Below are positions 1 through 64,000 of a DNA stretch of 64,000 nucleotides, in pieces. The stretch spans positions 62,001-126,000 of the forward strand of contig NZ_QGDT01000006.1 in NCBI RefSeq assembly GCF_003149085.1, in the 5' to 3' direction. The translations under genes and the position numbers were made by a program. This stretch comes from Dyadobacter jejuensis. GTDB taxonomy: Bacteria; Bacteroidota; Bacteroidia; Cytophagales; Spirosomataceae. Position 1 is the first letter of the stretch; every line of letters begins with the position of its first letter. A model generated the notes under the pieces. It was not told where the DNA came from and made no database searches. It saw nothing but the letters and a program-made list of their open reading frames with translations.

Positions 1-126
1 ATCCAGCAATAGGACGGCCAACGCAATGCTTCGGAAAAACTTTTGATCGCCCTGTGGCCAAAAAGTGATACCCAAAGCTCCCAGCAAAGGGATGACGATC
101 AGCAAGGTAAGTATATGAGCAAGCAT
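1..126 (-). CDS. nuoM: NADH-quinone oxidoreductase subunit M, N-terminal part
   Basis: The complement of the first 126 bases is open from an ATG at 126 and runs off the window edge. It encodes about 42 residues beginning MLAHILTLLIVIPLLGALGI, a hydrophobic start typical of NuoM, the proton-pumping membrane subunit of respiratory complex I. It starts 19 bases after the nuoL stop, the usual L-M order, so the two genes are probably cotranscribed. Only the first membrane segment is visible. The call rests on this start plus the position after nuoL. Confidence 0.8.
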   Translation of the reverse strand, partial: MLAHILTLLIVIPLLGALGITFWPQGDQKFFRSIALAVLLLD

Positions 127-145
127 CTATATTTGATTCAATGAT

Positions 146-2086
146 TTATAACACTAAAAAGAGCCAGAGCAACAGCAATACCATGCCCGTAGCAGTCACC
201 AAAAAGTAGGACTGGATTTTGCCATTCTGCAAACTCCGAACTCCATTACCCAGCTGGCGAAGCCCCCCAGCTAGCATATGCACCAGCCCGTCGACGATAA
301 GCCGGTCCCACCATGCGATGAGATGAGCCCCTACCACGGTGGCCTTGGACAATAGGTTGACTAACCCATCGATGATGCGCCTTTCGCAAGCAGCAGCCAT
401 TATAAAAACGGTCTCAAAAGGTTTGATAAAATAGGCTGTTTCCGAATAGTCCCTAAGCCAAGAGGGCCACTGAAGCCCCTTGTCGTCCTTGTGACGAAGG
501 CCAAAAGGATTGGTTTTGACCGTTTGCAGATAGCCCATCAACAGGGCCAGGGCACTCACCGAACTGGCCACCCAGGGCACCCACGCCAGGTGGACACTAT
601 CGGTTAGTCCCAGGTATTTTAAAAACCAGCCGTGTCCCGCATCGAATGGGTGGAGTGAAAACCACCAAAAGAAAGACAGTACCGTCAAGAGTACCATCGG
701 GAGCCACATGGCCATGGACGACTCATGAGGATGTGCCGAGGCCTCATACCTAGGCTTCCCAAAGAATACCAGCCATACCTGACGGAACATATAAAAGGCG
801 GTGAGTCCCGCTGCCATCAGGATCAATACCGGAAATAGGATACCGATTTGCCCCAAATTAGAGGCATTTAAAAACCCCTCCGTAATAATGGCGTCTTTGG
901 ACAGGAAGCCCGAGAAAAATGGCAAACCAGCCAATGAAGCGGCACATAGCGTATAACAAATAAAAGTAATGGGAAGCTTTCGTCGAAGCCCCCCCATATT
1001 GCGCATATCCTGCGGGTCGAAGGGGGCGTCGGCATGCATGGCGTGAATCACCGACCCAGCCGACAAAAACAACCCCGCTTTAAAGAAGGCATGGGTCACC
1101 AAATGAAAAATGGCCATCTGCCAGCTTCCTAACCCCACAGCGGCCACCATCAGCCCCAGCTGCGACATGGTGGAGAAGGCCAACACCCTTTTGATATCCC
1201 AAGCAAACATAGCCTGAACGGCTCCTATCACCATGGTAATGCTACCAATAATGACAATAAAAAGCTGCGCATCGGGAGTGAGCAGGAAGACGATGCGGGC
1301 CAACAGGAAAATCCCCGCTGCCACCATCGTAGCCGCATGTATCAACGCCGAAACGGGTGTAGGCCCCTCCATGGCGTCGGGCAGCCAGCCCGAAAGCGGG
1401 AACTGTGCCGACTTACCCATACAGCCTCCAAAGAGGCAAATGCCTATCACCGTCATCATAGCCGGAGGAATGGTGGCTACCGAATAGGTTAAGGAATCTA
1501 AGTCGGTAGATCCAGTATAGTAAATCAACAACAAAATACCCGTCAGAAAGGCTGCATCCCCGATACGGTTCAGCACGAAGGCCTTCTGAGCAGCCCATAC
1601 TGGCTTCGGTTTTTGATACCAAAAACCGATGAGCAAATAGGACGACAGCCCTACCAACTCCCAAAAAATATACATCAACAACAGATTCCCGGACAGGACT
1701 ATCCCGAGCATCGAGAAGAGAAAGAGTTGAATAAAAGCGAAATAACGGTGTAAATGAGGGTCCTGCTTTAAATAAGACGTAGAATACACTTGTACCAGCA
1801 AAGCCACAAAATGAACGACCACCAGCATCAGATAGCCTAAGGAGTCGAATCGAAGGGTTAAGGCTATAACCCGATCGCCGATTCGCAGCCAAGGGTAGTC
1901 CAATACCTGAACCACCTCAGGACTAGGCTGTAACAGGAGCAGGAGCAAACCTACTAGGGTTATGGAAGCACCTACCCAGCCAGCCACCGCATTGAAACGC
2001 CTACCAGACAACCACAGCAAAAGGAATGCTGCAAAAGGAAATATCAGTAAAGAATAGACAGGTAACAAACCGGAGGTCTCAGGCAT
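146..2086 (-). CDS. nuoL: NADH-quinone oxidoreductase subunit L (complex I)
   Basis: NuoL is the distal proton-translocating antiporter-like subunit of respiratory complex I in the inner membrane. The 646-residue product has the family's usual length and is almost entirely transmembrane helices. Family motifs are visible, including FWELVGLSSYLLIGFW near residue 140, GKSAQFPLSGWLPDAMEGPTP near 225 and SALIHAATMVAAGIFLL near 246, which carry the conserved Glu, Lys and His of the pumping channel. The long amphipathic C-terminal segment ends in a last hydrophobic helix. It is followed directly by nuoM. Upstream is an unrelated serine hydrolase rather than nuoK, so in this genome nuoL-nuoM appears to start its own transcription unit. 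Confidence 0.95.
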   Translation of the reverse strand: MPETSGLLPVYSLLIFPFAAFLLLWLSGRRFNAVAGWVGASITLVGLLLLLLQPSPEVVQVLDYPWLRIGDRVIALTLRFDSLGYLMLVVVHFVALLVQVYSTSYLKQDPHLHRYFAFIQLFLFSMLGIVLSGNLLLMYIFWELVGLSSYLLIGFWYQKPKPVWAAQKAFVLNRIGDAAFLTGILLLIYYTGSTDLDSLTYSVATIPPAMMTVIGICLFGGCMGKSAQFPLSGWLPDAMEGPTPVSALIHAATMVAAGIFLLARIVFLLTPDAQLFIVIIGSITMVIGAVQAMFAWDIKRVLAFSTMSQLGLMVAAVGLGSWQMAIFHLVTHAFFKAGLFLSAGSVIHAMHADAPFDPQDMRNMGGLRRKLPITFICYTLCAASLAGLPFFSGFLSKDAIITEGFLNASNLGQIGILFPVLILMAAGLTAFYMFRQVWLVFFGKPRYEASAHPHESSMAMWLPMVLLTVLSFFWWFSLHPFDAGHGWFLKYLGLTDSVHLAWVPWVASSVSALALLMGYLQTVKTNPFGLRHKDDKGLQWPSWLRDYSETAYFIKPFETVFIMAAACERRIIDGLVNLLSKATVVGAHLIAWWDRLIVDGLVHMLAGGLRQLGNGVRSLQNGKIQSYFLVTATGMVLLLLWLFLVL

Positions 2087-2112
2087 AAAAGGTAATAAAT
2101 CGATTCATTCGG

Positions 2113-2143
2113 CAAATATCTCGAATAAAAGCCCGAATTCAAA
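2113..2143 (-). promoter_or_regulatory. Candidate Bacteroidetes-type promoter for nuoL
   Basis: On the minus strand TTTG (2140-2143) is followed after 19 bases by GATATTTG (2113-2120). This is one mismatch from the Bacteroidetes -7 consensus TAnnTTTG at the right spacing. The expected start point lies about 20 bases before the nuoL ATG. It fits the idea that nuoL is first in its operon. It has not been tested. Confidence 0.45.
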
Positions 2144-2148
2144 CAACC

Positions 2149-3363
2149 TTAAAGCTCTTTCTCGATATCCACAGGCCCATCGCCTCCTTCCAATACCGCC
2201 AAGACGCCTTTTATATCGTAAGTAGCACGATTATAGGAATTGCTCAACACCACAATCACCGACTTGGACTGTGGGCTTACCCATAGTATGGTGTTGTAGC
2301 CCTTCCACCATCCGCCATGATAAATATAAAGCGGGGTGCGATCGGGGTTGGTATGCATTCGGAACCCATAGCCATAATTACGTATCCCACGTTTCTCGAA
2401 ACTACGTGGCGTAAAAGCTTCGTTCCTCAGGCTATCCGACAAGATCAACCCCTTGGACAACCCGTTGTAAAATTTGTATATATCACCTGTAGTCGAGTAA
2501 AGACCTTTGTCGCCCACCACACCATCGTAATAGTCCTTGGCGATGCGCCGTCCATATTGATGGCCTACCGTCCGATTGGCCATGGCAGCCGCCGTAGTAT
2601 CCGTCACCAAAAAGGTTTGATCCATACCCAGGGGACTAAAAATAGACTCTTGTAGGTACTGCCCAAAAGTCTGGCCGGTAACTTTTTCAATAATAGCCGC
2701 CAACACACAATAATTGGTATTGCAATACACGAAGGAGCGATCGGGAAGGTTATAACGCTGAGGGGTAGGCTTCACCGTGGCGTACCAGTGCATGATATCC
2801 TGATTGCTGGGATAGCCCTGCCCATGGCGCACGCTGTCGGGAAAAGAATAGATATAATTGGGAAGGCCACTCCGGTGGCTCAACAAAAGGTCAATTTTAA
2901 CCCCTGGATAGGGGAAGTCTGGAAAGAAACGTTGAACGGAATCACTGAGACTTACCCGCCCCTCTTGTACCAATTTTAACATGGCTACGGCGGTAATGGG
3001 TTTGGACAAGGAAGCCAGCTGGAAACGCGAGTCTTTATTTAAGGAATCTTTGTCCTTCAGATGCCCATAGCCAAACGATTGGCTGTAGAGCAGGGTATCA
3101 TTTTGTACTACCAAAACATTTCCATTAAACCCACCACGGCGCTTACGCTGGAAAATCGCTTCTATTTCGGAGATCTTTCGGGCCATTTCGGGGTTCGTAG
3201 CCAGGACAGGCTTAGGATCCAGGGTTCGTTCCTCTGCTTTGCTATAGACAGTCTCCCTATCCGCTGCCCCTACTTCCTTCCAGGTCAATCCCCAAGAAGT
3301 TACCAATATCACACTCAAGGCGGCCAAGCCCCACCACACCTTCGGCTGCACGTTTCTCATCAT
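2149..3363 (-). CDS. Serine hydrolase, class C beta-lactamase / PBP-like family
   Basis: A 404-residue protein of the beta-lactamase-type serine hydrolase family, which includes D-Ala-D-Ala peptidases, esterases and class C lactamases. The active-site SxxK tetrad is SLSK at residues 118-121, with the nucleophilic Ser and general-base Lys. A YxN motif appears in FVYCNTNY, and the third motif is HGG in IYHGGWWKGY. An N-terminal hydrophobic helix (about residues 10-27) acts as signal or anchor, so the enzyme acts in the periplasm. Neighbours nuoL and asnS are unrelated. The natural substrate cannot be deduced; a cell-wall peptidase or esterase role is as likely as beta-lactamase activity. Confidence 0.85.
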   Translation of the reverse strand: MMRNVQPKVWWGLAALSVILVTSWGLTWKEVGAADRETVYSKAEERTLDPKPVLATNPEMARKISEIEAIFQRKRRGGFNGNVLVVQNDTLLYSQSFGYGHLKDKDSLNKDSRFQLASLSKPITAVAMLKLVQEGRVSLSDSVQRFFPDFPYPGVKIDLLLSHRSGLPNYIYSFPDSVRHGQGYPSNQDIMHWYATVKPTPQRYNLPDRSFVYCNTNYCVLAAIIEKVTGQTFGQYLQESIFSPLGMDQTFLVTDTTAAAMANRTVGHQYGRRIAKDYYDGVVGDKGLYSTTGDIYKFYNGLSKGLILSDSLRNEAFTPRSFEKRGIRNYGYGFRMHTNPDRTPLYIYHGGWWKGYNTILWVSPQSKSVIVVLSNSYNRATYDIKGVLAVLEGGDGPVDIEKEL

Positions 3364-3536
3364 AGTTTATACTATGGCCATTTTCAGTTTTTCAATACTC
3401 AAATCTAACGATATCCGATCGAAACTACCTATCCTTACCCTTTTGCCTGTACAGAATATATGGTATCTCTAATAATATCTTCTTATTATCACAGAACGAC
3501 GCTTGTTTCGATGTGGTATGTCCTAATTATTAAATA

Positions 3537-3573
3537 AAAATGGCTTCCATCTTAGTAAAGCGGAAGCCATTTT
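3537..3573 (-). terminator. Hairpin terminator after asnS
   Basis: A near-perfect inverted repeat, ATGGCTTCC (3540-3548) with GGAAGCCAT (3562-3570), is extended by A/T pairs on both sides. On the minus strand it is followed by a T-rich stretch, as expected for rho-independent termination just past the asnS stop. The A/T flanks make it potentially bidirectional. Confidence 0.7.
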
Positions 3574-3591
3574 CGTCGAAATCAAAAAATA

Positions 3592-5028
3592 TTAAAATTC
3601 AGCGCTTTTGGGGAAACGAGGGAAGGGGATCACATCCCGGATATTGCCCATTCCTGTTACAAACAGTACGAGACGCTCGAAACCTAACCCAAAACCGGAG
3701 TGAGGAGCGGTTCCAAATTGGCGCGTTTCTAGGTACCACCATACATTCTGTGGGTCAATCCCTATTTCTTTTACCCGCTCCAGCAACTTGTCGTAGTTCT
3801 CCTCCCGTTGGCTACCACCGATAATCTCCCCGATTCCCGGAAACAATACATCCATGGCCCGTACGGTTTTTCCATCCTCGTCGAGCTTCATATAGAAAGA
3901 CTTGATCTCCCGGGGATAATTGGTCAATATCACCGGTTTTTTAAAGTGCTTCTCTACCAAATACCGCTCATGCTCACTGGAAAGGTCTATCCCCCAACCC
4001 ACAGGATACTGGAATTTCTTTTCTTTATGAGGCTTAGAATTTAATAGAATATCGATGGCCTCGGTATAAGTCAATCGTTCGAAAGGATTGTCGACCACGA
4101 AGCTCAGCTTCTCTAACAATGGCAGCGAACGATCTTTTTGAGGCTTAGATTTCTCCTCTTCTTCCAGGCGCTTCTGCAAGAACGCCAAATCGTCCTTACA
4201 ATGCTCCATGGCATACCCGATAACGGTTTTAACGAAGTCTTCGGCCAAATCCATATTATCTTTAAGCTCGAAGAAGGCCATTTCGGGCTCTATCATCCAG
4301 AACTCCGCTAGGTGCCGGGTCGTATTGGAGTTTTCGGCCCTAAAGGTAGGTCCAAAGGTATATATCTTAGAAAGGGCCATGGCTCCTAGCTCTCCTTCCA
4401 GCTGTCCCGAAACGGTAAGATTGGCTTCTCTGCCGAAGAAATCCTCCTTATAATCGATGGCTCCTTGCTCGTCTCTCGGCGGCTTGTCCAGGTCCAAGGT
4501 CGTCACTTGGAACATTTCTCCGGCGCCTTCGGCATCGGAAGCCGTAATAATAGGGGTATGCAGGTAGAAGAAGCCCTTGTCGTTAAAATATTGATGCACG
4601 GCAAAAGCCAACGCATGACGCACCCTCAGTACCGCCCCAAAGGTGTTGGTACGGGGGCGAAGATGGGCTATCTCCCTTAAGAACTCTAAGGAATGTTTTT
4701 TGGGCTGCAAGGGATATTTCTCTGGATCGGCCGTTCCATAGACCTCCAATTCGGTAATTTTCACTTCTACCGACTGCCCCGCTCCCAGGGAAGCAACCAA
4801 GCTACCCTCAATACGCAGGCAAGCCCCCGTTGTAACCTGTTGAATTATTGTTTCGGCAAACTGGCCGGGCTCAGCCACCGCCTGAATATTATGAATGGTA
4901 GACCCGTCATTTAATGCAATAAAAATGGCATTCTTGCTTTCACGTTTCGTTCTCACCCAACCTTTGAGTGTCACGGCCTGGCCTTCAGGTGCCTTTTGTA
5001 ATAGTTCTTTAATTTGCAACGGTCCCAT
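3592..5028 (-). CDS. asnS: Asparagine--tRNA ligase
   Basis: Class II aminoacyl-tRNA synthetase that charges tRNA-Asn in the cytoplasm. The 478-residue length fits bacterial AsnRS. An N-terminal OB-fold anticodon-binding domain ([20 protein letters not shown], from about residue 22) is followed by the catalytic core. Motif 2 is visible as [20 protein letters not shown] (near residue 230) and motif 3 as [20 protein letters not shown] near the C-terminus, which together bind ATP. The asparagine-type signature distinguishes it from AspRS and LysRS. The divergent gene at 5203 lies head to head, and a terminator hairpin follows the stop codon. Highly confident housekeeping call. Confidence 0.96.
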
Positions 5029-5104
5029 TCTTTTTCAGTTTTTGGTCATAACTTAAGTTATTCCACCAGCAATTCGCTAAGATTGTACAACATAAATTTC
5101 GCCG

Positions 5105-5112
5105 CAAAACTA
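5105..5112 (-). promoter_or_regulatory. Candidate -7 box of the asnS promoter
   Basis: The minus strand reads TAGTTTTG here, an exact match to the Bacteroidetes -7 consensus TAnnTTTG, about 77 bases before the asnS ATG. No convincing TTTG -33 box is found at the normal distance, so this remains a weak call. Confidence 0.35.
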
Positions 5113-5202
5113 CAAAATACCCCTCGAAAACCTATTTCCTTTCCCGCCTGTTTTTTGTATAGCGCGCCAATCCATTGCGCAAAAGCCTCAATTAACATAC
5201 AT

Positions 5203-5871
5203 TTGTCTGCCATTATTAACCCATATTTCGATTTGAATAGCCGTCTAGCCCTATATCTTTCTGTCGTATTCCACCCCTTGCTGATCACCACCTATGTATT
5301 CGGAATACTCTTCTACCAGTCACCCGACCTGGTAGGAGTCAGTGCCCTCGAACCAGCTACGCTAGGAAGCATCCTGCTGCTGCTATTTATGAATACATTC
5401 GTGGCCCCCTCCATTATCGTGTTTTATATGCATCGGTTCGGGCTGATAAGCTCCTTACATATCGACCACCTTCCCGAACGGCGGTGGCCCTACCTATCCA
5501 CCATCCTGATCTATGCGGCGACGACCTTCTTTTTTGGCTGGTACCTGCAGCCTATCGCCAACCTGGCCCCTCAGATAGGCTTGCTGCTCGGCAGTGTTAC
5601 CCTCTCGCTGATGGTGGTAGCCGTCGTTAGCCTCAACTGGAAAATCAGCGCCCACGCCACCGGAATGGGCGGTGCTGTGGGAATTTTGGGCTCACTATTC
5701 CTACGCTTCCAGGACCAAGCCCTACTCCCCTATTTGTTGGTCACCATTATCCTAGCAGGCGCCTTGGTAAGTGCCCGACTTAAACTCAACGCCCATACCC
5801 CTCCACAAACCCTCGCCGGCTTCGCTACCGGATTACTGATTGCCATGGTGACGATCTACGAATTTTTCTAA
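5203..5871 (+). CDS. PAP2-like integral membrane protein
   Basis: A polytopic membrane protein of about 220 residues with roughly six hydrophobic segments. It resembles the Bacteroidetes proteins annotated as PAP2-family: an N-terminal SVVFHPLLITTYVFGILFYQ, a basic loop LPERRWPY, then KISAHATGMGG and RLKLNAHTPPQTLAGFATG near the end. The SAHATG and HTPPQTLAG segments mirror the phosphatase signature with two His residues and suggest a lipid-phosphate phosphatase in the inner membrane. Classical PAP2 motif residues are not all present, so activity is uncertain. The frame is open from an ATG at 5014, but that would overlap asnS and add a poorly conserved tail. I prefer a TTG start at 5203 (5233 is another option). 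Confidence 0.6.
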   Translation: MSAIINPYFDLNSRLALYLSVVFHPLLITTYVFGILFYQSPDLVGVSALEPATLGSILLLLFMNTFVAPSIIVFYMHRFGLISSLHIDHLPERRWPYLSTILIYAATTFFFGWYLQPIANLAPQIGLLLGSVTLSLMVVAVVSLNWKISAHATGMGGAVGILGSLFLRFQDQALLPYLLVTIILAGALVSARLKLNAHTPPQTLAGFATGLLIAMVTIYEFF

Positions 5872-5952
5872 TTCCACCCCCTAAACGCTAGGGGAATACC
5901 TATACATTGGCTAACTTAGGAGACAGTGGATCCACCCTAAGTTTGAAGGCTT

Positions 5953-6732
5953 ATGTTTCAATATCTTAAATTCCAAAACCATGGAGGCATCGTAAGGATT
6001 AGCCTCAACCGCCCAGAAGTATTCCACGCCCTTAACAAAGTGCTTATCGCGGAGATCACCCAAGCCATTGGCCTGGCCCAGGCCGACGAGCAGGTAAGGG
6101 TGGTGTTGCTTACCGCTGAAGGCGATACTGCTTTTTGCTCTGGCGCCGACCTGAAAGACGCTTTTCTGAGTAAGCTCAATGTCGACCATACCCTTCGGGA
6201 CTATTATAACCCCATGATTATGGCGATACGCAATATCCCCAAGCCGGTAGTATGCCGACTCAATGGCCTGGCAGTAGGTGCCGGAGCCTCTCTAGCCCTC
6301 AGCTGCGACCTGGTAATAGCCAGCGAACAAGCCTACCTCTCTCAGATGTTCGTCCAAATAGGCCTTATGCCCGACGCGGGCGCTAGCTTCATCCTTCCCC
6401 GCCTAGTAGGAGCCGCAAGGGCATTTGAGCTGGCCAGCACGGGCCGCAAAGTGCCCGCCTCCGAAGCCCAGCAAATGGGGATGATTGCCCAGTGTGTTTC
6501 CGCCGAGCTACTCGACAGCACCGTAGAAAGACAGCTGCAATATTACCTCCACGCCCCCACCCAAGCCATAGGAGCCATGAAGCTGGTAATGAACCAGTCC
6601 TTGAGCAGCGATCTACCACAAATGCTCGACCTGGAACGACACTATCAACAAAAATTGAGCGAAACTGCCGATTTCAAAGAAGGCCTCAACTCTTTTTTAC
6701 AAAAGAAAAAGCCTGACTATCAGGGCAAATAA
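5953..6732 (+). CDS. Enoyl-CoA hydratase/isomerase (crotonase) family protein
   Basis: A 259-residue crotonase-fold enzyme acting on acyl-CoA thioesters in the cytoplasm. The N-terminal IRISLNRPEVFHALN block, the oxyanion-hole segment FCSGADLKD (about residues 60-68) and the second oxyanion segment GLAVGAGASLALSCDLVIAS are all present. In the next helix, MPDAGASFILPRLVG matches hydratase/isomerases of the PaaG type, in which Asp replaces one catalytic Glu. This suggests an isomerase-like rather than a classic hydratase activity. It may take part in fatty-acid or aromatic-acid breakdown. No pathway partners are nearby, so the substrate stays unknown. It stands alone upstream of the tRNA-Arg gene. 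Confidence 0.88.
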   Translation: MFQYLKFQNHGGIVRISLNRPEVFHALNKVLIAEITQAIGLAQADEQVRVVLLTAEGDTAFCSGADLKDAFLSKLNVDHTLRDYYNPMIMAIRNIPKPVVCRLNGLAVGAGASLALSCDLVIASEQAYLSQMFVQIGLMPDAGASFILPRLVGAARAFELASTGRKVPASEAQQMGMIAQCVSAELLDSTVERQLQYYLHAPTQAIGAMKLVMNQSLSSDLPQMLDLERHYQQKLSETADFKEGLNSFLQKKKPDYQGK

Positions 6733-6773
6733 AAAATTCTTTATATTTTTTCGATATTTTTAAGACCCAACTA

Positions 6774-6804
6774 TTGGATCATTAAAACACATACTCTATC
6801 TTTG
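6774..6804 (+). promoter_or_regulatory. Promoter of tRNA-Arg
   Basis: TTG at 6774-6776, a 20-base spacer and TATCTTTG at 6797-6804 give a full match to the Bacteroidetes sigma-ABfr consensus (TTTG/TTG, 19-21 bp, TAnnTTTG). The expected start point lies about ten bases before the tRNA. Confidence 0.65.
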
Positions 6805-6821
6805 CAGTCCAATTCAGGAAC

Positions 6822-6895
6822 GGTTTCGTAGCTCAATTGGATAGAGCACCTGACTACGGATCAGGAGGTTTGGGGTTCGAATCCCTACGAGACCA
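6822..6895 (+). tRNA. tRNA-Arg (anticodon ACG)
   Basis: A complete cloverleaf can be folded by eye. The acceptor stem is GGTTTCG/CGAGACC with one G-T pair. The D arm is GCTC...GAGC, the anticodon arm is CCTGA-CTACGGA-TCAGG with ACG at the anticodon, and the T arm contains TTCGAAT. The discriminator is A, and the CCA tail is not encoded. It reads CGN arginine codons. It is followed at once by a terminator and then by a damaged partial copy of itself. Confidence 0.95.
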
Positions 6896-6900
6896 CAAAA

Positions 6901-6931
6901 GGACTTAGATTCATTTCTAAGTCCTTTTTTT
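6901..6931 (+). terminator. Terminator of tRNA-Arg
   Basis: A nine-base perfect stem GGACTTAGA/TCTAAGTCC with a six-base loop is followed by seven T residues, a textbook rho-independent terminator five bases past the tRNA. Confidence 0.88.
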
Positions 6932-6941
6932 ATGATTTTCA

Positions 6942-7012
6942 ATAGAGCACCTGACCACGGATCAGGAGATTTGGGCCGGGGACGCGTGCGGCTTCGAATC
7001 CCTACGAGACCA
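6942..7012 (+). pseudogene. Truncated, interrupted copy of tRNA-Arg
   Basis: This stretch repeats the tRNA-Arg from the D arm (ATAGAGCACCTGA) through the 3' end (TTCGAATCCCTACGAGACCA). It lacks the whole 5' acceptor strand and start of the D arm. The anticodon loop reads CCACGGA rather than CTACGGA, still ACG. A GC-rich insertion of about 17 bases (around 6976-6992) breaks the variable-loop/T-arm junction. It cannot fold as a tRNA. It is best read as a decayed partial duplication, possibly left by an element that integrated at the tRNA. Confidence 0.75.
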
Positions 7013-7020
7013 CAAAAATC

Positions 7021-7051
7021 AACGCCTTACAGAAATGTGAGGCGTTTTTTT
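7021..7051 (+). terminator. Terminator-like hairpin after the tRNA remnant
   Basis: An 11-base stem (7021-7031 with 7036-7046, one G-T pair) closes on a GAAA tetraloop and is followed by a run of T. It is placed after the pseudo-tRNA just as the first terminator is after the true tRNA, but with unrelated stem sequence. Confidence 0.75.
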
Positions 7052-7084
7052 ATGGTTTATAAATATGTCATATCTACGGGTTTT

Positions 7085-8901
7085 ACGTCGGTTTTCTTTT
7101 TGTCTTGAACCTATGCCGCCGACAGCCGACAGCCCAAGGCCCAAGGCCAACAACCATCCTTGCAGGGTTTAGGTCGGTAGTCAAATAGAATCAAGTCCAA
7201 TTTGGTCTGTTCCATGGTTAAAGACTGTGCTCCGTCTTGAACTGATGCCGCCGACAGCCGATCGCCGACGGCCAAAAGCCCAAGGCCGACAACCATCGTT
7301 GCAGGATTTAGGTCGGTAGTCAAATAGAATCAAGTCCAATTTGGTCTGTTCCAGGTTTAAAAACTGTGCTCCGTCTTGAACTGATGCCGCCGACGGCCGA
7401 ATGCCGACAGCCCAAGGCCGACAGTTCGACTGCTCTGCAGTCGGAGATTCATCGGTTTTTTTGTTCTGCTACACACGTTAGATGCCGATGGAATCTTTTC
7501 GGGATTTACGTCGGTTTTCAAATCGAATCAAGTCGATTATTGACTGTTCCATGGTTAAAGACTGTATTGTCTCTTGAACTTATGCCGCCGACGGCCGACA
7601 GCCCAAGGCCCAAGGCCGACAACCATCCTTGCAGGATCTAGGTCGGTAGTCAAATAGAATCAAGTCCAATTTTGTCTGTTCCATGGTTAAAGACTGTGCT
7701 CCGTCTTGAACTGATGCCGCCGAAAGCCGACGGCCGACAGCCGAATGCCGACAGCCCAAGGCCGACAGTTCGACTGCTCTGCAGTCGGAGATTCATCGGT
7801 TTTTTTGTTCTGCTACAAACGTTAGATGCCGATGGCATCTTTTCGGGATTTACGTCGGTTTTTAAATTGAATCAAGTCGATTATTGACTGTTCCATGGTT
7901 AAAGACTGTGCTCCGTGTAGAACTGATGCCGCCGAAAGCCCATGGCCGATCGCCGACAACCATCCTTGCAGGGTTTAGGTCGGTAGTCAAATCGAATCAA
8001 GTCCAATCTTGTCTGTTCCATTTTTTAAAGACTGTGCTCCGTGTAGAACTGATGCCGCCGACAGCCGATCGCCGACGGCCGAAAGCCCAAGGCCGACAAC
8101 CATCCTTGCAGGATCTAGGTCGGTAGTCAAATAGAATCAAGTCCAATTTTGTCTGTTCCATGGTTAAAGACTGTGCTCCGTCTTGAACTGATGCCGCCGA
8201 AAGCCGACGGCCGACAGCCGAATGCCGACAGCCCAAGGCCGACAGTTCGACTGCTCTGCAGTCGGAGATTCATCGGTTTTTTTGTTCTGCTACAAACGTT
8301 AGATGCCGATGGCATCTTTTCGGGATTTACGTCGGTTTTTAAATTGAATCAAGTCGATTATTGACTGTTCCATGGTTAAAGACTGTGCTCCGTGTAGAAC
8401 TGATGCCGCCGAAAGCCCATGGCCGATCGCCGACAACCATCCTTGCAGGATTTAGGTCGGTAGTCAAATCGAATCAAGTCCAATTTTGTCTGTTCCATTT
8501 TTTAAAGACTGTGCTCCGTCTTGAACTGATGCCGCCGAATGCCGACGGCCGACAGCCGAATGCCGACAGCCCAAGGCCGACAGTTCGACTGCTCTACAGT
8601 CGGAGATTCATCGGTTTTTTTATTCTGCTACAAACGTAAGATCCGATGGCATCTTTTCGGGATTTACGTCAGTTTTTAAATTGAATCAAGTCGATTATTG
8701 ACTGTTTCATGGTTAAAGACTGTGCTCCGTGTAGAACTGATGCCGCCGAAAGCCCATGGCCGATCGCCGACAACCATCCTTGCAGGATTTAGGTCGGTAG
8801 TCAAATCGAATCAAGTCCAATTTTGTCTGTTCCATTTTTTAAAGACTGTGCTCCGTCTTGAACTGATGCCGCCGAATGCCGACGGCCGATCGCCGACAAG
8901 C
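7085..8901. repeat. Tandem array of two related repeat units (about 125-140 and 198-212 bp)
   Basis: The anchor TGTTCCATGGTTAAAGACTG, or a close variant, recurs at 7208, 7347, 7545, 7677, 7889, 8014, 8154, 8366, 8491, 8703 and 8828, giving spacings of 139, 198, 132, 212, 125, 140, 212, 125, 212 and 125. After the anchor each unit has CTTGAACTGATGCCGCCGA and a variable run of GCCGA-type heptamers. Long units carry an extra segment with two perfect hairpins, CGACTGC-TCT-GCAGTCG and GATGCC-GAT-GGCATC. Short units look like long units with that segment deleted, since both share GGATTTA and the AATCAAGTC tail. The stretch at 7677-8153 recurs almost identically at 8154-8630, a 477-base super-repeat. 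Open frames cross the array on both strands but simply follow the repeat. Confidence 0.9.
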
Positions 8902-9191
8902 CGCCCTATAAGTAGATTAATGCCTATAGAATGCCTTTGGGGCCTAAGGGAGTAAATATCATTGTCTAATAAAGGTTGTTCGGAAGCAGCCACTAATAAT
9001 GAACAAGTCAAAATCATTTCATAAAAAGCGCAAAACAGCGGATACGCTATCGGCGTCTATTGAGATAATGGCTTGAGCGAGAATAAGTTTATCAACTATC
9101 AGTCGACTTAGAGCATGGACGGACTCGCATGGAAAACCTTGAACAAAAATTAATACCTATTCTTAAACCCAGTAAAACAGTAAGAAAAATC
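8902..9191. other. Spacer between repeat array and GH31 gene
   Basis: About 290 bases with no recognisable gene, RNA or terminator. An in-frame ATG at 9129 would extend the GH31 protein by 21 hydrophilic residues, but the signal peptide argues for a start at 9192. No clear promoter box is seen. Confidence 0.5.
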
Positions 9192-11345
9192 ATGAAACGA
9201 CTATTCCTATTCCTTATTTTTAGTATTAGCTTTTTAAACCGAATACGGGCTCAAACCGATGATTTTCAATGGAAACAGGTAGCCCCCGGCGTATGGAAAG
9301 CCGTAGTGGGAGCACCAGAAACGATATCACCACTAGGAGTGGCGGGAATAAAACCCATGACGGAGGCTCTTGGCAAGCTTGGTTCCCCTGCCTTTCCCAG
9401 TCTGTTAAAAGAAAGCAAAAATGGACTCACCGACGGGAAAGTTTACCTGCGCTTTCCTTTGGAGCGTCATGAACAACTTTTTGGCCTGGGGCTGAATTTT
9501 AAATCTGTGCAGCAAAGAGGAACGATCAAAACCCTCCAGGTCGATCATTACGCTGGAAAAGATAATGGTAGAACGCATGCGCCCGTTCCGTTTTACGTTT
9601 CGGATAAGGGTTACGGAGTGCTTATCAATTCGGCCCGTTACATCAAGATATATGCTGGTACTACCGTGAGAAAGGACAGCAAAAACCCTCCGCCAGAAAT
9701 GGATCGGAACAGTCAGCGCAACTGGAATCCCAATCCTTACTCCGATGCCGTCGAAGTTCTTATTCCCGCACCTGGCACGGAAATCTATGTGTTTGCCGGG
9801 AAAACAGCCATGGAGGTAGTTCAGCGCTATAATCTGTATTGCGGAGGCGGCACGCTCCCTCCTAAGTGGGGACTAGGATTTACGTATCGAACGCCGACTT
9901 TGTTTTCAGACCAACAGATCATCAGAGAAGTGGCGGAGTTCGAAAAGAAAGGTTACCCCCTGAGTTTTGTAGGCCTGGAACCAGGCTGGCAATCCCATTC
10001 TTATCCCAATAGTTTTGTATGGGACCCCACTCGATTTCCGAATCCCAAGCAATTTCTTGACAATTTATTAACCAAAAATATCCGAGTCAACCTGTGGATC
10101 AACCCTTACGTTTCATCTCGTTCGCCTATTTTTAAAAGTATCCAGCCTTACACCGCTTCTCACACGGTCTGGGTGGGGGAAGTGCCTGACTTTAATACGA
10201 AGCCCGCCAGGGATCTATTTAAAGGTCTGTTTACCGAACAGCATATCAACAAGGGTGTATCGGGCTATAAAGTAGATGAAACCGATGGATATGACCAGTG
10301 GCTGTGGCCCGACGTGGCACAATTCCCATCAGGCTTTAGCGCAGAGCAGGTCCGACAAACCTACGGGTTGCAGTTCCAAAAAATATCCTCAGACTGGTTT
10401 CGTGAAAAAAATACGAGAACTTACGGCTTGGTAAGGGCCTCCAATGCCGGTGCGTCAGCACTTCCGTATGTACTCTATAACGACTACTATAATCACAAGG
10501 ACTTTATAACTGCGCTATGTAACAGTAGCTTTATTGGCGTGCTATGGACCCCAGAGGCTCGTTCATCAAAGACCTCCGAAGAGTGGCTTCGACGGTTTCA
10601 ATCGGTTTGCTTTTCGCCAATGGCCATGCTGAACGCTTGGGCAGACGGAACAAAGCCATGGACATTCCCTGAGGTGGCCGACCAGGTAAAAGAAGTGATG
10701 CAGCTCCGGATGCAGTTGCTTCCTTACTTATACACGACCTTCGCACAATACCATTACGAGGGCAAGCCTCCAGTGCGCGCCATGAATCTAATCGATGGAT
10801 TTACTTTCGAAGTAAAAACAAATGGAGCCGTGCTGAGCTCTACCGACAATCCATATGCACAGGCTACCCGTAGCGACATCAAGGATCAATATATGTTCGG
10901 CGATTATTTACTCGTTGCCCCCTTCTTTGCTGGGGAAACCAGCAGAAAAGTAGTGCTACCCCAAGGCAAATGGTATGATTTCTACACGGGAAAAATAGCA
11001 GGGGAAGGTGAAACGATTGTCGTATCACAGCCAGAGCCTGGTAGAATTCCTCTTTTTGTAAAAGACGGAGGCATTATCCCTATGATCCCACCGATGTTGC
11101 ACGCTCCTTTAAAAGATCAAGTGCTCCCATTGACAGTTCGACACTACGGTTCTATAGCAAACAGCTGGGACTTGTACGATGATGACGGTGAAACCTTCGA
11201 CTTCGAAGGAGGTGCGCATAGCTGGACAAAACTTGCAGTAAACAAGAAAGCCGACGGAAGCCTCGAGGGAACCGTAAAAGCTTCGCCTGGCAACCTGTTT
11301 CACTATCATGCGGTCAACTGGGAATATATGACGCCCAGGCCCTAA
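9192..11345 (+). CDS. Glycoside hydrolase family 31 protein, secreted
   Basis: An exo-acting retaining alpha-glycosidase of family GH31 (alpha-glucosidases, alpha-xylosidases and relatives). From the start at 9192, MKRLFLFLIFSISFLNRIRA is a signal peptide, so it is exported. An N-terminal beta-sandwich (EQLFGLGLNFKSVQQRG) precedes the barrel, which starts near LPPKWGLGFTYRTPTLFSDQ. The nucleophile motif is GYKVDETDG with Asp at residue 362. The likely acid/base Asp sits in YVLYNDYYN, which differs from the usual WxGD context. The C-terminus carries the typical beta-domains (YMFGDYLLVAPFF, YDDDGETFDFEGGAHSW). The unusual acid/base neighbourhood suggests a non-canonical substrate. It has no operon partner. 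Confidence 0.88.
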   Translation: MKRLFLFLIFSISFLNRIRAQTDDFQWKQVAPGVWKAVVGAPETISPLGVAGIKPMTEALGKLGSPAFPSLLKESKNGLTDGKVYLRFPLERHEQLFGLGLNFKSVQQRGTIKTLQVDHYAGKDNGRTHAPVPFYVSDKGYGVLINSARYIKIYAGTTVRKDSKNPPPEMDRNSQRNWNPNPYSDAVEVLIPAPGTEIYVFAGKTAMEVVQRYNLYCGGGTLPPKWGLGFTYRTPTLFSDQQIIREVAEFEKKGYPLSFVGLEPGWQSHSYPNSFVWDPTRFPNPKQFLDNLLTKNIRVNLWINPYVSSRSPIFKSIQPYTASHTVWVGEVPDFNTKPARDLFKGLFTEQHINKGVSGYKVDETDGYDQWLWPDVAQFPSGFSAEQVRQTYGLQFQKISSDWFREKNTRTYGLVRASNAGASALPYVLYNDYYNHKDFITALCNSSFIGVLWTPEARSSKTSEEWLRRFQSVCFSPMAMLNAWADGTKPWTFPEVADQVKEVMQLRMQLLPYLYTTFAQYHYEGKPPVRAMNLIDGFTFEVKTNGAVLSSTDNPYAQATRSDIKDQYMFGDYLLVAPFFAGETSRKVVLPQGKWYDFYTGKIAGEGETIVVSQPEPGRIPLFVKDGGIIPMIPPMLHAPLKDQVLPLTVRHYGSIANSWDLYDDDGETFDFEGGAHSWTKLAVNKKADGSLEGTVKASPGNLFHYHAVNWEYMTPRP

Positions 11346-11393
11346 TTTTCAGGGCCATAACCGGTGATCTTTACCTCATTGCCCCTAAAATGG

Positions 11394-11425
11394 CCCCGGT
11401 CGGTGTCTTGACCCGACCGGGGTTT
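11394..11425 (+). terminator. Hairpin after the GH31 gene
   Basis: A ten-base perfect GC-rich stem, CCCCGGTCGG/CCGACCGGGG (11394-11403 with 11413-11422), stands about 50 bases past the GH31 stop. It is followed by only three T residues, so termination efficiency is uncertain. Confidence 0.6.
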
Positions 11426-11599
11426 ACGAGAGCCCATGGATACGAATCTTCAATACCCCTTAATACTTGCTTGGGTGGATACAGAAAAACAGTAAGATTG
11501 TAGGTCCACTGGAGTCTACGCTCCAAAACTATTTATAGAGGGGTCAGTATGGACCAGAAAACTCTTTGTCATTGCTATCATCTTATTCTGCTTTTTTAT

Positions 11600-11616
11600 A
11601 CTATAAAATTTATAGT
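11600..11616. promoter_or_regulatory. Palindromic operator candidate for the HxlR regulator
   Basis: ACTATAAA-A-TTTATAGT is a perfect 8+1+8 palindrome about 60 bases before the HxlR start codon. HxlR-family winged-helix dimers bind such AT-rich dyads and often control their own gene. This is the only strong dyad in the gap 11426-11678, which otherwise shows nothing else recognisable. Confidence 0.45.
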
Positions 11617-11678
11617 TGCAAAACTAAGTATAGCCTATTACTTTTGCTATAACGGTCAAAAAGGATCGTTTAAAAGAT

Positions 11679-12047
11679 ATGAAAACAACAGAAGTGAAAA
11701 TGCTCAATTTTAGAGGTAATGAATATCCGTGTTGTGCAAGTTTAACAATGGGGATTATTGGTGGAAAATGGAAAACAGTGATCCTTTTTCATTTGATAAA
11801 CGAAAAACTAAGGTATAATGAATTGAGAAAATCAATGCCTACGGTTACCGAAAGAACCTTGAGCCTACAGCTAAAAGCTTTAGAAGAAGATGGTCTGATC
11901 AAAAGAAAAGTTTTTGCTTCAAAACCTCCTTTGAAAGTCGAGTATTGTTTAACTGATTTCGGAAAAACATTAATTCCACTAATCCAATCTATTGCCAATT
12001 GGGGTGATTCTGTGGCTGAAAAATATTCAATGGAAAATTCGGTTTGA
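11679..12047 (+). CDS. HxlR-family winged helix-turn-helix transcriptional regulator
   Basis: A 122-residue DNA-binding protein of the HxlR family. Family landmarks are an N-terminal Cys pair (EYPCCASLTMGIIGGKWKTV), then LRYNELRKSMPTVTERTLSL for the recognition helix, KALEEDGLIKRKV for the wing, and VEYCLTDFGKTLIPLI before the dimerisation helix. Such regulators sense redox or electrophile stress through the N-terminal Cys and usually control a neighbouring oxidoreductase. Here no such target lies next to it: downstream, and on the opposite strand, is a glycosyltransferase. The target may have been lost. A palindromic candidate operator lies upstream. MLNFRG at 11700 is an alternative start. 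Confidence 0.9.
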   Translation: MKTTEVKMLNFRGNEYPCCASLTMGIIGGKWKTVILFHLINEKLRYNELRKSMPTVTERTLSLQLKALEEDGLIKRKVFASKPPLKVEYCLTDFGKTLIPLIQSIANWGDSVAEKYSMENSV

Positions 12048-12120
12048 CCAAATTCACTGGCATGGTCCCTCCGAAATAACCAGGAATTACTACAATCACG
12101 CCTATTTTGTATATACATTG

Positions 12121-13644
12121 TTAGTGGTAGTTTTTCTTTTCGGCAATTTCATTTTTAATTCTTTGTCTAATGTCAATTTTTGCACCTGTGAATACAAATA
12201 TTCCTGTCCCAAATTCTCTTGAATATTTGTTTGTAATAGAGCCTACAATTAATGAAGTTTCAAAAAATGGCGATGTTTCGTGTAATTCTACATTTACTTC
12301 TTCGGCTTCTTTAACTCTAATTAAGTTTTCATATTTTTTAGTTAAATCAAACCACTCTATGTAGTCAGCATTGAATGAAACTGCTCGTAATTTTTGGCTT
12401 GAATAAAAATTTATAGCTCCTGCTTGTCCATAGTTGTCGCACAGAATTAAAGTCCTTTCTTTATTTGGTAATTTTGAGTAAATACTATCAACTTTTACGG
12501 TCAACTCTTTCCACCCCAACATATCAGCAAAGTCTTGTGGTAGTTCGTGGTCTTTACCGTCTTCCCAACGAAGCATACCCAATTTTTTATAATTTTCTGA
12601 ATGCTGAATTATGTATTCAGGGCTTTTATTGGGGAATCCAACATTAAAAATTGGAATAAATAAAATTAACGGAACTGCAATCGCAACTATTTGTAAATAT
12701 TTTTTCCAACCATCTATTAAAATATCTGCAAGATAAACAGAACCAAAAGCAATATAAATCGGGTAGATACCAATGGCATAATAATCTTTTGCCTTAAAGT
12801 AAATAAAGGCTGTTAAAGTAAATATGATAGAGAAAAAGAAAAGTTTATACTTACTGAAAGGCTTATAGAATAGCAAAGCATAAAACGAGGAAAAGAGTAC
12901 TAATAATGAACCAAAGAAAAAGAGTAATTGATTCTTCAAAAAGTCTAATCTATTCACATTCACTAATTGAGTTTCTGCCAATTGTTTTAAGTGGAGAAAG
13001 ACTGGAAAATTGTTATTGTATTGCCATACAAGATTAGGTAAAATTAGAACCAACCCTAATAAAATGGCAAAATACAAAGTAGGTCTTAAAAATATTTTTC
13101 TATGTTCTGTAAGCAATAAAGATGGCAAAAGTCCAATTAAGAGAAAAACTATATTGTATTTATTTAGAAAGCCAATTGCAAATACTGTCGCTCCTATATA
13201 AAGCCATTTTGAATCATCCGTTTTGATATATTTTAGTAGAATAAAGTATAAAACTGTCCAACTTAAGACATCAAAGGAATTGGGTTGATACAATGTATTT
13301 AGTCGCAATAGTGCGGAAAATAAAACACAAGTTGCACCTAAAATTAATGCAAAAAGGTTTCCTCCTAATTCTTCTATTGCTTTCCAAACCACAAAGATTG
13401 TCAAAGCTCCATACAGGGCAGGGAAGAATTTAACCCAAAAAATTGAATTGCCCAATACTTGAACAATGTATGATGTCCAAGAGGTAAAAGGTGGAACTGA
13501 AAGATAACCCCAAGCCAAATGATTTGCTTGGTCAAGATGCAAATACTCGTCTCGTTGCAAGTCATACTCACTACTTAATAGTAAAAATTGCAGCAAGAAT
13601 TTAAGGCCAATAAAACCTATTAAAATTGTCGTTTTTATTGTCAT
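12121..13644 (-). CDS. Glycosyltransferase family 39-like membrane protein
   Basis: A 507-residue integral membrane protein related to ArnT/PMT-type (GT39, PMT_2) glycosyltransferases, which use polyprenyl-phosphate sugars to modify lipids or proteins on the periplasmic face. The first membrane helix is followed by a loop with YDLQRDEYLHLDQANHLAWG, which contains the catalytic-type Asp-Glu pair, and then GYLSVPPFTSW, the characteristic PPF motif. About ten further hydrophobic helices and a soluble periplasmic C-terminal domain follow. The gene is AT-rich like the rest of the island. It converges with the HxlR gene and has no obvious operon partner. The acceptor is unknown. Confidence 0.82.
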   Translation of the reverse strand: MTIKTTILIGFIGLKFLLQFLLLSSEYDLQRDEYLHLDQANHLAWGYLSVPPFTSWTSYIVQVLGNSIFWVKFFPALYGALTIFVVWKAIEELGGNLFALILGATCVLFSALLRLNTLYQPNSFDVLSWTVLYFILLKYIKTDDSKWLYIGATVFAIGFLNKYNIVFLLIGLLPSLLLTEHRKIFLRPTLYFAILLGLVLILPNLVWQYNNNFPVFLHLKQLAETQLVNVNRLDFLKNQLLFFFGSLLVLFSSFYALLFYKPFSKYKLFFFSIIFTLTAFIYFKAKDYYAIGIYPIYIAFGSVYLADILIDGWKKYLQIVAIAVPLILFIPIFNVGFPNKSPEYIIQHSENYKKLGMLRWEDGKDHELPQDFADMLGWKELTVKVDSIYSKLPNKERTLILCDNYGQAGAINFYSSQKLRAVSFNADYIEWFDLTKKYENLIRVKEAEEVNVELHETSPFFETSLIVGSITNKYSREFGTGIFVFTGAKIDIRQRIKNEIAEKKNYH

Positions 13645-14078
13645 TGAGACGTGTTAATTAAAACTACCGCCAACACCGTTATTCACGAAACCATTTGCGT
13701 CTATTTCGAATTAGTCAGTAGGATTCTTTACAATAATATCGAAATTTTCAAAAATACCAAGCGGGCTTTGGGGCTATTCATCCAGGTAAGCAGCCGTATT
13801 TACATCGTCCGCCCAAAGCCAGGATTCCTCACCGACCCGAATTAACCAAGAGACCCCGAATCAATACCACCAAAAAACAATGACCCCCTTTCAAGGTTTT
13901 AACTCGCTCGGCCTATCTATAAAATGTCATCCAGCGGGAAGATCCTCGGGAAGCCCTCGGGAAGCCCTGCAGTTTTTTTACCGAATCCAGCCCAAAGGAT
14001 CAAGTAAGTTGGCCTTGTCGCATAGTGATGTTTTAAGCGGCAAGGTAATTTCTTGATCTTTTAAAGTGGCACAAAACG
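13645..14078. other. Non-coding stretch before the IS66 remnant
   Basis: No intact gene is seen. Base composition is mixed, suggesting patched-together fragments. At 13667-13685 the plus strand reads CCGCCAACACCGTTATTC. This joins in one place the two end motifs of the attC-like element found at 22.8-22.96 kb, without its stem. Short open stretches have no recognisable relatives. Confidence 0.4.
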
Positions 14079-14243
14079 AACCGTAATATCCAAACAGCCC
14101 AAAATGCGACCATGATCTATTCCTTGTGCGCTACCTGCAAAAAACACAAGCTGAATCCAAACGACTGGCTACTGGACCTGCTACGCAAACTCAACGATAT
14201 CAATTACGATGGTAAGTTCTCCGACCTGCTTCCGCATAGGTGA
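14079..14243 (+). pseudogene. IS66-family transposase, C-terminal remnant
   Basis: Reading from 14079 the frame gives NRNIQTAQNATMIYSL, then ATCKKHKLNPNDWLLDLLRK and a C-terminal SDLLPHR before TGA. This is the C-terminal tail of IS66 transposases, whose signature is a YSL..TCK segment, then NP..WL and a final LLP. Only about 55 residues survive. The catalytic DDE domain and the two accessory ORFs are missing, and no terminal inverted repeats are visible. It is evidence of past transposition at this edge of the island. Confidence 0.75.
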
Positions 14244-14265
14244 AAAACATCCTAAATCCTGTTAA

Positions 14266-14562
14266 TTATATGGCATAAGGGGGGGGCGACTGATTATGTA
14301 ATTTCAACCACTCTTTTGGCTCCACGATTTCCGTTTTGATTAGCCCAGTATCACGGTATTCCCTAGCCCAATGACTTCCATTTTAGACACCAATCGTACC
14401 CGTTTGATTTTGATTCTTCAACCAACTTGAACATTTCTATACTCTTTGAGTCTTGTTTTGACATCGCTTTCCATCTTTTAGGTCTTAATTTCAAAACTAC
14501 ATCCTGGTCATCGAATGAAAAATATGAACTTGCTTCGGCGGATACGGTTAAGCACCAAAGTT
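14266..14562 (-). pseudogene. Frameshifted small gene downstream of drmB, unknown function
   Basis: On the minus strand an open frame without upstream Met reads SYFSFDDQDVVLKLRPKRWK, then SIEMFKLVEESKSNGYDWC, and ends at a TAG near 14361. Directly overlapping it in another frame, HWAREYRDTGLIKTEIVEPK continues for about 35 residues to TAA at 14266. Two adjoining coding-like segments in different frames suggest one short protein broken by a frameshift. It lies immediately after the drmB stop in the same orientation, so it may be a decayed last gene of that operon. A run of eight C residues lies near its end. No family is recognised. Confidence 0.4.
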
Positions 14563-14564
14563 AG

Positions 14565-16568
14565 TTAAAATCCCGAACTTTCGGGCTGGAACTCCCCCCC
14601 ATGGTGTATAGCCGATGTTATACACTCTCCCTTTAACGTTCTGTTTATCAAACCCTTAAAGTATCCATAATCTTTGTCAACTAAAATTCGTCTGTCAAGA
14701 TAGCAATTGAATTTTTCGCAAGAAGTTTCGGGCAATAATGTACAACTGAAACAAGCGGAAAGATTCAAGTTTGCCACACCTTGTCCGTGTGTATGGTAGC
14801 AAATGGGGTCTGTCGCACAGTCAATTGCTCGAATCATTGCAGATTCAATTAGTTTACCTATTCTGTCGTCATCACAAATTGATGTTATTCCACCGTAACT
14901 TCCCTCAGAACCTGCAATTGTGTAAATTAAAACTCCATTCATTTCAGGGTTTTCGTCAATGTATAGTCGCTCTTGAATTGAAGTTGATGGATAACCACAC
15001 AAATACTCCAACTCCTTAATAATTAAATGCGAAAATGTATGAATGAGAACATATTTTGGGTTTAAGTCAAAGTCCTCATTAAAGGTAGATTCAAACTGTT
15101 GTTTGTTCCCGATTAAAACTGAAATTCGTTCTTGTATTTTAGGATTGTTTCCAATCCATTCATCTAAAGTTTTATTGTCAAATTCAAAAAACACACCTTC
15201 TCCAAAACTTTCAATCGCTGGTAAATATGTTGTTGTTTTCCCATAAGTAGAAGTGAATTTTTTGACAATGCTTTCAATTGTGGTTTTTTCAGGGTCTTCA
15301 TCTTCTAAAATTGCATTTGATGCAATTGGTTCTTGTCTCGTATACGAAGTCTGAACAGATGCAATTTTTATTTTATCCATTTTAAAAATGGATTTTATCA
15401 AATCACTCTGAAAAAAAGAATTGTCTATTTTGTCGAAAATTAATTTATCTTCAATTATCTCACTATCTTTTTCAGTGATGAATTTGTATTCATCAAATCT
15501 GTATTGGTTTTCAGTTTTTGCAATTTCAAGATTCCTTTCGCTGAAATTATTATCAATCAGTTTCTGAATGGTTTCGGAATCTATATCAATGTTTTTATAG
15601 CGTTTTAGATTTCTTGAAATTGTTTGGGCATTACTTCCGTCATTGTATTCTTCCTTAACCAAGTTGATTGAAAACTCGTTTAATTCATCATTGGCAGGAA
15701 TAAAAATACTCGACAAAATATTTGGGTAATAAACGCTATTACTTGAACGAATAACAGGTTTAAATAAAATGTCGGTATCCTTTGAGTTAGGAATTAAATC
15801 TTGAATTTTTACCCTTAGATTGAACAAACCCGAAAGTGTTGTAAAGTTTATTTGCTCTCCGTTTTTTCTTTTTGCAATTATCCAAATACCTTTCAAATCG
15901 TCCATTTTATCGGATGTTTTGTACTCAAAAATAACATCATCTGGAACTTGAATATTTGCGAGCGTGATAATTTCTTCTTCACTTGGGGTATGGATTGATT
16001 CTGTACTTTCCTCTTTTTTTCTGTATCTGAGTAATGACCATTTATCCCAAGGTATATCGGCAATTTCTCCATTTGGAGATGTTAGAACAAAACGAACTTG
16101 TTCCAAATCATAGAACTTTCTTTTTTTATCTCTGTTTCTCACGTAGCAACTGTAACACTTGGGTGGGTAAAAATTGTCTTTATGGTATGAATCAACATTA
16201 TTTTCCCAATTGATTTTCCACTTGTCAATTCTATCAAAACGATTACAGTTGTTGCAGTAAAACCACTCAGGGAAGTATTTTGCAGATATAAAAGCAAATT
16301 GATTTTCGGGCTTAAAACCTTGTTTTAAATCGTTAACGGGGATTTTTATTAAATGTTCTAACTCGTAAAAATACTTACTCAATCGGTTTTTGAATCTTTT
16401 GTCAATGACAAAATTGTGTTCTTCAAATTGTCCATTTATAGTTTGAAAAAAAGGCCATTCGTTAAAGTTGTCAATCAATATTGAACCATCTCTTGTTTCT
16501 AGAATAGAACCAACACCACCATACGAACTAATGGCTTTTCTTGTTTGTATTTGCTCAAATTGTCCCAT
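14565..16568 (-). CDS. drmB: DrmB-like DUF1998 protein of a DISARM-type defence system
   Basis: A 667-residue protein ending in a DUF1998 domain, the hallmark of DrmB, which works with the DrmA helicase in DISARM anti-phage defence. Residues 500-640 show YVLIHTFSHLIIKELEYLCG, IAGSEGSYGGITSI and a Cys-rich finish (SACFSCTLLPETSCEKFNC). An N-terminal zinc-finger-like set, CNNC near residue 103 and CYSC near 139, is also typical. The start ATG shares one base with the drmA stop (TAATG), indicating translational coupling. Known DrmA-DrmB pairs form a complex that engages DNA ends; that is family knowledge, not seen here. The gene is strongly AT-rich. DUF1998 proteins also occur outside DISARM, but the partner gene supports this call. 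Confidence 0.82.
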   Translation of the reverse strand: MGQFEQIQTRKAISSYGGVGSILETRDGSILIDNFNEWPFFQTINGQFEEHNFVIDKRFKNRLSKYFYELEHLIKIPVNDLKQGFKPENQFAFISAKYFPEWFYCNNCNRFDRIDKWKINWENNVDSYHKDNFYPPKCYSCYVRNRDKKRKFYDLEQVRFVLTSPNGEIADIPWDKWSLLRYRKKEESTESIHTPSEEEIITLANIQVPDDVIFEYKTSDKMDDLKGIWIIAKRKNGEQINFTTLSGLFNLRVKIQDLIPNSKDTDILFKPVIRSSNSVYYPNILSSIFIPANDELNEFSINLVKEEYNDGSNAQTISRNLKRYKNIDIDSETIQKLIDNNFSERNLEIAKTENQYRFDEYKFITEKDSEIIEDKLIFDKIDNSFFQSDLIKSIFKMDKIKIASVQTSYTRQEPIASNAILEDEDPEKTTIESIVKKFTSTYGKTTTYLPAIESFGEGVFFEFDNKTLDEWIGNNPKIQERISVLIGNKQQFESTFNEDFDLNPKYVLIHTFSHLIIKELEYLCGYPSTSIQERLYIDENPEMNGVLIYTIAGSEGSYGGITSICDDDRIGKLIESAMIRAIDCATDPICYHTHGQGVANLNLSACFSCTLLPETSCEKFNCYLDRRILVDKDYGYFKGLINRTLKGECITSAIHHGGEFQPESSGF

Positions 16569-19500
16569 TATTTGTTTATTATTTTCACAATACTATTCGT
16601 ATCTATTTCTCTCATTGACATCATCAAACTCCAATCGTCCAAGTCGGACATTTTTTTAATCAAAATTTTATAGGTCAAATCGCCCTCTTTTGTCGTCCAT
16701 TTTTCGGCTAAAACCTTCAACTTGTCCAACGCATAATCCAATTGCTTTTTATTTTTGATTCTTGCGGAAATGAAAGTTTTTAGTTCCTCATAATTGCCTG
16801 TGAAATCTTTGGCTCTGTTGTCAAGATATAAACCTTGTTTGTGTCGGACAAAACAAACCAACAAGCTCGCCAAAACTTTATCTAAAGCAATTTCTGTAAA
16901 AGGTGTGACACTTAATGGCTCTACGTATTTGTAATATGCGTTATTGAAAGGAACGTAATTTTCAAAATACGATTTGTCTCGTGAACGGTTAGCATCCAAT
17001 AAATTGATAACAATTCCTTTATCCTTTCTACCAACACGGCTTGATGCCTGAATGTATTCGGCAACATTTTTAGGTTGTCCATTCATCAACATTACATTCA
17101 GTCGATCAATATCAATACCAACCGAAAACATATTGGATGCCAAAACCAAATCGACCGTGTTTTGAACAAAACACCATCCATCTTTGGCAATTAGGCTAAA
17201 CTTCATTTCGAGTTCGTCCAATAGCTTCTTGATAGAATTACTTTCTATTCTACTTGTCAGTTCTTTTGTTCTTCCTGCAAGTCCAAAATAGTTAAAGCCA
17301 TAAATCTGTTTATTAAGCTGATAACGATTATGTAAGAGTTTTAAAAAATCTGAAATTTCCGCAGGCACCTTGTTATAAACCTTTCCAACATCACGCAAAC
17401 TGTTGTAAAAAGAAACAATAGTCCAAAAATTATTTTCTCGACTTATTGCCTCTTCTTGCGATAAATTCTCCTTTACTCTGTAATATTTGAACAACTCAAT
17501 ACGAGCCAAAAGCAAATTTCCCAAAATCCGTATTTGAGAATTTAAAGCTGTTTTCCCTGTTGGCATAAAACCGATATGCTTCCTCTTACTTTCAGTTGAA
17601 ACGTAAGAAAAGAAGTTGTCATCATAAGTTACGCCCATTGGTGGAAATATGTTTAAGGCTCTATTCCCGTAAAGCATTGCAACTTGTTGTTCCGTATTTC
17701 GGGTTGTTGCTGTTGAAGTAATGATTTTGGGTTTTCTTTTTCCTTTCGTTGAAAGCATTTCAACAATTGATTCATATAAACCAGTAATTGAGCCCAAAGG
17801 ACCACTCAACAAGTGCAACTCATCTTGAATAATCAAATCAGGTGGCTGTTTGTTTTCTTCCAATGAATTAAAAAGGCGATGTCCTTCTTTCCTATGCGAA
17901 AGCATTGCGAATTTATCAACCGTAGCAAACAGCAATGTAGGTGGGAAATCATAAATTTTACCATCAATAAAATAAATGGGCAATTCTTCACTAAATGCAC
18001 AAATAGGATTTAAGCAGTTGGTTGAAAATGTTTTGTCGGTTGCTCTGTAACCTAAATCAAATTTACCCGATTGATTTTGGGAAACTAAATTACAGCCACA
18101 CCAAGAACAGTTGGTAATTGGGAATGAATTTGCTTTACGATAATCTCCTGTTCTTCTGTTATTTAGCTTGGTAATTTCATCAAATACTTTTTTAAAAATT
18201 GTCCGAGCGTCCGAATATGAGTTTGGCGTTGTAGATGCTCCAACCCACATTCCAATTGAAACTTTATCATTACCAAAAAAGTAATTATCGCCTGAATGAA
18301 AATTCCTTCTCAAAAAATCCAACGAAAGAATCAGTTTTGTTGCTCGTTCAAATTGTTGAGCTGTCAACAATCGTAAAGTATATCGCATTATTACGGAAAC
18401 CCCGTCAGCATATTTACCGTATGTAATTCTTCTACTAATTATTGTGAAAGCTGTAATTGCCAAATACGCTTCTGTTTTTCCGCCACCTGTCGGAAACCAA
18501 AGTAAATCAACAACATTATATCTGTCATCTGAATCTTCTTTGATTATTGATTCAATATTCAAAAGAAAGAATGCCAATTGAAACGGTCTGTAATTTGGCT
18601 TGAAAGAATGATTTTTGAAAAAGTCTAAATCATTGTAATTGATATTTTTGTCAATTTCAGATAGCTCAATTCCTTTTTTTCCAAACAAATCTTTGTTAGA
18701 GATTAGCATTTGAATATACATTGCCGTGTTTGCCAACAAAAAAGCTTTAAAAGCTATTTCGTTGTCATTTAGAAATTCAATGTTTTTGATTAGTCTTTCG
18801 TATGCTTTATTTTGCTTTTCTAAAATGGTGCATAGCGGTTTTTTGCAATTATCTTCCGCAGTTGTTTTTTCTTGTTCAGTTATCCAATTCTTGTACTCTT
18901 TGGCAAATAGTTTTAACTTTTGAATTATGGTTGGTTTGTCGAAATCAGTCCAAATTGAAAGTTTTTTCAACTCGGTTATATCTTTCAAATTTGCGGGGAA
19001 AGTGTCTTTAAAAGCGTTACTGTAATTTTTAATATCAACTTCGGGTAAAAAAGTGGTTTTTAATTCCGTTGGATTTTTGTCGTTATTCCAAGTAACCGCA
19101 CAACCGTGTCCAATGGCAAAAGAGCGTTCATTTCTGTATTGAAAATTGATTAGGTTTAGTTCTTCGTCAAACGGATTTGTCTCAGAAATTTGCTTGTATG
19201 GCAAAAATGTAACATCCGAAACGGCAATTTCGCCCTGAAAAATTGCTTTCGTGTTTAAAAGTTCATTACCAAACGAAAATTTATTTTTCGGGTGGTTCAA
19301 TCTGTTTGCCAATAGAATTTTTATGAATTTGCCGAATTGTGTTTCATAAATTTTCTTGTAGTAGCAAGTAATAATTGAATTGTCCTCTTGGTGTTGGTCT
19401 AACGGATATTCTTTTGATTCATCAGCATTAATTCCCATTAGGTTTAAAGGTACAATTACAGGCTCTCTCTTTACTCTTTTCCAAAGACGTTGTCCTAATA

Positions 19501-20176
19501 TAAGCTCACCTTTTTTGTATCCAGTACTGTCAATTAATTCTTGTTGCTGTTCGTTTTCCTTAAATCTGCTTCTGTAATTTCGAACGGACAAACCTCCTTT
19601 GTCAAATTCTTCTTTATTTAAGGACATTAGTCCATTTTCATAGTTAAAATATTTGCTGACAGAATTATATGGGTTTTCGGAAAACTTTCTGAAATCTGCT
19701 TCTGATATTTCAATTACAGCATCTGTTGGGTTTATTTGAATGTACTTTGCGTAATTGAAGGTTACGGTCAAGCTTTCTGCATTTTTTGGAACGCAAAAAG
19801 TTAAACCAAAATTTGTTGGGAAATATTGATTAGCTTCTGAGTATTCTTTTTCAGGTTCTACATTTTTGCTTTTATCAACATCTTCGTCAAAATCATTTTC
19901 ACTATCATTGGTTTGATTCAAATCTGTGTCAAGATTATCATCTTCAATTTCAGCGTTTGCATTCGCATCAGCATTTTTCCCAATACCGTCCTTTTTGGGA
20001 TCATCAATATCACGTTCAGGAAACAAAATTCCTGAAAAATACCGACTCAAAGGGTAATCAGAGATAATTTCGTTATCTGAATCCGAAATCAAAACATCCG
20101 AACCTGGACCAATCAAATTTTGTTGAATGGTATCACGAAATAATAATCTTGGCTCGTTAAGGTAATTACTCATCAA
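16568..20176 (-). CDS. drmA: DrmA-like superfamily 2 helicase of a DISARM-type system
   Basis: A 1202-residue SF2 helicase resembling DrmA. Walker A is FPTGGGKTEAYL near residue 562 and the DEAH-type box is IIQDELHLLSGPLGS near 785. Helicase motif VI is QASSRVGRKDKG near 1045. Between the motor motifs, CSWCGCN (about 693) and CLNPIC (about 721) form a probable zinc-binding insert. Residues 65-115 are an unusual run of Asp, Asn and Glu. The DELHLLSGPLGS motif, the long N-terminal region and the DUF1998 partner are all typical of DrmA. The gene overlaps the upstream drmE-like gene by 11 bases and abuts drmB, so the three form one operon. It is AT-rich relative to flanking core genes. Confidence 0.85.
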   Translation of the reverse strand: MMSNYLNEPRLLFRDTIQQNLIGPGSDVLISDSDNEIISDYPLSRYFSGILFPERDIDDPKKDGIGKNADANANAEIEDDNLDTDLNQTNDSENDFDEDVDKSKNVEPEKEYSEANQYFPTNFGLTFCVPKNAESLTVTFNYAKYIQINPTDAVIEISEADFRKFSENPYNSVSKYFNYENGLMSLNKEEFDKGGLSVRNYRSRFKENEQQQELIDSTGYKKGELILGQRLWKRVKREPVIVPLNLMGINADESKEYPLDQHQEDNSIITCYYKKIYETQFGKFIKILLANRLNHPKNKFSFGNELLNTKAIFQGEIAVSDVTFLPYKQISETNPFDEELNLINFQYRNERSFAIGHGCAVTWNNDKNPTELKTTFLPEVDIKNYSNAFKDTFPANLKDITELKKLSIWTDFDKPTIIQKLKLFAKEYKNWITEQEKTTAEDNCKKPLCTILEKQNKAYERLIKNIEFLNDNEIAFKAFLLANTAMYIQMLISNKDLFGKKGIELSEIDKNINYNDLDFFKNHSFKPNYRPFQLAFFLLNIESIIKEDSDDRYNVVDLLWFPTGGGKTEAYLAITAFTIISRRITYGKYADGVSVIMRYTLRLLTAQQFERATKLILSLDFLRRNFHSGDNYFFGNDKVSIGMWVGASTTPNSYSDARTIFKKVFDEITKLNNRRTGDYRKANSFPITNCSWCGCNLVSQNQSGKFDLGYRATDKTFSTNCLNPICAFSEELPIYFIDGKIYDFPPTLLFATVDKFAMLSHRKEGHRLFNSLEENKQPPDLIIQDELHLLSGPLGSITGLYESIVEMLSTKGKRKPKIITSTATTRNTEQQVAMLYGNRALNIFPPMGVTYDDNFFSYVSTESKRKHIGFMPTGKTALNSQIRILGNLLLARIELFKYYRVKENLSQEEAISRENNFWTIVSFYNSLRDVGKVYNKVPAEISDFLKLLHNRYQLNKQIYGFNYFGLAGRTKELTSRIESNSIKKLLDELEMKFSLIAKDGWCFVQNTVDLVLASNMFSVGIDIDRLNVMLMNGQPKNVAEYIQASSRVGRKDKGIVINLLDANRSRDKSYFENYVPFNNAYYKYVEPLSVTPFTEIALDKVLASLLVCFVRHKQGLYLDNRAKDFTGNYEELKTFISARIKNKKQLDYALDKLKVLAEKWTTKEGDLTYKILIKKMSDLDDWSLMMSMREIDTNSIVKIINK

Positions 20177-22604
20177 CTAAAGTTTTTTTAATTAAAGTTT
20201 TCTCTTGAATTGTTGCCGTCAGTTTTTCTAAAATATCTTCGGGCAATTTATTTAATGAATCGCTTCTTTCTTCTTTATTAGAAGCGATATAATCCAACAA
20301 ATCGCTACCTAAAATTTTCCCTGCTTGTTGCCTTATAGAATGGTCTTTTTTTGAATACACCTTGAATTTGTCAAATTCAATAACAATTAAGTCATCTGAA
20401 CGATTGTTTTTTACACAAAAATCTCGAATAACCTCCATTGTTTTCAACCTTGGAAATCGAGTTTCACAATCAGTATCCAAATAATTTCGGAATGTGTTAT
20501 AATGGATTTTGTATGATTGGAAAAGGGAGTCGTACAGTTTTTCTGCACTTCCAAATTGCACGGATAAGTCCTTTAAAGTCTGTTTCCAACTGTCGGAATA
20601 CTTGTCAAATGAATCCAATAAATTGTCTGCATCGAAGATTTTCAGGATTTTTCTAAACTCCTCTCTACTGTTATTTTGATAAAATCGAATAGTTGCGTTA
20701 CAGTATAGTTCTCCAATAGTTGTATTTATTTGTTCGCCATTTTCAATTAGGAAAACACCTTTTGACGAGTCAAATTTGTCTATGGTTCCGTCACTAAACT
20801 GAATTTCATAAACAGCATTTTCTTTCGGCAAATCAAGAGTTTCGTAAGGATTGTTTTTAAAGTTTTCATTATTAAAATCAAATGAAAAAATATCATCTAA
20901 ATCTCTTTTCTTCAATTCTGTTGAATGAGTGAAATTAGTTTTGAAAAATTCTAATCTGTCTTTATGATTTAGCTTCGCCTTTTCTTGATTTTGATAGGCT
21001 TGTTCAACATTTTCAAATGAAATTTCATCCAAATTCTCATAGCAAAGAACCTCGCAATCTCCTTTTAATGCCTTGATTTTTATATATAGTTCCATATTGT
21101 TTAAATAGGGAACAATAACCAGTTTGTTTTGCGAGTTTACATTGTCATTTAACCACTTATCCAAATAGAATTTGGAATTGTCAATTCTTTTGTCGCTTAT
21201 CAATTTAATGTTACTGATTTTTTCGTTTTTAATTTGAGCTGAAACTGAATCAAAGTTTTTCTTTTCTACAACTACGTAAATTGGTTTGTGTATTTCTTGT
21301 GCTTTTGACTTGATGTAATTCCACTTCAAATTTTCGTTTTCTAATGTGCTAGAAATTTTGGAAAACAAAATATAAATTCTATTTGTGTAGCCCTTGATTG
21401 TGTCTGGATTGTAAATGTCTTTTTCGTAAAAGAGATTGTTTAATTCTTCTGAAAATGCTTCGCTTTGAAAATAATGATTTAGGCGGTCTAAATACTCTTG
21501 ATAAATTCCTTTTGACAAATTAGTCTTGACCAAAATCATCCTTAAGAAAAAATTCGTGTACTTTAAGATGTAGGCAAGGTTTACCATGCTTTCATCTTTT
21601 ATTTTTTGAATTTCTTCTTTTAATTCTATGAAAAGGGAATAAAGAGTGTTGTTTTGCAAACAAACTTTTTGCGTGTTGTTTGGTAATTCATCGTTAGCGA
21701 TTTTTACTTCGTCATTAGACCACCACCAATCTAAAAACAGATTTTCTGAACTCGGCTTTTCTGTACCTATTATGATGATGTTTTTGTACTTTCCTCGATA
21801 TTTATCTTGCAGAATGAAATCAAAATTATCACGATACTTGGAATCCCCAATAATTATTATCTCGTCAAACGTTTGGTTTTTATTTAATAAATAATTTTGA
21901 GCGGTTTCAAAATTATTACAGCATTCTACCATATAATTGAAAAAAGGTAAGTCATTCTTTAATTTGCCATTTCTATTTGTATATCTAATTGGCAAATGCT
22001 TACTTTCTTTGAAAAATCTTCGGTCTGCTATTACCAAAGTATTATTCTTAAAATCTGTTATGAATGGGAATTTTTTTCCAAAAACGTTTTTTAAATAGTT
22101 TACATAGTTGTCAATGTTTTTGGCTGTATTTCGACCATTGAATAGATTAGGATTTATTTTGTAAAACTTATGACCGCTAATTGAAATTTGCGCTCCTATT
22201 TCATTTCTTTTTGGAAATTGGTAATTCAGGGATAATCCTTTAACAGTCTTACCAATTACTCTAAATACACGTTTTTTTGTTTCAGAATATATTAAATCTC
22301 CTATTTCAAGCGGAGGATTCTCCTTCTCGAGCTTGAAAAAATTTTGATAAAGTTTTATTAGAACTATTGAATTAAAAATTGAAGCAAAAAAATTTTCTCG
22401 GTATTCGTCTTCGGGGATGCTTATGAAAAGGTCATTTTTGATCGACTCGTCGGTTAGAATATATTGGTAAATTAGGTGGAAGTTTACAAAGTCAAATGTG
22501 CTGTACTTTTCAAAATCAGTCACTCGCAGATTGATTTCGTCCGAGTAACATTCCTGTACTTCGGAGTCTATTCGGTTTAGGTAGTTTTTTATTTGTAATT
22601 TCAT
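20166..22604 (-). CDS. DrmE-like protein, first gene of the DISARM-type operon
   Basis: An 812-residue protein with no motif I recognise with certainty. Its position directly upstream of drmA and drmB, its size near 800 residues and its lack of helicase or methylase motifs match DrmE, the uncharacterised first gene of class 2 DISARM. Inside it, FDEIIIIGDSKYRDNFDFIL and YKNIIIIGTE look like the beta strands of a Rossmann-like core near residues 245-285. Near the C-terminus there is a helical segment, YNTFRNYLDTDCETRFPRLK, that could bind DNA. The protein is soluble, and no signal peptide or membrane helix is seen. The 11-base overlap with drmA supports coupled expression. The DrmE label is an inference from context. 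Confidence 0.55.
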   Translation of the reverse strand: MKLQIKNYLNRIDSEVQECYSDEINLRVTDFEKYSTFDFVNFHLIYQYILTDESIKNDLFISIPEDEYRENFFASIFNSIVLIKLYQNFFKLEKENPPLEIGDLIYSETKKRVFRVIGKTVKGLSLNYQFPKRNEIGAQISISGHKFYKINPNLFNGRNTAKNIDNYVNYLKNVFGKKFPFITDFKNNTLVIADRRFFKESKHLPIRYTNRNGKLKNDLPFFNYMVECCNNFETAQNYLLNKNQTFDEIIIIGDSKYRDNFDFILQDKYRGKYKNIIIIGTEKPSSENLFLDWWWSNDEVKIANDELPNNTQKVCLQNNTLYSLFIELKEEIQKIKDESMVNLAYILKYTNFFLRMILVKTNLSKGIYQEYLDRLNHYFQSEAFSEELNNLFYEKDIYNPDTIKGYTNRIYILFSKISSTLENENLKWNYIKSKAQEIHKPIYVVVEKKNFDSVSAQIKNEKISNIKLISDKRIDNSKFYLDKWLNDNVNSQNKLVIVPYLNNMELYIKIKALKGDCEVLCYENLDEISFENVEQAYQNQEKAKLNHKDRLEFFKTNFTHSTELKKRDLDDIFSFDFNNENFKNNPYETLDLPKENAVYEIQFSDGTIDKFDSSKGVFLIENGEQINTTIGELYCNATIRFYQNNSREEFRKILKIFDADNLLDSFDKYSDSWKQTLKDLSVQFGSAEKLYDSLFQSYKIHYNTFRNYLDTDCETRFPRLKTMEVIRDFCVKNNRSDDLIVIEFDKFKVYSKKDHSIRQQAGKILGSDLLDYIASNKEERSDSLNKLPEDILEKLTATIQEKTLIKKTLVDE

Positions 22605-22824
22605 TCAAGGATAGTTCTATTAACTATGTCTGGTTATATTTAATTTTTTCTTTTCGGATTATTTTTGCTTTTATTGGCTGTTTTTGCCCTAAACGGAGCG
22701 GTCAAATAAATTATTTACAATTGCCATTTATGGGATATTCTTCTCAATTCAGTCTTTATAGATTTCTAATAAGTTTTTTTGAATAATACCCTTCAATTTA
22801 TCCGCAATGTTCTTTTTGGGGGTT
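22605..22824. other. Leader region of the DISARM-like operon
   Basis: AT-rich spacer between the drmE-like start codon and the attC-like element. On the minus strand TTTATTTG, one mismatch from the -7 consensus, is the only promoter-like word noticed. No RNA structure or ORF stands out. Confidence 0.3.
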
Positions 22825-22958
22825 GCATAACGGTCTCGGCTATGCGTAGTGCGGGATTTCAAGGCAATTCACTTTCCGCTTAGCAGTAAGTTTATTTATT
22901 GTAATTGCTTTCATATCAGCACTTTCTCCCGCATTACGTATAGCCAATGTTGGTGGCT
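22825..22958. repeat. attC-like imperfect inverted-repeat element
   Basis: Arms GGCTATGCGTAGTGCGGGA (22838-22856) and its imperfect complement (22927-22945) match at 17 of 19 positions and enclose about 70 bases. Outside the arms lie GCATAACGG on the left and ATGTTGGTGGC on the right, giving AAC and GTT core triplets like the ends of integron attC sites. Elements of this look are common beside accessory genes in Bacteroidota. It sits between the DISARM-like operon and the SH3 gene, ending a few bases from the SH3 stop. The RYYYAAC/GTTRRRY consensus is not fully met, so integron-type recombination is only a hypothesis. Confidence 0.5.
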
Positions 22959-22962
22959 GGCT

Positions 22963-23868
22963 TTATTTTTCCAGTCCTTGAATTAAGCATCTATCTTTAG
23001 TTATTGTTATTGTTCCGCTCCATACATTCTGATTTCCTTTCGCTTCAATTTTATAGGTACCTACTGGTTTATTTACAGATAAAGTTCCCGATTCACCACA
23101 ATCTGGAGTGCCATCTGTGAAGTATTGAGATAGTTTTCCAATGTATTTACCATCTAAATAGATTTTAATTTCTCCATCAGTCCCACAATTAGTCCAAATT
23201 GTAATTCTTCCATTTCCATATCCGTATGGCGCTGTAGTCGAATTAAGGCTAGAATACGTGTTATTATTGTACGAATAATTATAGTTGGAATAGCTGTCAT
23301 TGAAGTATGGTTTTGAAGTACTTAAATAACTGCCCGATACATAGCCTGTCATAGTCCGATAAGAATAGGAGTCAAAATCGTAATAGCTGTATTGAACCTT
23401 TTTCCATCCGTTTGAATAAGATTCAATAACTTTTACATTGTCAGACTTAGAAAGAGAGCCAACTACTGTGTAGCTAGAAGAAGGTCCTGAACGCACATTT
23501 AAAGAACTTGCCGTCACGTAGTAATTTGAATAGTAGGATGAGCTTGAATTATTATAACTGCTATTGGATGGTGTTGAATATGTCGTTGATGGATAGTTGT
23601 AAGTTGAAGAATTAGAACTACTTGAAGAGCGATTATAATAATTATTTAAATAAGTATCAGGATTTCCTGTCGCTGTCTTTCCTGTATATGGATTAGTATT
23701 TCCAGGGTAACTCCAATTATTATATGGATTCCCGTCTGGATTAGACCTGTAATGTGGTTTAACGTAAGTTCCGTCTTTTCGGTAATATCCTTTAACTTTT
23801 ACCTGTGCAAAGGATTGCAACGTCATCAATAATGTCAGAAAAATAAACAGTATTCTCATATTTGTCAT
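22963..23868 (-). CDS. Secreted protein with bacterial SH3 domain
   Basis: A 301-residue exported protein. Its N-terminus MRILFIFLTLLMTLQSFAQ, from the Met at residue 4, is a clear signal peptide. After VKGYYRKDGTYVKPHYRS, a motif common in small Bacteroidota surface proteins, comes a Ser/Asn/Tyr-rich linker (about residues 75-115). Next is an SH3b domain starting TASSLNVRSGPSSSYTVVGS that ends near SGYLS-type residues at 185. A C-terminal domain follows (ITIWTNCGTDGEIKIYLDGK and Cys pairs). SH3b domains often bind cell-wall peptides. The gene is flanked by the attC-like element downstream and by a matching half-site (ACCAACATTAG at 23882-23892) upstream, like a mobile cassette. Function is unknown. 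Confidence 0.75.
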   Translation of the reverse strand: MTNMRILFIFLTLLMTLQSFAQVKVKGYYRKDGTYVKPHYRSNPDGNPYNNWSYPGNTNPYTGKTATGNPDTYLNNYYNRSSSSSNSSTYNYPSTTYSTPSNSSYNNSSSSYYSNYYVTASSLNVRSGPSSSYTVVGSLSKSDNVKVIESYSNGWKKVQYSYYDFDSYSYRTMTGYVSGSYLSTSKPYFNDSYSNYNYSYNNNTYSSLNSTTAPYGYGNGRITIWTNCGTDGEIKIYLDGKYIGKLSQYFTDGTPDCGESGTLSVNKPVGTYKIEAKGNQNVWSGTITITKDRCLIQGLEK

Positions 23869-23932
23869 TTTTTTAGCTTGACACCAACATTAGTATAAAC
23901 TCCCCAAAATATACCCTATGTCATATATATCG

Positions 23933-24100
23933 TTATTGTGAATACCTATTTTTTCTTGAAATATCTAAATAATCAACCGGACTCTTTACAACTTTATTAT
24001 TTACTGACAGTACGTGGGTGTAAACTTCACTGGTTTTACTGCTTCTATGTCCTAGCATTTTTTGAATTATCCTCAAATTAAGCCCTTTTTGTAATACAAG
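23933..24100 (-). pseudogene. Tyrosine recombinase (integrase), C-terminal remnant
   Basis: The minus strand encodes LQKGLNLRIIQKMLGHRSSK followed by TSEVYTHVLSVNNKVVKSP and ends at TAA (23933). This is the C-terminal catalytic end of an XerD/phage-type integrase: LGHRSSKTSEVYTHV carries the conserved His and the nucleophilic Tyr. Everything upstream, including the first catalytic Arg, is missing or out of frame. About 50 residues remain. It marks the right edge of the AT-rich island and suggests that the island once carried its own recombinase. Confidence 0.8.
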
Positions 24101-24867
24101 CCGACAGGCCGGACCCGTCTCTAAGCCATTCCGCAGGGAATATATTGTCTCTCAAGCATTTACACCGCAATTCCCACCGAAATATTTCATATATAATGAA
24201 AATATTAGCACTCCTCCTTTTATAATACCCAGGTATAAAGATTTTGATTAAAACAATATTACATATCGAATCTACCCGTATGGATGTCAAAAAAAGTTGA
24301 ATTAATTTATCACCAATATGGTAAATAGAGGAGCTTAGCTTTTAAAATATCCTCGTCGCTGATCTAAAAGCTATTTATAGTCCACTGCCATGGCATTTAT
24401 CACCGTATTATGCTAATAATCAGACCTATTATACTTCCTTTTTAAATAACAAACATGGTTTTCTAGCGCAATTATCTAAACGGATGAGGCTTTATGCAAT
24501 TGCTCTTTAGCGCTGTATTCTTGGTTACTTATTCTATATTCAATAATAAAATATTCGCAACGCTATTACTAAATACGCTAAACCCTATACGTGTTTACCA
24601 GTACCTGGTCAAATCCCTTACTTCGTTCTGGCCCCACCCTATTCCCCCCCCCCCAAAAAAAAGCAGGGTGCCTAATAACCGAAAGTCTACCCTATACCCA
24701 GAGCAACTTTCAATTAAAAAAAGCACCAAAAATGGGCAAGAAAGAAGGAACCATGGAGATCTCTTTAATGAAATCGGAGGCTGGCTTCCAATCATTACTC
24801 CTTCCCACCTACTTTGCAATAGGCCCTTGCGTCATACGCACCCTAGTAGGCGCTCCTATTGGCATCC
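24101..24867. other. Gene-free spacer at the right edge of the island
   Basis: About 770 bases with no supported gene. Several open frames on both strands overlap each other and show no family features. A homopolymer block of 11 C followed by eight A lies at 24644-24662. Composition changes from AT-rich to GC-richer across this stretch, consistent with the end of acquired DNA. Confidence 0.5.
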
Positions 24868-26226
24868 CTACTCCACCGTAATAACCGCCCGTCGGAAGGA
24901 CGTAAGTGCTGGCGAGCCGCTGTCGGTAACTTCCAGGATGACATGGAAAACGGTGCCCTTAGGGGCGTCGGGGGGTATGGGAAAGGTACATTCTATTTTT
25001 TCAGGGTTTATAGGATGGACATTGCCCGAATAAGACCCTGCCTCCCAATAGTTCCACCATTTGTAGTGTAAGGGATGGTTGTCGGGGTCGGTGGAGCCGA
25101 AAGCCGAAAGCTTTACCGCTCCTCCCGCTTGGGCGGCGATCGTCACCACATCGGCTCCTGCCTGCTTGTTCAGTACCGCCACCGGGTGATGGTTGGCCTC
25201 GGCATAGCTCCTTACGCACCAGTCTAAGCGCGCTATAAAGTCATTTTGGAAGTAGGGACGCCAGCGCGAGACGGTGTGGCGCTCGTTCCAAACCCCGTTT
25301 TGAAAATCGACCATGTCGGTATATAATTGATTTTTCAACTTTCGGAAGCGCCCACCAAAACCACCCCAGTCTGGCCTTTCGGAGATATTAAGTCCGTTGG
25401 GAAGCAACCCGATATAGGAAGGGGTGTCCCCCTCTTTTAAGCCAACGACGCCCCCTCCGTCTAAGGGGTAGACGGCGGCCATAGGATTCTCTTCTCCTCT
25501 GATATGCTCCTGAACCCAGGCTCTGCTCGTCAACGATTCGTCGCCGGTCATATACATCCCACGCAGCGCCGAGTATTCCCTAACTTTTGGGAATAGCGGG
25601 TACCCTAGATTGACATAGCCAGCGCTAATAAGGAATAGGCCAGGAAAATTCTTTAAAATCCACCGCTCATGACCATCCTGATTCTCGATGACGTACACCC
25701 GCAGTTTTCGTACGAAGGCTTGCACCGCTTCGGGGCTGCGGGTCGCTTTAACCTTAGAGAGTGCCTGGGCCAGTTCACGTTGCCCTCCCCACACGGCCAC
25801 CCAGACGGGCCTCGTATCGGGTTGGTCTACTACCTGTATCAGCCAATCGGAGGCAGGGGTATCATGCCCCACTCCAAACGCCTGCTGATCGCCTTGCCCA
25901 GGCTTCACCATGGTCCGTAGCGACATGGGGGTAGGGAAATTTTTGGAATGTTTCAGCAGATTGGGATACACTTTTTCGTAGGCATCCAACTGTTCATGGA
26001 TGAGGTCGGGTCGGGTATCCTGCCCGTGTTCCAGACGGCTACTCGTCAGCAGCCCCTCCAACTGGACCTGGTCGGAATGCAGCAGCAGCCGCACCAGACT
26101 TTGCTGGTCGTCGGGATCACCCCCTATGTCGGTCATCACCACCAACCGCACGGGCTGCTGAGCGGCGGCAAGGCCAGAGAACCCCAAAAGACAATATATC
26201 CCCCATGCAAGAAATCTATTTTTCAT
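24868..26226 (-). CDS. DUF1593 nucleoside-hydrolase-like secreted protein
   Basis: A 452-residue exported protein with signal peptide MKNRFLAWGIYCLLGFSGLAAAQ. The N-terminal domain is nucleoside-hydrolase-like (DUF1593): VVMTDIGGDPDDQQSLVRLL carries the cluster of Asp residues that binds a metal and ribose in that fold. RVYVIENQDGHERWI and VYPLDGGGVVGLKEGDTPS follow. The C-terminal 100 residues form a beta-sandwich (PDNHPLHYKWWNYWEAGSYS) as in other family members. In polysaccharide degraders these proteins are found near glycosidases and are presumed to act on glycosides. The actual substrate is unknown. It is a single gene without close partners. Confidence 0.85.
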   Translation of the reverse strand: MKNRFLAWGIYCLLGFSGLAAAQQPVRLVVMTDIGGDPDDQQSLVRLLLHSDQVQLEGLLTSSRLEHGQDTRPDLIHEQLDAYEKVYPNLLKHSKNFPTPMSLRTMVKPGQGDQQAFGVGHDTPASDWLIQVVDQPDTRPVWVAVWGGQRELAQALSKVKATRSPEAVQAFVRKLRVYVIENQDGHERWILKNFPGLFLISAGYVNLGYPLFPKVREYSALRGMYMTGDESLTSRAWVQEHIRGEENPMAAVYPLDGGGVVGLKEGDTPSYIGLLPNGLNISERPDWGGFGGRFRKLKNQLYTDMVDFQNGVWNERHTVSRWRPYFQNDFIARLDWCVRSYAEANHHPVAVLNKQAGADVVTIAAQAGGAVKLSAFGSTDPDNHPLHYKWWNYWEAGSYSGNVHPINPEKIECTFPIPPDAPKGTVFHVILEVTDSGSPALTSFRRAVITVE

Positions 26227-26827
26227 ATTTCAACTTATTGAGTTTCTTTTCGGTTTTTAAGGACTTCAATGTAAAGTTTTTGAATTACTTATAAGCTATA
26301 AAATCCAAATAAAATGGTATTGAGGCACTTATGTCCTACTCTACATGATGGCTCATTTCATCCCATCCATAAAGTTCTATTGGTTCACCACCGAAGGCCT
26401 TCCATACAGGTCTAGCAATCCCCTAGACAGTACCGAAAAATCAACCACATACTTTTTTTAAGTATATGTGGCCCTATTCGCCCTTCCTTATGTATCCGAC
26501 AGTTAAGTTGGAATTTAGTTCTCCAATAGCCTGATAGAATGAAAAGTGTTATTTTTCCGAGAATGGAAAGGAGACCAGATTCTTACGGTAATCAATTTAA
26601 AAAACAGAAAAATCAAGGTACAGCCAGCCCTTCGGAAAGGAACGAGCACACGCATCGAAAATGGCGTTTCCAGTGGTAGCATCCAAAATGGCTTAGAACT
26701 CGAGGGATATGGATATTGGGTAGGTAGAATTTTAAAATAGGGGTTAGGGTCGACCGTCTGACTAAAAAACGTGATGCTCTCTCATTTATTTTTAATAAAT
26801 TAAGGCCAAGCATCAAACCGAACAACC
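26227..26827. other. Intergenic region with no recognised gene
   Basis: About 600 bases between the DUF1593 and DUF2200 genes. A 64-codon frame at 26546-26740 shows no family features and no convincing start. No terminator or promoter of consensus type was found. Confidence 0.4.
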
Positions 26828-27193
26828 ATGGAAATATCTCCAACACATCATGAAAAAATGGCAAAAATGACCTTTGCCTCCGTATATCCGCACTACGTTA
26901 CCAAAGTCGAAAGAAAAGGACGTACTAAGGAAGAGTTGCACCAGGTCATAGAATGGCTCACCGGATTCGATCAGAATAAAATCCAGGATTGTATTGAACA
27001 AAAAATAACCTTTCAAACCTTTTTCGAAAGGGCTCATTTAAACCCGAATGCCCATCTGATTACTGGCCTAATCTGTGGGTACAGGATCGAGGAAATCGAT
27101 AACCCTACCACTCGGCAGGTAAGGTATCTCGACAAGCTGGTGGACGAATTGGCCAAAGGCAGAAAAATGGAAAAAATTTTAAGAACGGCATAA
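26828..27193 (+). CDS. DUF2200 family protein
   Basis: A 121-residue soluble protein that matches the small DUF2200 family. Family landmarks are KMTFASVYPHYVTKVERKGR at the start, then HQVIEWLTGFDQNKIQ, ANLNPNA-like HLNPNAHLITGLICGYRIEE and a C-terminal LDKLVDELAKGRKMEKIL. These proteins are widespread in bacteria, often as single genes, and have no assigned function. The length equals the family norm, and the first ATG fits. No operon partner: the WYL regulator next to it is convergent. Confidence 0.88.
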   Translation: MEISPTHHEKMAKMTFASVYPHYVTKVERKGRTKEELHQVIEWLTGFDQNKIQDCIEQKITFQTFFERAHLNPNAHLITGLICGYRIEEIDNPTTRQVRYLDKLVDELAKGRKMEKILRTA

Positions 27194-27304
27194 TCAAAAT
27201 CTCCTAACCCTTAAAGGCATTCACAAATGGAATTCGAGTATTATAGAACATACATCAAATACTTAGCACTTTAACCATTCTAAGCTATAGGTAGGAAAGC
27301 ATCG

Positions 27305-28282
27305 CTATTCAACACCAAACCAATCATACGTCCGCCTGGCCAACGCTGCAAGCTCTTCACGTAGGTCAGGCGGCTCCACCACCCGAATAGCCCCGGCATA
27401 AGGAAGCAGCCAGGTGGCCATATAGGGAAGTGAGGCTACTAAAAATACCATTTCCATGCAGTCGTCGGACAGGGGCGTCTGGTGGGTCCAGCCATATTGT
27501 TGTCTGGTATCCTGCAAATGATACCACAAACTCGGGGACATGGCCGTAGGATGGACATGGATAACGACTTTACGCTTCCCCTCTCTTTGAGCCTGGTCGG
27601 CCCAATATTGCCTCAAGGTTTCGGGGCGGGGAGAAAACACCTCCTCCCTGAGGACAAGATGCTTGATGCGGTCGAGCCGAAAATTACGAAAATCGTTCCG
27701 TAACCGGCAATAGGCGACCACATGCCAATATGTACTCCTATAAAGCCCGATTGGCTCTAGCTCTCGTCCGAGCGGATGGCCCGTTTCGGCTCCGGCATAT
27801 TCGATATATACGAGTCTATGAGAAGTTATGGCCGCTACCATTTGCTGATAGGTATTGGGAGTGGTGGCCGGCCCAGCAGGCTCCAGCACTTGTATATGGG
27901 GATCTAAAGCTTCCAAATGATCCCTTTCCTGATAGCGTAGGGCGGCACGAAGCTTGTCCATAGCCCCGGCACAATATTGAGCCGTTATGGGGTCGGTGAG
28001 TTGAGCGGCCAACTTTTCGGCGGTGAGCAAAGCCGTAACTTCCTCCCTTGTAAACATGACGGGGGGCAACCTGTATCCGTCCAGCATGGCGTAGCCCTTC
28101 CCCTCCTGCGTGGTAATGGGGATGCCCGCAGCCTCCAAGGTACGTATGTCCCTGTAGATGGTGCGGGTGCTCACCGAAAAACGCTTGGCCAGTTCGGTAG
28201 CCGACATCACCCGCTTCGTCTGAAGCAGGGTAAGCAGGGCTACCAGTCGGGACAGTCGGGATACTTCAGAATCTATCATCAT
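27305..28282 (-). CDS. YafY-type regulator with HTH and WYL domains
   Basis: A 325-residue transcription factor. An N-terminal winged helix-turn-helix (ELAKRFSVSTRTIYRDIRTL, about residues 27-46) binds DNA. A middle WYL domain (HRLVYIEYAGAETG near residue 155, then YRSTYWHVVAYCRLRNDFR) is thought to bind a ligand or nucleic acid, and a C-terminal WCX-like extension follows. Such regulators often sit beside the gene they control; here the YdeI-like gene on the same strand starts upstream of it and is a possible partner. Full family length and a clear start. Confidence 0.9.
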   Translation of the reverse strand: MMIDSEVSRLSRLVALLTLLQTKRVMSATELAKRFSVSTRTIYRDIRTLEAAGIPITTQEGKGYAMLDGYRLPPVMFTREEVTALLTAEKLAAQLTDPITAQYCAGAMDKLRAALRYQERDHLEALDPHIQVLEPAGPATTPNTYQQMVAAITSHRLVYIEYAGAETGHPLGRELEPIGLYRSTYWHVVAYCRLRNDFRNFRLDRIKHLVLREEVFSPRPETLRQYWADQAQREGKRKVVIHVHPTAMSPSLWYHLQDTRQQYGWTHQTPLSDDCMEMVFLVASLPYMATWLLPYAGAIRVVEPPDLREELAALARRTYDWFGVE

Positions 28283-28326
28283 GCTTTACTTCCTCCTATT
28301 GGCGCGTACGCCATCCCCTATATGGT

Positions 28327-28908
28327 CTACCGTATAAATTTCGGTTTTATAGATTGACGGGTAGAGGCAACGATTTCGTCGATTCGTTTCTGGCGAGTCT
28401 CGGCCCTTTTCGCCATTAACAACCACTGTAGGAGGCCCTTTTGGTTCGACCTACTTAGGCTAAGAAAAAAGTCTTTGGCAATGGGCCATTTGTCTAATTC
28501 CTGCTCCAAATCCTGTGGAATGGTTAAAGCCTCCGCTGAGTCCAACAAAGACCAGGAGCCGTCCTCCATGGCCCGATCCACACATTCCATACCGGCTGGA
28601 GTCATCCGTTTCGTTTCAATCAATTGCTTCACCTTGTCCTTGTTAATGGCCGACCAGATGCTCTTGGGTTTTCTCCTACAAAAAAAACGCATAAACTTTT
28701 CCTCATCGATGGGCTTCACGAGGCTGTCGATCCAGCCATAGCATAGGGCTTCGTCCACCGCCTCACTCCAGCTGACCCCCTTGATCTTGGATTTGTTCTT
28801 GTAAAAAACCAGCCAAACGGACTTTTCCTTGGAATGGTTTTCCTGTAACCAGGCTCTCCATTCTCCGGCGTTGAAAGGACAAAAAGTCTTTACCTCTTTG
28901 TTGGGCAT
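28327..28908 (-). CDS. YdeI/OmpD-associated family protein
   Basis: A 193-residue soluble protein of the YdeI/OmpD-associated (bacteriocin-protection) family. Its characteristic core is EWRAWLQENHSKEKSVWLVF, then WSEAVDEALCYGWIDSLVKP and FFCRRKPKSIWSAINKDKV. The C-terminal helix with LLMAKRAETRQKRIDEIV is also standard. The biochemical role is unknown; some members affect resistance to peptides in other bacteria. It ends about 45 bases before the WYL regulator gene on the same strand, so the two may be cotranscribed. Confidence 0.9.
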   Translation of the reverse strand: MPNKEVKTFCPFNAGEWRAWLQENHSKEKSVWLVFYKNKSKIKGVSWSEAVDEALCYGWIDSLVKPIDEEKFMRFFCRRKPKSIWSAINKDKVKQLIETKRMTPAGMECVDRAMEDGSWSLLDSAEALTIPQDLEQELDKWPIAKDFFLSLSRSNQKGLLQWLLMAKRAETRQKRIDEIVASTRQSIKPKFIR

Positions 28909-29023
28909 AATCGTTGGGTTTTGGACGGCGATAATGATCGAACAGCATCATTAAAAGGCCGTGGATGGTTTATATTACTTGAATGATACAAAGAAAAGCC
29001 AAGCTACTGACAACCCTATGTCA

Positions 29024-29033
29024 GGGGGGGGGG
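29024..29033. repeat. Homopolymer G tract upstream of ridA-like gene
   Basis: Ten consecutive G residues lie in the divergent gap between the YdeI-like and RidA-like genes. Such a tract can slip during replication and alter promoter spacing, but it is also a common site of sequencing error. Confidence 0.6.
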
Positions 29034-29149
29034 AGAATAGAAAAAAAACTCCCCCCTAGCTGAGGGTATGACATAAGGCTGTCGCAGGGAGCTCCGACTT
29101 TTGTGGTGTCGAGTGACAACAACTTCTTCTCATCACAAAAATTAAGCAA

Positions 29150-29542
29150 ATGGAAAAGCGCACCATCGATCCCTGGAAATGGGGAGAATTTACCAATTCG
29201 GTACAGGCCGTCGAAATTAAACAACCAGCAGGGACCCTCTACTGTTCGGGACAGGTGGCCATCGATGCCAACGGGGTGCCCAGTGCTGCCGACATGAAAA
29301 CCCAGCTAAGCCTGGCCCTACAAAACCTAGAGCAGCTTATTGCCGAGGCGGGCTACGCATGCAGTGGCATCGTCCGGCTCAATGTCTACACCCTATCTAC
29401 TCAAGAATTTTTCTCTACCTGTATGGAGGTTTATGCCGGTTGGATAGCCACCCATGGCATCAAACAAGCCACTACCTTGCTCGAGGTTCAAGGGCTTTTT
29501 GGCCCGTTGACCGTCGAACTAGAGGCTACGGTCGTGAAGTAA
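29150..29542 (+). CDS. RidA (YjgF/YER057c/UK114) family protein
   Basis: A 130-residue protein of the RidA family, whose members deaminate reactive enamine/imine intermediates formed by PLP enzymes and work as trimers. It shows TLYCSGQVAIDANGVPSAAD, the central helix MKTQLSLALQNLEQLIAEAG, then IVRLNVYTLSTQEFF, in which the Arg is the substrate-binding residue of active members. It ends with VELEATVVK. The ALPATTLLEVQGLF-like segment is slightly different from the classical motif, so activity on 2-aminoacrylate is probable but not certain. It is a single gene, followed by two hairpins. Confidence 0.88.
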   Translation: MEKRTIDPWKWGEFTNSVQAVEIKQPAGTLYCSGQVAIDANGVPSAADMKTQLSLALQNLEQLIAEAGYACSGIVRLNVYTLSTQEFFSTCMEVYAGWIATHGIKQATTLLEVQGLFGPLTVELEATVVK

Positions 29543-29563
29543 TAGGCCTGGCCTTTAAAAGCA

Positions 29564-29601
29564 ATAGGGTCCGCGACCATCGAATTGGCTGCGGACCCTA
29601 T
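29564..29601 (+). repeat. Inverted repeat downstream of the RidA gene
   Basis: An 11-base perfect arm ATAGGGTCCGC pairs with GCGGACCCTAT across 16 bases, 22 bases past the stop. There is no T tract, so its role may be mRNA 3'-end protection rather than termination. Confidence 0.55.
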
Positions 29602-29634
29602 AGGTATCACTTAAATCCTGACAAAAACCAGGTC

Positions 29635-29668
29635 AAGAACACCGGCAAGGGCACCGGTGTTCTTTTTG
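29635..29668 (+). terminator. Convergent terminator between RidA and SusD
   Basis: An 11-base perfect stem, AAGAACACCGG/CCGGTGTTCTT, with an eight-base loop is followed on the plus strand by a T tract. It ends four bases from the susD stop and could serve both converging transcripts. Confidence 0.75.
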
Positions 29669-29671
29669 TTA

Positions 29672-31171
29672 TTATCTGTAACCGTTGTTGGTCGGGTCAG
29701 ACTCTAACAATGCAGGGTTTAGGTCTATTTCTTGTTGGGGAATAGGCAACTTCACCATATGGGGTTGAATATTTTCGTTCCCTTTAAAAATACCATAATT
29801 GGCATTTTGTACGGTCTCTACTAAGATTCCCCAGCGGATCAGGTCATAACGACGCTCCGACTCTCCGGCAAGTTCCCATTTGTATTCATCCTGAATGGCC
29901 TTTCTTAGGGCCGACTGATCGGTGGTGGTTACCGGCTGAGCAGGCGAATAGGCCCTTTCGCGAATACGGTTTAGATAGGCTAGCGATTCGGTTGTTTTCC
30001 CTAGTTCATTGGCAGCTTCTGCGGCCATCAAATATACCTGAGCCAAACGCATGGTGATCCACGCTTCTCCATGATTTCCACGGGGAGAGTTTACAAAATC
30101 GAAATTGGTCCTTTTGGTCAAATACGTAAAGTTAAGATCGTAGCCCAAATAGCTTTGAAGCAAGGTATAAGGACGTCTAAGATCGTCTTTAGGGAATTTG
30201 TCGATCAGGTCGTTCAAGGGAACATTCAAGCCATAACCGTTAAATTCTTCGCCTATGGCTGCCAGCTTCGCAGAAAACTCATTACGCAAGGCCGCATTTT
30301 TGGGTTCATCCCGAAGACGTGGGTTAAAGCTATCGGTGATATCCTGGGTATTATTGGGAGCATCTTTGGTATAATCGAAACCGAATATCGCCTCGGCATT
30401 AAACTGATTGTTTAAGTTAAACACTTCCCCATAAGTAGGCATCAATTGATGTGGCGAATTGTTGATAATATCTTGGCTCGCCTCCAGAGCACCTGCCCAA
30501 TCTTTTTGCCATAGGTAAAAACGAGTTCTTAAAAACTTAGCGGACCATTTGGTAGCGCGGCCCACATTGGCACCCGTGTTGGTCGATGGCAACAGGCTTT
30601 CGGACTGTATAAGATCCTGTACCATCTGCTGGCGAATTTGCACCATATCCGAACGGCCTAGCACCGCCACCTCATCCAAGGGCAGGTCTTCTAAGAAATA
30701 AGGAACGTCTCCCCATAGGGCTGTCAAATGGTAATAGGCCAAGGCACGCAAAAACAAGGCTTCTCCTATCACTAGGTCGCGGGTAGCTGCCGAGATTTTC
30801 TCGTTGTCTTCCACATTGACCAATACGGAGTTGGCATCGCCTACTGCACTATACAAATCCCGCCACAAGCCATAGGCATTACCATAATTGGTTTCGGTGA
30901 GGTTATAATCCAAGATTGGAGCCAGGCCACCGAAAATACGACTCGACATCATCTCGTCGGAACCAAAGAAGGTCCAAGAAGTAATTCCTTGCCAGCCTTT
31001 ATAAAGGTTACCTGTCCGGAAATCGAGGTACAAACCGTTAGCAGCCTGAATGGCCTCCTGGTCGGAGTTGTAAAAGTTACTTGGAGAAATTACCCCCCGA
31101 ACATTCTCTTCCAAAAAGCTGCTACAGCTTCCGAGAAAAAATATCACTAATACTAAATATATTTTTTTCAT
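29672..31171 (-). CDS. SusD/RagB-family glycan-binding lipoprotein (locus 1)
   Basis: The outer-membrane lid lipoprotein that captures glycans for its SusC partner. The 499-residue product begins MKKIYLVLVIFFLGSCSSFL, with the lipobox Cys at residue 16. SusD-family features include the GVISPSNFYNSDQEAIQAAN start, LFLRALAYYHLTALWGDVPY near residue 140, and a C-terminal SusD domain with NRIRERAY, YKWELAGESERRYDLIRWG and a final TNNGYR. It follows susC by 11 bases on the same strand, the universal pair order. No family-specific ligand can be deduced. Confidence 0.93.
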   Translation of the reverse strand: MKKIYLVLVIFFLGSCSSFLEENVRGVISPSNFYNSDQEAIQAANGLYLDFRTGNLYKGWQGITSWTFFGSDEMMSSRIFGGLAPILDYNLTETNYGNAYGLWRDLYSAVGDANSVLVNVEDNEKISAATRDLVIGEALFLRALAYYHLTALWGDVPYFLEDLPLDEVAVLGRSDMVQIRQQMVQDLIQSESLLPSTNTGANVGRATKWSAKFLRTRFYLWQKDWAGALEASQDIINNSPHQLMPTYGEVFNLNNQFNAEAIFGFDYTKDAPNNTQDITDSFNPRLRDEPKNAALRNEFSAKLAAIGEEFNGYGLNVPLNDLIDKFPKDDLRRPYTLLQSYLGYDLNFTYLTKRTNFDFVNSPRGNHGEAWITMRLAQVYLMAAEAANELGKTTESLAYLNRIRERAYSPAQPVTTTDQSALRKAIQDEYKWELAGESERRYDLIRWGILVETVQNANYGIFKGNENIQPHMVKLPIPQQEIDLNPALLESDPTNNGYR

Positions 31172-31182
31172 GTCTGTTTTCT

Positions 31183-34100
31183 TTAAAAATTAGCTTTTAG
31201 GCCTAAAGTGAAAGTCTTGGCATTGGGATACTGGTTTTTGATGATCCCTCTTACTGTAGAATTGGTACCGAATCGCGTCGCTTCAGGGTCGTAACCTCTA
31301 AACTTCGAGATCAAAAACACATTGCTACCAACCCCATATACCGACAGGCCTTTTACGACTTTGCTGTTGATCGGCAGGGTGTACTCTAGCTTAAGGGTCT
31401 TAAGACGAAGGTGAGAACCGTCTTCCAACATAGCGGAGTTGGATACTACATCCGAAAGACTCGCAATACCACCAGCCTTAGGAATATCCGAAGTTGGATT
31501 TTCAGGAGACCAACGGTCCCGGTTCTCGGCATAAATATTCACTTCACTTAGTCCAAAGAAGCCTTGTTGATTATACTCGTTATAAACATCGTTACCCAAT
31601 GTACCTTGGAAGAACACGTCCAATGTAAAGTTTTTATAACGGAACGAGTTATTCAAACCACCAAAGATTTTGGGCTCTGGATTTCCCATTTCGATATGAT
31701 CGTCGTTATTGATTTTACCATCGCCATTCTCATCCTTGAAACGAGGGCCACCCACTACCTGGCGGATACCTAGGTTACCATCGGCATCAATTTCTTCTTG
31801 CGACTTGTAGGTACCCAAATACTGTACCCCAGTAAATACACCCACGGGACGCCCATTGATAAGTTTAGCACCAGGGCCACCTTGTTCCATGGTAAAAATG
31901 ATAATCTCATCCACACCAGCCAGGTTCAAAATTTTAGAACGGTTACCCGATAAAGTCAATGTAGACTTCCACCCGAAGTCCTTTTTGTCTACATTGATGG
32001 TATTGATCATAAACTCTAGTCCTTGGTTACGAATAGAACCTACATTCTCTAATTTGGTATCAAACCCAGTCACTTTAGGAAGCTGACGAGCCAATAGCAA
32101 GTCTTTGGTTTTCTTATAGTAGAAGTCGATTTCCCCTGTAATTCGGTTATTAAGGAATCCAAACTCAAGACCTATGTCGAGCTGATCGGTGGTTTCCCAT
32201 TTCAACTCTGGGTTGGCGGGTCTTCCGCGCTGAATTCCGATCGTTTGGATATCGTTAAACACCAGTATATTGTTGGTTAATACTGCTAACGTACTATATG
32301 GGTCTACAGATTCTTTACCGGCACTACCAAAACTCGATCTGAGTTTTAAGTTTGAGAAGACCCTTTGATTCTGCATGAAGGGCTCGTCGATGATCCGCCA
32401 AGCAAAAGCCGCTGAAGGGAAGAAAGCATAGGCATTATTAGATCCTGAATATACAGAAGCACCATCAACCCTGGCTACCCCGGTAAAGATATATCGGTTT
32501 TTGAAGGTATAATTGGCACGAGCTAACCAGGATACCAACTGACGTGACCCCGTAAGGTCAGACCCTACCCTATAGGTCAAAGGATCACCAATGCTAAGGT
32601 TGTCATAACTTATGGCATTCACAGACAGTCCCTGAGTTTGGGCATAGGCAGTTTCCTTTAATCCTTTCTGCCAGGTAAAACCAGCTAGGATATTTAAACG
32701 ATTATTTTCGTTGATCTCCTTATCGAAGGTAACCGTGTTCTCCTGAAGTATATCAAATTCGAAGGTATTACTAACCTTAGCAAATCCGCCTTGTTGAGCG
32801 GCAGCTCTTACGGGCAGATCTCCAGGAAGAAACTGATTGGTTTTAGTCCAATTAATTTTTGGTCCTATTGTAGAACGGAAGGTAATATTTTTCCAAGGAT
32901 TGTATTCCACATAAGCAGTAGTAAGCAAATTAGCACCATAAGTAAAATCTGTCATAAGTGCTAAATCGGCCAAAGGATTCCGTAAGGTACCTCCAGTAAC
33001 AATATTTTGATCCCAATAGGTCACCCCGTCCGGATAATAAGTAGGAAAACTGGTCAACGCATTTTGAAGCACGCCCGACAAGTCGACTTTATCGTTCTCG
33101 TTCCTCGTGAATGCTCCGTTAAAACGGATACCAGCCTTTAATTTTTTGTTGAGTTTAAAGTCCAAATTGGCACGTAATATATAACGTTCCAATCCCGTAC
33201 CTTTTACGATACCATCTTGTTTGAAGTAGTTGGTCGAAACATAATAGTTTAGATCTGGGGTATTACCTCCAACTGAAAAGTCGAGGTTGGTAATGGCTGC
33301 ATTCTGGGTAATCAGATCTTGCCAGTCAGAATCGGCTACCTCACTCTTATCAGCAAATGGATCGGCACTGTTAGAATTGGCCGCAAATTCAGTACCATAA
33401 TCGGCCCTTTCGAAGCCATTGAGGTATTCTATTTTTCTGGCCAATGTTTGTACTCCGCGATACACATTGACGGATATATTAGGTTTGCCTCCTTTAAAAC
33501 CAGCACCACCCTTGGTGGTAACCATAATCACCCCGTTGGCACCGCGGGTACCATAGATCGATATCGCTGTAGCATCTTTCAATACTTCGATTGACTCAAT
33601 ATCGTTGGTGTTGATGTTGTTGAGGTTAAAATCGGTTCCTACAATAAAGCCGTCGATCACATAAAGTGGTTCGTTGTCGGCGCTGATGGAGTTCCCCCCC
33701 CTAATCCGAATACTCGAACGCGCACCTGGCGATCCGTTTGCGGCGGTAACCATCACACCTGAGGCTCTACCTTGTAATACCTGATCTAAACGTGAAGAAG
33801 GGGTGTCCTGCAACTGCTTGGAGTTCACCGTTCCAACCGCACCGGTCAAGTCACTCTTCCGAGTCACACCGTACCCAACGACTACCAGTTCCTCTAAGTT
33901 TTTATTGTCTTCCTGAAGTGTTACATCGATCACCGACTGGTTGCCCACGGCGATGGTTTGGCTCGTGTAGCCGATGTAAGAAAATACCAACTCCTGGCTA
34001 GGAGCAGCTTCCAGAGTGTACTTCCCTTCTACATCCGAAATGGTCCCCGTCGTAGTCCCCTTAATACTAATGGACACCCCGATCAGGGCCTCCTTATTTT

Positions 34101-34203
34101 GATCTACTATCTTACCGCTAATTTTGGATTGAGCCAAAGCTGTCGTGCAAATAAGCGTCAAGATGAGCAATACATAAGCATTGACACGTATTAGTTTCAT
34201 CAT
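31183..34203 (-). CDS. SusC/RagA-family TonB-linked outer membrane transporter (locus 1)
   Basis: A TonB-dependent transporter of the SusC type that imports oligosaccharides through the outer membrane. From the Met at 34203 (an upstream ATG at 34245 would spoil the signal) the protein has about 1006 residues. After a signal peptide ending near TTALAQ comes a carboxypeptidase-regulatory-like domain (ISGKIVDQNKEALIGVSISI). The TonB box region is NLEELVVVGYGVTRKSDLTG. The plug has SIRIRGGNSISADNEPLYVI and GTRGANGVIMVTTKGG, followed by the barrel ending in KTFTLGLKANF. No STN domain is present, so this pair is probably controlled by the adjacent HTCS rather than by a sigma/anti-sigma pair. Confidence 0.94.
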   Translation of the reverse strand: MMKLIRVNAYVLLILTLICTTALAQSKISGKIVDQNKEALIGVSISIKGTTTGTISDVEGKYTLEAAPSQELVFSYIGYTSQTIAVGNQSVIDVTLQEDNKNLEELVVVGYGVTRKSDLTGAVGTVNSKQLQDTPSSRLDQVLQGRASGVMVTAANGSPGARSSIRIRGGNSISADNEPLYVIDGFIVGTDFNLNNINTNDIESIEVLKDATAISIYGTRGANGVIMVTTKGGAGFKGGKPNISVNVYRGVQTLARKIEYLNGFERADYGTEFAANSNSADPFADKSEVADSDWQDLITQNAAITNLDFSVGGNTPDLNYYVSTNYFKQDGIVKGTGLERYILRANLDFKLNKKLKAGIRFNGAFTRNENDKVDLSGVLQNALTSFPTYYPDGVTYWDQNIVTGGTLRNPLADLALMTDFTYGANLLTTAYVEYNPWKNITFRSTIGPKINWTKTNQFLPGDLPVRAAAQQGGFAKVSNTFEFDILQENTVTFDKEINENNRLNILAGFTWQKGLKETAYAQTQGLSVNAISYDNLSIGDPLTYRVGSDLTGSRQLVSWLARANYTFKNRYIFTGVARVDGASVYSGSNNAYAFFPSAAFAWRIIDEPFMQNQRVFSNLKLRSSFGSAGKESVDPYSTLAVLTNNILVFNDIQTIGIQRGRPANPELKWETTDQLDIGLEFGFLNNRITGEIDFYYKKTKDLLLARQLPKVTGFDTKLENVGSIRNQGLEFMINTINVDKKDFGWKSTLTLSGNRSKILNLAGVDEIIIFTMEQGGPGAKLINGRPVGVFTGVQYLGTYKSQEEIDADGNLGIRQVVGGPRFKDENGDGKINNDDHIEMGNPEPKIFGGLNNSFRYKNFTLDVFFQGTLGNDVYNEYNQQGFFGLSEVNIYAENRDRWSPENPTSDIPKAGGIASLSDVVSNSAMLEDGSHLRLKTLKLEYTLPINSKVVKGLSVYGVGSNVFLISKFRGYDPEATRFGTNSTVRGIIKNQYPNAKTFTLGLKANF

Positions 34204-34363
34204 GTTTGTATTTTTTGATAAATTAATGATACAAACATCCGACAAATTAATAAGAATAGCGTCTCAAAGTAGGGTTCAAATCGTTGCAATCCCCGTATAG
34301 AGGCTCCTAAGGCTATATTTCAGCACTTTTAAACTAATAAATTGTAAGAAAAGACCAAGCATA

Positions 34364-36949
34364 TTAATTAACAACGGTGTACTTAAGCAACTGAAATTCC
34401 GCCGGATCCGACAGTGAAAAATCGATCTGACCATCGGGACCCAGGGTTTTCCTGACCGTTTTTCCTGTCAACAGATCTTCTAGTTCTACCTTTTTACTTT
34501 CTAGAAAATTTAACTTAAAATGCCCTACCGGATCCTCGTTATAATACTCACGGAACAGCAAAAGAAATCCACTTTGCCCCTCCGCTCCTACCGCCTGAAA
34601 ACCGGTATAACTTCGATTGTCAGGAACGGCACCTATAGGGAATACCTGTGAGGTCCATATCTCTTTTTGGTATCGCTTATGAGCCGCCAGAAGTTCTTGG
34701 ATGGCCCTCTTAGCGGGTGCGGAGTAGGTACTCGGAAACGAGAAGAACTGCGGGGTGCCAAACAAGGTGGTAGCGACACAATAGGCCGGTGAATAGAGGT
34801 AGGCATCGGATAGGCTCCTGTCGACGATCTCGGGATTATGGATGGTCAACTGAAACTTATTGAGGTTGGTATAATGGGAGATATACCAAAAGTCGCGCAA
34901 GGCCAAGGATGGGTTATAGGTAACGTTAGCAGGTGCTCCATTCTTGCGATTCATCACGTGTACGTTGCCATATTCCCGCGCCCAATAATACCCATATCGA
35001 GGGGCATTTTCGGTGAGATCCCAACTGATACTAGATTGAAAATCGGTGTATTGAATAAACTTCCTCACCTTACTCATCATGTTTTCCAGAGCACCATTAT
35101 CGGGAAAGCTGGCGAAATCGAGCTTGAGTTGGGTCATTCGGAGCTCATCCCAATTGCGGATCATATCCTCAGTTTCCATGCCTCGGGCTATGCCCCACAG
35201 CCCCAGCTTCATATCCAACTGCTGAGCTTTCCGTACCACATTGCCCCATCCCGTCGGGTATACTTCGGGGTGAGGATTCCAGCCATTTCCCTTGGAAAAC
35301 GAGGAGCCATCATGTTTCTTTCCTACCTGCCATCCATCGTCTATAAGCAGCAGATCGACCCCCAGTTCCTTACTCTCTTTCAAAAGCTTCAGGACAGAGG
35401 CTTCACTGGCGGCATCCTGCCCGTCACTTTTATCCTTGCTCATCCCCCAGGTACATATCATCGTGTACATATCCCTTTCTGGAATAGTAGGATAGCGTAG
35501 CCGATCGAATTCCTTAATGGCCAATTGCTTGTCGCCCTCCTCCCCATCGTACAAGATCAGCCAGGAGGCCCAGCTCCAGTGATAACCCTTTGCATCGATA
35601 TCTGCAGGGTACAGACTCGTACCCGTATTGCTCAGTCCATGAGCAGTGAGGGTGAACTCCCCCGTGTCGACCCCATACTGATTCACACATTTATGCGATT
35701 CCTTTAGCATTACCAGGCCATCTTGTCCGTCCTTAAAATCGATTAAATTGGCCCAGTTATAATCGACGGGGCCATTTACTTGAAGCACTTCCTGCTTCAT
35801 GATCGGCGTAGCTTCCGTGTTTCGGTGCTGGGTATCGTTAAAATACCCCGTTAAGGTGGCCTGCCTATTCAAGAAATTGATAGGCAGATAATCCACCCGT
35901 CCTGTAGGGAGCATTTTATCGTTAGACTTATGTACGCCAGCATCTAAGTATTCGGCCAGTCTATACCCCTGGGGCCACTCCTGCTCCAAGCTTCTATACC
36001 GCTCCATATCTACCGATTTGGGTACCGGGCCCTGGGTCGATTTCTCTAAAACCACCACCTCCGACACCCGAACGTCGGCGCTGCCCATATTTTCTAAATA
36101 TACCCGTATGCTTCCATCGGTAGCCAGTTGTTTGACGGGCAGGGGCATAAACACCATCGCTGGCTTATGGTCCATCGCCCTGGCCTTCAACACTTCCTTG
36201 CCTATTTCCCCGTCTACGGAGGTCATCTTCACCCGGTATTTCCGACCCTTTCTGTCCCAATCCCAGCATAATACCCCCAACTGATATTCGGTGTCGGGAT
36301 TGAGCCCCTTGATATGAAATTGGAGGCTATTAGTATCTACCGACTGACTAGCGACGGTTCGGAAAGCCAAGGCCTGCGACTCGTAAGGATTTTCGTTTTT
36401 ACCATTCACCTGCTCGATCCGTACCCGATTGTTCTGATTGTCGGCGGTTCCTTTATAGTACTGCTCAGCGGGCCCTTTAAAAAACACCTGGGTCCGTATT
36501 CCTGGGGCATTGGGATAAGCCCAGGCCTGGTACTTTACATAGGTATCCACGGCTTTATAATACACAATGGCCTCTATCTGTAAGTATTCGGAGGTAAAGC
36601 CTTCGTCGTTCCCTACCGAGGGTTTTATCGACAACAGTTCGCCCTGTGTGCCATCGATAAGCCCATAATAGGCCCAATCGGCCGTAACATTGGGCTTGGT
36701 ATTGACCCATTGTTTTTTTGTCTTTACATTTTCGAGGCTCGTAGTCACCAATCCTTCGCCCGTCCAGCTCCAGGTACGCTGTACCAGGCCAGTAGAGAGA
36801 ACCAGTCGGTTTTGCGCAAAACTTGCGGAAGCCTGCTGGTGATGAAATTCGAAAGAATCCTGAAAATTGGTTCCGGCCTGAGCATGGAAGACGAATAAGC
36901 TAAGCAAAGCACTTAACACGCCAAAAAAGCGATAGGGATCATTATTCAT
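34364..36949 (-). CDS. Secreted clan GH-D glycosidase, GH36/GH27-like, putative alpha-galactosidase
   Basis: A large exported retaining glycosidase. From the Met at 36949 it begins with signal peptide MNNDPYRFFGVLSALLSLFV and a cleavage near HAQAG; a longer start at 36988 would overlap the HTCS gene. An N-terminal beta-sandwich precedes the barrel, where VDLLLIDDGWQVGKKHDGSS, KLGLWGIARGME and TQLKLDFASF occur; the last contains the probable nucleophile Asp (residue 611). In the later acid/base region ISWDLTENAPRYGYYW is plausible. These are GH36/GH27-type patterns, usually alpha-galactosidases or alpha-N-acetylgalactosaminidases. The gene lies between the HTCS and SusC in one strand, so it belongs to locus 1. 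Family assignment beyond the clan is uncertain. Confidence 0.75.
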   Translation of the reverse strand: MNNDPYRFFGVLSALLSLFVFHAQAGTNFQDSFEFHHQQASASFAQNRLVLSTGLVQRTWSWTGEGLVTTSLENVKTKKQWVNTKPNVTADWAYYGLIDGTQGELLSIKPSVGNDEGFTSEYLQIEAIVYYKAVDTYVKYQAWAYPNAPGIRTQVFFKGPAEQYYKGTADNQNNRVRIEQVNGKNENPYESQALAFRTVASQSVDTNSLQFHIKGLNPDTEYQLGVLCWDWDRKGRKYRVKMTSVDGEIGKEVLKARAMDHKPAMVFMPLPVKQLATDGSIRVYLENMGSADVRVSEVVVLEKSTQGPVPKSVDMERYRSLEQEWPQGYRLAEYLDAGVHKSNDKMLPTGRVDYLPINFLNRQATLTGYFNDTQHRNTEATPIMKQEVLQVNGPVDYNWANLIDFKDGQDGLVMLKESHKCVNQYGVDTGEFTLTAHGLSNTGTSLYPADIDAKGYHWSWASWLILYDGEEGDKQLAIKEFDRLRYPTIPERDMYTMICTWGMSKDKSDGQDAASEASVLKLLKESKELGVDLLLIDDGWQVGKKHDGSSFSKGNGWNPHPEVYPTGWGNVVRKAQQLDMKLGLWGIARGMETEDMIRNWDELRMTQLKLDFASFPDNGALENMMSKVRKFIQYTDFQSSISWDLTENAPRYGYYWAREYGNVHVMNRKNGAPANVTYNPSLALRDFWYISHYTNLNKFQLTIHNPEIVDRSLSDAYLYSPAYCVATTLFGTPQFFSFPSTYSAPAKRAIQELLAAHKRYQKEIWTSQVFPIGAVPDNRSYTGFQAVGAEGQSGFLLLFREYYNEDPVGHFKLNFLESKKVELEDLLTGKTVRKTLGPDGQIDFSLSDPAEFQLLKYTVVN

Positions 36950-36974
36950 AGGGGTAGGTTTAAGCGATGAAAAC

Positions 36975-39900
36975 TTAGTCTTCATCATTTTTTAGATTGT
37001 TCAAATATTCTGAAGGAGTGACCCCAAATTCCTTTTGAAAGATTCGGGTAAAATACTTCGGGTTTTTAAAGCCCGTTTGGTAGGCGACTTCAGAAATATA
37101 TAAATTGGTGTTTTTCAACAATTGAGTGGCCTTTTTAAGGCGATAGGTACGGATAAAATCGGAGGGAGACTCCCCGATCATATTCTCCATTTTCCTATAG
37201 AATGTCGCCCGGCTCATACTACATTCCTCTGCCAGGAACTCGATATTCAGTTTCTGATCGGTAATATGCTCTTCAATGAGGGATACTACCTTTTGCAAGA
37301 ACTCCTCTTCCGGCGATTTGATGAGCCCTTCTTCAGGGTTTAGATTTAGCTTTTTAGAGAACTTGGTTTCCAATAGTTGGCGGTTCTCAATCAAACTTTT
37401 AGCCCTCCATTTAATCAGCTTCGGACTAAAAGGTTTGTCAATAAAATCGTCGACCCCACTTTGAATACAGACTAGCTTATGAAATTCCGAATTTTTACCC
37501 GTAAGTATGATAAACGGAATATGATTCCACTGTTGGTTTTCCTTTAGGTTACGGAGTAAAGCCAAGCCATCCAGCTTGGGCATAGACAAGTCGCTAATCA
37601 CCAGCTCAAAGTCATTTTTAGAAATAAGGTCCAGTGCCTCCTGACCGTTCACTGCCTGGGTTATGTTGAAATCTTCATAAAGGGTTTGGTACAACAGGCT
37701 AAGGATATCCGGATCGTCATCGACAATCAGCACAGCAGGCTTATTAAGCACATCGACCCGCTTGGGTTCGGGACTCTCCTCTATTATGGGCATGATATTG
37801 ACAGAGAGTTTCATTTCATTGATTTGGAAATGATGCTTCTCGATCGGGATATAAAAAGTGACATTAGTGCCCTTATTGAGTTCACTTTTGATATCCATAA
37901 AGCCCTTATGTTTTTGGATTAAGCGGGTAACCAGTTCCAACCCTATCCCAGTGCCTTCTTTGAGTTGTGAAGAATTACTCGCCCTGTAAAAACGTTCGAA
38001 AAGGTGCTTCACTTCGTTTTCGGGAATCCCTAGACCGGTATCTTCTACCACACATCGCAGATAGCTCCCAGGTAAAGGCGCCGTATCGGGGAGGTCGGAG
38101 TTGTCGAGCACGACTAAGCCACCACGCACCTGCACCGTCCCTCCAGGCGAATTGTATTTGATGGCATTATTAAGCAGGTTCAAGAGCATAATTTCCACTA
38201 GCTCCTCGTCAAACCAGGCGTCGGATAGGTCCTCGTCGAAAGAGTAATCCAACTTGATATCGGTGATCAACGCCAGGGGCTCGGTATCGCGACAGATCGC
38301 TGTCATTTTTTGAGACAAATCTCCTACCGAAACCTTCAAAAGGAACTCTCCGGCCTCACTCTTACGGATATTCATAATCTGATCCGTAATTCTCTTAAGT
38401 CTTTGTGCCTGTTCGTACAAATTACCGAGTACGGCCTGGTTCACCTTCTTCCCCGAAAGGGCATTCTCCAAAGGTCCCAGGATCATGGTGAGCCTGTTCT
38501 TGAGCTCATGGGAGAGGTCGGAGAAATAGACCATCTGCTGGTCCTTTATGGCCGCATATTCTTGTTCTTCTTTTAGTTTCCGGTTTAAGGCCTCCCATCT
38601 CTTATAGGCTAACAAGGCAGTATAGATGAGCAGCAGTAATAGCAAGCCATAAAAGATAAAGGCTAGCTGCGAGCGGTAGAAAGGTGGCGCTATGGTAATG
38701 GCGAGCGTCACCACCTCGTCGTTCCACTGGCCATAACTGTTGGCGGTTTTCACCTCTAGCTGATACTCCCCAGGAGGTACCGATAATAATTGAATTTTCT
38801 GGACATTGGTATTATTATACACCCAGTCCTCTCCATTCAAGCCATTGAGTCGATAGGCAAAGCGGTTTTTGCTAGGGTTGCTGAGGTCGGTATAGGAGAA
38901 CTTTACTTCGAAGCTATTGTCCTTGAAGGGCAGTGATATTTTTTGATCCTCGCCTATTCGGTGTCGCTCGGTGCTTTCGGCACCTAGTACTTGTACGGAG
39001 TTCCAAAAGAAATTGGTTTTCCCCCGCTTAATTTTTGGGATAGGGCCTACCCTATAAAGCCCGTTGGTATTACCGAAATACACATCTCCATTGGCTCCTT
39101 TGGAAACGGCGTTAAAGGTAAAATCGGTAAAGTCGATCCCATCCTCCACACCAAAGCTTTGAAAAGGGATAGGTTCGTTGGGAATATGCACCGCCAGCCC
39201 GTTATTGGTACTGATAATTAATTCATTATTACGATCTTCTACGATTCCGCAAATCACATCTGACGGTAAGCCATGTGCTGTGGTAAACTGTTTAAAACCA
39301 TCCGTTTCCGGAATATACCGGTACAAGCCCCCCGTCCGAGTTCCTATCCAAATACGCCCCTTGCTATCTTCATAAAGGCTCAAAATCCTTCTAGAAATCA
39401 CCCCTTCCTTTAGGTTAATTCCAGAGTACTTTTTAACCTCCCCGGTCGTAAGGTTCATGCGCATTAACCCATCCCCTCTCGACCCAATCCACACATTTTG
39501 AGAATGGTCCTTCATCATCACAAAAACGAAAGAATCGAGGTTAAACAATCTATTGGCTTTGGCAATCAAGTTTGAATACAGCTTAGAGTCGTTGCTGGAG
39601 TAATATTCTAGCCCATTTTTTTGACAGCCTAATATCCATTCGCCTTTTTCGATTTCTATGGCACAGGTGATATCCGATTTGCCTTTATAAACTTGGGTAT
39701 AATTTTGGCCATCCTTTTGAAACAACCCTTCCGGAGTGGCATAATAGGCAGTCCCCCCAATGGACTGATAAATGGTATTGATATTGGAAGGGAAGTCGGT
39801 CTTAGTGAACTTTTTGGTGGCGGGATCAAATATAAAAATGCCGTCATTTCGGGTTTTAAGCCAGAGTTTATTCGTAAAATCCTTGTGTAGATAATGTACC

Positions 39901-40967
39901 GACTGGTTGATAGGCGAATAATTGGGCGCTGTAATCCGCAATCTTTCTACCTTAATGGCCTTGGGCCTAATCTTCAACAGGCCCTTCAGCGTCCCCAACC
40001 ATACAATACCCGAATCGTCGATATAGGTCGTCAGTATATTATTATCCTCCAGCAGATAAGGCTCATGTTGATAGGCTACAAACTGGCGTACTCCCCTATT
40101 TTTATTCGATAAATAGATCATCCTCAGGGTAGAAGCCACACATTCGCCATTCTTCCCAAAGCTTACTGAATTGACGTTATCGTAACCGGCCTGCCCTTTT
40201 TGGCCAAAATGGTAATGATTTTCTGTGTGGATAGTATTATTATCGAAAGTGAGCTCAAACAGGCCGTTGGTGGCTGTTCCCACCATTATCTCCCCCTCTT
40301 TGGATTTTTGAATGACATTGACGGGGTCGGTAATCGTCGTAGCCTTTACGACCCCCTTGGTGGTAAGGGTAAAAAGCCCTTTTGGTGTCCCTACGAGTAG
40401 TAAGTCTGGAGCAAGGGAGCAAATGGCATTGATGGCTTGAATTTGGTCAAAAACCTTAGCAAATGATCCGATTGCCGGCTTCAGCTTATCTCCTATTTTA
40501 TAATTATAGTCAAGCCTGTAAAGCAGTTTGTTATTGCCTACTGTGAGCCAAGTATTGCCTTTATTGTCTTGGGTCAGGGCATTATACGATTCGATATTTT
40601 CGGAAACGGTCTCGAAATAATGGGTCTTCTTATCGAAAATACTCAACCCACTTTCGGTACCGATCACCATATCGCCATTCCTTAATTCGGCAATACTCGT
40701 TACGGTATTGGTAAAAATGGCGTGCTCATTATTGGGCTGGGTGGTAAAATGAAGCACCTCGTAACCGTCGTACCGGTATAAACCAGACACCGCCCCTATC
40801 CATAATAAGCCCCTAGAATCTTGATAAATACAATTGATGGAGCGCCTGGGCAACCAGTTTTCCTCGGACATAATCAGGTTCGACAGGTCCACAGATTGCC
40901 CAAACGCCATACTATTCATCCATAGAATGACGGCTACGATACCAGTTATAAATTTCTGAATAGTCAA
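36975..40967 (-). CDS. Hybrid two-component system regulator (HTCS)
   Basis: A 1330-residue one-protein signalling system that senses oligosaccharides in the periplasm and activates its polysaccharide locus. Signal peptide MTIQKFITGIVAVILWMNSM is followed by beta-propeller repeats (DSRGLLWIGAVSGLYRYDG and many like it) and a Y_Y_Y domain near residue 700. One membrane helix lies near residue 780. In the cytoplasm come a histidine kinase with phospho-His 820 in DLSHELKNRL, the ATPase, and a receiver with phospho-Asp 1126 in VISDLSMPKLDG and Lys in DKPF. A C-terminal AraC-type HTH follows (CSMSRATFYRKMENMIGESP). All phosphorelay residues are intact. Upstream is a sulfatase, downstream the glycosidase, SusC and SusD. 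Confidence 0.94.
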   Translation of the reverse strand: MTIQKFITGIVAVILWMNSMAFGQSVDLSNLIMSEENWLPRRSINCIYQDSRGLLWIGAVSGLYRYDGYEVLHFTTQPNNEHAIFTNTVTSIAELRNGDMVIGTESGLSIFDKKTHYFETVSENIESYNALTQDNKGNTWLTVGNNKLLYRLDYNYKIGDKLKPAIGSFAKVFDQIQAINAICSLAPDLLLVGTPKGLFTLTTKGVVKATTITDPVNVIQKSKEGEIMVGTATNGLFELTFDNNTIHTENHYHFGQKGQAGYDNVNSVSFGKNGECVASTLRMIYLSNKNRGVRQFVAYQHEPYLLEDNNILTTYIDDSGIVWLGTLKGLLKIRPKAIKVERLRITAPNYSPINQSVHYLHKDFTNKLWLKTRNDGIFIFDPATKKFTKTDFPSNINTIYQSIGGTAYYATPEGLFQKDGQNYTQVYKGKSDITCAIEIEKGEWILGCQKNGLEYYSSNDSKLYSNLIAKANRLFNLDSFVFVMMKDHSQNVWIGSRGDGLMRMNLTTGEVKKYSGINLKEGVISRRILSLYEDSKGRIWIGTRTGGLYRYIPETDGFKQFTTAHGLPSDVICGIVEDRNNELIISTNNGLAVHIPNEPIPFQSFGVEDGIDFTDFTFNAVSKGANGDVYFGNTNGLYRVGPIPKIKRGKTNFFWNSVQVLGAESTERHRIGEDQKISLPFKDNSFEVKFSYTDLSNPSKNRFAYRLNGLNGEDWVYNNTNVQKIQLLSVPPGEYQLEVKTANSYGQWNDEVVTLAITIAPPFYRSQLAFIFYGLLLLLLIYTALLAYKRWEALNRKLKEEQEYAAIKDQQMVYFSDLSHELKNRLTMILGPLENALSGKKVNQAVLGNLYEQAQRLKRITDQIMNIRKSEAGEFLLKVSVGDLSQKMTAICRDTEPLALITDIKLDYSFDEDLSDAWFDEELVEIMLLNLLNNAIKYNSPGGTVQVRGGLVVLDNSDLPDTAPLPGSYLRCVVEDTGLGIPENEVKHLFERFYRASNSSQLKEGTGIGLELVTRLIQKHKGFMDIKSELNKGTNVTFYIPIEKHHFQINEMKLSVNIMPIIEESPEPKRVDVLNKPAVLIVDDDPDILSLLYQTLYEDFNITQAVNGQEALDLISKNDFELVISDLSMPKLDGLALLRNLKENQQWNHIPFIILTGKNSEFHKLVCIQSGVDDFIDKPFSPKLIKWRAKSLIENRQLLETKFSKKLNLNPEEGLIKSPEEEFLQKVVSLIEEHITDQKLNIEFLAEECSMSRATFYRKMENMIGESPSDFIRTYRLKKATQLLKNTNLYISEVAYQTGFKNPKYFTRIFQKEFGVTPSEYLNNLKNDED

Positions 40968-40979
40968 ATTTTAAATTGA

Positions 40980-42434
40980 TTACTTACTAGACCTTAACTT
41001 CCAAAATTCGCTAGGAGTTCTGGCCTTATCAAATATAATCTGCATCTCTTTGACAATTTCGGGATTTTCGGCGGCAATGTTTTTCTCCTCCTTACGGTCG
41101 GTCGTTAGGTTGTACAGCTCGATTTCCCCCTTAGGGTCGTGGCGAACCGCCTTATAATCTCCTTTTCTGATGGCCTGGTCCGTGGTCGGGTTTTCATGGA
41201 ACTCCCAGTACAAATATTCATGCTGAGGTTGCTCTTGGCCCAGCAAAGTGGGTAGGAAAGAGATTCCGTTGGTTTCTGCCGGATCCACCGTTTGCCCCGT
41301 AATATCGGCCACGGTAGGTAAGAAGTCCCAGAAGGCCGAAATAAGATCAGATTTGCCGCCCTGCTTCACTTTAGCAGGCCATTTTACGATCATCGGTACG
41401 TGGATCCCCCCTTCATACAAATCACGCTTCATCCCTTTATAACCTCCCGAACTGTTGAAATAGGCAGGGTTAGCGCCTCCCTCTTTATGTGGGCCGTTGT
41501 CGGAGCTAAAAATAATAATGGTATTTTTATCCATTCCTTTAGCCTTTAGCTCGGCTACTACTTTCCCTACGCAAGCGTCCAGATGCGACACCTGAGCGGC
41601 ATAGGCGGCGGCAGGATTGTCGGTGGAGCGGTAGGCCCATTCGTTGCCATCGACCTTGCTCGCCTTGTTTTTGAAGGGCTTATCTTTTACAATCTTTTTA
41701 TACTCCTCGTACTGCGCCGACTCCGGTATGGTCATTTCGGCATGAGGGGTGGTGTATGCCAAATAGAGGAAAAATGGCGTTTCTCGCTCTTTAGAGATAA
41801 ATTGTAATGCCTCTTTGGTAAATAGATCGTTAGAAAATGCTCCCTGCTGTAAATTCTGATTCTCAGGAATTTGTATTTTTTCGCCATTCCTAAATAGGTA
41901 AGCAGGAAACTGGTTATGGGCATGCCCCTGGTTGAGGTACCCATAGCTGTAATCAAACCCTTGTTTTTTGGGTTCGCCAGTGGTTCCATCCATTCCCATG
42001 CCCCATTTGCCTACCACGGCAGTTTCATACTGCGCTTGCTTGAGTATCTCTCCGACGGTGACGTCCTCATCACGAAGTTCTAGACAAGCCCCAAAACCCA
42101 ACGGACCCGTTTCATAATTGCCGCGTACATAGCCGTTGCCGGTGTGCTTGCCGGTCATCAGAGAGGCCCTCGAAGGTGCACAAACCGAACTCCCGGAGTA
42201 ATGGTTGGTAAACAACATTCCATCCGCCGCAAGTTGATCGATATTCGGCGTTTTGATGGTCTGCTGTCCGTAGCAACCTAAGTCGCCATAACCCAGGTCA
42301 TCGGCGAGTATATATACAATATTTGGTTTGCCCTCATTAGGCTGGCCCTCACTGCTGCTGTCATCAGTAGATTGCTGGCTCTTGCTGCTGCATCCAAGGA
42401 GTAAGGAAAGGAATAATGCGTATGGTAATCTCAT
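40980..42434 (-). CDS. Sulfatase, lipoprotein (locus 1)
   Basis: A type I sulfatase that removes sulfate esters from glycans. MRLPYALFLSLLLGC is a lipoprotein signal (lipobox Cys 15), so it is probably anchored at the membrane. The metal-binding NIVYILADDLGYGDLGCYG block is followed by SSVCAPSRASLMTGKHTGNG, in which Cys 85 of the CxPxR motif becomes formylglycine. KWGMGMDGTTGEPKKQGFDY and IIFSSDNGPHKEGG supply further active-site residues. The 484-residue length is typical. It lies 12 bases upstream of the HTCS gene and is probably cotranscribed with it. The sugar specificity cannot be told from sequence alone. No maturation enzyme is in the window. Confidence 0.9.
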   Translation of the reverse strand: MRLPYALFLSLLLGCSSKSQQSTDDSSSEGQPNEGKPNIVYILADDLGYGDLGCYGQQTIKTPNIDQLAADGMLFTNHYSGSSVCAPSRASLMTGKHTGNGYVRGNYETGPLGFGACLELRDEDVTVGEILKQAQYETAVVGKWGMGMDGTTGEPKKQGFDYSYGYLNQGHAHNQFPAYLFRNGEKIQIPENQNLQQGAFSNDLFTKEALQFISKERETPFFLYLAYTTPHAEMTIPESAQYEEYKKIVKDKPFKNKASKVDGNEWAYRSTDNPAAAYAAQVSHLDACVGKVVAELKAKGMDKNTIIIFSSDNGPHKEGGANPAYFNSSGGYKGMKRDLYEGGIHVPMIVKWPAKVKQGGKSDLISAFWDFLPTVADITGQTVDPAETNGISFLPTLLGQEQPQHEYLYWEFHENPTTDQAIRKGDYKAVRHDPKGEIELYNLTTDRKEEKNIAAENPEIVKEMQIIFDKARTPSEFWKLRSSK

Positions 42435-42574
42435 CTTTACAGTTTTATTATTTTGTTCAAGTACGTGATTATAAACCTTTCCAAAAAGTGCAGGTGTCTC
42501 TATATATATGAATTGAACCGAATGTGTACCCTATTTGAAACAAAAGCAGGCCCCCATGAGGGTTTGTTTTGGGG

Positions 42575-43085
42575 GAAGGTTATAGGGGTTAGGGGTTAGG
42601 GGGGAAGATTAATTGTTAAAGGTCAAAGGCGGCCGCCGCGCGGTTAAAGGCGGCCGCCGCCCGGTTAAAGTTTAAATGTTAAATGTTAAAGGTCAAAGGT
42701 TAAAGGCGGTCCGCCGCCCGGTTAAAGGTTAAATGTTAAAGGTTAAAGGCAGCGCAATTAAATACGGTCCGCCTCGAGGTTAAAAGCAGCGCAAGCCTAT
42801 TGCATATGGCCTATTGCTTACAGCCTCTTCAATTTGTTAAAGGCGGTCCGCCGCGCGGTTAAAGGCGGCCGCAGCGCGGTTAAAAGCAGCGAATGCCTAT
42901 AGCTATGTCAGCCAGAGCCCGTCGAAGGCCTACAGATTACAGCCTTTTAGGGATTAGGGGGGAAAGTGACGGTGGGGTGGGGAAAGAATAAAGTTTAAAG
43001 GCGGCCGCAGCGCGGTTAAATGCCACGCAAGCATATTGCTTATTGCATATTGCTTACAGCCTTTTAGCTTACAGCCGCTTAATAA
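42575..43085. repeat. GGCCGC-rich intergenic repeat tract
   Basis: Between the sulfatase and the ubiquitin-like protein gene, words such as GGTTAAAGGCGGCCGC, GGTTAAATGTTAAAGG and AAGCAGCGCAA recur, mixed with GCCTATTGC and TTACAGCC. Several perfect NotI sites (GCGGCCGC) are present. The stretch from 42575 starts with GGGGTTAGGGGTTAGGGGGG. A sentence-like motif CAGCCAGAGCCCGTCGAAGG also recurs in variant form at 53.3 kb. No reading frame is supported. It differs in sequence from the 7.1-8.9 kb array. Confidence 0.8.
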
Positions 43086-43218
43086 CTCCAATTGGAACCC
43101 TTTAAAAATTAACTTAAATTACAGATAACAAACAGATTATCTCAAAAAAAATACAACTTAAAACACCCCGTCAAATACCCCATGCATATATAGGCGTTTA
43201 ACCATTCATACTGCTATT

Positions 43219-44361
43219 ATGGACTTCTCGATCAATGAACTTTTCAATAAGAATGAACCTTTGGCTTGGGTCCTTGGGGTACTAGGGGTAATGGTTATTT
43301 TGTTGTTATCCTCTAAGATCATAAAGCCTATCGGTGAAGATCTGGGGGTCAAGCTACTGATCACGCTGATCGTATCGGTGGTGGTGGTATATATAGCGAG
43401 TCTATATTTTAAAAATACCTCTTCCCCCACACAAGATCCGCCCTCCCCTCCTACAAAAAGCACCCTCACGCTTATATTTCATGAATTGGGGAATAGAGAA
43501 ATGCGCCCTTTTGACGATCAAGGGCGGGTATTGCTGAGCGACAGCGCCGATCATCTCGTAGCCAAAAGCATAGGCAAATACGGAATAGTACGGTTCGACC
43601 CGGTCGAAAACTGGCTATTGCATAGAAAAACGCCGATTCTGGTGCGCCTTAAGAATATTGACACCACGGCTTATACCTACGTATTGGAAGATCCGTTGCT
43701 AGACGGCATTGCTCCTAACGACACCATAGAAATCCCCGTCAGGAAAATCCCCAAAACAACCTCCAATCCGTTGGCCGGAACTTCTAATAATATCAGGCTG
43801 CTTTACTATAACAACAAAAAACAGTCGGCGGTACCCGTTAATTTCCAGAAAGACAAAACGATTCAAGAATTAAAAGAAGTGCTGATTACGAAATATATAC
43901 CCCAGGGTGAATTGAAGTACATGGATCGGGTAGGACTGGCCTATAGATCGATGAGCAATATCCTAGATAATGAGCAACAAACCCTTGCAGAGGTCGGCAT
44001 GAACGATGGGGAAAAGGTTTTCTTAAGTATCATATCCATGGTGGTATACAGCAAGAAATCCGACGATTTCCAACTGGACATATCGAATGGAAATTTTAAA
44101 AACCCAGTAGTCAAAATTGACAATAAAACCCTTCCCTTTACGAGAGACAAGGGAAAATTAAGCGTACAGATACCAATGACCGATACCGCTTATACTGTGA
44201 CCGTTCGGGATGGATCTAAATATTACTCTCAAAGGGTTAGAACCAAGGACAGTTCCAAAATAGATATTTCGGCCAGTAAGATGAGCCAGATCAATATGAG
44301 CAGCTGGCCTATTAAGCGTTCGGGTGCTGCAAATCCAGAATCCAAAGAGCAAAAAAAATAG
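43219..44361 (+). CDS. Membrane protein with candidate ubiquitin-like domain
   Basis: A 380-residue protein I do not recognise as a named family. Two N-terminal membrane helices (about residues 13-34 and 43-64) precede a Pro/Ser-rich stretch and a soluble C-terminal part. Residues 207-272 have the shape of a ubiquitin-like beta-grasp fold: TIQELKEVLITKYIPQG, then YRSMSNILDNEQQTLAEVGM and NDGEKVFLSI, like the Ub pattern of a helix followed by a TL..GM.DG..V hairpin. It has no C-terminal Gly-Gly, so it is unlikely to be conjugated. A further beta-rich domain (residues 275-365) ends the protein. It is the only plus-strand gene in this region and lies just after the GGCCGC repeat tract. Confidence 0.6.
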   Translation: MDFSINELFNKNEPLAWVLGVLGVMVILLLSSKIIKPIGEDLGVKLLITLIVSVVVVYIASLYFKNTSSPTQDPPSPPTKSTLTLIFHELGNREMRPFDDQGRVLLSDSADHLVAKSIGKYGIVRFDPVENWLLHRKTPILVRLKNIDTTAYTYVLEDPLLDGIAPNDTIEIPVRKIPKTTSNPLAGTSNNIRLLYYNNKKQSAVPVNFQKDKTIQELKEVLITKYIPQGELKYMDRVGLAYRSMSNILDNEQQTLAEVGMNDGEKVFLSIISMVVYSKKSDDFQLDISNGNFKNPVVKIDNKTLPFTRDKGKLSVQIPMTDTAYTVTVRDGSKYYSQRVRTKDSSKIDISASKMSQINMSSWPIKRSGAANPESKEQKK

Positions 44362-44450
44362 TGCGTAAAGTTTGGGCCAACCCGCAGCCATAACCTGTTT
44401 CACCATCTTTAAAACCAGAAATCTACCTCTGGAGGTAGTCCTATACCAAA

Positions 44451-44484
44451 AACCCCGAAAAGCTATTTTAAACTTTTCGGGGTT
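44451..44484 (-). terminator. Convergent terminator between the membrane protein and GH29 genes
   Basis: A 12-base perfect stem, AACCCCGAAAAG/CTTTTCGGGGTT, with a ten-base loop is followed on the minus strand by TTTGGTAT. It lies 30 bases after the GH29 stop and 90 bases after the plus-strand gene. A smaller perfect dyad, CTACCTC/GAGGTAG (44423-44438), stands next to it. Confidence 0.8.
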
Positions 44485-44514
44485 AAGGACGATCGAAATC
44501 ATCATGAGGAGCTA

Positions 44515-45828
44515 TTATTTGATCGTTAATGTCACAATTTGATTCACTTCGTTGTGAGGAATATCTTTGGTATAAATAAATACCCCTTCGTTTTGCTGTT
44601 TAAAGTCGACCTTACTTCCGTTTTCATACGATACTGCCCGCACTATCTTAGGACGGAAGTTTGGTATAAAAATATAATCGGCCGAGGTGGGCTTTAAGAT
44701 ATGAACATATAAGGTATTGTCTTTCCGGGTGACCACCCCCCAATCCTGAGGGTCCATCCCTGCCCCTCTGCTTCCATAAATGGTCTCGCCATATTTGGCC
44801 AACCATTCTCCGGTTTTTTTAAGGGTATCGATAAACTCAGGCTGAATTTCCCCATTGGGCATGGGTCCAACGTTCAACAGTAAATTTGCATTCCTACCGG
44901 CTGCATTCACCAAATAATGAATGACCTGCTTGGGCGATTTGTAAGCCCTGTCGAGGATATTAAAGCCCCAGGTTTTATTCATCGTTTCACAGGACTCTAA
45001 AGGCAGCTGACTCACGGTCGATTCATCATTAAAGCCCCCTTTATTCTCTCCGGGTAAGTCCCTTTCAAACATTTGGAAATCTTCACCAGCTATGGGAGTC
45101 AGGTGATGGTTATTGCCAACCAAGGTACCTGGACTTAATTCATGGATAAGGGAATAAATTTCATCATAATGCCAGTTGGCCGTTTTCCGTTGCCAATGGC
45201 CATCAAACCATATAGCCCCTATCTCTCCGTAGTTGGTTAACAACTCGGTCAACTGGGCCTTCATAAATTCGATATACTGATCCCAATTGGTGTCTACTGG
45301 AGCGCCATTCACTATTTTCTTGGTAAATCCATAATCTTCCCGGGCCCAGTCTAACAGGGAGTAGTAAAAGTTTAGCTTAATTCCTTCCTTTTGACACTCC
45401 TCAGCCAACTCTTTTAGGGGGTCCTTCCCATAAGGGGTAGCGTCCACAATATTGTAGGGAGAGGCACTGGTCTTAAACATGCTAAAGCTATCGTGATGGC
45501 GGGTCGTAACAGTGATATATTTCATTCCTGCTGCCTTAGCCACCTGTACCCATTCCTTGGCACTATAGGCCTGAGGGTTAAAAAAGCTGGCCAATCGCTT
45601 ATAGCTATCGTATGGAATTTTTTGATTCAACATCACCCATTCACCATCTCCTAATATGCTATAGATTCCCCAGTGAATAAACAGTCCAAATTTCATATCC
45701 TGGAATTCCTTACGCTGGGCCAAGTTCTCTGCTGATGGAGTATACTTGGGCATGGGATAGGGATACTGTTGCGCAAAGGTACATAGTGAAAGGAAACTCA
45801 ATATACCTACTAAAACTACTTTTTTCAT
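44515..45828 (-). CDS. Alpha-L-fucosidase, GH29 family
   Basis: A retaining alpha-L-fucosidase. The 437-residue protein starts with signal peptide MKKVVLVGILSFLSLCTFAQ. Family motifs are MKFGLFIHWGIYSILGDGEW, VTTRHHDSFSMFKT with the paired His, and EIGAIWFDGHWQ with nucleophile Asp 209. A C-terminal beta-domain follows. GH29 enzymes remove alpha-1,3/1,4- or 1,6-linked fucose from glycan ends. In locus 2 it stands last in the minus-strand series and complements the GH95 fucosidase, which usually prefers alpha-1,2 links. A terminator hairpin follows it, so it is the end of that transcription unit. Confidence 0.93.
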   Translation of the reverse strand: MKKVVLVGILSFLSLCTFAQQYPYPMPKYTPSAENLAQRKEFQDMKFGLFIHWGIYSILGDGEWVMLNQKIPYDSYKRLASFFNPQAYSAKEWVQVAKAAGMKYITVTTRHHDSFSMFKTSASPYNIVDATPYGKDPLKELAEECQKEGIKLNFYYSLLDWAREDYGFTKKIVNGAPVDTNWDQYIEFMKAQLTELLTNYGEIGAIWFDGHWQRKTANWHYDEIYSLIHELSPGTLVGNNHHLTPIAGEDFQMFERDLPGENKGGFNDESTVSQLPLESCETMNKTWGFNILDRAYKSPKQVIHYLVNAAGRNANLLLNVGPMPNGEIQPEFIDTLKKTGEWLAKYGETIYGSRGAGMDPQDWGVVTRKDNTLYVHILKPTSADYIFIPNFRPKIVRAVSYENGSKVDFKQQNEGVFIYTKDIPHNEVNQIVTLTIK

Positions 45829-45866
45829 ACCTAACTCGATATTGTATTTTTTTGATGTTACGAAAC

Positions 45867-47396
45867 TTATTGATGATTGCTTTTTTTGACCCGGTCCAGA
45901 TTCACCCCTTTAAAATATTTTTCCAGGACATAAGGAGGCTGGAGGTTATCGGGGTTTTGCTTGAGTTTTTTATAATCGTATTCCAGAGGCAATATTTTTG
46001 CTGGATGTAGCTCAGCCGTATCTTCATACTCTTGATGTGCCTGCGTCAATAGCTCCATCAACTCCTTTTTCTTATCGGCAAATTCCGGTATGGCGGCCAA
46101 ATTGTTGATCTCTAAAGGGTCGGATTTTAGATTAAAAAGCTGGATAAAGTTACGCTCTGGGTAGTAAATCAGTTTCCAGCTCTGATTACGGATAGCCCTG
46201 GCGGTACCACGGTAAACGGTATAAAGCGTTTTTCTGACCTCCAATTCCTCTTCATTCATAATAGGCATGAGGGATTTTCCATCTATCCCTTCGGTAGCCG
46301 GCAACTGACACAGATCGCTCAGGGTAGGAAATAGATCATACAAATAAACCAGGGCTTCACTGATCTTATCGTTAGGGATATGGGGTCCGCTGATAATTAA
46401 CGGCACTTTGGTACTATGCTCGTACATATCTTGCTTCCCCAACAAACCATGACTTCCCATGGCCAGGCCATTATCGGCGGCATATACGATAATGGTATTG
46501 TCGAAGAGACCGTTTTTCTTGAGCGTATGGATGATATCACCGATACGATGATCCATATGCGAAATTAGTGCGTAGTAATCGGCCAGGGACTCCTGAATAA
46601 TTTCTGGTGTTCGAGGCCATGGCGCCAGGGTTTCATCTCTGATGTTGAGGTCGTCGAATTCGAAGGGATGCAGGGCTTTGAAATTTCCGGGCAGAGGCAT
46701 AGACTCTGGAGTGTACATGGTCTTATAGTCGTCACGTGGCGACCTCGGGTCGTGTGGGGCGGTAAAGGCCACATAACAGAAGAATGGGTTCTGCTTATCA
46801 GAAGAGGCATAGTCGTTTAGGTACTCTATGGCCGATTCGGCGAATATGTCGGTAGAAAAGCCTTTTATAGTAGGCTTCCCCAATTTCCCATCGGCCCCCA
46901 AGTCCCGGCAAGGCACTTCATAATGACTACTCATACCGGCCAACATGATGTTTTTACCCTTCATAAACGAGGCTTCGAATGTTGCCCCACCATTATGCCA
47001 TTTGCCCGTCCCAAAAGTTTCGTAACCATTTTTGGAAAAGTGCATGGGCATGGTATAAACGCCATTAAGTTTATCATAGACATGAAACAGGCTTTTACCA
47101 CTCATTAACATGGCCCGGCTGGGGGCACAGATCGCCGCTTGGGTACCACCCATCACATAGGCATTTTCGAACCTAACCCCCGTCTTCGCTAATCGGTCGA
47201 TATGAGGGGTCTGTATGTAGCCATTGCCTGCGATGCCTAGTGCATCGGCGCGTTGGTCATCGGCAAATATGAACAGCACATTGGGTTTGTTGGTGCTTTG
47301 GGTAGGCTGCGCTTCTGCCTGTAGGAGGAACCCGACCCAATAAAGACTACTTAAAACGAAAGTCTTGGAAATTTTCAAAACGGCACTTTTTAACAT
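45867..47396 (-). CDS. Sulfatase (locus 2)
   Basis: A 509-residue type I sulfatase with an N-terminal signal peptide (about 30 residues, ending near LQAEAQ). NVLFIFADDQRADALGIAGN starts the metal site, and AAICAPSRAMLMSGKS carries Cys 90 of the CxPxR motif, which is converted to formylglycine. KWHNGGATFE and IVYAADNGLAMGSHGLLGKQ provide further conserved metal and substrate residues. The layout resembles iduronate-2-sulfatase and choline-sulfatase-like groups, but no subgroup is assigned. It sits between GH29 and GH92 on the same strand and removes sulfate, probably so the exo-glycosidases can proceed. Confidence 0.92.
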   Translation of the reverse strand: MLKSAVLKISKTFVLSSLYWVGFLLQAEAQPTQSTNKPNVLFIFADDQRADALGIAGNGYIQTPHIDRLAKTGVRFENAYVMGGTQAAICAPSRAMLMSGKSLFHVYDKLNGVYTMPMHFSKNGYETFGTGKWHNGGATFEASFMKGKNIMLAGMSSHYEVPCRDLGADGKLGKPTIKGFSTDIFAESAIEYLNDYASSDKQNPFFCYVAFTAPHDPRSPRDDYKTMYTPESMPLPGNFKALHPFEFDDLNIRDETLAPWPRTPEIIQESLADYYALISHMDHRIGDIIHTLKKNGLFDNTIIVYAADNGLAMGSHGLLGKQDMYEHSTKVPLIISGPHIPNDKISEALVYLYDLFPTLSDLCQLPATEGIDGKSLMPIMNEEELEVRKTLYTVYRGTARAIRNQSWKLIYYPERNFIQLFNLKSDPLEINNLAAIPEFADKKKELMELLTQAHQEYEDTAELHPAKILPLEYDYKKLKQNPDNLQPPYVLEKYFKGVNLDRVKKSNHQ

Positions 47397-47415
47397 TTTT
47401 TCTAACCTATAAAAT

Positions 47416-49728
47416 TTATTTATTCATGACCAACGGCTCCGGACCCATTTCCATTTCCAGCACCCCTCCATCCGTAATTTCCTGATGACTAATCCAATAC
47501 CTGTCCAAGGGTTTACCATTTAATTGGAGGCTTTGGATATAGATGTTTTCTGGGGAATTATGACGGGCTATGATGGAGAACTTTTTCCCGCTATAATATT
47601 GAGCATCCAAATTGATATCAATTCTGTTGAATACCGGACTTGTAATCTGGTATTTATTATCGCCAGGACAAATAGGATGAATCCCTATGGCCGCCAAAAC
47701 ATACCAGGCCGACATTTGTCCCACATCTTCGTTGCCACAAAGCCCATAAGGGTCTATGCCATAGGCTGCACTACAAATTTTTCTGGTCCATTTTTGAGTT
47801 AGATGAGGTACCCCCGCCGTATTAAATAAAAAGGGGACATGATGCACGGGTTCATTGGCGTGGTTATAGTAATTGTTCCATAGAAAATGATCGGGGGTTT
47901 GGTCGAAGAATGAGGTGAGCTCCGCTTTAAAAGCCGCCTCTCCACCCATCAATTGCTTCAATCCGTCCACATCATGAGGCACAAACCAGCCCTGCTGAAA
48001 TGGATTACTCTCTATACAACCCTGCCCATGTACTGTTTTTCCTTTCCACTCCGTCCACTTTCCTGAGCTATCCCTGGCATGGAACCAATTGACCTCCTTA
48101 TCCCAAATGGAGGCATAAGACTTACTCTTTTCGAAATAGGTCTGAGCTAGGCTGGTTTTATTTAAAGACTGGGCAAAGGTGCCCAAGCACCAATCGGTAT
48201 AGGCATATTCCAGGGTTTTGGACACCTGATTGGCCGTAAAACCCTCGGCATTATTCGCAAAAGTATCCACGGTATTTTTACTGTACTCAAAGGCCTTAGC
48301 GATATCATAATTACGGATACCCTTCTGATAGGCATCCACAATCACCGACACTGCCGGGTTGCCCAGCATGCAGTTGGAGTACGAATTAAGCATTTCCCAG
48401 CGTGGCAGGTAATTTTTACCACTCAGCTCGGCCATCTGAATCAAAGAATTGACTTCATCATTGACCAAGGCAGGGTTAATAATACTTTGCAGGGGAAACT
48501 GCGAGCGAAAAACATCCCAACCACTAAAAATGCTTCTATAGGTAAAGCCATCGGTCTTATGGACCTTGTTATCGGCTCCTATGTAGTTTCCATTGCTATC
48601 GGAAAAGGCTCTAGGGTCGATCATGGTATGGTATAGTGCGGTATAAAAAATTGTTTTTTCATCCTCGGTACCACCAGTCACCTGGGTATTCTCTAGCGCT
48701 TTAGCCCATAAGCCTCGGGCCTCCTGGTATACCTGATCGAAATCCCAACCCTTGATGTCATGTTCCAGGTTTTCTTTGGCGCCTTGCAAATTCACGAAAG
48801 AGATCCCACTTTTCACCATGACCTCTTCTCCTTCGGTGGTAGCGAAATTGGAGTAGAAGCCCAAATGCTTGCCTTGAAACTCTCTTTTATTCTTGTATAT
48901 CTTGGCGTTGGCAACGGCTAGCTGATAGGCTTCTGTGCCTATCTGCCTCATTTTTCTGGGACCATCAGGGATCTCCGCACTCCAAATACCATAGTCTTTT
49001 AAAGGCTTGCTAAACTGGCAATAGAAATAGATGGTGTAGTTGGCGTTTCCGGCCCCGGCCCCCCAGCCCCCTCCTTCGGGGGTACATTTCATCCAGCCCG
49101 ATATCGTATGGTCATCCACTATCTTGATGTACTGCTCCGTAGAAGTCCCCCCTACCCGGCGCGATAAATCGATCTGGATTCTGGATTCTTTATTTTGGGG
49201 ATAGGTAAACCGGATGATCCCCGCTCTTGGCGCAGCAGTGAGCTCGGCCTTCACCTTATAGTCGTCGAGTGTTACGCTATAATAGCCTGCCTTGGCCGTT
49301 TCCGTGTCATGGGAAAAACGAGAGCGATAGCCCCCCTCCGGATGGTCCGGAACGCCACGGTTGGTTTTGAGAGGCCCTGTAGTGGGAGTTACCAGGAAAT
49401 TACCCAGGTCGCCAAACCAGCCTACCCCGCTCATATGCGTAAAGCTAAACCCCTCCAAGGTAGGATGCTCATAGGAATAGCCCGAGCCATTGTCACCACC
49501 CGTAAAGGTGTCGGGACTTAGCTGTACCAAACCAAAGGGTGTGGCCGCCCCAGGGAAAGTTTTGCCAAACCCATGGGCATCTTTAGACTGCTTCCCGTAC
49601 GTTACCGCACCAATCATAGGGTTAATATGGTCTACGGGCTCCTTATCTTGAAAGCCATAGCCCATCTGGCCGACCAGTACCACCAAGAAGGCGGCTATAC
49701 TGAAACCCTTTATTTTGTTTGGAGTCAT
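47416..49728 (-). CDS. Alpha-mannosidase, GH92 family
   Basis: A Ca2+-dependent inverting alpha-mannosidase of family GH92. It is 770 residues long. After the signal peptide come INPMIGAVTYGKQSKDAHGF, then SGYSYEHPTLEGFSFTHMSG, VHGQGCIESNPFQQGWFVPH and near the C-terminus GLCGNEDVGQMSAWYVLAAI, all family signatures, the last holding catalytic Glu/Asp residues. GH92 enzymes cut alpha-mannose from N-glycans or other mannosides. It lies 20 bases from the neighbouring sulfatases, in an obvious operon. With the fucosidases and hexosaminidase it suggests glycoprotein glycans as substrate. Confidence 0.93.
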   Translation of the reverse strand: MTPNKIKGFSIAAFLVVLVGQMGYGFQDKEPVDHINPMIGAVTYGKQSKDAHGFGKTFPGAATPFGLVQLSPDTFTGGDNGSGYSYEHPTLEGFSFTHMSGVGWFGDLGNFLVTPTTGPLKTNRGVPDHPEGGYRSRFSHDTETAKAGYYSVTLDDYKVKAELTAAPRAGIIRFTYPQNKESRIQIDLSRRVGGTSTEQYIKIVDDHTISGWMKCTPEGGGWGAGAGNANYTIYFYCQFSKPLKDYGIWSAEIPDGPRKMRQIGTEAYQLAVANAKIYKNKREFQGKHLGFYSNFATTEGEEVMVKSGISFVNLQGAKENLEHDIKGWDFDQVYQEARGLWAKALENTQVTGGTEDEKTIFYTALYHTMIDPRAFSDSNGNYIGADNKVHKTDGFTYRSIFSGWDVFRSQFPLQSIINPALVNDEVNSLIQMAELSGKNYLPRWEMLNSYSNCMLGNPAVSVIVDAYQKGIRNYDIAKAFEYSKNTVDTFANNAEGFTANQVSKTLEYAYTDWCLGTFAQSLNKTSLAQTYFEKSKSYASIWDKEVNWFHARDSSGKWTEWKGKTVHGQGCIESNPFQQGWFVPHDVDGLKQLMGGEAAFKAELTSFFDQTPDHFLWNNYYNHANEPVHHVPFLFNTAGVPHLTQKWTRKICSAAYGIDPYGLCGNEDVGQMSAWYVLAAIGIHPICPGDNKYQITSPVFNRIDINLDAQYYSGKKFSIIARHNSPENIYIQSLQLNGKPLDRYWISHQEITDGGVLEMEMGPEPLVMNK

Positions 49729-49749
49729 GCTATAGGTATTATCTATTGG

Positions 49750-51240
49750 TCAATGTTTCTCGGTCGTGTTTTCAGTTAGCCCCTTCTTGTAAACGTCTAT
49801 AGGAACATCGTTACTCCTTCTGCTACCGGGGGTACTTCGACCGTCATCGATAATTTTCATCAACTTTTTAGTGAGTTTCGCCACTACAGCGGGGTTTTCT
49901 TGATAGACGTTATGTTGCTCCCCTTCATCGGCTAGGATATTGTAGAGCTGTATTTCGGGCAGGTCTTTCTTTTGGGCCGCCGCATCGGTAGGGTTAGACC
50001 ATCCACCCGAGCCCGGGCATAACTCCAATTTCCATTTGCCGTCCCGGATCGAGAACATACCGTTGATAGAATGGCTGACGATCGGGGCTGTAGATTTCAC
50101 CTTTTTACCAATCAATAAAGGCCACATGCTATAAGAGTCTTCGCCGGCATCGTCGGGGATTTTCAGCCCGGTTATTTCTGCACAGGTCGCCATCAGGTTG
50201 GTAGCGCAGATGGTTTGGGTGTTCACCGTCCCAGCCTTTATCGTACCTGTCCAGCGCACGATAAAGGGAACTCGATGCCCCCCTTCCCAAATGTCGGATT
50301 TGTAGCCGCGGAATTGTGCACTGGGATAATGTCCGTACTCATTTACCAGCTTCTTCCCGTTGGCCGCCGGATAAGAGCAGCCGTTATCGCTGGTAAAAAT
50401 CACCAAAGTGTTTTCATCCAATCCATTTTTTGCGAGTGCGTCCATCACCTGCCCTAACACATCGTCGGTTTGCATCACATAGTCGCCATAGCTACCTACC
50501 CCACTTTTCCCTTGCCACTTGGCCGACGGCACGATGGGGGAATGGGGGGAGTTTAAGGCTAGGTATAAGAAAAAGGGTTCGGTACTTTGGGCTCGTTCGG
50601 TGATGTACGTACAGGCCCTCTTGCTTAATAGATCCAACATCTCTACCGGTGCGACTTCGGCGACCACCTTGTCATTTTCTATCAGCGTCGACATAGACGC
50701 CGCATGGTGAAAGCCATAGTAATAATCGAAGCCCCGGGTGATAGGACCATCGGGTACCCGGGTGCCCATAGGCACACCCGACGAAAAGTTTTTGTTTTTA
50801 ACCGATAGGCTATCCCCATTTTCATCCACGAAGTGAAACCCCAAATGCCATTTCCCTATAGCCGCCGAATGGTAGTTGGCTCGGGCTAACAGACTAGGAA
50901 CCGTTAACCGGTCTTGGTCGATTAAGGGGCTAAACTCCTTCCCCCCGAGCAATACGCCCGCTTGCAGTTCGGAGCGCCAGGCATATCGGCCTGTCAACAC
51001 CCCATAGCGTGTGGGCGTACATACCGACGAGCCCGAATGAGCGTCGGTAAAAGTCATAGACTGTTGAGCCAGCTGATCTATATGGGGGGTGGGAATTTTA
51101 CCCCTCTCTTTATTTAGAAACTGCACATCACCATAGCCCAGGTCGTCACATAATATATAGACGACATTCGGGGATTTCTGAGCATAGGCCGTTGCCAGGG
51201 ATATAGACCAGCAAAAGAGAATAAGTTTCGATAAACGCAT
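49750..51240 (-). CDS. Sulfatase (locus 2)
   Basis: A 496-residue exported type I sulfatase. The signal peptide MRLSKLILFCWSISLATAYA is followed by NVVYILCDDLGYGDVQFLNK and SGSSVCTPTRYGVLTGRYAW, in which Cys 74 is the formylglycine precursor in a CxPxR motif. KWHLGFHFVDENG, GPITRGFDYYYGFHH and VIFTSDNGCSYPAANG supply the remaining metal and sulfate ligands. It resembles arylsulfatase-A-like enzymes that act on sulfated galactose or hexosamine, but this is only a family-level inference. Cotranscribed with GH92 (21-base gap) and GH20 (5-base gap). Confidence 0.92.
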   Translation of the reverse strand: MRLSKLILFCWSISLATAYAQKSPNVVYILCDDLGYGDVQFLNKERGKIPTPHIDQLAQQSMTFTDAHSGSSVCTPTRYGVLTGRYAWRSELQAGVLLGGKEFSPLIDQDRLTVPSLLARANYHSAAIGKWHLGFHFVDENGDSLSVKNKNFSSGVPMGTRVPDGPITRGFDYYYGFHHAASMSTLIENDKVVAEVAPVEMLDLLSKRACTYITERAQSTEPFFLYLALNSPHSPIVPSAKWQGKSGVGSYGDYVMQTDDVLGQVMDALAKNGLDENTLVIFTSDNGCSYPAANGKKLVNEYGHYPSAQFRGYKSDIWEGGHRVPFIVRWTGTIKAGTVNTQTICATNLMATCAEITGLKIPDDAGEDSYSMWPLLIGKKVKSTAPIVSHSINGMFSIRDGKWKLELCPGSGGWSNPTDAAAQKKDLPEIQLYNILADEGEQHNVYQENPAVVAKLTKKLMKIIDDGRSTPGSRRSNDVPIDVYKKGLTENTTEKH

Positions 51241-51244
51241 ATTT

Positions 51245-53095
51245 CTATTTCAGTTTTAATTCTGTGATTTTAGGACTTAGTAGCTTTCCGTCCCTATCAA
51301 ATAGCCCGGCTTTTAGGGTTATGCCCGGTTGATGTACCGCTACCCCCTCGTATTTGATGGCGTTCATGGTTGGGTTGGACCCATCGATCGTGTAGTAAAT
51401 CTGATACCCTTCGGTCTCTGTAAGCAAATACACCATAGCCTGTTTATTCAATTTATCCAGAGCGTAGGAACCATAGATGCTGTACATACTCGTAGAGAAG
51501 TTGACCTCATCCCGTCTCATCCTATCAAAATGGGATTCAATGGCCGCTTGAAACCTCGGCCAACTTTTGACCTCCGGATTACTCCAGGCTACTTCTGCAT
51601 TGGCCAGGGCTCTGGGATAAAGCATATATTCGGTATGCTGAGGCGTAGGAGTAAACTCCCCCCACAAACAAGCTTCTGTCCCTATCACCAGCTTGGCTTC
51701 CGCTGCTGTCAGTTCCTGAGGGATAGGCTCGTAGCCATATACTCCCGATAAGGCCACAATGCCTTTGGGACCCTCTGGCTCGAGCTCATTGGGGCCTTGT
51801 ACCTGGCTGATATAGGATTGCTGATAAGACGCCATGATAGTGGGGTATCCATCCTTTGGTGCGTCTATCTCGGGGCTGTGCCTACCGCGTCGCCAGGCCA
51901 TAATGGTGGCCCCTTTGGCGCCTTTTCCACTCAATATCTCATCCCAACCTATCATCACCTTCCCGTTTTTGACGATCATAGCATTCATTTTTTGTATAAA
52001 ATGACTTTGTAGCTCTTCTACATCCTTCAGCTGATGGTCCCGAATCGTTTTTTGACAATGGGGGCATTTTAGCCAGTTCCTCTTGTCACACTCATCGCCC
52101 CCGATATGAAAATACGGAGTCGGGAATAAAGCCGCCACCTCCGCTATTACATTTTCCATAAACGCATAGGTGGATTCTTTCCCAGCACATAGGGCATTAT
52201 CTGGTGCCTTGCCGCCCACTGCTACTTCAAAATTGGCACTATCCAAGCAAAAAAGCTCAGGATAAGCGGCTATTAAGGCTTTGCTATGAGCAGGGACATC
52301 GATCTCTGGAATCACCTCCACATTCCTCACTCTGGCATATTCTATTACTTCTTTAACGTCGTCTTGGGTATAAAAGCCCCCTACGGTTTTGGGCTCTTCG
52401 GCCGTAGCCGCTTTGCGTTCCCACCAGGCGATCCCCGTTCTATCGGCCCGCCAGGCGCCTTTTTGGGTAAGCTTAGGATATTTCTTGATCTCTATTCGCC
52501 AACCCTGATCGTCGGTCAAATGCCAATGAAATTTATTGATTTTATAAGCCGACAGCTGGTCGATCTGTTTTAGAACGAATTCCTTCGTTCTAAAATGCCT
52601 CGAAACATCGAGCATCATCCCTCTCCATCCAAAGCGTGGCTGATCGGTGATGGTCACACTTGGAATATTCACTACGGCCACCTTCCCAACGGGCATAAGC
52701 TGCCTGATGGTTTGGAAGGCATTGAACATGCCCGCATAATCCCTCGCTTTAACATGGATTCTATCCTGAGATACCGACAGTTCATAGGCTTCAGGGGCCA
52801 TGGCGGGGTCTTTTGTTTTTTCAAAAAAGATCCCCTTCCCTGCCACGGAGCCTTGTCCGGAAACTACTTGAATCTTGATCCCCACATCGGCCAACACCTT
52901 CGTTGGTAGATAGGCGCTAAGGTCCTTAGCATATTCTTTAGGTACAATAACCTTTGTTTTCTCAGTCAACTCAAAGTAACCCGTCCCCATTTTCACCTGT
53001 TGGGGCTGGGGAATAAGGTCCAAAGATTTGCCTGGAAGATAAGCGAATAGACCGACCAAAAGAGGCAACATCAGGATCTTAAACTTCCTCTTCAT
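51245..53095 (-). CDS. Beta-N-acetylhexosaminidase, GH20 family
   Basis: An exo-enzyme that removes terminal beta-linked GlcNAc or GalNAc by substrate-assisted catalysis. From the Met at 53095 the signal peptide is MKRKFKILMLPLLVGLFAYL; an upstream ATG at 53125 would add ten polar residues. A GH20b domain precedes the catalytic barrel with YKINKFHWHLTDDQGWRIEI, EVIPEIDVPAHSKALIAAYP and FHIGGDECDKRNW, whose Asp-Glu pair (residues 334-335 from this start) polarises the acetamide and acts as acid/base. A C-terminal chitobiase-like domain (YYTIDGSNPTMNAIKY) is typical. Part of the locus 2 operon. Confidence 0.94.
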   Translation of the reverse strand: MKRKFKILMLPLLVGLFAYLPGKSLDLIPQPQQVKMGTGYFELTEKTKVIVPKEYAKDLSAYLPTKVLADVGIKIQVVSGQGSVAGKGIFFEKTKDPAMAPEAYELSVSQDRIHVKARDYAGMFNAFQTIRQLMPVGKVAVVNIPSVTITDQPRFGWRGMMLDVSRHFRTKEFVLKQIDQLSAYKINKFHWHLTDDQGWRIEIKKYPKLTQKGAWRADRTGIAWWERKAATAEEPKTVGGFYTQDDVKEVIEYARVRNVEVIPEIDVPAHSKALIAAYPELFCLDSANFEVAVGGKAPDNALCAGKESTYAFMENVIAEVAALFPTPYFHIGGDECDKRNWLKCPHCQKTIRDHQLKDVEELQSHFIQKMNAMIVKNGKVMIGWDEILSGKGAKGATIMAWRRGRHSPEIDAPKDGYPTIMASYQQSYISQVQGPNELEPEGPKGIVALSGVYGYEPIPQELTAAEAKLVIGTEACLWGEFTPTPQHTEYMLYPRALANAEVAWSNPEVKSWPRFQAAIESHFDRMRRDEVNFSTSMYSIYGSYALDKLNKQAMVYLLTETEGYQIYYTIDGSNPTMNAIKYEGVAVHQPGITLKAGLFDRDGKLLSPKITELKLK

Positions 53096-53209
53096 TCTGT
53101 CGGCAGATTTGGTTAATGGGTACATGGGGTCTTCGATGTGATTCTTTGAAAATATTATTAATTATCTCGGCCCTTAAAAGGGTAAACGGAGGCTATTAGA
53201 GCCGTTTAA

Positions 53210-53400
53210 AAAATACCAGTGCTTCGATTTTACCTAAGCAGCGCTTCGATTGTGCTTCGATAGCGCTTCAATTGTGCTTCGACAGGCTCAGCATGACAAT
53301 GCTTTAGCAGCGCTCAAGCAGTGCTTCGAAATTTACCGATGTCAGCCTGATCACGCAGAGCGTGACAGGGCTCGTCGAAGGCCCTTTTTTTCGTGATTCG
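53210..53400. repeat. Low-complexity repeat between GH95 and GH20
   Basis: GTGCTTCGATAGCGCTTCAA and close variants (GCTTCGATTGTG, GCAGCGCTTCGA) recur about seven times, followed by GACAGGCTCAGCATGACAAT and ACAGGGCTCGTCGAAGGCC. Sentence-like words of this type are common in Bacteroidota intergenic DNA. No gene is seen between 53126 and 53424. Confidence 0.7.
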
Positions 53401-53424
53401 ATAGCGCTTTGGCTGAACAGCTAA

Positions 53425-55722
53425 TTATAATTTATTCAGCTCTCCGTTAAGCATATATTTCTTACCCTTTTCAGTATCAAAAGTAATGCTATGGTTTTTA
53501 TAGGTTAGGGTACACGTTTTACCAGCCGTCGAAAGTACTTCTATCTGGCTCAGCACCCCGTCCTGCCATTTAAAGGACAGTTCAAAGCCCCCTCTGGCGC
53601 GTAAGCCGCTAATCTGTCCCTGGGGGAGTGCATCTGGCAAGGCGGGCAACACGCTAATAGAACCTAAGTGGCTCTGCATCAGCATCTCTATCACGCCCGA
53701 TGTCCCTCCAAAATTACCGTCAATTTGAAATGGCGGATGCGCATCAAAAAGATTAGGATAGGTTCCGCCACGAGCGGGTTTACCAGGAACCTCTGCCGGG
53801 CTTAGCAATTTATGCACCAGGGTATAGGCCCTATTACCGTCTAGAAACCGGGCCCAATAATTGATTTTCCATGCCAAACTCCAGCCTGTCCCGTTGTCGC
53901 CACGGTACATCAGAGATTGTTTGGCTGCATCAAAAAACTTGGGGGTCTCTACCGGGTTGAGTTCGTTGCCTGGATATACGGCCCATAGGTGCGATACATG
54001 GCGGTGATGCTCGTTGGGGTCGTCTTGATCTTCCTTCCATTCCTGCAGCTGGCCATGTTTTCCAATTTGGTAAGGTAGTATTTGAGGAATCATTTCCTTT
54101 AGTTTCTGAGCAAACTCCACATCGGTTTTTAGGGTTTCCGAAGCTTCGATAACGATCCGGAATAAGGCTCTGATAATTTCATGGTCCATAGTAGGGCCAG
54201 CCACGAGCCCGCCTATTTCGGGAGAGGTGGAGGGCGTACTGATCAAATAGCCCGTTTTAGGATCTTTGATAAGGAAATCGGTAAAGAAAAGGGCAGCATC
54301 CCGCATTAAAGGATATTTCTCCTTTAGGAAAGCTTGATCTTGCGTATACAAATAACGCTCCCAGATGTGGGTGCTTAGCCAAGCCGCGCCAGTCACCCAA
54401 ATACCATGGTTGGAATGGTTGACGGGGGCTGCTCCTCGCCAAATATCGGTATTATGGTGTAATACCCATCCTTTGGCGCCATAATGCTCCTGAGCTACTA
54501 CCCTCCCGGTTTCAGCACACTCTTCAATCAATTTGAACAGGGGGTCATGGCATTCGGAGAGATTGGTACTTTCTACGGCCCAATAATTCATTTCGGTGTT
54601 GATATTGGTAGTATAGCTGCTAAACCAGGGCGGGGTCAGCTTATCGTTCCATATACCCTGTAAGGTACCAGGGTTGGTTCCCGACCTGCTGGAGGCTATG
54701 GTCAAATAGCGGCTAAACTGCATATACAGGGCAATCAACTGGGGATCATTAGGTGCTTCGGCAAAGGCAACCAAGCGCTGGTCGGTAGGTAGTCCAGACC
54801 TTTCGTTTTCCCCAAAACTAATTTGAAAACGATTATAAAGTGCCTGGTAGTCTGCTTGGTGAGCGGCTTTTAGTCGAGCAAAATCCTTATTCTTAATTTT
54901 GTTAATTTGTCCTTTTGCTAATGCCTCAGCGTTACCACTTACATCCTTGAAATTTTTATAATTGGTAGCTGCACAAAGATAGATGGACGCTTGGGAGGCA
55001 TCGCTAATTAGCAACTTGCCCCCAACAGTTTTTATTTTACCATTGGTGTTTACCGTCAATATAGCCACACCGTTCAACACCCCATCCTTCACCTTAACGG
55101 TCAAGGTTTGGGTGTTTTTCGAACTACTAACCGATTTTTCCTCGTGAAGGGCGTCTAGCCATAGTTCAAAATTCAATGCTTTGGCTTGGCTCGCCGTTAG
55201 GTTAATCGCTATGGCTTGGTCGGGGTGACTGGCCAAAACCTCTCTATCATATTTCACCTCCCCAACTCTATAGCTGGTCGTACAGAGGGCCTTTTCGAGA
55301 TCCAACACCCTGCTATAGTCACGGAAACTTTCATGACCTTTGAAATCGATATACAAATCGCCAAAAGGTTGATAAGCCATTTGACTTAAAGGAACGCTCA
55401 TAAACTTTTCACCCGCCAGGTTTTGAGCCGCTACCTGCTTCCCATCGGCCAGTAATTGCCTAATTTCGGCTAAATAATCCTTGGCTCCTGAATGGGCGTA
55501 ATCATGTGGAGCACCCCTCCATAGGGTTTCGTGATTAAACTGAATATGCTCTTGAGAAACCCCAGCAAACACCATCGCCCCCATACTACCGTTTCCAACG
55601 GGCAAGGCCTCTGTCCATTTTTTGGCGGGTTCCGTATAAACTAGCTGCTGCTTTTGCTGGGCCTGACTCGAAAGTGTAAGGCCTAGCAAAAGCCCCATTA
55701 AACTAAATACTTTTTTCATCAT
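53425..55722 (-). CDS. Alpha-L-fucosidase, GH95 family
   Basis: A 765-residue inverting fucosidase of family GH95, most members of which cleave alpha-1,2-linked fucose. The signal peptide is MMKKVFSLMGLLLGLTLSSQ. The N-terminal beta-domain starts with WTEALPVGNGSMGAMVFAGV and IQFNHETLWRGAPHDYA. The (alpha/alpha)6 barrel shows LQGIWNDKLTPPWFSSYTTN, INTEMNYWAVES with the catalytic Asn residues, EIGGLVAGPTMDHEIIRALF, HRHVSHLWAVYPG and DAHPPFQIDGNFGGTSG with the catalytic Asp. The chain is slightly shorter than usual but complete. It precedes GH20 by about 330 bases that contain a repeat. Together with GH29 it widens the range of fucose linkages removed. Confidence 0.92.
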   Translation of the reverse strand: MMKKVFSLMGLLLGLTLSSQAQQKQQLVYTEPAKKWTEALPVGNGSMGAMVFAGVSQEHIQFNHETLWRGAPHDYAHSGAKDYLAEIRQLLADGKQVAAQNLAGEKFMSVPLSQMAYQPFGDLYIDFKGHESFRDYSRVLDLEKALCTTSYRVGEVKYDREVLASHPDQAIAINLTASQAKALNFELWLDALHEEKSVSSSKNTQTLTVKVKDGVLNGVAILTVNTNGKIKTVGGKLLISDASQASIYLCAATNYKNFKDVSGNAEALAKGQINKIKNKDFARLKAAHQADYQALYNRFQISFGENERSGLPTDQRLVAFAEAPNDPQLIALYMQFSRYLTIASSRSGTNPGTLQGIWNDKLTPPWFSSYTTNINTEMNYWAVESTNLSECHDPLFKLIEECAETGRVVAQEHYGAKGWVLHHNTDIWRGAAPVNHSNHGIWVTGAAWLSTHIWERYLYTQDQAFLKEKYPLMRDAALFFTDFLIKDPKTGYLISTPSTSPEIGGLVAGPTMDHEIIRALFRIVIEASETLKTDVEFAQKLKEMIPQILPYQIGKHGQLQEWKEDQDDPNEHHRHVSHLWAVYPGNELNPVETPKFFDAAKQSLMYRGDNGTGWSLAWKINYWARFLDGNRAYTLVHKLLSPAEVPGKPARGGTYPNLFDAHPPFQIDGNFGGTSGVIEMLMQSHLGSISVLPALPDALPQGQISGLRARGGFELSFKWQDGVLSQIEVLSTAGKTCTLTYKNHSITFDTEKGKKYMLNGELNKL

Positions 55723-55738
55723 GCTATATTCGTTTCTA

Positions 55739-57307
55739 TTAATCGTTCCAATGCTTGGCTATAATGGCCAGTATTTCTTCGTTTCCTTGATCGGTATCCC
55801 CCAATAACTGACGCTGACTAATTATTTCCTTTTTCATATTAGCGATAATATCCTGATACTTTGGCTCCTTATAGCCATTCCGAACCTCTAGCGGATCTTC
55901 CTGCAAATCGTGGAAATCCCAATACAGCGTTGGTTCTTCTCCCGGTTTATAATTATTCTCTTTTAAGCCATTACCATAATAGAAAGCCAGCTTATACCTG
56001 CTTCCGCGAATACCAAAATGGCCTGGACGGTCTTTGGAACTTTCCCAGTAGCGGTAGTATCCGTATTTACGCCAGTTTTTTGGCGTTTTTCCCTTGAGGT
56101 TCTCCCGGAAGCTCACCCCTTGCATAGAGGAAGGATATTTTATCCCTGCGTAGTCGGCAAAGAGGGCCGAGAAGTCCACGTTCTCAATCAGATCGGAATT
56201 ACGGGTATTAGCGGGTATTTCCTTGGGGTAGCGTATGACGAATGGCATATGAACCGATTCTTCGTAAATGAGCCTTTTGTCAAACCAGCCATGCTCTCCT
56301 AAAAAATAGCCTTGATCGGAGGTATAAATCACGATGGTATTCTCGGCCAATCCATTCTTGTCTAGATAATCCAGCAGCCTCCCGATATTATCGTCTATCG
56401 CTGCGGCACAGCGCATATAGTCCTTTATGAACTTTTGATAGGTCTTCATACGGGCCGCCTCGCGGGTAAGGCCCGCTACCGTAAAGGGCAGCTCGGGGTA
56501 CATCATATGATGCACCCAATGCGAGGGATCCTCACTGGCATACAACATACGGCGCTGAAGTTCGTCGATAGACTGCCCCGTAAATGGCCTATTGGTCGTG
56601 GCGGCGCTGCTGTCCCAAAATGTGGGTGGAACGGGAATATCAATATCCTTATACAAATCTTTGAATCGCTCGGGATAATCGAACGGTTCGTGGGTAGCCT
56701 TGAAATGGCACATCATCATAAAGGGCTTGGACTGATCCCGATTTTCAATCCAGTCGATCGTCATATCGGTAACAATATCGGTACTAAAGCCTTTATGTAC
56801 CTTACCCCCTCCTTCATTGGGCAACCAGTCGCCCTTGGAGATCATCAAAGGATCGAAATATACGCCCTGTCCAGGAAAGACACTGTAATAATCAAAGCCA
56901 GAAGGCTCTTTTTTCAAATGCCATTTCCCTATCAGCGAGGTCTGATACCCGCCTTTCTGTAACTGTTTTTGAATATTATCGACCTCTGGGCTCAATGCTC
57001 CCCCCAAGGTCTTAACCCCGTTGACATGACTGTACTGCCCCGTCACGATAGAAGCTCGACTAGGTACACATATAGAGTTGGATACCAGGCAATTTTCTAA
57101 TACACAACCCTCGTTGGCCAATCGGGTAATATTGTCCACCTTTACATAGTCCTTCAAAAAGCCCCCATATATCCCCCAGGATTGAGCGGTATGGTCATCG
57201 GCCATGATAAATAATATATTGGGCTTTTTCGGTTTTTCAGGAGCTTTAAAAGCACATAATACACACAAGGCCAAAGCGAGAATAGGAAATTGGATTTTTT
57301 TAAGCAT
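55739..57307 (-). CDS. Sulfatase, N-acetylglucosamine-6-sulfatase-like (locus 2)
   Basis: A 522-residue exported type I sulfatase. Signal peptide MLKKIQFPILALALCVLCAF is followed by NILFIMADDHTAQSWGIYGG and VSNSICVPSRASIVTGQYSH, in which Cys 80 is the CxPxR cysteine. The order NSICVPSRASIVTGQYSHVN, KWHLKKEPSGFDYYSVFPGQ and GYFLGEHGWFDKRLIYEES resembles 6S-GlcNAc sulfatases of mucin degraders; that assignment is by resemblance only. A gap of 16 bases separates it from GH95. It is the first enzyme gene after the 700-base gap that follows SusD. Confidence 0.9.
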   Translation of the reverse strand: MLKKIQFPILALALCVLCAFKAPEKPKKPNILFIMADDHTAQSWGIYGGFLKDYVKVDNITRLANEGCVLENCLVSNSICVPSRASIVTGQYSHVNGVKTLGGALSPEVDNIQKQLQKGGYQTSLIGKWHLKKEPSGFDYYSVFPGQGVYFDPLMISKGDWLPNEGGGKVHKGFSTDIVTDMTIDWIENRDQSKPFMMMCHFKATHEPFDYPERFKDLYKDIDIPVPPTFWDSSAATTNRPFTGQSIDELQRRMLYASEDPSHWVHHMMYPELPFTVAGLTREAARMKTYQKFIKDYMRCAAAIDDNIGRLLDYLDKNGLAENTIVIYTSDQGYFLGEHGWFDKRLIYEESVHMPFVIRYPKEIPANTRNSDLIENVDFSALFADYAGIKYPSSMQGVSFRENLKGKTPKNWRKYGYYRYWESSKDRPGHFGIRGSRYKLAFYYGNGLKENNYKPGEEPTLYWDFHDLQEDPLEVRNGYKEPKYQDIIANMKKEIISQRQLLGDTDQGNEEILAIIAKHWND

Positions 57308-57488
57308 TATTCTATTATAAAAATTAAGTTTTAAACTATAGCAGAACGACTTCGTATGCCAGCATGTTTTAGGTGATTCATCTTTTTCCTGAGAAGATTA
57401 TCTAGTCTGTTGCAGATGGATATAGGCCGAAACATAAGATGGTCATAGTTTATCAAGGATCATACAGTCTACTATACTTCTAATTATT

Positions 57489-57662
57489 TTATTTCTTGGC
57501 AGAAAGTTGAATAAATTTCTGATCAATATCATCATAAACCTCCTTTATAGGTCTATTATGTTCGTATTTCACTAAGTTATCTACATTTTCTTTAACTAAT
57601 GCAGGGCCCATATTACCCTTTGGTCTTTCTCGAAAATCGGTGTTAAAGGGAAGTACGTCTAT
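57489..57662 (-). pseudogene. C-terminal gene fragment, unknown family
   Basis: The minus strand between an upstream TAG and TAA at 57489 reads VLPFNTDFRERPKGNMGPAL, then VKENVDNLVKYEHNRPIKEV and YDDIDQKFIQLSAKK. Composition and the clean stop suggest a real protein C-terminus whose beginning has been lost. It stands in the gap between SusD and the first sulfatase, where an extra enzyme gene may once have been. No family is recognised. Confidence 0.5.
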
Positions 57663-58043
57663 CTATTGAAATAAAAGGACGGTACATCCGCCCTTTTTAG
57701 TGCCGTAATCAGAAAGGAAAGTTTGCTTTCAAATCCCTTCAACTGGTCAAAAGTTGGTATCCCAATAAATTATAAAAATGGTTTTAAAGGGTTTAGGAGC
57801 ACTAAAATATGAGACGGTTGGCATACACTGGTTAAGATGGTGAATCTGTCGTTATCGAAAAAGAAGCCATCAATCGGTCTTCAGGCCGATTGATGGATGA
57901 ATTGGACAGCCGGTTGACATACCAAACGCTTCATATCATATCCGTTTTACCATAAAGAAGTCCCATCCAATACCCAAGACTCCTCAATGGTACCTTGAGC
58001 AATTAGAGTTTTCGATAGGGATATGCTATCTTGTTTCACTCCT
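57663..58043. other. Spacer before SusD with an inverted repeat
   Basis: No gene is supported. An 11-base perfect dyad CCATCAATCGG/CCGATTGATGG (57867-57877 with 57886-57896) with an eight-base loop may stabilise the susD transcript end or stop transcription upstream of the enzyme genes. Confidence 0.5.
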
Positions 58044-59780
58044 TTACCAACCCGGATTATTGGGTTTAAGGTTTGGATTTATCGTAATCTCGTCAGTTGG
58101 AATCGGACTCAAATAATCACGTTCCGGCTTAAAGGCATATCCAGCCGTACCCACAAAGGTTATGTAAGGATCCAGGTAATTTTCACTGTCAACCTTTAAG
58201 TTGGAGGCTGCACTTTTCAGAATCTGCTCGTAGTAAGCTCCCCGAGGTCTCTGGCCTAGGAACAAGGCATGGGCTCTCCAACGCATCATATCGTCGAACC
58301 GGAAGCCTTCGTTCATCAATTCGACCGTCCGCTCTCTTCTGATCTCATACAATACCGGCGTGAGCGAATAGCCATAATTGGGCCAGTTAGGATCCGTTAC
58401 GATGGACGACATCACCAGGTCGGGCATACCCACTCCCGATCTTTTGCGCAGTTTGTTGATCGAAATATCCAAATCGGCTTGGGTTATGGTGCCCAGTTCG
58501 GCTTTTGCCTCTGCGTATATCAACAGGGCCTCCGCATATCTCATAATAATCTTCGCCGTACTCCTGGTAAAAGTCCCTGTTAAAGGATCAATATTAGGGA
58601 TACGATATTTTTGGGACTCATATCCCCCTACAGCCGCATTATTGGTCGTTAGCTTCGGAACTGTAAAAGGGGTGATGGTCCCGTTCACGGCGATGGCCAC
58701 GGTATCTCCTGGCACCATGATGGTGGCTGCCAGACGCGGATCCCGGTTTACTTCTATCTTCGACAGGAGTTGATCGCCCTGGTACAAGGGGCTTAGGGCA
58801 TACGGCAACCCATCTTTACATAAGTAGCTGCGTACTGCAAAGCGCGAATAAGAACTGCGGTTAGGCCACGATATCTGTAGGTCATTACCATAACTATTGC
58901 CAAAGGTAAAATTGTATTCTTTCCATAGTATCACCTCCGAATTGGCACTGAGCGAAGTTTGATTGAACAACTTAGCATAGCTGTTATGGAGGCTAAGGGT
59001 ATTATCATCGATCAGCTTTTTAGCCGATTCGGCAGCTTGCTGTAGATAGGTGGCACCGGTTGATCCTTCCACTCCATAGGCCGTTCCCTGGTGGTATTTC
59101 TCCCAGGTTCCCTCATAGAGAGCCACTGTGGCCTTCAGCAATAGCGCAGCTTCCTTATTTATACGTGGATTGCTGGCAGTCAATTCCGATTTTGTTTTCA
59201 AAAGAGAAATAGCCTGATCCAAATCAGAGAGCATAAAATCCACTACTTTGTTTCTAGGATCACGGCCTTTATAGAGGTAATCCACATCGGTATTTTCTAT
59301 GTATTTATCAATAATGGGCAGGTCGCCATAAGATTTTAAAAGACTAAAATAATAATACGCTCTAAAGAATAGCCCCTCCCCCTTGTACTGATTAATGTCG
59401 GCCTCAGCACCTGTGGCTTTATCAACATTAGCCAAAAAGTAATTGGCCTTCCTGACGTTACTCCAATTCCAGACAGAAGTACTGGAAGTAGTAGGGATGG
59501 TCACGTTTCCCAACAAGCGAGTAGATGCCTCCGTCGATGATAAGCTTAGATCGGTGCCATTGTCGGGCATGGGCGAAAAGCCGTTTCCAACCCCGGCCCA
59601 TCCTGGCAAATTCTGATAGAAAGCGTTGGCATACAACTCCAGGTCGCCTGTCGTTTTCCAGAATTCGGGTTCCGAGATTTCATCTAAGGGGTTTCTATCT
59701 AGAAAATCTTCTTTGCACCCAGCAATGGCTAGCAAGCTAAATAATAGAAATATATATTTCGACTTTTTCATGTTCTTCAT
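58044..59780 (-). CDS. SusD/RagB-family glycan-binding lipoprotein (locus 2)
   Basis: A 578-residue SusD homologue. YIFLLFSLLAIAGCKEDF gives the lipobox Cys at residue 22. SusD features include FLDRNPLDEISEPEFWKTTG, then LFFRAYYYFSLLKSYGDLPI, RYAEALLIYAEAKAELG and the C-terminal RRERTVELMNEGFRFDDMMR with a final PNNPGW. It sits 31 bases after the SusC stop. The longer chain, with an insert around residues 300-380, points to a ligand different from that of locus 1. It is the outer-membrane binding partner of the transporter next to it. Confidence 0.93.
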   Translation of the reverse strand: MKNMKKSKYIFLLFSLLAIAGCKEDFLDRNPLDEISEPEFWKTTGDLELYANAFYQNLPGWAGVGNGFSPMPDNGTDLSLSSTEASTRLLGNVTIPTTSSTSVWNWSNVRKANYFLANVDKATGAEADINQYKGEGLFFRAYYYFSLLKSYGDLPIIDKYIENTDVDYLYKGRDPRNKVVDFMLSDLDQAISLLKTKSELTASNPRINKEAALLLKATVALYEGTWEKYHQGTAYGVEGSTGATYLQQAAESAKKLIDDNTLSLHNSYAKLFNQTSLSANSEVILWKEYNFTFGNSYGNDLQISWPNRSSYSRFAVRSYLCKDGLPYALSPLYQGDQLLSKIEVNRDPRLAATIMVPGDTVAIAVNGTITPFTVPKLTTNNAAVGGYESQKYRIPNIDPLTGTFTRSTAKIIMRYAEALLIYAEAKAELGTITQADLDISINKLRKRSGVGMPDLVMSSIVTDPNWPNYGYSLTPVLYEIRRERTVELMNEGFRFDDMMRWRAHALFLGQRPRGAYYEQILKSAASNLKVDSENYLDPYITFVGTAGYAFKPERDYLSPIPTDEITINPNLKPNNPGW

Positions 59781-59810
59781 ATTTTATAAAAAATGAATCA
59801 TTTAAAATTT

Positions 59811-62800
59811 TTAGAATGAAACATTTAGACCGGTAGATAGGACCTTTGCCAAAGGATAAGAATAAGCACTTCCAAAATTTCCGGGAGTAGTTTCAGGATC
59901 GTAAAACATATAGTCCGTGGAGGTCAATAAGTTTTCGCCAGACACAAACACCCTTAATCTGTTCACTTTGAACCTTTTGGTCAGTGAAGTAGGCAGGGTG
60001 TAGCCTATTTGAAGATTTTTCAGCCTGATGTACGAACCATCCTGGATGTAACGATCCACGGCGGCGTTATTAGGATAGTTACGAACATTCCGTCCTGGGT
60101 TTTCGGCATAAGGCTTGGGGAAATAGGCATCATAATTGGCGCCCAAAGGGCTCGTTTCGTCTCTCCAATAGTCCAAATGCTCGGCTAATACATTGGCGTG
60201 CAAGGGACCCTGGGCGGGGCCACGGAATCTTTGATGGTTCGACACCAGCACATCCCTTTTACCGACTCCTTGAATATACATGCTCAAATCGAAACCCTTC
60301 CAACTACCTCCAATGGTAAAGGAGTATTGGTAGCGAGGTGTGGTGTTAGCGACCACCGTTAAGTCGCCAGAGTCCCCTAGGGTATTGGTTCCCCGATCTA
60401 TTTTACCGTCATTATTAATGTCGACAAATTTAGTGTCTCCAGGATTAAAGCTATTGGCTATACTGGATTGGTCGATCGCATAGCTACTCACATCGTCGGC
60501 GGATTGGAACCATCCGGCCCATCTGAAACCGTATACATCTCCCAAGTCCTGGCCGGCATAATAGTCCGACAATAGGTTGGTAGCATTGGGATAGCTGACG
60601 ATACTGCGCTTATAATCGGAGAGGACGGCTTTGACATTATATTTGAATTCACCAATGGCATCTTGCCAGGCCACTTCGGTTTCCCAGCCCTGTACCCGTG
60701 AGCGGCCCACGTTGGTTCTCGGCGCGTCCGTACCCAGTACGGCGGGGAGGGTCTGTCCGGGTGCTGCCATGCCATCAATATCGCTTCGATACCAATCAAA
60801 ATTGATATTCAAACGATTTTTAAAGGCTGCCAAATCGACACCAAAATCCGTCGTTTGAACGGTTTCCCAAGTTAAATTCACGCTCGTTAAAGAAGGAGGA
60901 TTTACAAAAAATCGGTAACTTCCATTAAAAAGATAGGTACCCTGTGAAGGGGATAAAGTGGGCACATATAAGTAATTCTCCACGTTCTGGTTTCCTAGGG
61001 TACCATAAGAACCACGAAGTTTAAAGGTTTGTATTTTATCCTTCAAGGGCCAATATGCCTCATTGGCTAAGTCATACCCAGCCGAAAAAGAAGGAAAGCC
61101 TAAGGTCCTCTTTCCGGGCTCAAACTTAGACGAACCATCTTTTCTATAGCTAACTTCTAAGAAGTACTTTTCTTTATAGTTATAGTTTAACCTGCTAAAA
61201 ACACTTCTTGTCGCCCAATGGGTAATACCATCGGTAATCACCTTATTACCGACGGCAGTAGATATAGAAGGTACACTTTCCGATAACAAATTTAATGCGG
61301 AGGCGTATAAGTTATAAGACTCATAAAGCTCGTTCTGATACCCTAATAGAATCTTAAAAAAATGTTGGTTTATGGACTTCGTATAAGTAGTAAATAAGTT
61401 CGGTGAAAAGTACTCGTTGGTATAAAGTCTTGGATTCACCTGAGTCGACGCTAAGTTGGGTGTGGTTACGACAGTACCATTCGGGAGCTTAGAGGTATAG
61501 GGCAAGGCTGTATATATTTGCCTGTCGTTATTCCTTCTATAGTTATATTGTAGGTTGATCTGCCAATCTTTCAGGGGTTCTATCATCACCCGGGGTAGGA
61601 TAGATATTTGATTGTCCAGGTTTTTCTCTCGCTGGGTGCTCCATAATGGATATTGCGCCTGAATTAACGGTTCGCCATATAGAGGATCGACGGTGGGCAA
61701 GGTGGGTTTTAGCTTAGATATGATATCGAAAACCCGTCCTCGACCATTGGTCGTTCCTTGGCTATAATCCCAAGGAAACTCGTCCTGGCTCCTCAACATT
61801 TTGGTAAGAAGTTCAAAACTTAACCATTTCAATGGTTTGGCGGCAATTTTGGCATCCATATTAAACCTTTGGAACGACTCTCCGCCCACTTTCAATAAGC
61901 CGCCTTCATTATAATAACCAGTCGACAAATAATAATTCAGCTTTTCATTACCACCTGTAAAGCTGATATTATTTTTGCTCCGGCTGGCCCATTTCTTAAA
62001 TAGAAAATCTTTCCATTGGGTAGAGCCTGTGGCTCCTAAGCCAAAGTTATTCTGATCCCAGGCCGTACCTGCCGAGTTGGCTACCAAGGTAGGTGCACTA
62101 CCCGGATTCAACATATTTTGCTGGATGTACTCCAGTTGCTGATCGGAGTAATAAGGAACGGTGGAACCGGAGTTCTTCGTGGCATCATTCATGACATAGG
62201 CAAAGGTGAGGGCATCCACCTGTTCGGGCCACAGGGTAGGTTGGGATATCGCAAAGTTATTGGAATAGGAAATTTTCATCCCTCCATTCATGCTCTTCCC
62301 GTTCTTGGTGGTTACCAATAAGGCCCCCCCAGCGGCCCTTGCGCCATAAACGGCAGCAGCGGCAGCATCCTTCAATACCGAAACGGAAGCGATATCGTCG
62401 GGATCGATATCGGCCAGGCTCATCTCTACACCGTCTATCAGCACCAGTGGACTTGCCTCACCGATGCTCCCACCCGAGCTGGTGATAAAGCCCCTAACAT
62501 TGATGCTGGGAGAGGCTCCTGGCTCTCCACCAAAGCTCGAATTGGAGATCTGCAAGTTGGGCACAGCCCCCTGCAAGGCCTGTACGGCGTTAGAAACCGG
62601 CCTATTCTCAAAAACCTCTTCTCCCACTTGGGATACGGAAGCCGTTACATGTGCTTTTTTCTGAACTCCATATCCTACCACGACCACCTCGCCAAGGCCT
62701 TGGGTATCTTCTTCTAACTTGATATTAAATACCACATTTCTTCCGATGGTTACTTCCTGGGTTTTCATACCCACAAAACTGAAAGCCAACTTGGTGACCG

Positions 62801-63353
62801 TCTCCGGCACACTCAACTTGAACTTACCATTCACGTCGGTTATCGTGGCTCGGGTAGAACCAACGGCCGTTACGCCCACCCCAGGTAGGGTAACCCCATC
62901 CTTATCGGTTACCGTACCCGACAGTTCTATGTCCGCATTCACCTCAATGGTTTGAGGAATCTTAATGGGCGCCGACAGCGAGGCTTTCTTAGGACTTAGT
63001 ATAATTTGCTTGTCTTTCAGCTCGAACTCTACGTCCGTTTGCTTAGACACACTTTTTAATATGTTGCCAAGATCGGTATTATTAAAATTTCCATTTATTT
63101 TTTTCGGTCCTTTTAACAACTCATCTTGATACAAAAACATATACCCCGTTTTTGCCTCTATGGCATTCAAAACCTCCTTGAGACTTGCATTCTTAAATCG
63201 TACGGTCAGCTTGACTTGTGAGAAGCTATTCCCAAAGCTTATTATCGATATTAAAACGAAAACCATTACAAATTGAACCCTCTTGAATGGTATTCTTTTG
63301 CGATAACTGGGAGCCAGAAATTTGAGTAATCTTCTTAGCATAATTCTAGACAA
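59811..63353 (-). CDS. SusC/RagA transporter with STN signalling domain (locus 2)
   Basis: A 1180-residue TonB-dependent transporter with an extra N-terminal secretin/TonB short domain: VKLTVRFKNASLKEVLNAIE and GYMFLYQDELLKGPKKINGN, about residues 47-110. In family members this domain contacts the FecR anti-sigma factor, so the transporter also signals substrate presence. A carboxypeptidase-regulatory-like domain (TVTDKDGVTLPGVGVTAVGS), the TonB box region GLGEVVVVGYGVQKKAHVTA, the plug (VLIDGVEMSLADIDPDDIAS) and the barrel follow, ending KVLSTGLNVSF. FecR is encoded just upstream. This contrasts with the locus 1 SusC, which lacks the STN domain. Confidence 0.94.
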   Translation of the reverse strand: MSRIMLRRLLKFLAPSYRKRIPFKRVQFVMVFVLISIISFGNSFSQVKLTVRFKNASLKEVLNAIEAKTGYMFLYQDELLKGPKKINGNFNNTDLGNILKSVSKQTDVEFELKDKQIILSPKKASLSAPIKIPQTIEVNADIELSGTVTDKDGVTLPGVGVTAVGSTRATITDVNGKFKLSVPETVTKLAFSFVGMKTQEVTIGRNVVFNIKLEEDTQGLGEVVVVGYGVQKKAHVTASVSQVGEEVFENRPVSNAVQALQGAVPNLQISNSSFGGEPGASPSINVRGFITSSGGSIGEASPLVLIDGVEMSLADIDPDDIASVSVLKDAAAAAVYGARAAGGALLVTTKNGKSMNGGMKISYSNNFAISQPTLWPEQVDALTFAYVMNDATKNSGSTVPYYSDQQLEYIQQNMLNPGSAPTLVANSAGTAWDQNNFGLGATGSTQWKDFLFKKWASRSKNNISFTGGNEKLNYYLSTGYYNEGGLLKVGGESFQRFNMDAKIAAKPLKWLSFELLTKMLRSQDEFPWDYSQGTTNGRGRVFDIISKLKPTLPTVDPLYGEPLIQAQYPLWSTQREKNLDNQISILPRVMIEPLKDWQINLQYNYRRNNDRQIYTALPYTSKLPNGTVVTTPNLASTQVNPRLYTNEYFSPNLFTTYTKSINQHFFKILLGYQNELYESYNLYASALNLLSESVPSISTAVGNKVITDGITHWATRSVFSRLNYNYKEKYFLEVSYRKDGSSKFEPGKRTLGFPSFSAGYDLANEAYWPLKDKIQTFKLRGSYGTLGNQNVENYLYVPTLSPSQGTYLFNGSYRFFVNPPSLTSVNLTWETVQTTDFGVDLAAFKNRLNINFDWYRSDIDGMAAPGQTLPAVLGTDAPRTNVGRSRVQGWETEVAWQDAIGEFKYNVKAVLSDYKRSIVSYPNATNLLSDYYAGQDLGDVYGFRWAGWFQSADDVSSYAIDQSSIANSFNPGDTKFVDINNDGKIDRGTNTLGDSGDLTVVANTTPRYQYSFTIGGSWKGFDLSMYIQGVGKRDVLVSNHQRFRGPAQGPLHANVLAEHLDYWRDETSPLGANYDAYFPKPYAENPGRNVRNYPNNAAVDRYIQDGSYIRLKNLQIGYTLPTSLTKRFKVNRLRVFVSGENLLTSTDYMFYDPETTPGNFGSAYSYPLAKVLSTGLNVSF

Positions 63354-63408
63354 TTAGGATGAACATTCATGTTTTTGCTGTTTTAATGATTATAGGTACG
63401 CTTATTGA

Positions 63409-63999
63409 TTATTTATAAATAGTATATCGATTACCTCCCGTATGCTCCACCCGCATGGCGGCCGTCCTGGCTACCAGCTCTACCACCTCATTCACATCCT
63501 CCTTCAATTGTAGCTTTCCCGATATGCGTATGCCCCTATACTGCTGCTCACCTAATCGGAACTTGATATTATAATACCTTTCTAGCTTATTAAGCACGGT
63601 CCCCAGCGCTTCCGACTCAAATTTCATCACCCCCTTAACCCATAGAATATAGTCTAACGCTGCCACCTCCGACAGCTCGGCTTCTTGCGTGTCCTTCCGA
63701 TAGGCATACATCTGCCCGGGTCTCAGCTCGGTATCCTTCGTAAATACGGTAGATTTCGTCTTCTGGACAGCCACCTTACCCTCTATGAGCGTGGTTTCTA
63801 TCCTTAGGTCGTGATCATATGCACTCACATTGAATTTCGTACCTAAGTCCTTTACCAACAAATCCTTAATCCGTACCGTGAATGGCTGGCTTTCATCATG
63901 AGTTACTTCAAAATAGGCTTCTCCAGTTAGAAAAACCTCCCTGGAATCACCCGTAAAAACCGATGGATAGGCCAAACGACTACCCGCATTGAGGTATAC
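63409..63999 (-). CDS. FecR-family anti-sigma factor, C-terminal part
   Basis: The gene runs off the window; 197 codons are visible, and the frame continues upstream through VYLNAGSRLAYPSVFTG, so a Met at 63975 is not the true start. FecR_D features are clear: SREVFLTGEAYFEVTHDESQ, LVKDLGTKFNVSAYDHDLRI and TTLIEGKVAVQKT. A C-terminal domain (YILWVKGVMKFESEALGTVL and YYNIKFRLGEQQYRGIRISG) that receives the STN signal follows. FecR is an inner-membrane protein that holds an ECF sigma factor until the transporter binds substrate. The sigma gene probably lies just outside the window. Confidence 0.92.
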   Translation of the reverse strand, partial: VYLNAGSRLAYPSVFTGDSREVFLTGEAYFEVTHDESQPFTVRIKDLLVKDLGTKFNVSAYDHDLRIETTLIEGKVAVQKTKSTVFTKDTELRPGQMYAYRKDTQEAELSEVAALDYILWVKGVMKFESEALGTVLNKLERYYNIKFRLGEQQYRGIRISGKLQLKEDVNEVVELVARTAAMRVEHTGGNRYTIYK

Positions 64000-64000
64000 T

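Follow-up and report, generated by a model that had tools for sequence, protein, structure and literature searches.

On the minus strand of a 64,000-nucleotide stretch of the Dyadobacter jejuensis genome (hereafter the window), we identified a three-gene cassette that, from its sequence, is a compact relative of DISARM and probably a working anti-phage system. It encodes a DrmE-like protein, DrmA and DrmB. The explanation that best accounts for our observations, to which we assign a probability of about one half, is that of a mobile anti-phage cassette of DrmE, DrmA and DrmB, free of methylase and nuclease, which would spare self DNA mainly on the basis of DNA structure.

Arrangement and identity of the three genes

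The ORF list of the window contains three minus-strand ORFs lying end to end: the gene of an 812-residue protein, here called X (20166..22604), drmA (16568..20173) and drmB (14565..16568). The first two overlap by 8 nt and the last two by 1 nt, and these coordinates bear out the original prediction of three overlapping genes for an 812-residue protein, a helicase and a DUF1998 protein. The length of DrmA (1201 residues) is counted from an ATG; the listed ORF begins one codon earlier, with TTG. The cassette is contained in a stretch of low GC content (11700..24500; GC of 0.33 vs 0.46-0.48 around it). Scans for promoters and terminators returned numbers about equal to those from shuffled sequences, the search for repeats at the ends of the cassette gave weak AT-rich matches and nothing more, and in the search for an empty site a flanking protein was at best 45% identical to proteins elsewhere in the genus. 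The same low-GC stretch carries genes of an HxlR-type regulator, a PMT_2 glycosyltransferase-like protein and an SH3_3 protein (11679-13644 and 22966-23868), for which we saw no link to defence.

The helicase gene had been predicted to encode DrmA, and this assignment was right. The protein, an SF2 helicase of the YprA family, matched the DrmA model of PADLOC (E 7e-167) and the DrmA structure in PDB (7s9v_A, E 7e-120), and it scored 776 bits against the NCBIfam model DISARM_DrmAS (NF038325), which is below the cut-off of 950. Its helicase motifs are intact: it carries the DELHLLSGPLGS motif together with PTGGGKT, STATTR and QASSRVGR, and the Walker A motif FPTGGGKT and motif II DELH are encoded on the minus strand at 18473..18496 and 17813..17824. 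The 667-residue DUF1998/MZB protein was likewise identified as DrmB, with 301.5 bits against the NCBIfam model DrmB_fam (NF038324; cut-off of 240), E 2.5e-58 in PADLOC and E 3e-36 against the DrmB of PDB (7s9v_B). Its Pfam score for MZB/DUF1998 was 23.3 bits, just below the cut-off of 24.2, and the conserved cysteine cluster of the DUF1998 domain (residues 584-617; 14718..14819, minus strand) is intact when aligned with Serratia DrmB. Both proteins matched DISARM models best.

The third protein had been taken for DrmE, a call that stands as a remote relation but not as a direct identity. Protein X itself gave no credible match in PADLOC, Pfam, NCBIfam or PDB and none to a DrmE model, and its direct identification was dropped. 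The relation emerged through its relatives, which are 71-73% identical to X in L002, L003 and L004, 50% in L007 and about 21% in L006. Further members of the family were gathered from L091-L093, L056, L058 and L112-L115; X is spread over two ORFs in L057, and a 510-aa ORF near a contig end in L048 aligns with its C-terminal two thirds. On the NCBIfam DrmE model (NF038316), the proteins of L092 (39.1 bits, E 2.9e-10), L058 (34.1 bits, E 9e-9), L112 (27.0 bits), L115 (21.4 bits) and L091 (18.2 bits) all scored below the cut-off of 80. The Pfam model DrmE_C (PF24957; cut-off of 27) was matched above the cut-off by the protein of L113 (28.1 bits) and below it by those of L056 (25.0 bits) and L114 (19.6 bits). 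No match to NF038316 was obtained at E 0.1 for L006, L007, L057, L093, L113 and L114 or at E 1 for L056, and L112 and L115 had no Pfam match at E 0.01. When profiles were aligned with hhalign against four proteins that match DrmE models, the probability was 68% for the seven core X proteins and 94% for 14 X proteins, the latter alignment joining residues 604-729 of the window's X (20418..20795, minus strand) to the C-terminal region of DrmE. These comparisons indicate that X is a divergent DrmE, best supported in its C-terminal part; for the rest of the protein, length and gene position suggest the same identity. Neither a P-loop nor an HKD motif is present in any of the 14 members of the family, and near-invariant charged columns are few, with one E, one K and one R alone (E299, K427, R550; 14 members). 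The lack of motifs and the scarcity of such residues argue for a partner or sensor and not an enzyme, and it is possible that X is a nuclease of some other kind.

Recurrence and spread of the cassette

The DrmE-like gene was found directly before drmA in 17/17 loci, and drmB came next in 15 of them. In the two others, the contig ends inside drmA (L057) or drmA is shortened and drmB absent (L002). Twelve loci beyond the window were located by X alone; L048, L056, L057 and L058 were located via DrmA, so that the adjacency of DrmA in these four is by selection. The recurrence of this order across the 17 loci indicates that the arrangement in the window exceeds chance. In a quick tree (39 rows), the 15 cassette DrmAs formed one group with an SH-aLRT of 97, and in a careful tree (35 rows) 11 of the 15 grouped together with support of 98/96; both trees omit L002 and L057 and use the first 1150 residues of L050. 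In this last locus (L050:8567-13564, genome G167), DrmA and DrmB are fused in a single ORF of 1665 aa.

DNA similarity between the window and its relatives was limited to the cassette in L003 (14656-22608 of the window) and L007 (14657-22496), both of which have flanking sequence on both sides. The similarity spans 17229-22654 for L002 and 14633-22621 for L004, whose contig contains little beyond the cassette and is uninformative on its ends. We conclude that the cassette moves horizontally among Bacteroidota as a three-gene unit. Its distribution is sporadic: counting the window's genome, X was found by sequence in 4/200 genomes of the family and by profile in 7/390 genomes of the order. In a sample of the phylum, DrmA was matched at E 0.001 in 44 of 395 genomes, of which 20 were taken as true (E 2e-109 or better) and 24 were weak (E 3e-6 or worse); five of the 20 true DrmAs are of the cassette type (the window, L007, L048, L056 and L057). 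Among plasmids, the sequence of X matched one record and DrmA 73 records. DrmA was not found in phages, nor was X found in viral contigs by one scan able to find close relatives only.

Two loci of a sister DrmA clade (L041:5851-18379 and L042:6342-18739) carry upstream of drmA a C5 methylase, a P-loop protein and a protein of 829 or 834 aa, and they possibly represent a further DISARM-like class. An identity of the 829/834-aa proteins with DrmE was not borne out by the models, and the same holds for an 801-aa protein upstream of DrmA in L061. In L113 (L113:4004-5976, genome G870), drmB is directly followed on the same strand by genes of an HNH nuclease and a methyltransferase-HIT fusion, which are possible partners of the cassette.

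Methylases, nucleases and restriction-modification genes

Local profiles, each made from 2-9 proteins, detected neither a methylase gene (C5 or N6) nor a PLD-nuclease gene in the window or its 40-kb flanks; the N6-methylase profiles had no match in the window, and a profile of two PLD proteins occupying the place of DrmC found none in the window and the same flanks. The search was extended to the whole genome, since a drmC gene and a methylase encoded elsewhere would have indicated a split system. PLDc_2 (PF13091) recovered two polyphosphate kinases and nothing else, and the single C5 methylase of the genome (PF00145) lies on another contig in another gene cluster; neither result pointed to a split system. 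The genome also has N6-methylase genes of the type I restriction-modification (RM) kind (PF02384) on contigs C1 and C16, and one Eco57I-type N6-methylase gene. Across the relatives, none of the 17 loci has a drmC-like gene, and a linked DNA methylase is missing from 11 of the 16 informative loci within the stretch examined at each (L004, with little beyond the cassette on its contig, was left out of this census). This supports the prediction of a version without linked methylase or drmC and extends it to a recurrent one. In the uniform sample of the phylum, a methylase was linked to 1/5 DrmAs of the cassette type and 11/15 of the others, a difference that is not significant (p 0.11).

The five informative loci with a linked methylase raise the alternative of an add-on module that serves type I or other RM systems, whose methylase would mark self DNA in cis or in trans while the three proteins attack unmarked DNA or DNA translocated or cut by the RM enzyme. 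Four of these loci contain type I RM genes. In L091 (L091:1078-16584, genome G410), hsdM, a 217-aa gene, hsdS, the drmE-like gene, drmA, drmB and hsdR follow one another on one strand, and the cassette is thus inside a type I RM operon; in L058, L092 and L115/L116, type I RM genes precede the cassette. The fifth locus (L007:5437-19500, genome G057) is an unusual compound defence array, in which the end of a C5 methylase gene, a McrB-like AAA gene, a 559-aa protein, a Piwi-domain (pAgo-like) protein and DrmE-like, DrmA and DrmB succeed one another on one strand. Together with these five loci, L112 and L114, each with a leftover fragment of hsdR, count against the favoured explanation. The type I methylase genes of the window's own genome are in line with this alternative, and methylation in trans by the N6-methylases of that genome is possible given these genes and the position of some relatives beside type I RM genes. 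However, most informative loci have no linked methylase, and the DNA common to the window and L003 is the cassette only. Moreover, the cassettes of L112 and L058 are 86% identical at the DNA level, yet L112 has retained beside its cassette a mere fragment of the hsdR that precedes the cassette in L058, and no match to the L058 hsdM was found within the stretch of L112 examined. We therefore consider an RM add-on unlikely.

Self-discrimination and relation to known systems

The cassette fits DISARM in the wide sense of a split DrmAB in adjacent genes, as judged from its sequence. Class 2 DISARM consists of DrmE, DrmA, DrmB, DrmC and DrmMII, and the resemblance is direct for DrmA and DrmB and at the family level for DrmE; unlike in class 2, no drmC or drmMII was found, and X falls below every DrmE model. 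Since type II DISARM in PADLOC requires DrmA, B, C, E and MII (in the portion of PMC9252829 consulted), the cassette is by this rule neither type I nor type II; X has no PADLOC match of any kind. Class 1 consists of DrmD, DrmMI, DrmA, DrmB and DrmC, and its Serratia DrmAB has been resolved by cryo-EM (7s9v/7s9w). The window shares with it the split helicase/DUF1998 pair, an acidic loop at the same place and a C-terminal SMRE-V/I motif, but its DrmA is shorter (1201 vs 1325 aa) and has isoleucine instead of V1296, DrmC and methylase are absent by profile, and no DrmD was noticed among neighbours read by eye. The sections of PMC12458937 covered here state that many uncharacterised DISARM-like classes exist, of which the cassette is perhaps one. 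Together with those of PMC11090510 they report a DISARM-like cassette associated with McrBC (Bell et al.), which the McrB-like gene of L007 recalls; a three-gene class, its relation to DrmE and a place in type I RM operons are not described in these sections. A methylase-free DrmE-A-B class was not described in the publications surveyed, and the founding DISARM paper may contain such cases.

In the sections of PMC9142583 considered here, Serratia DrmAB binds ssDNA or DNA with a 5' overhang of 7 nt and not dsDNA or 3'-overhang DNA, and an unstructured loop of DrmA (176-232) keeps off other DNA. DrmC is described there as non-essential, and how DrmAB acts together with DrmD and DrmE is said to await study. 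The window's DrmA has at the place of this trigger loop, just ahead of a conserved block, an acidic low-complexity segment of 66 residues (approximately 53-118; 19820..20017, minus strand) that aligns weakly (1.2 bits) with Serratia DrmA 191-263. Such a segment was present in 11/11 linked DrmAs examined, window included (D+E 0.21-0.36; 28 of 35 DrmAs were parsed in this analysis). DrmAs from loci that carry a methylase have it as well, and the segment therefore does not set the methylase-free class apart. The same source reports that 5mC in DNA severely reduces the ATPase activity of Serratia DrmAB, with V1296 as proposed methylation sensor, and methylation sensing may for this reason be general. 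The SMREV motif puts V at 1296 in Serratia, and the window has isoleucine at this place (residue 1190 in the motif SMREID; 16604..16606, minus strand). Among the 14 cassette DrmAs with the motif, nine have I and five V (the 15th, of L048, did not match the motif pattern), and the three DrmAs of the sister clade also have I, two of these coming from loci with a methylase. The change is mild and shared with the sister clade, and we rejected it as a marker of methylase absence, as I and V are each found at loci that have a linked methylase and at loci that do not.

The structure-based mechanism that we favour can be outlined by analogy with Serratia DISARM. By homology, DrmA and DrmB constitute a split YprA-family helicase, whose DNA channel is probably blocked by the acidic segment until this is displaced by the ends of phage DNA or by ssDNA from its replication; the released helicase might then unwind or jam the phage genome. 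The DrmE-like protein would most likely have no catalytic role and act as a partner in sensing or in positioning DrmAB. Because the cassette has no methylase of its own, self is probably told from phage by a cue other than a methylation mark of its own making, and we infer that self DNA is avoided without methylation: such a mark would not be built in, and an RM system, whether adjacent or elsewhere, may contribute one to a discrimination based mainly on DNA structure. Recognition by structure or by a trigger, which RM marks could optionally assist, is suggested by the acidic segment, the lack of motifs in X and the parallel with Druantia III. We more tentatively envisage a distinct, methylation-independent class of DISARM in which DrmE gates DrmAB and the three proteins need no others to find phage DNA by its ends or by a trigger from the phage, the cassette being a portable helicase effector for several restriction systems that can join operons of type I RM or of McrBC/pAgo.

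The Druantia III parallel also suggests a different trigger: the DrmE-like protein, on recognising either a DNA structure or a protein of the phage, could switch on the helicase by contact, and the helicase would stop circularisation or replication of phage DNA. In the parts of PMC13316683 and PMC13192584 covered here, Druantia III comprises DruH, its likely sensor, and the YprA-family helicase DruE, contact between them is essential, and the system prevents phage DNA circularisation and replication. Both systems thus combine, without a methylase, a YprA-family helicase with a large unlike partner, and the invariable position of X before drmA and its lack of a recognisable enzyme motif fit the comparison. 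DruH is, however, given nuclease activity in PMC13192584, of which X shows no sign, and the domain make-up of DruE differs from that of DrmAB (PMC12458937, in the part covered): DruE has helicase, DUF1998 and nuclease in one chain, whereas the window's helicase is split and Pfam found no nuclease domain in its DrmA or DrmB. We regard this alternative, which overlaps the favoured mechanism except mainly for the trigger, as rather improbable. ARMADA (a BrxHII-like helicase, a PglX-like methylase and a YprA helicase) also has a YprA-family helicase core, but the window's helicase is split in two genes and its DrmA matches DISARM models; no BrxHII-like helicase or PglX-like methylase was noticed beside the cassette by scan and reading by eye, the neighbours being of other kinds.

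The absence of two of the five genes of the PADLOC type II rule and the broken or cut relatives (DrmA in two ORFs in L057, short DrmA without DrmB in L002) could point to a decayed, non-working DISARM, stripped of methylase and nuclease; this is very unlikely in view of open, overlapping genes with intact helicase motifs, the identity of 71-73% at which X is kept in three other hosts, and DNA similarity confined to the cassette. A MrfAB/YprA-like DNA-repair helicase set is hardly credible: the YprA family does contain repair helicases (PMC12458937, in the part covered), but DrmA and DrmB match DISARM models best, X is sporadic, and the cassette occurs on plasmids and at some loci has RM, McrB-like and Piwi genes as neighbours.

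The cassette bears on how DISARM discriminates self from non-self and on the role of DrmE, both open questions in the field, and a natural compact set of DrmE and DrmAB without methylase or DrmC lets both be tested directly. It also shows that a DISARM core can circulate as a set of three genes and come to lie within type I RM operons.
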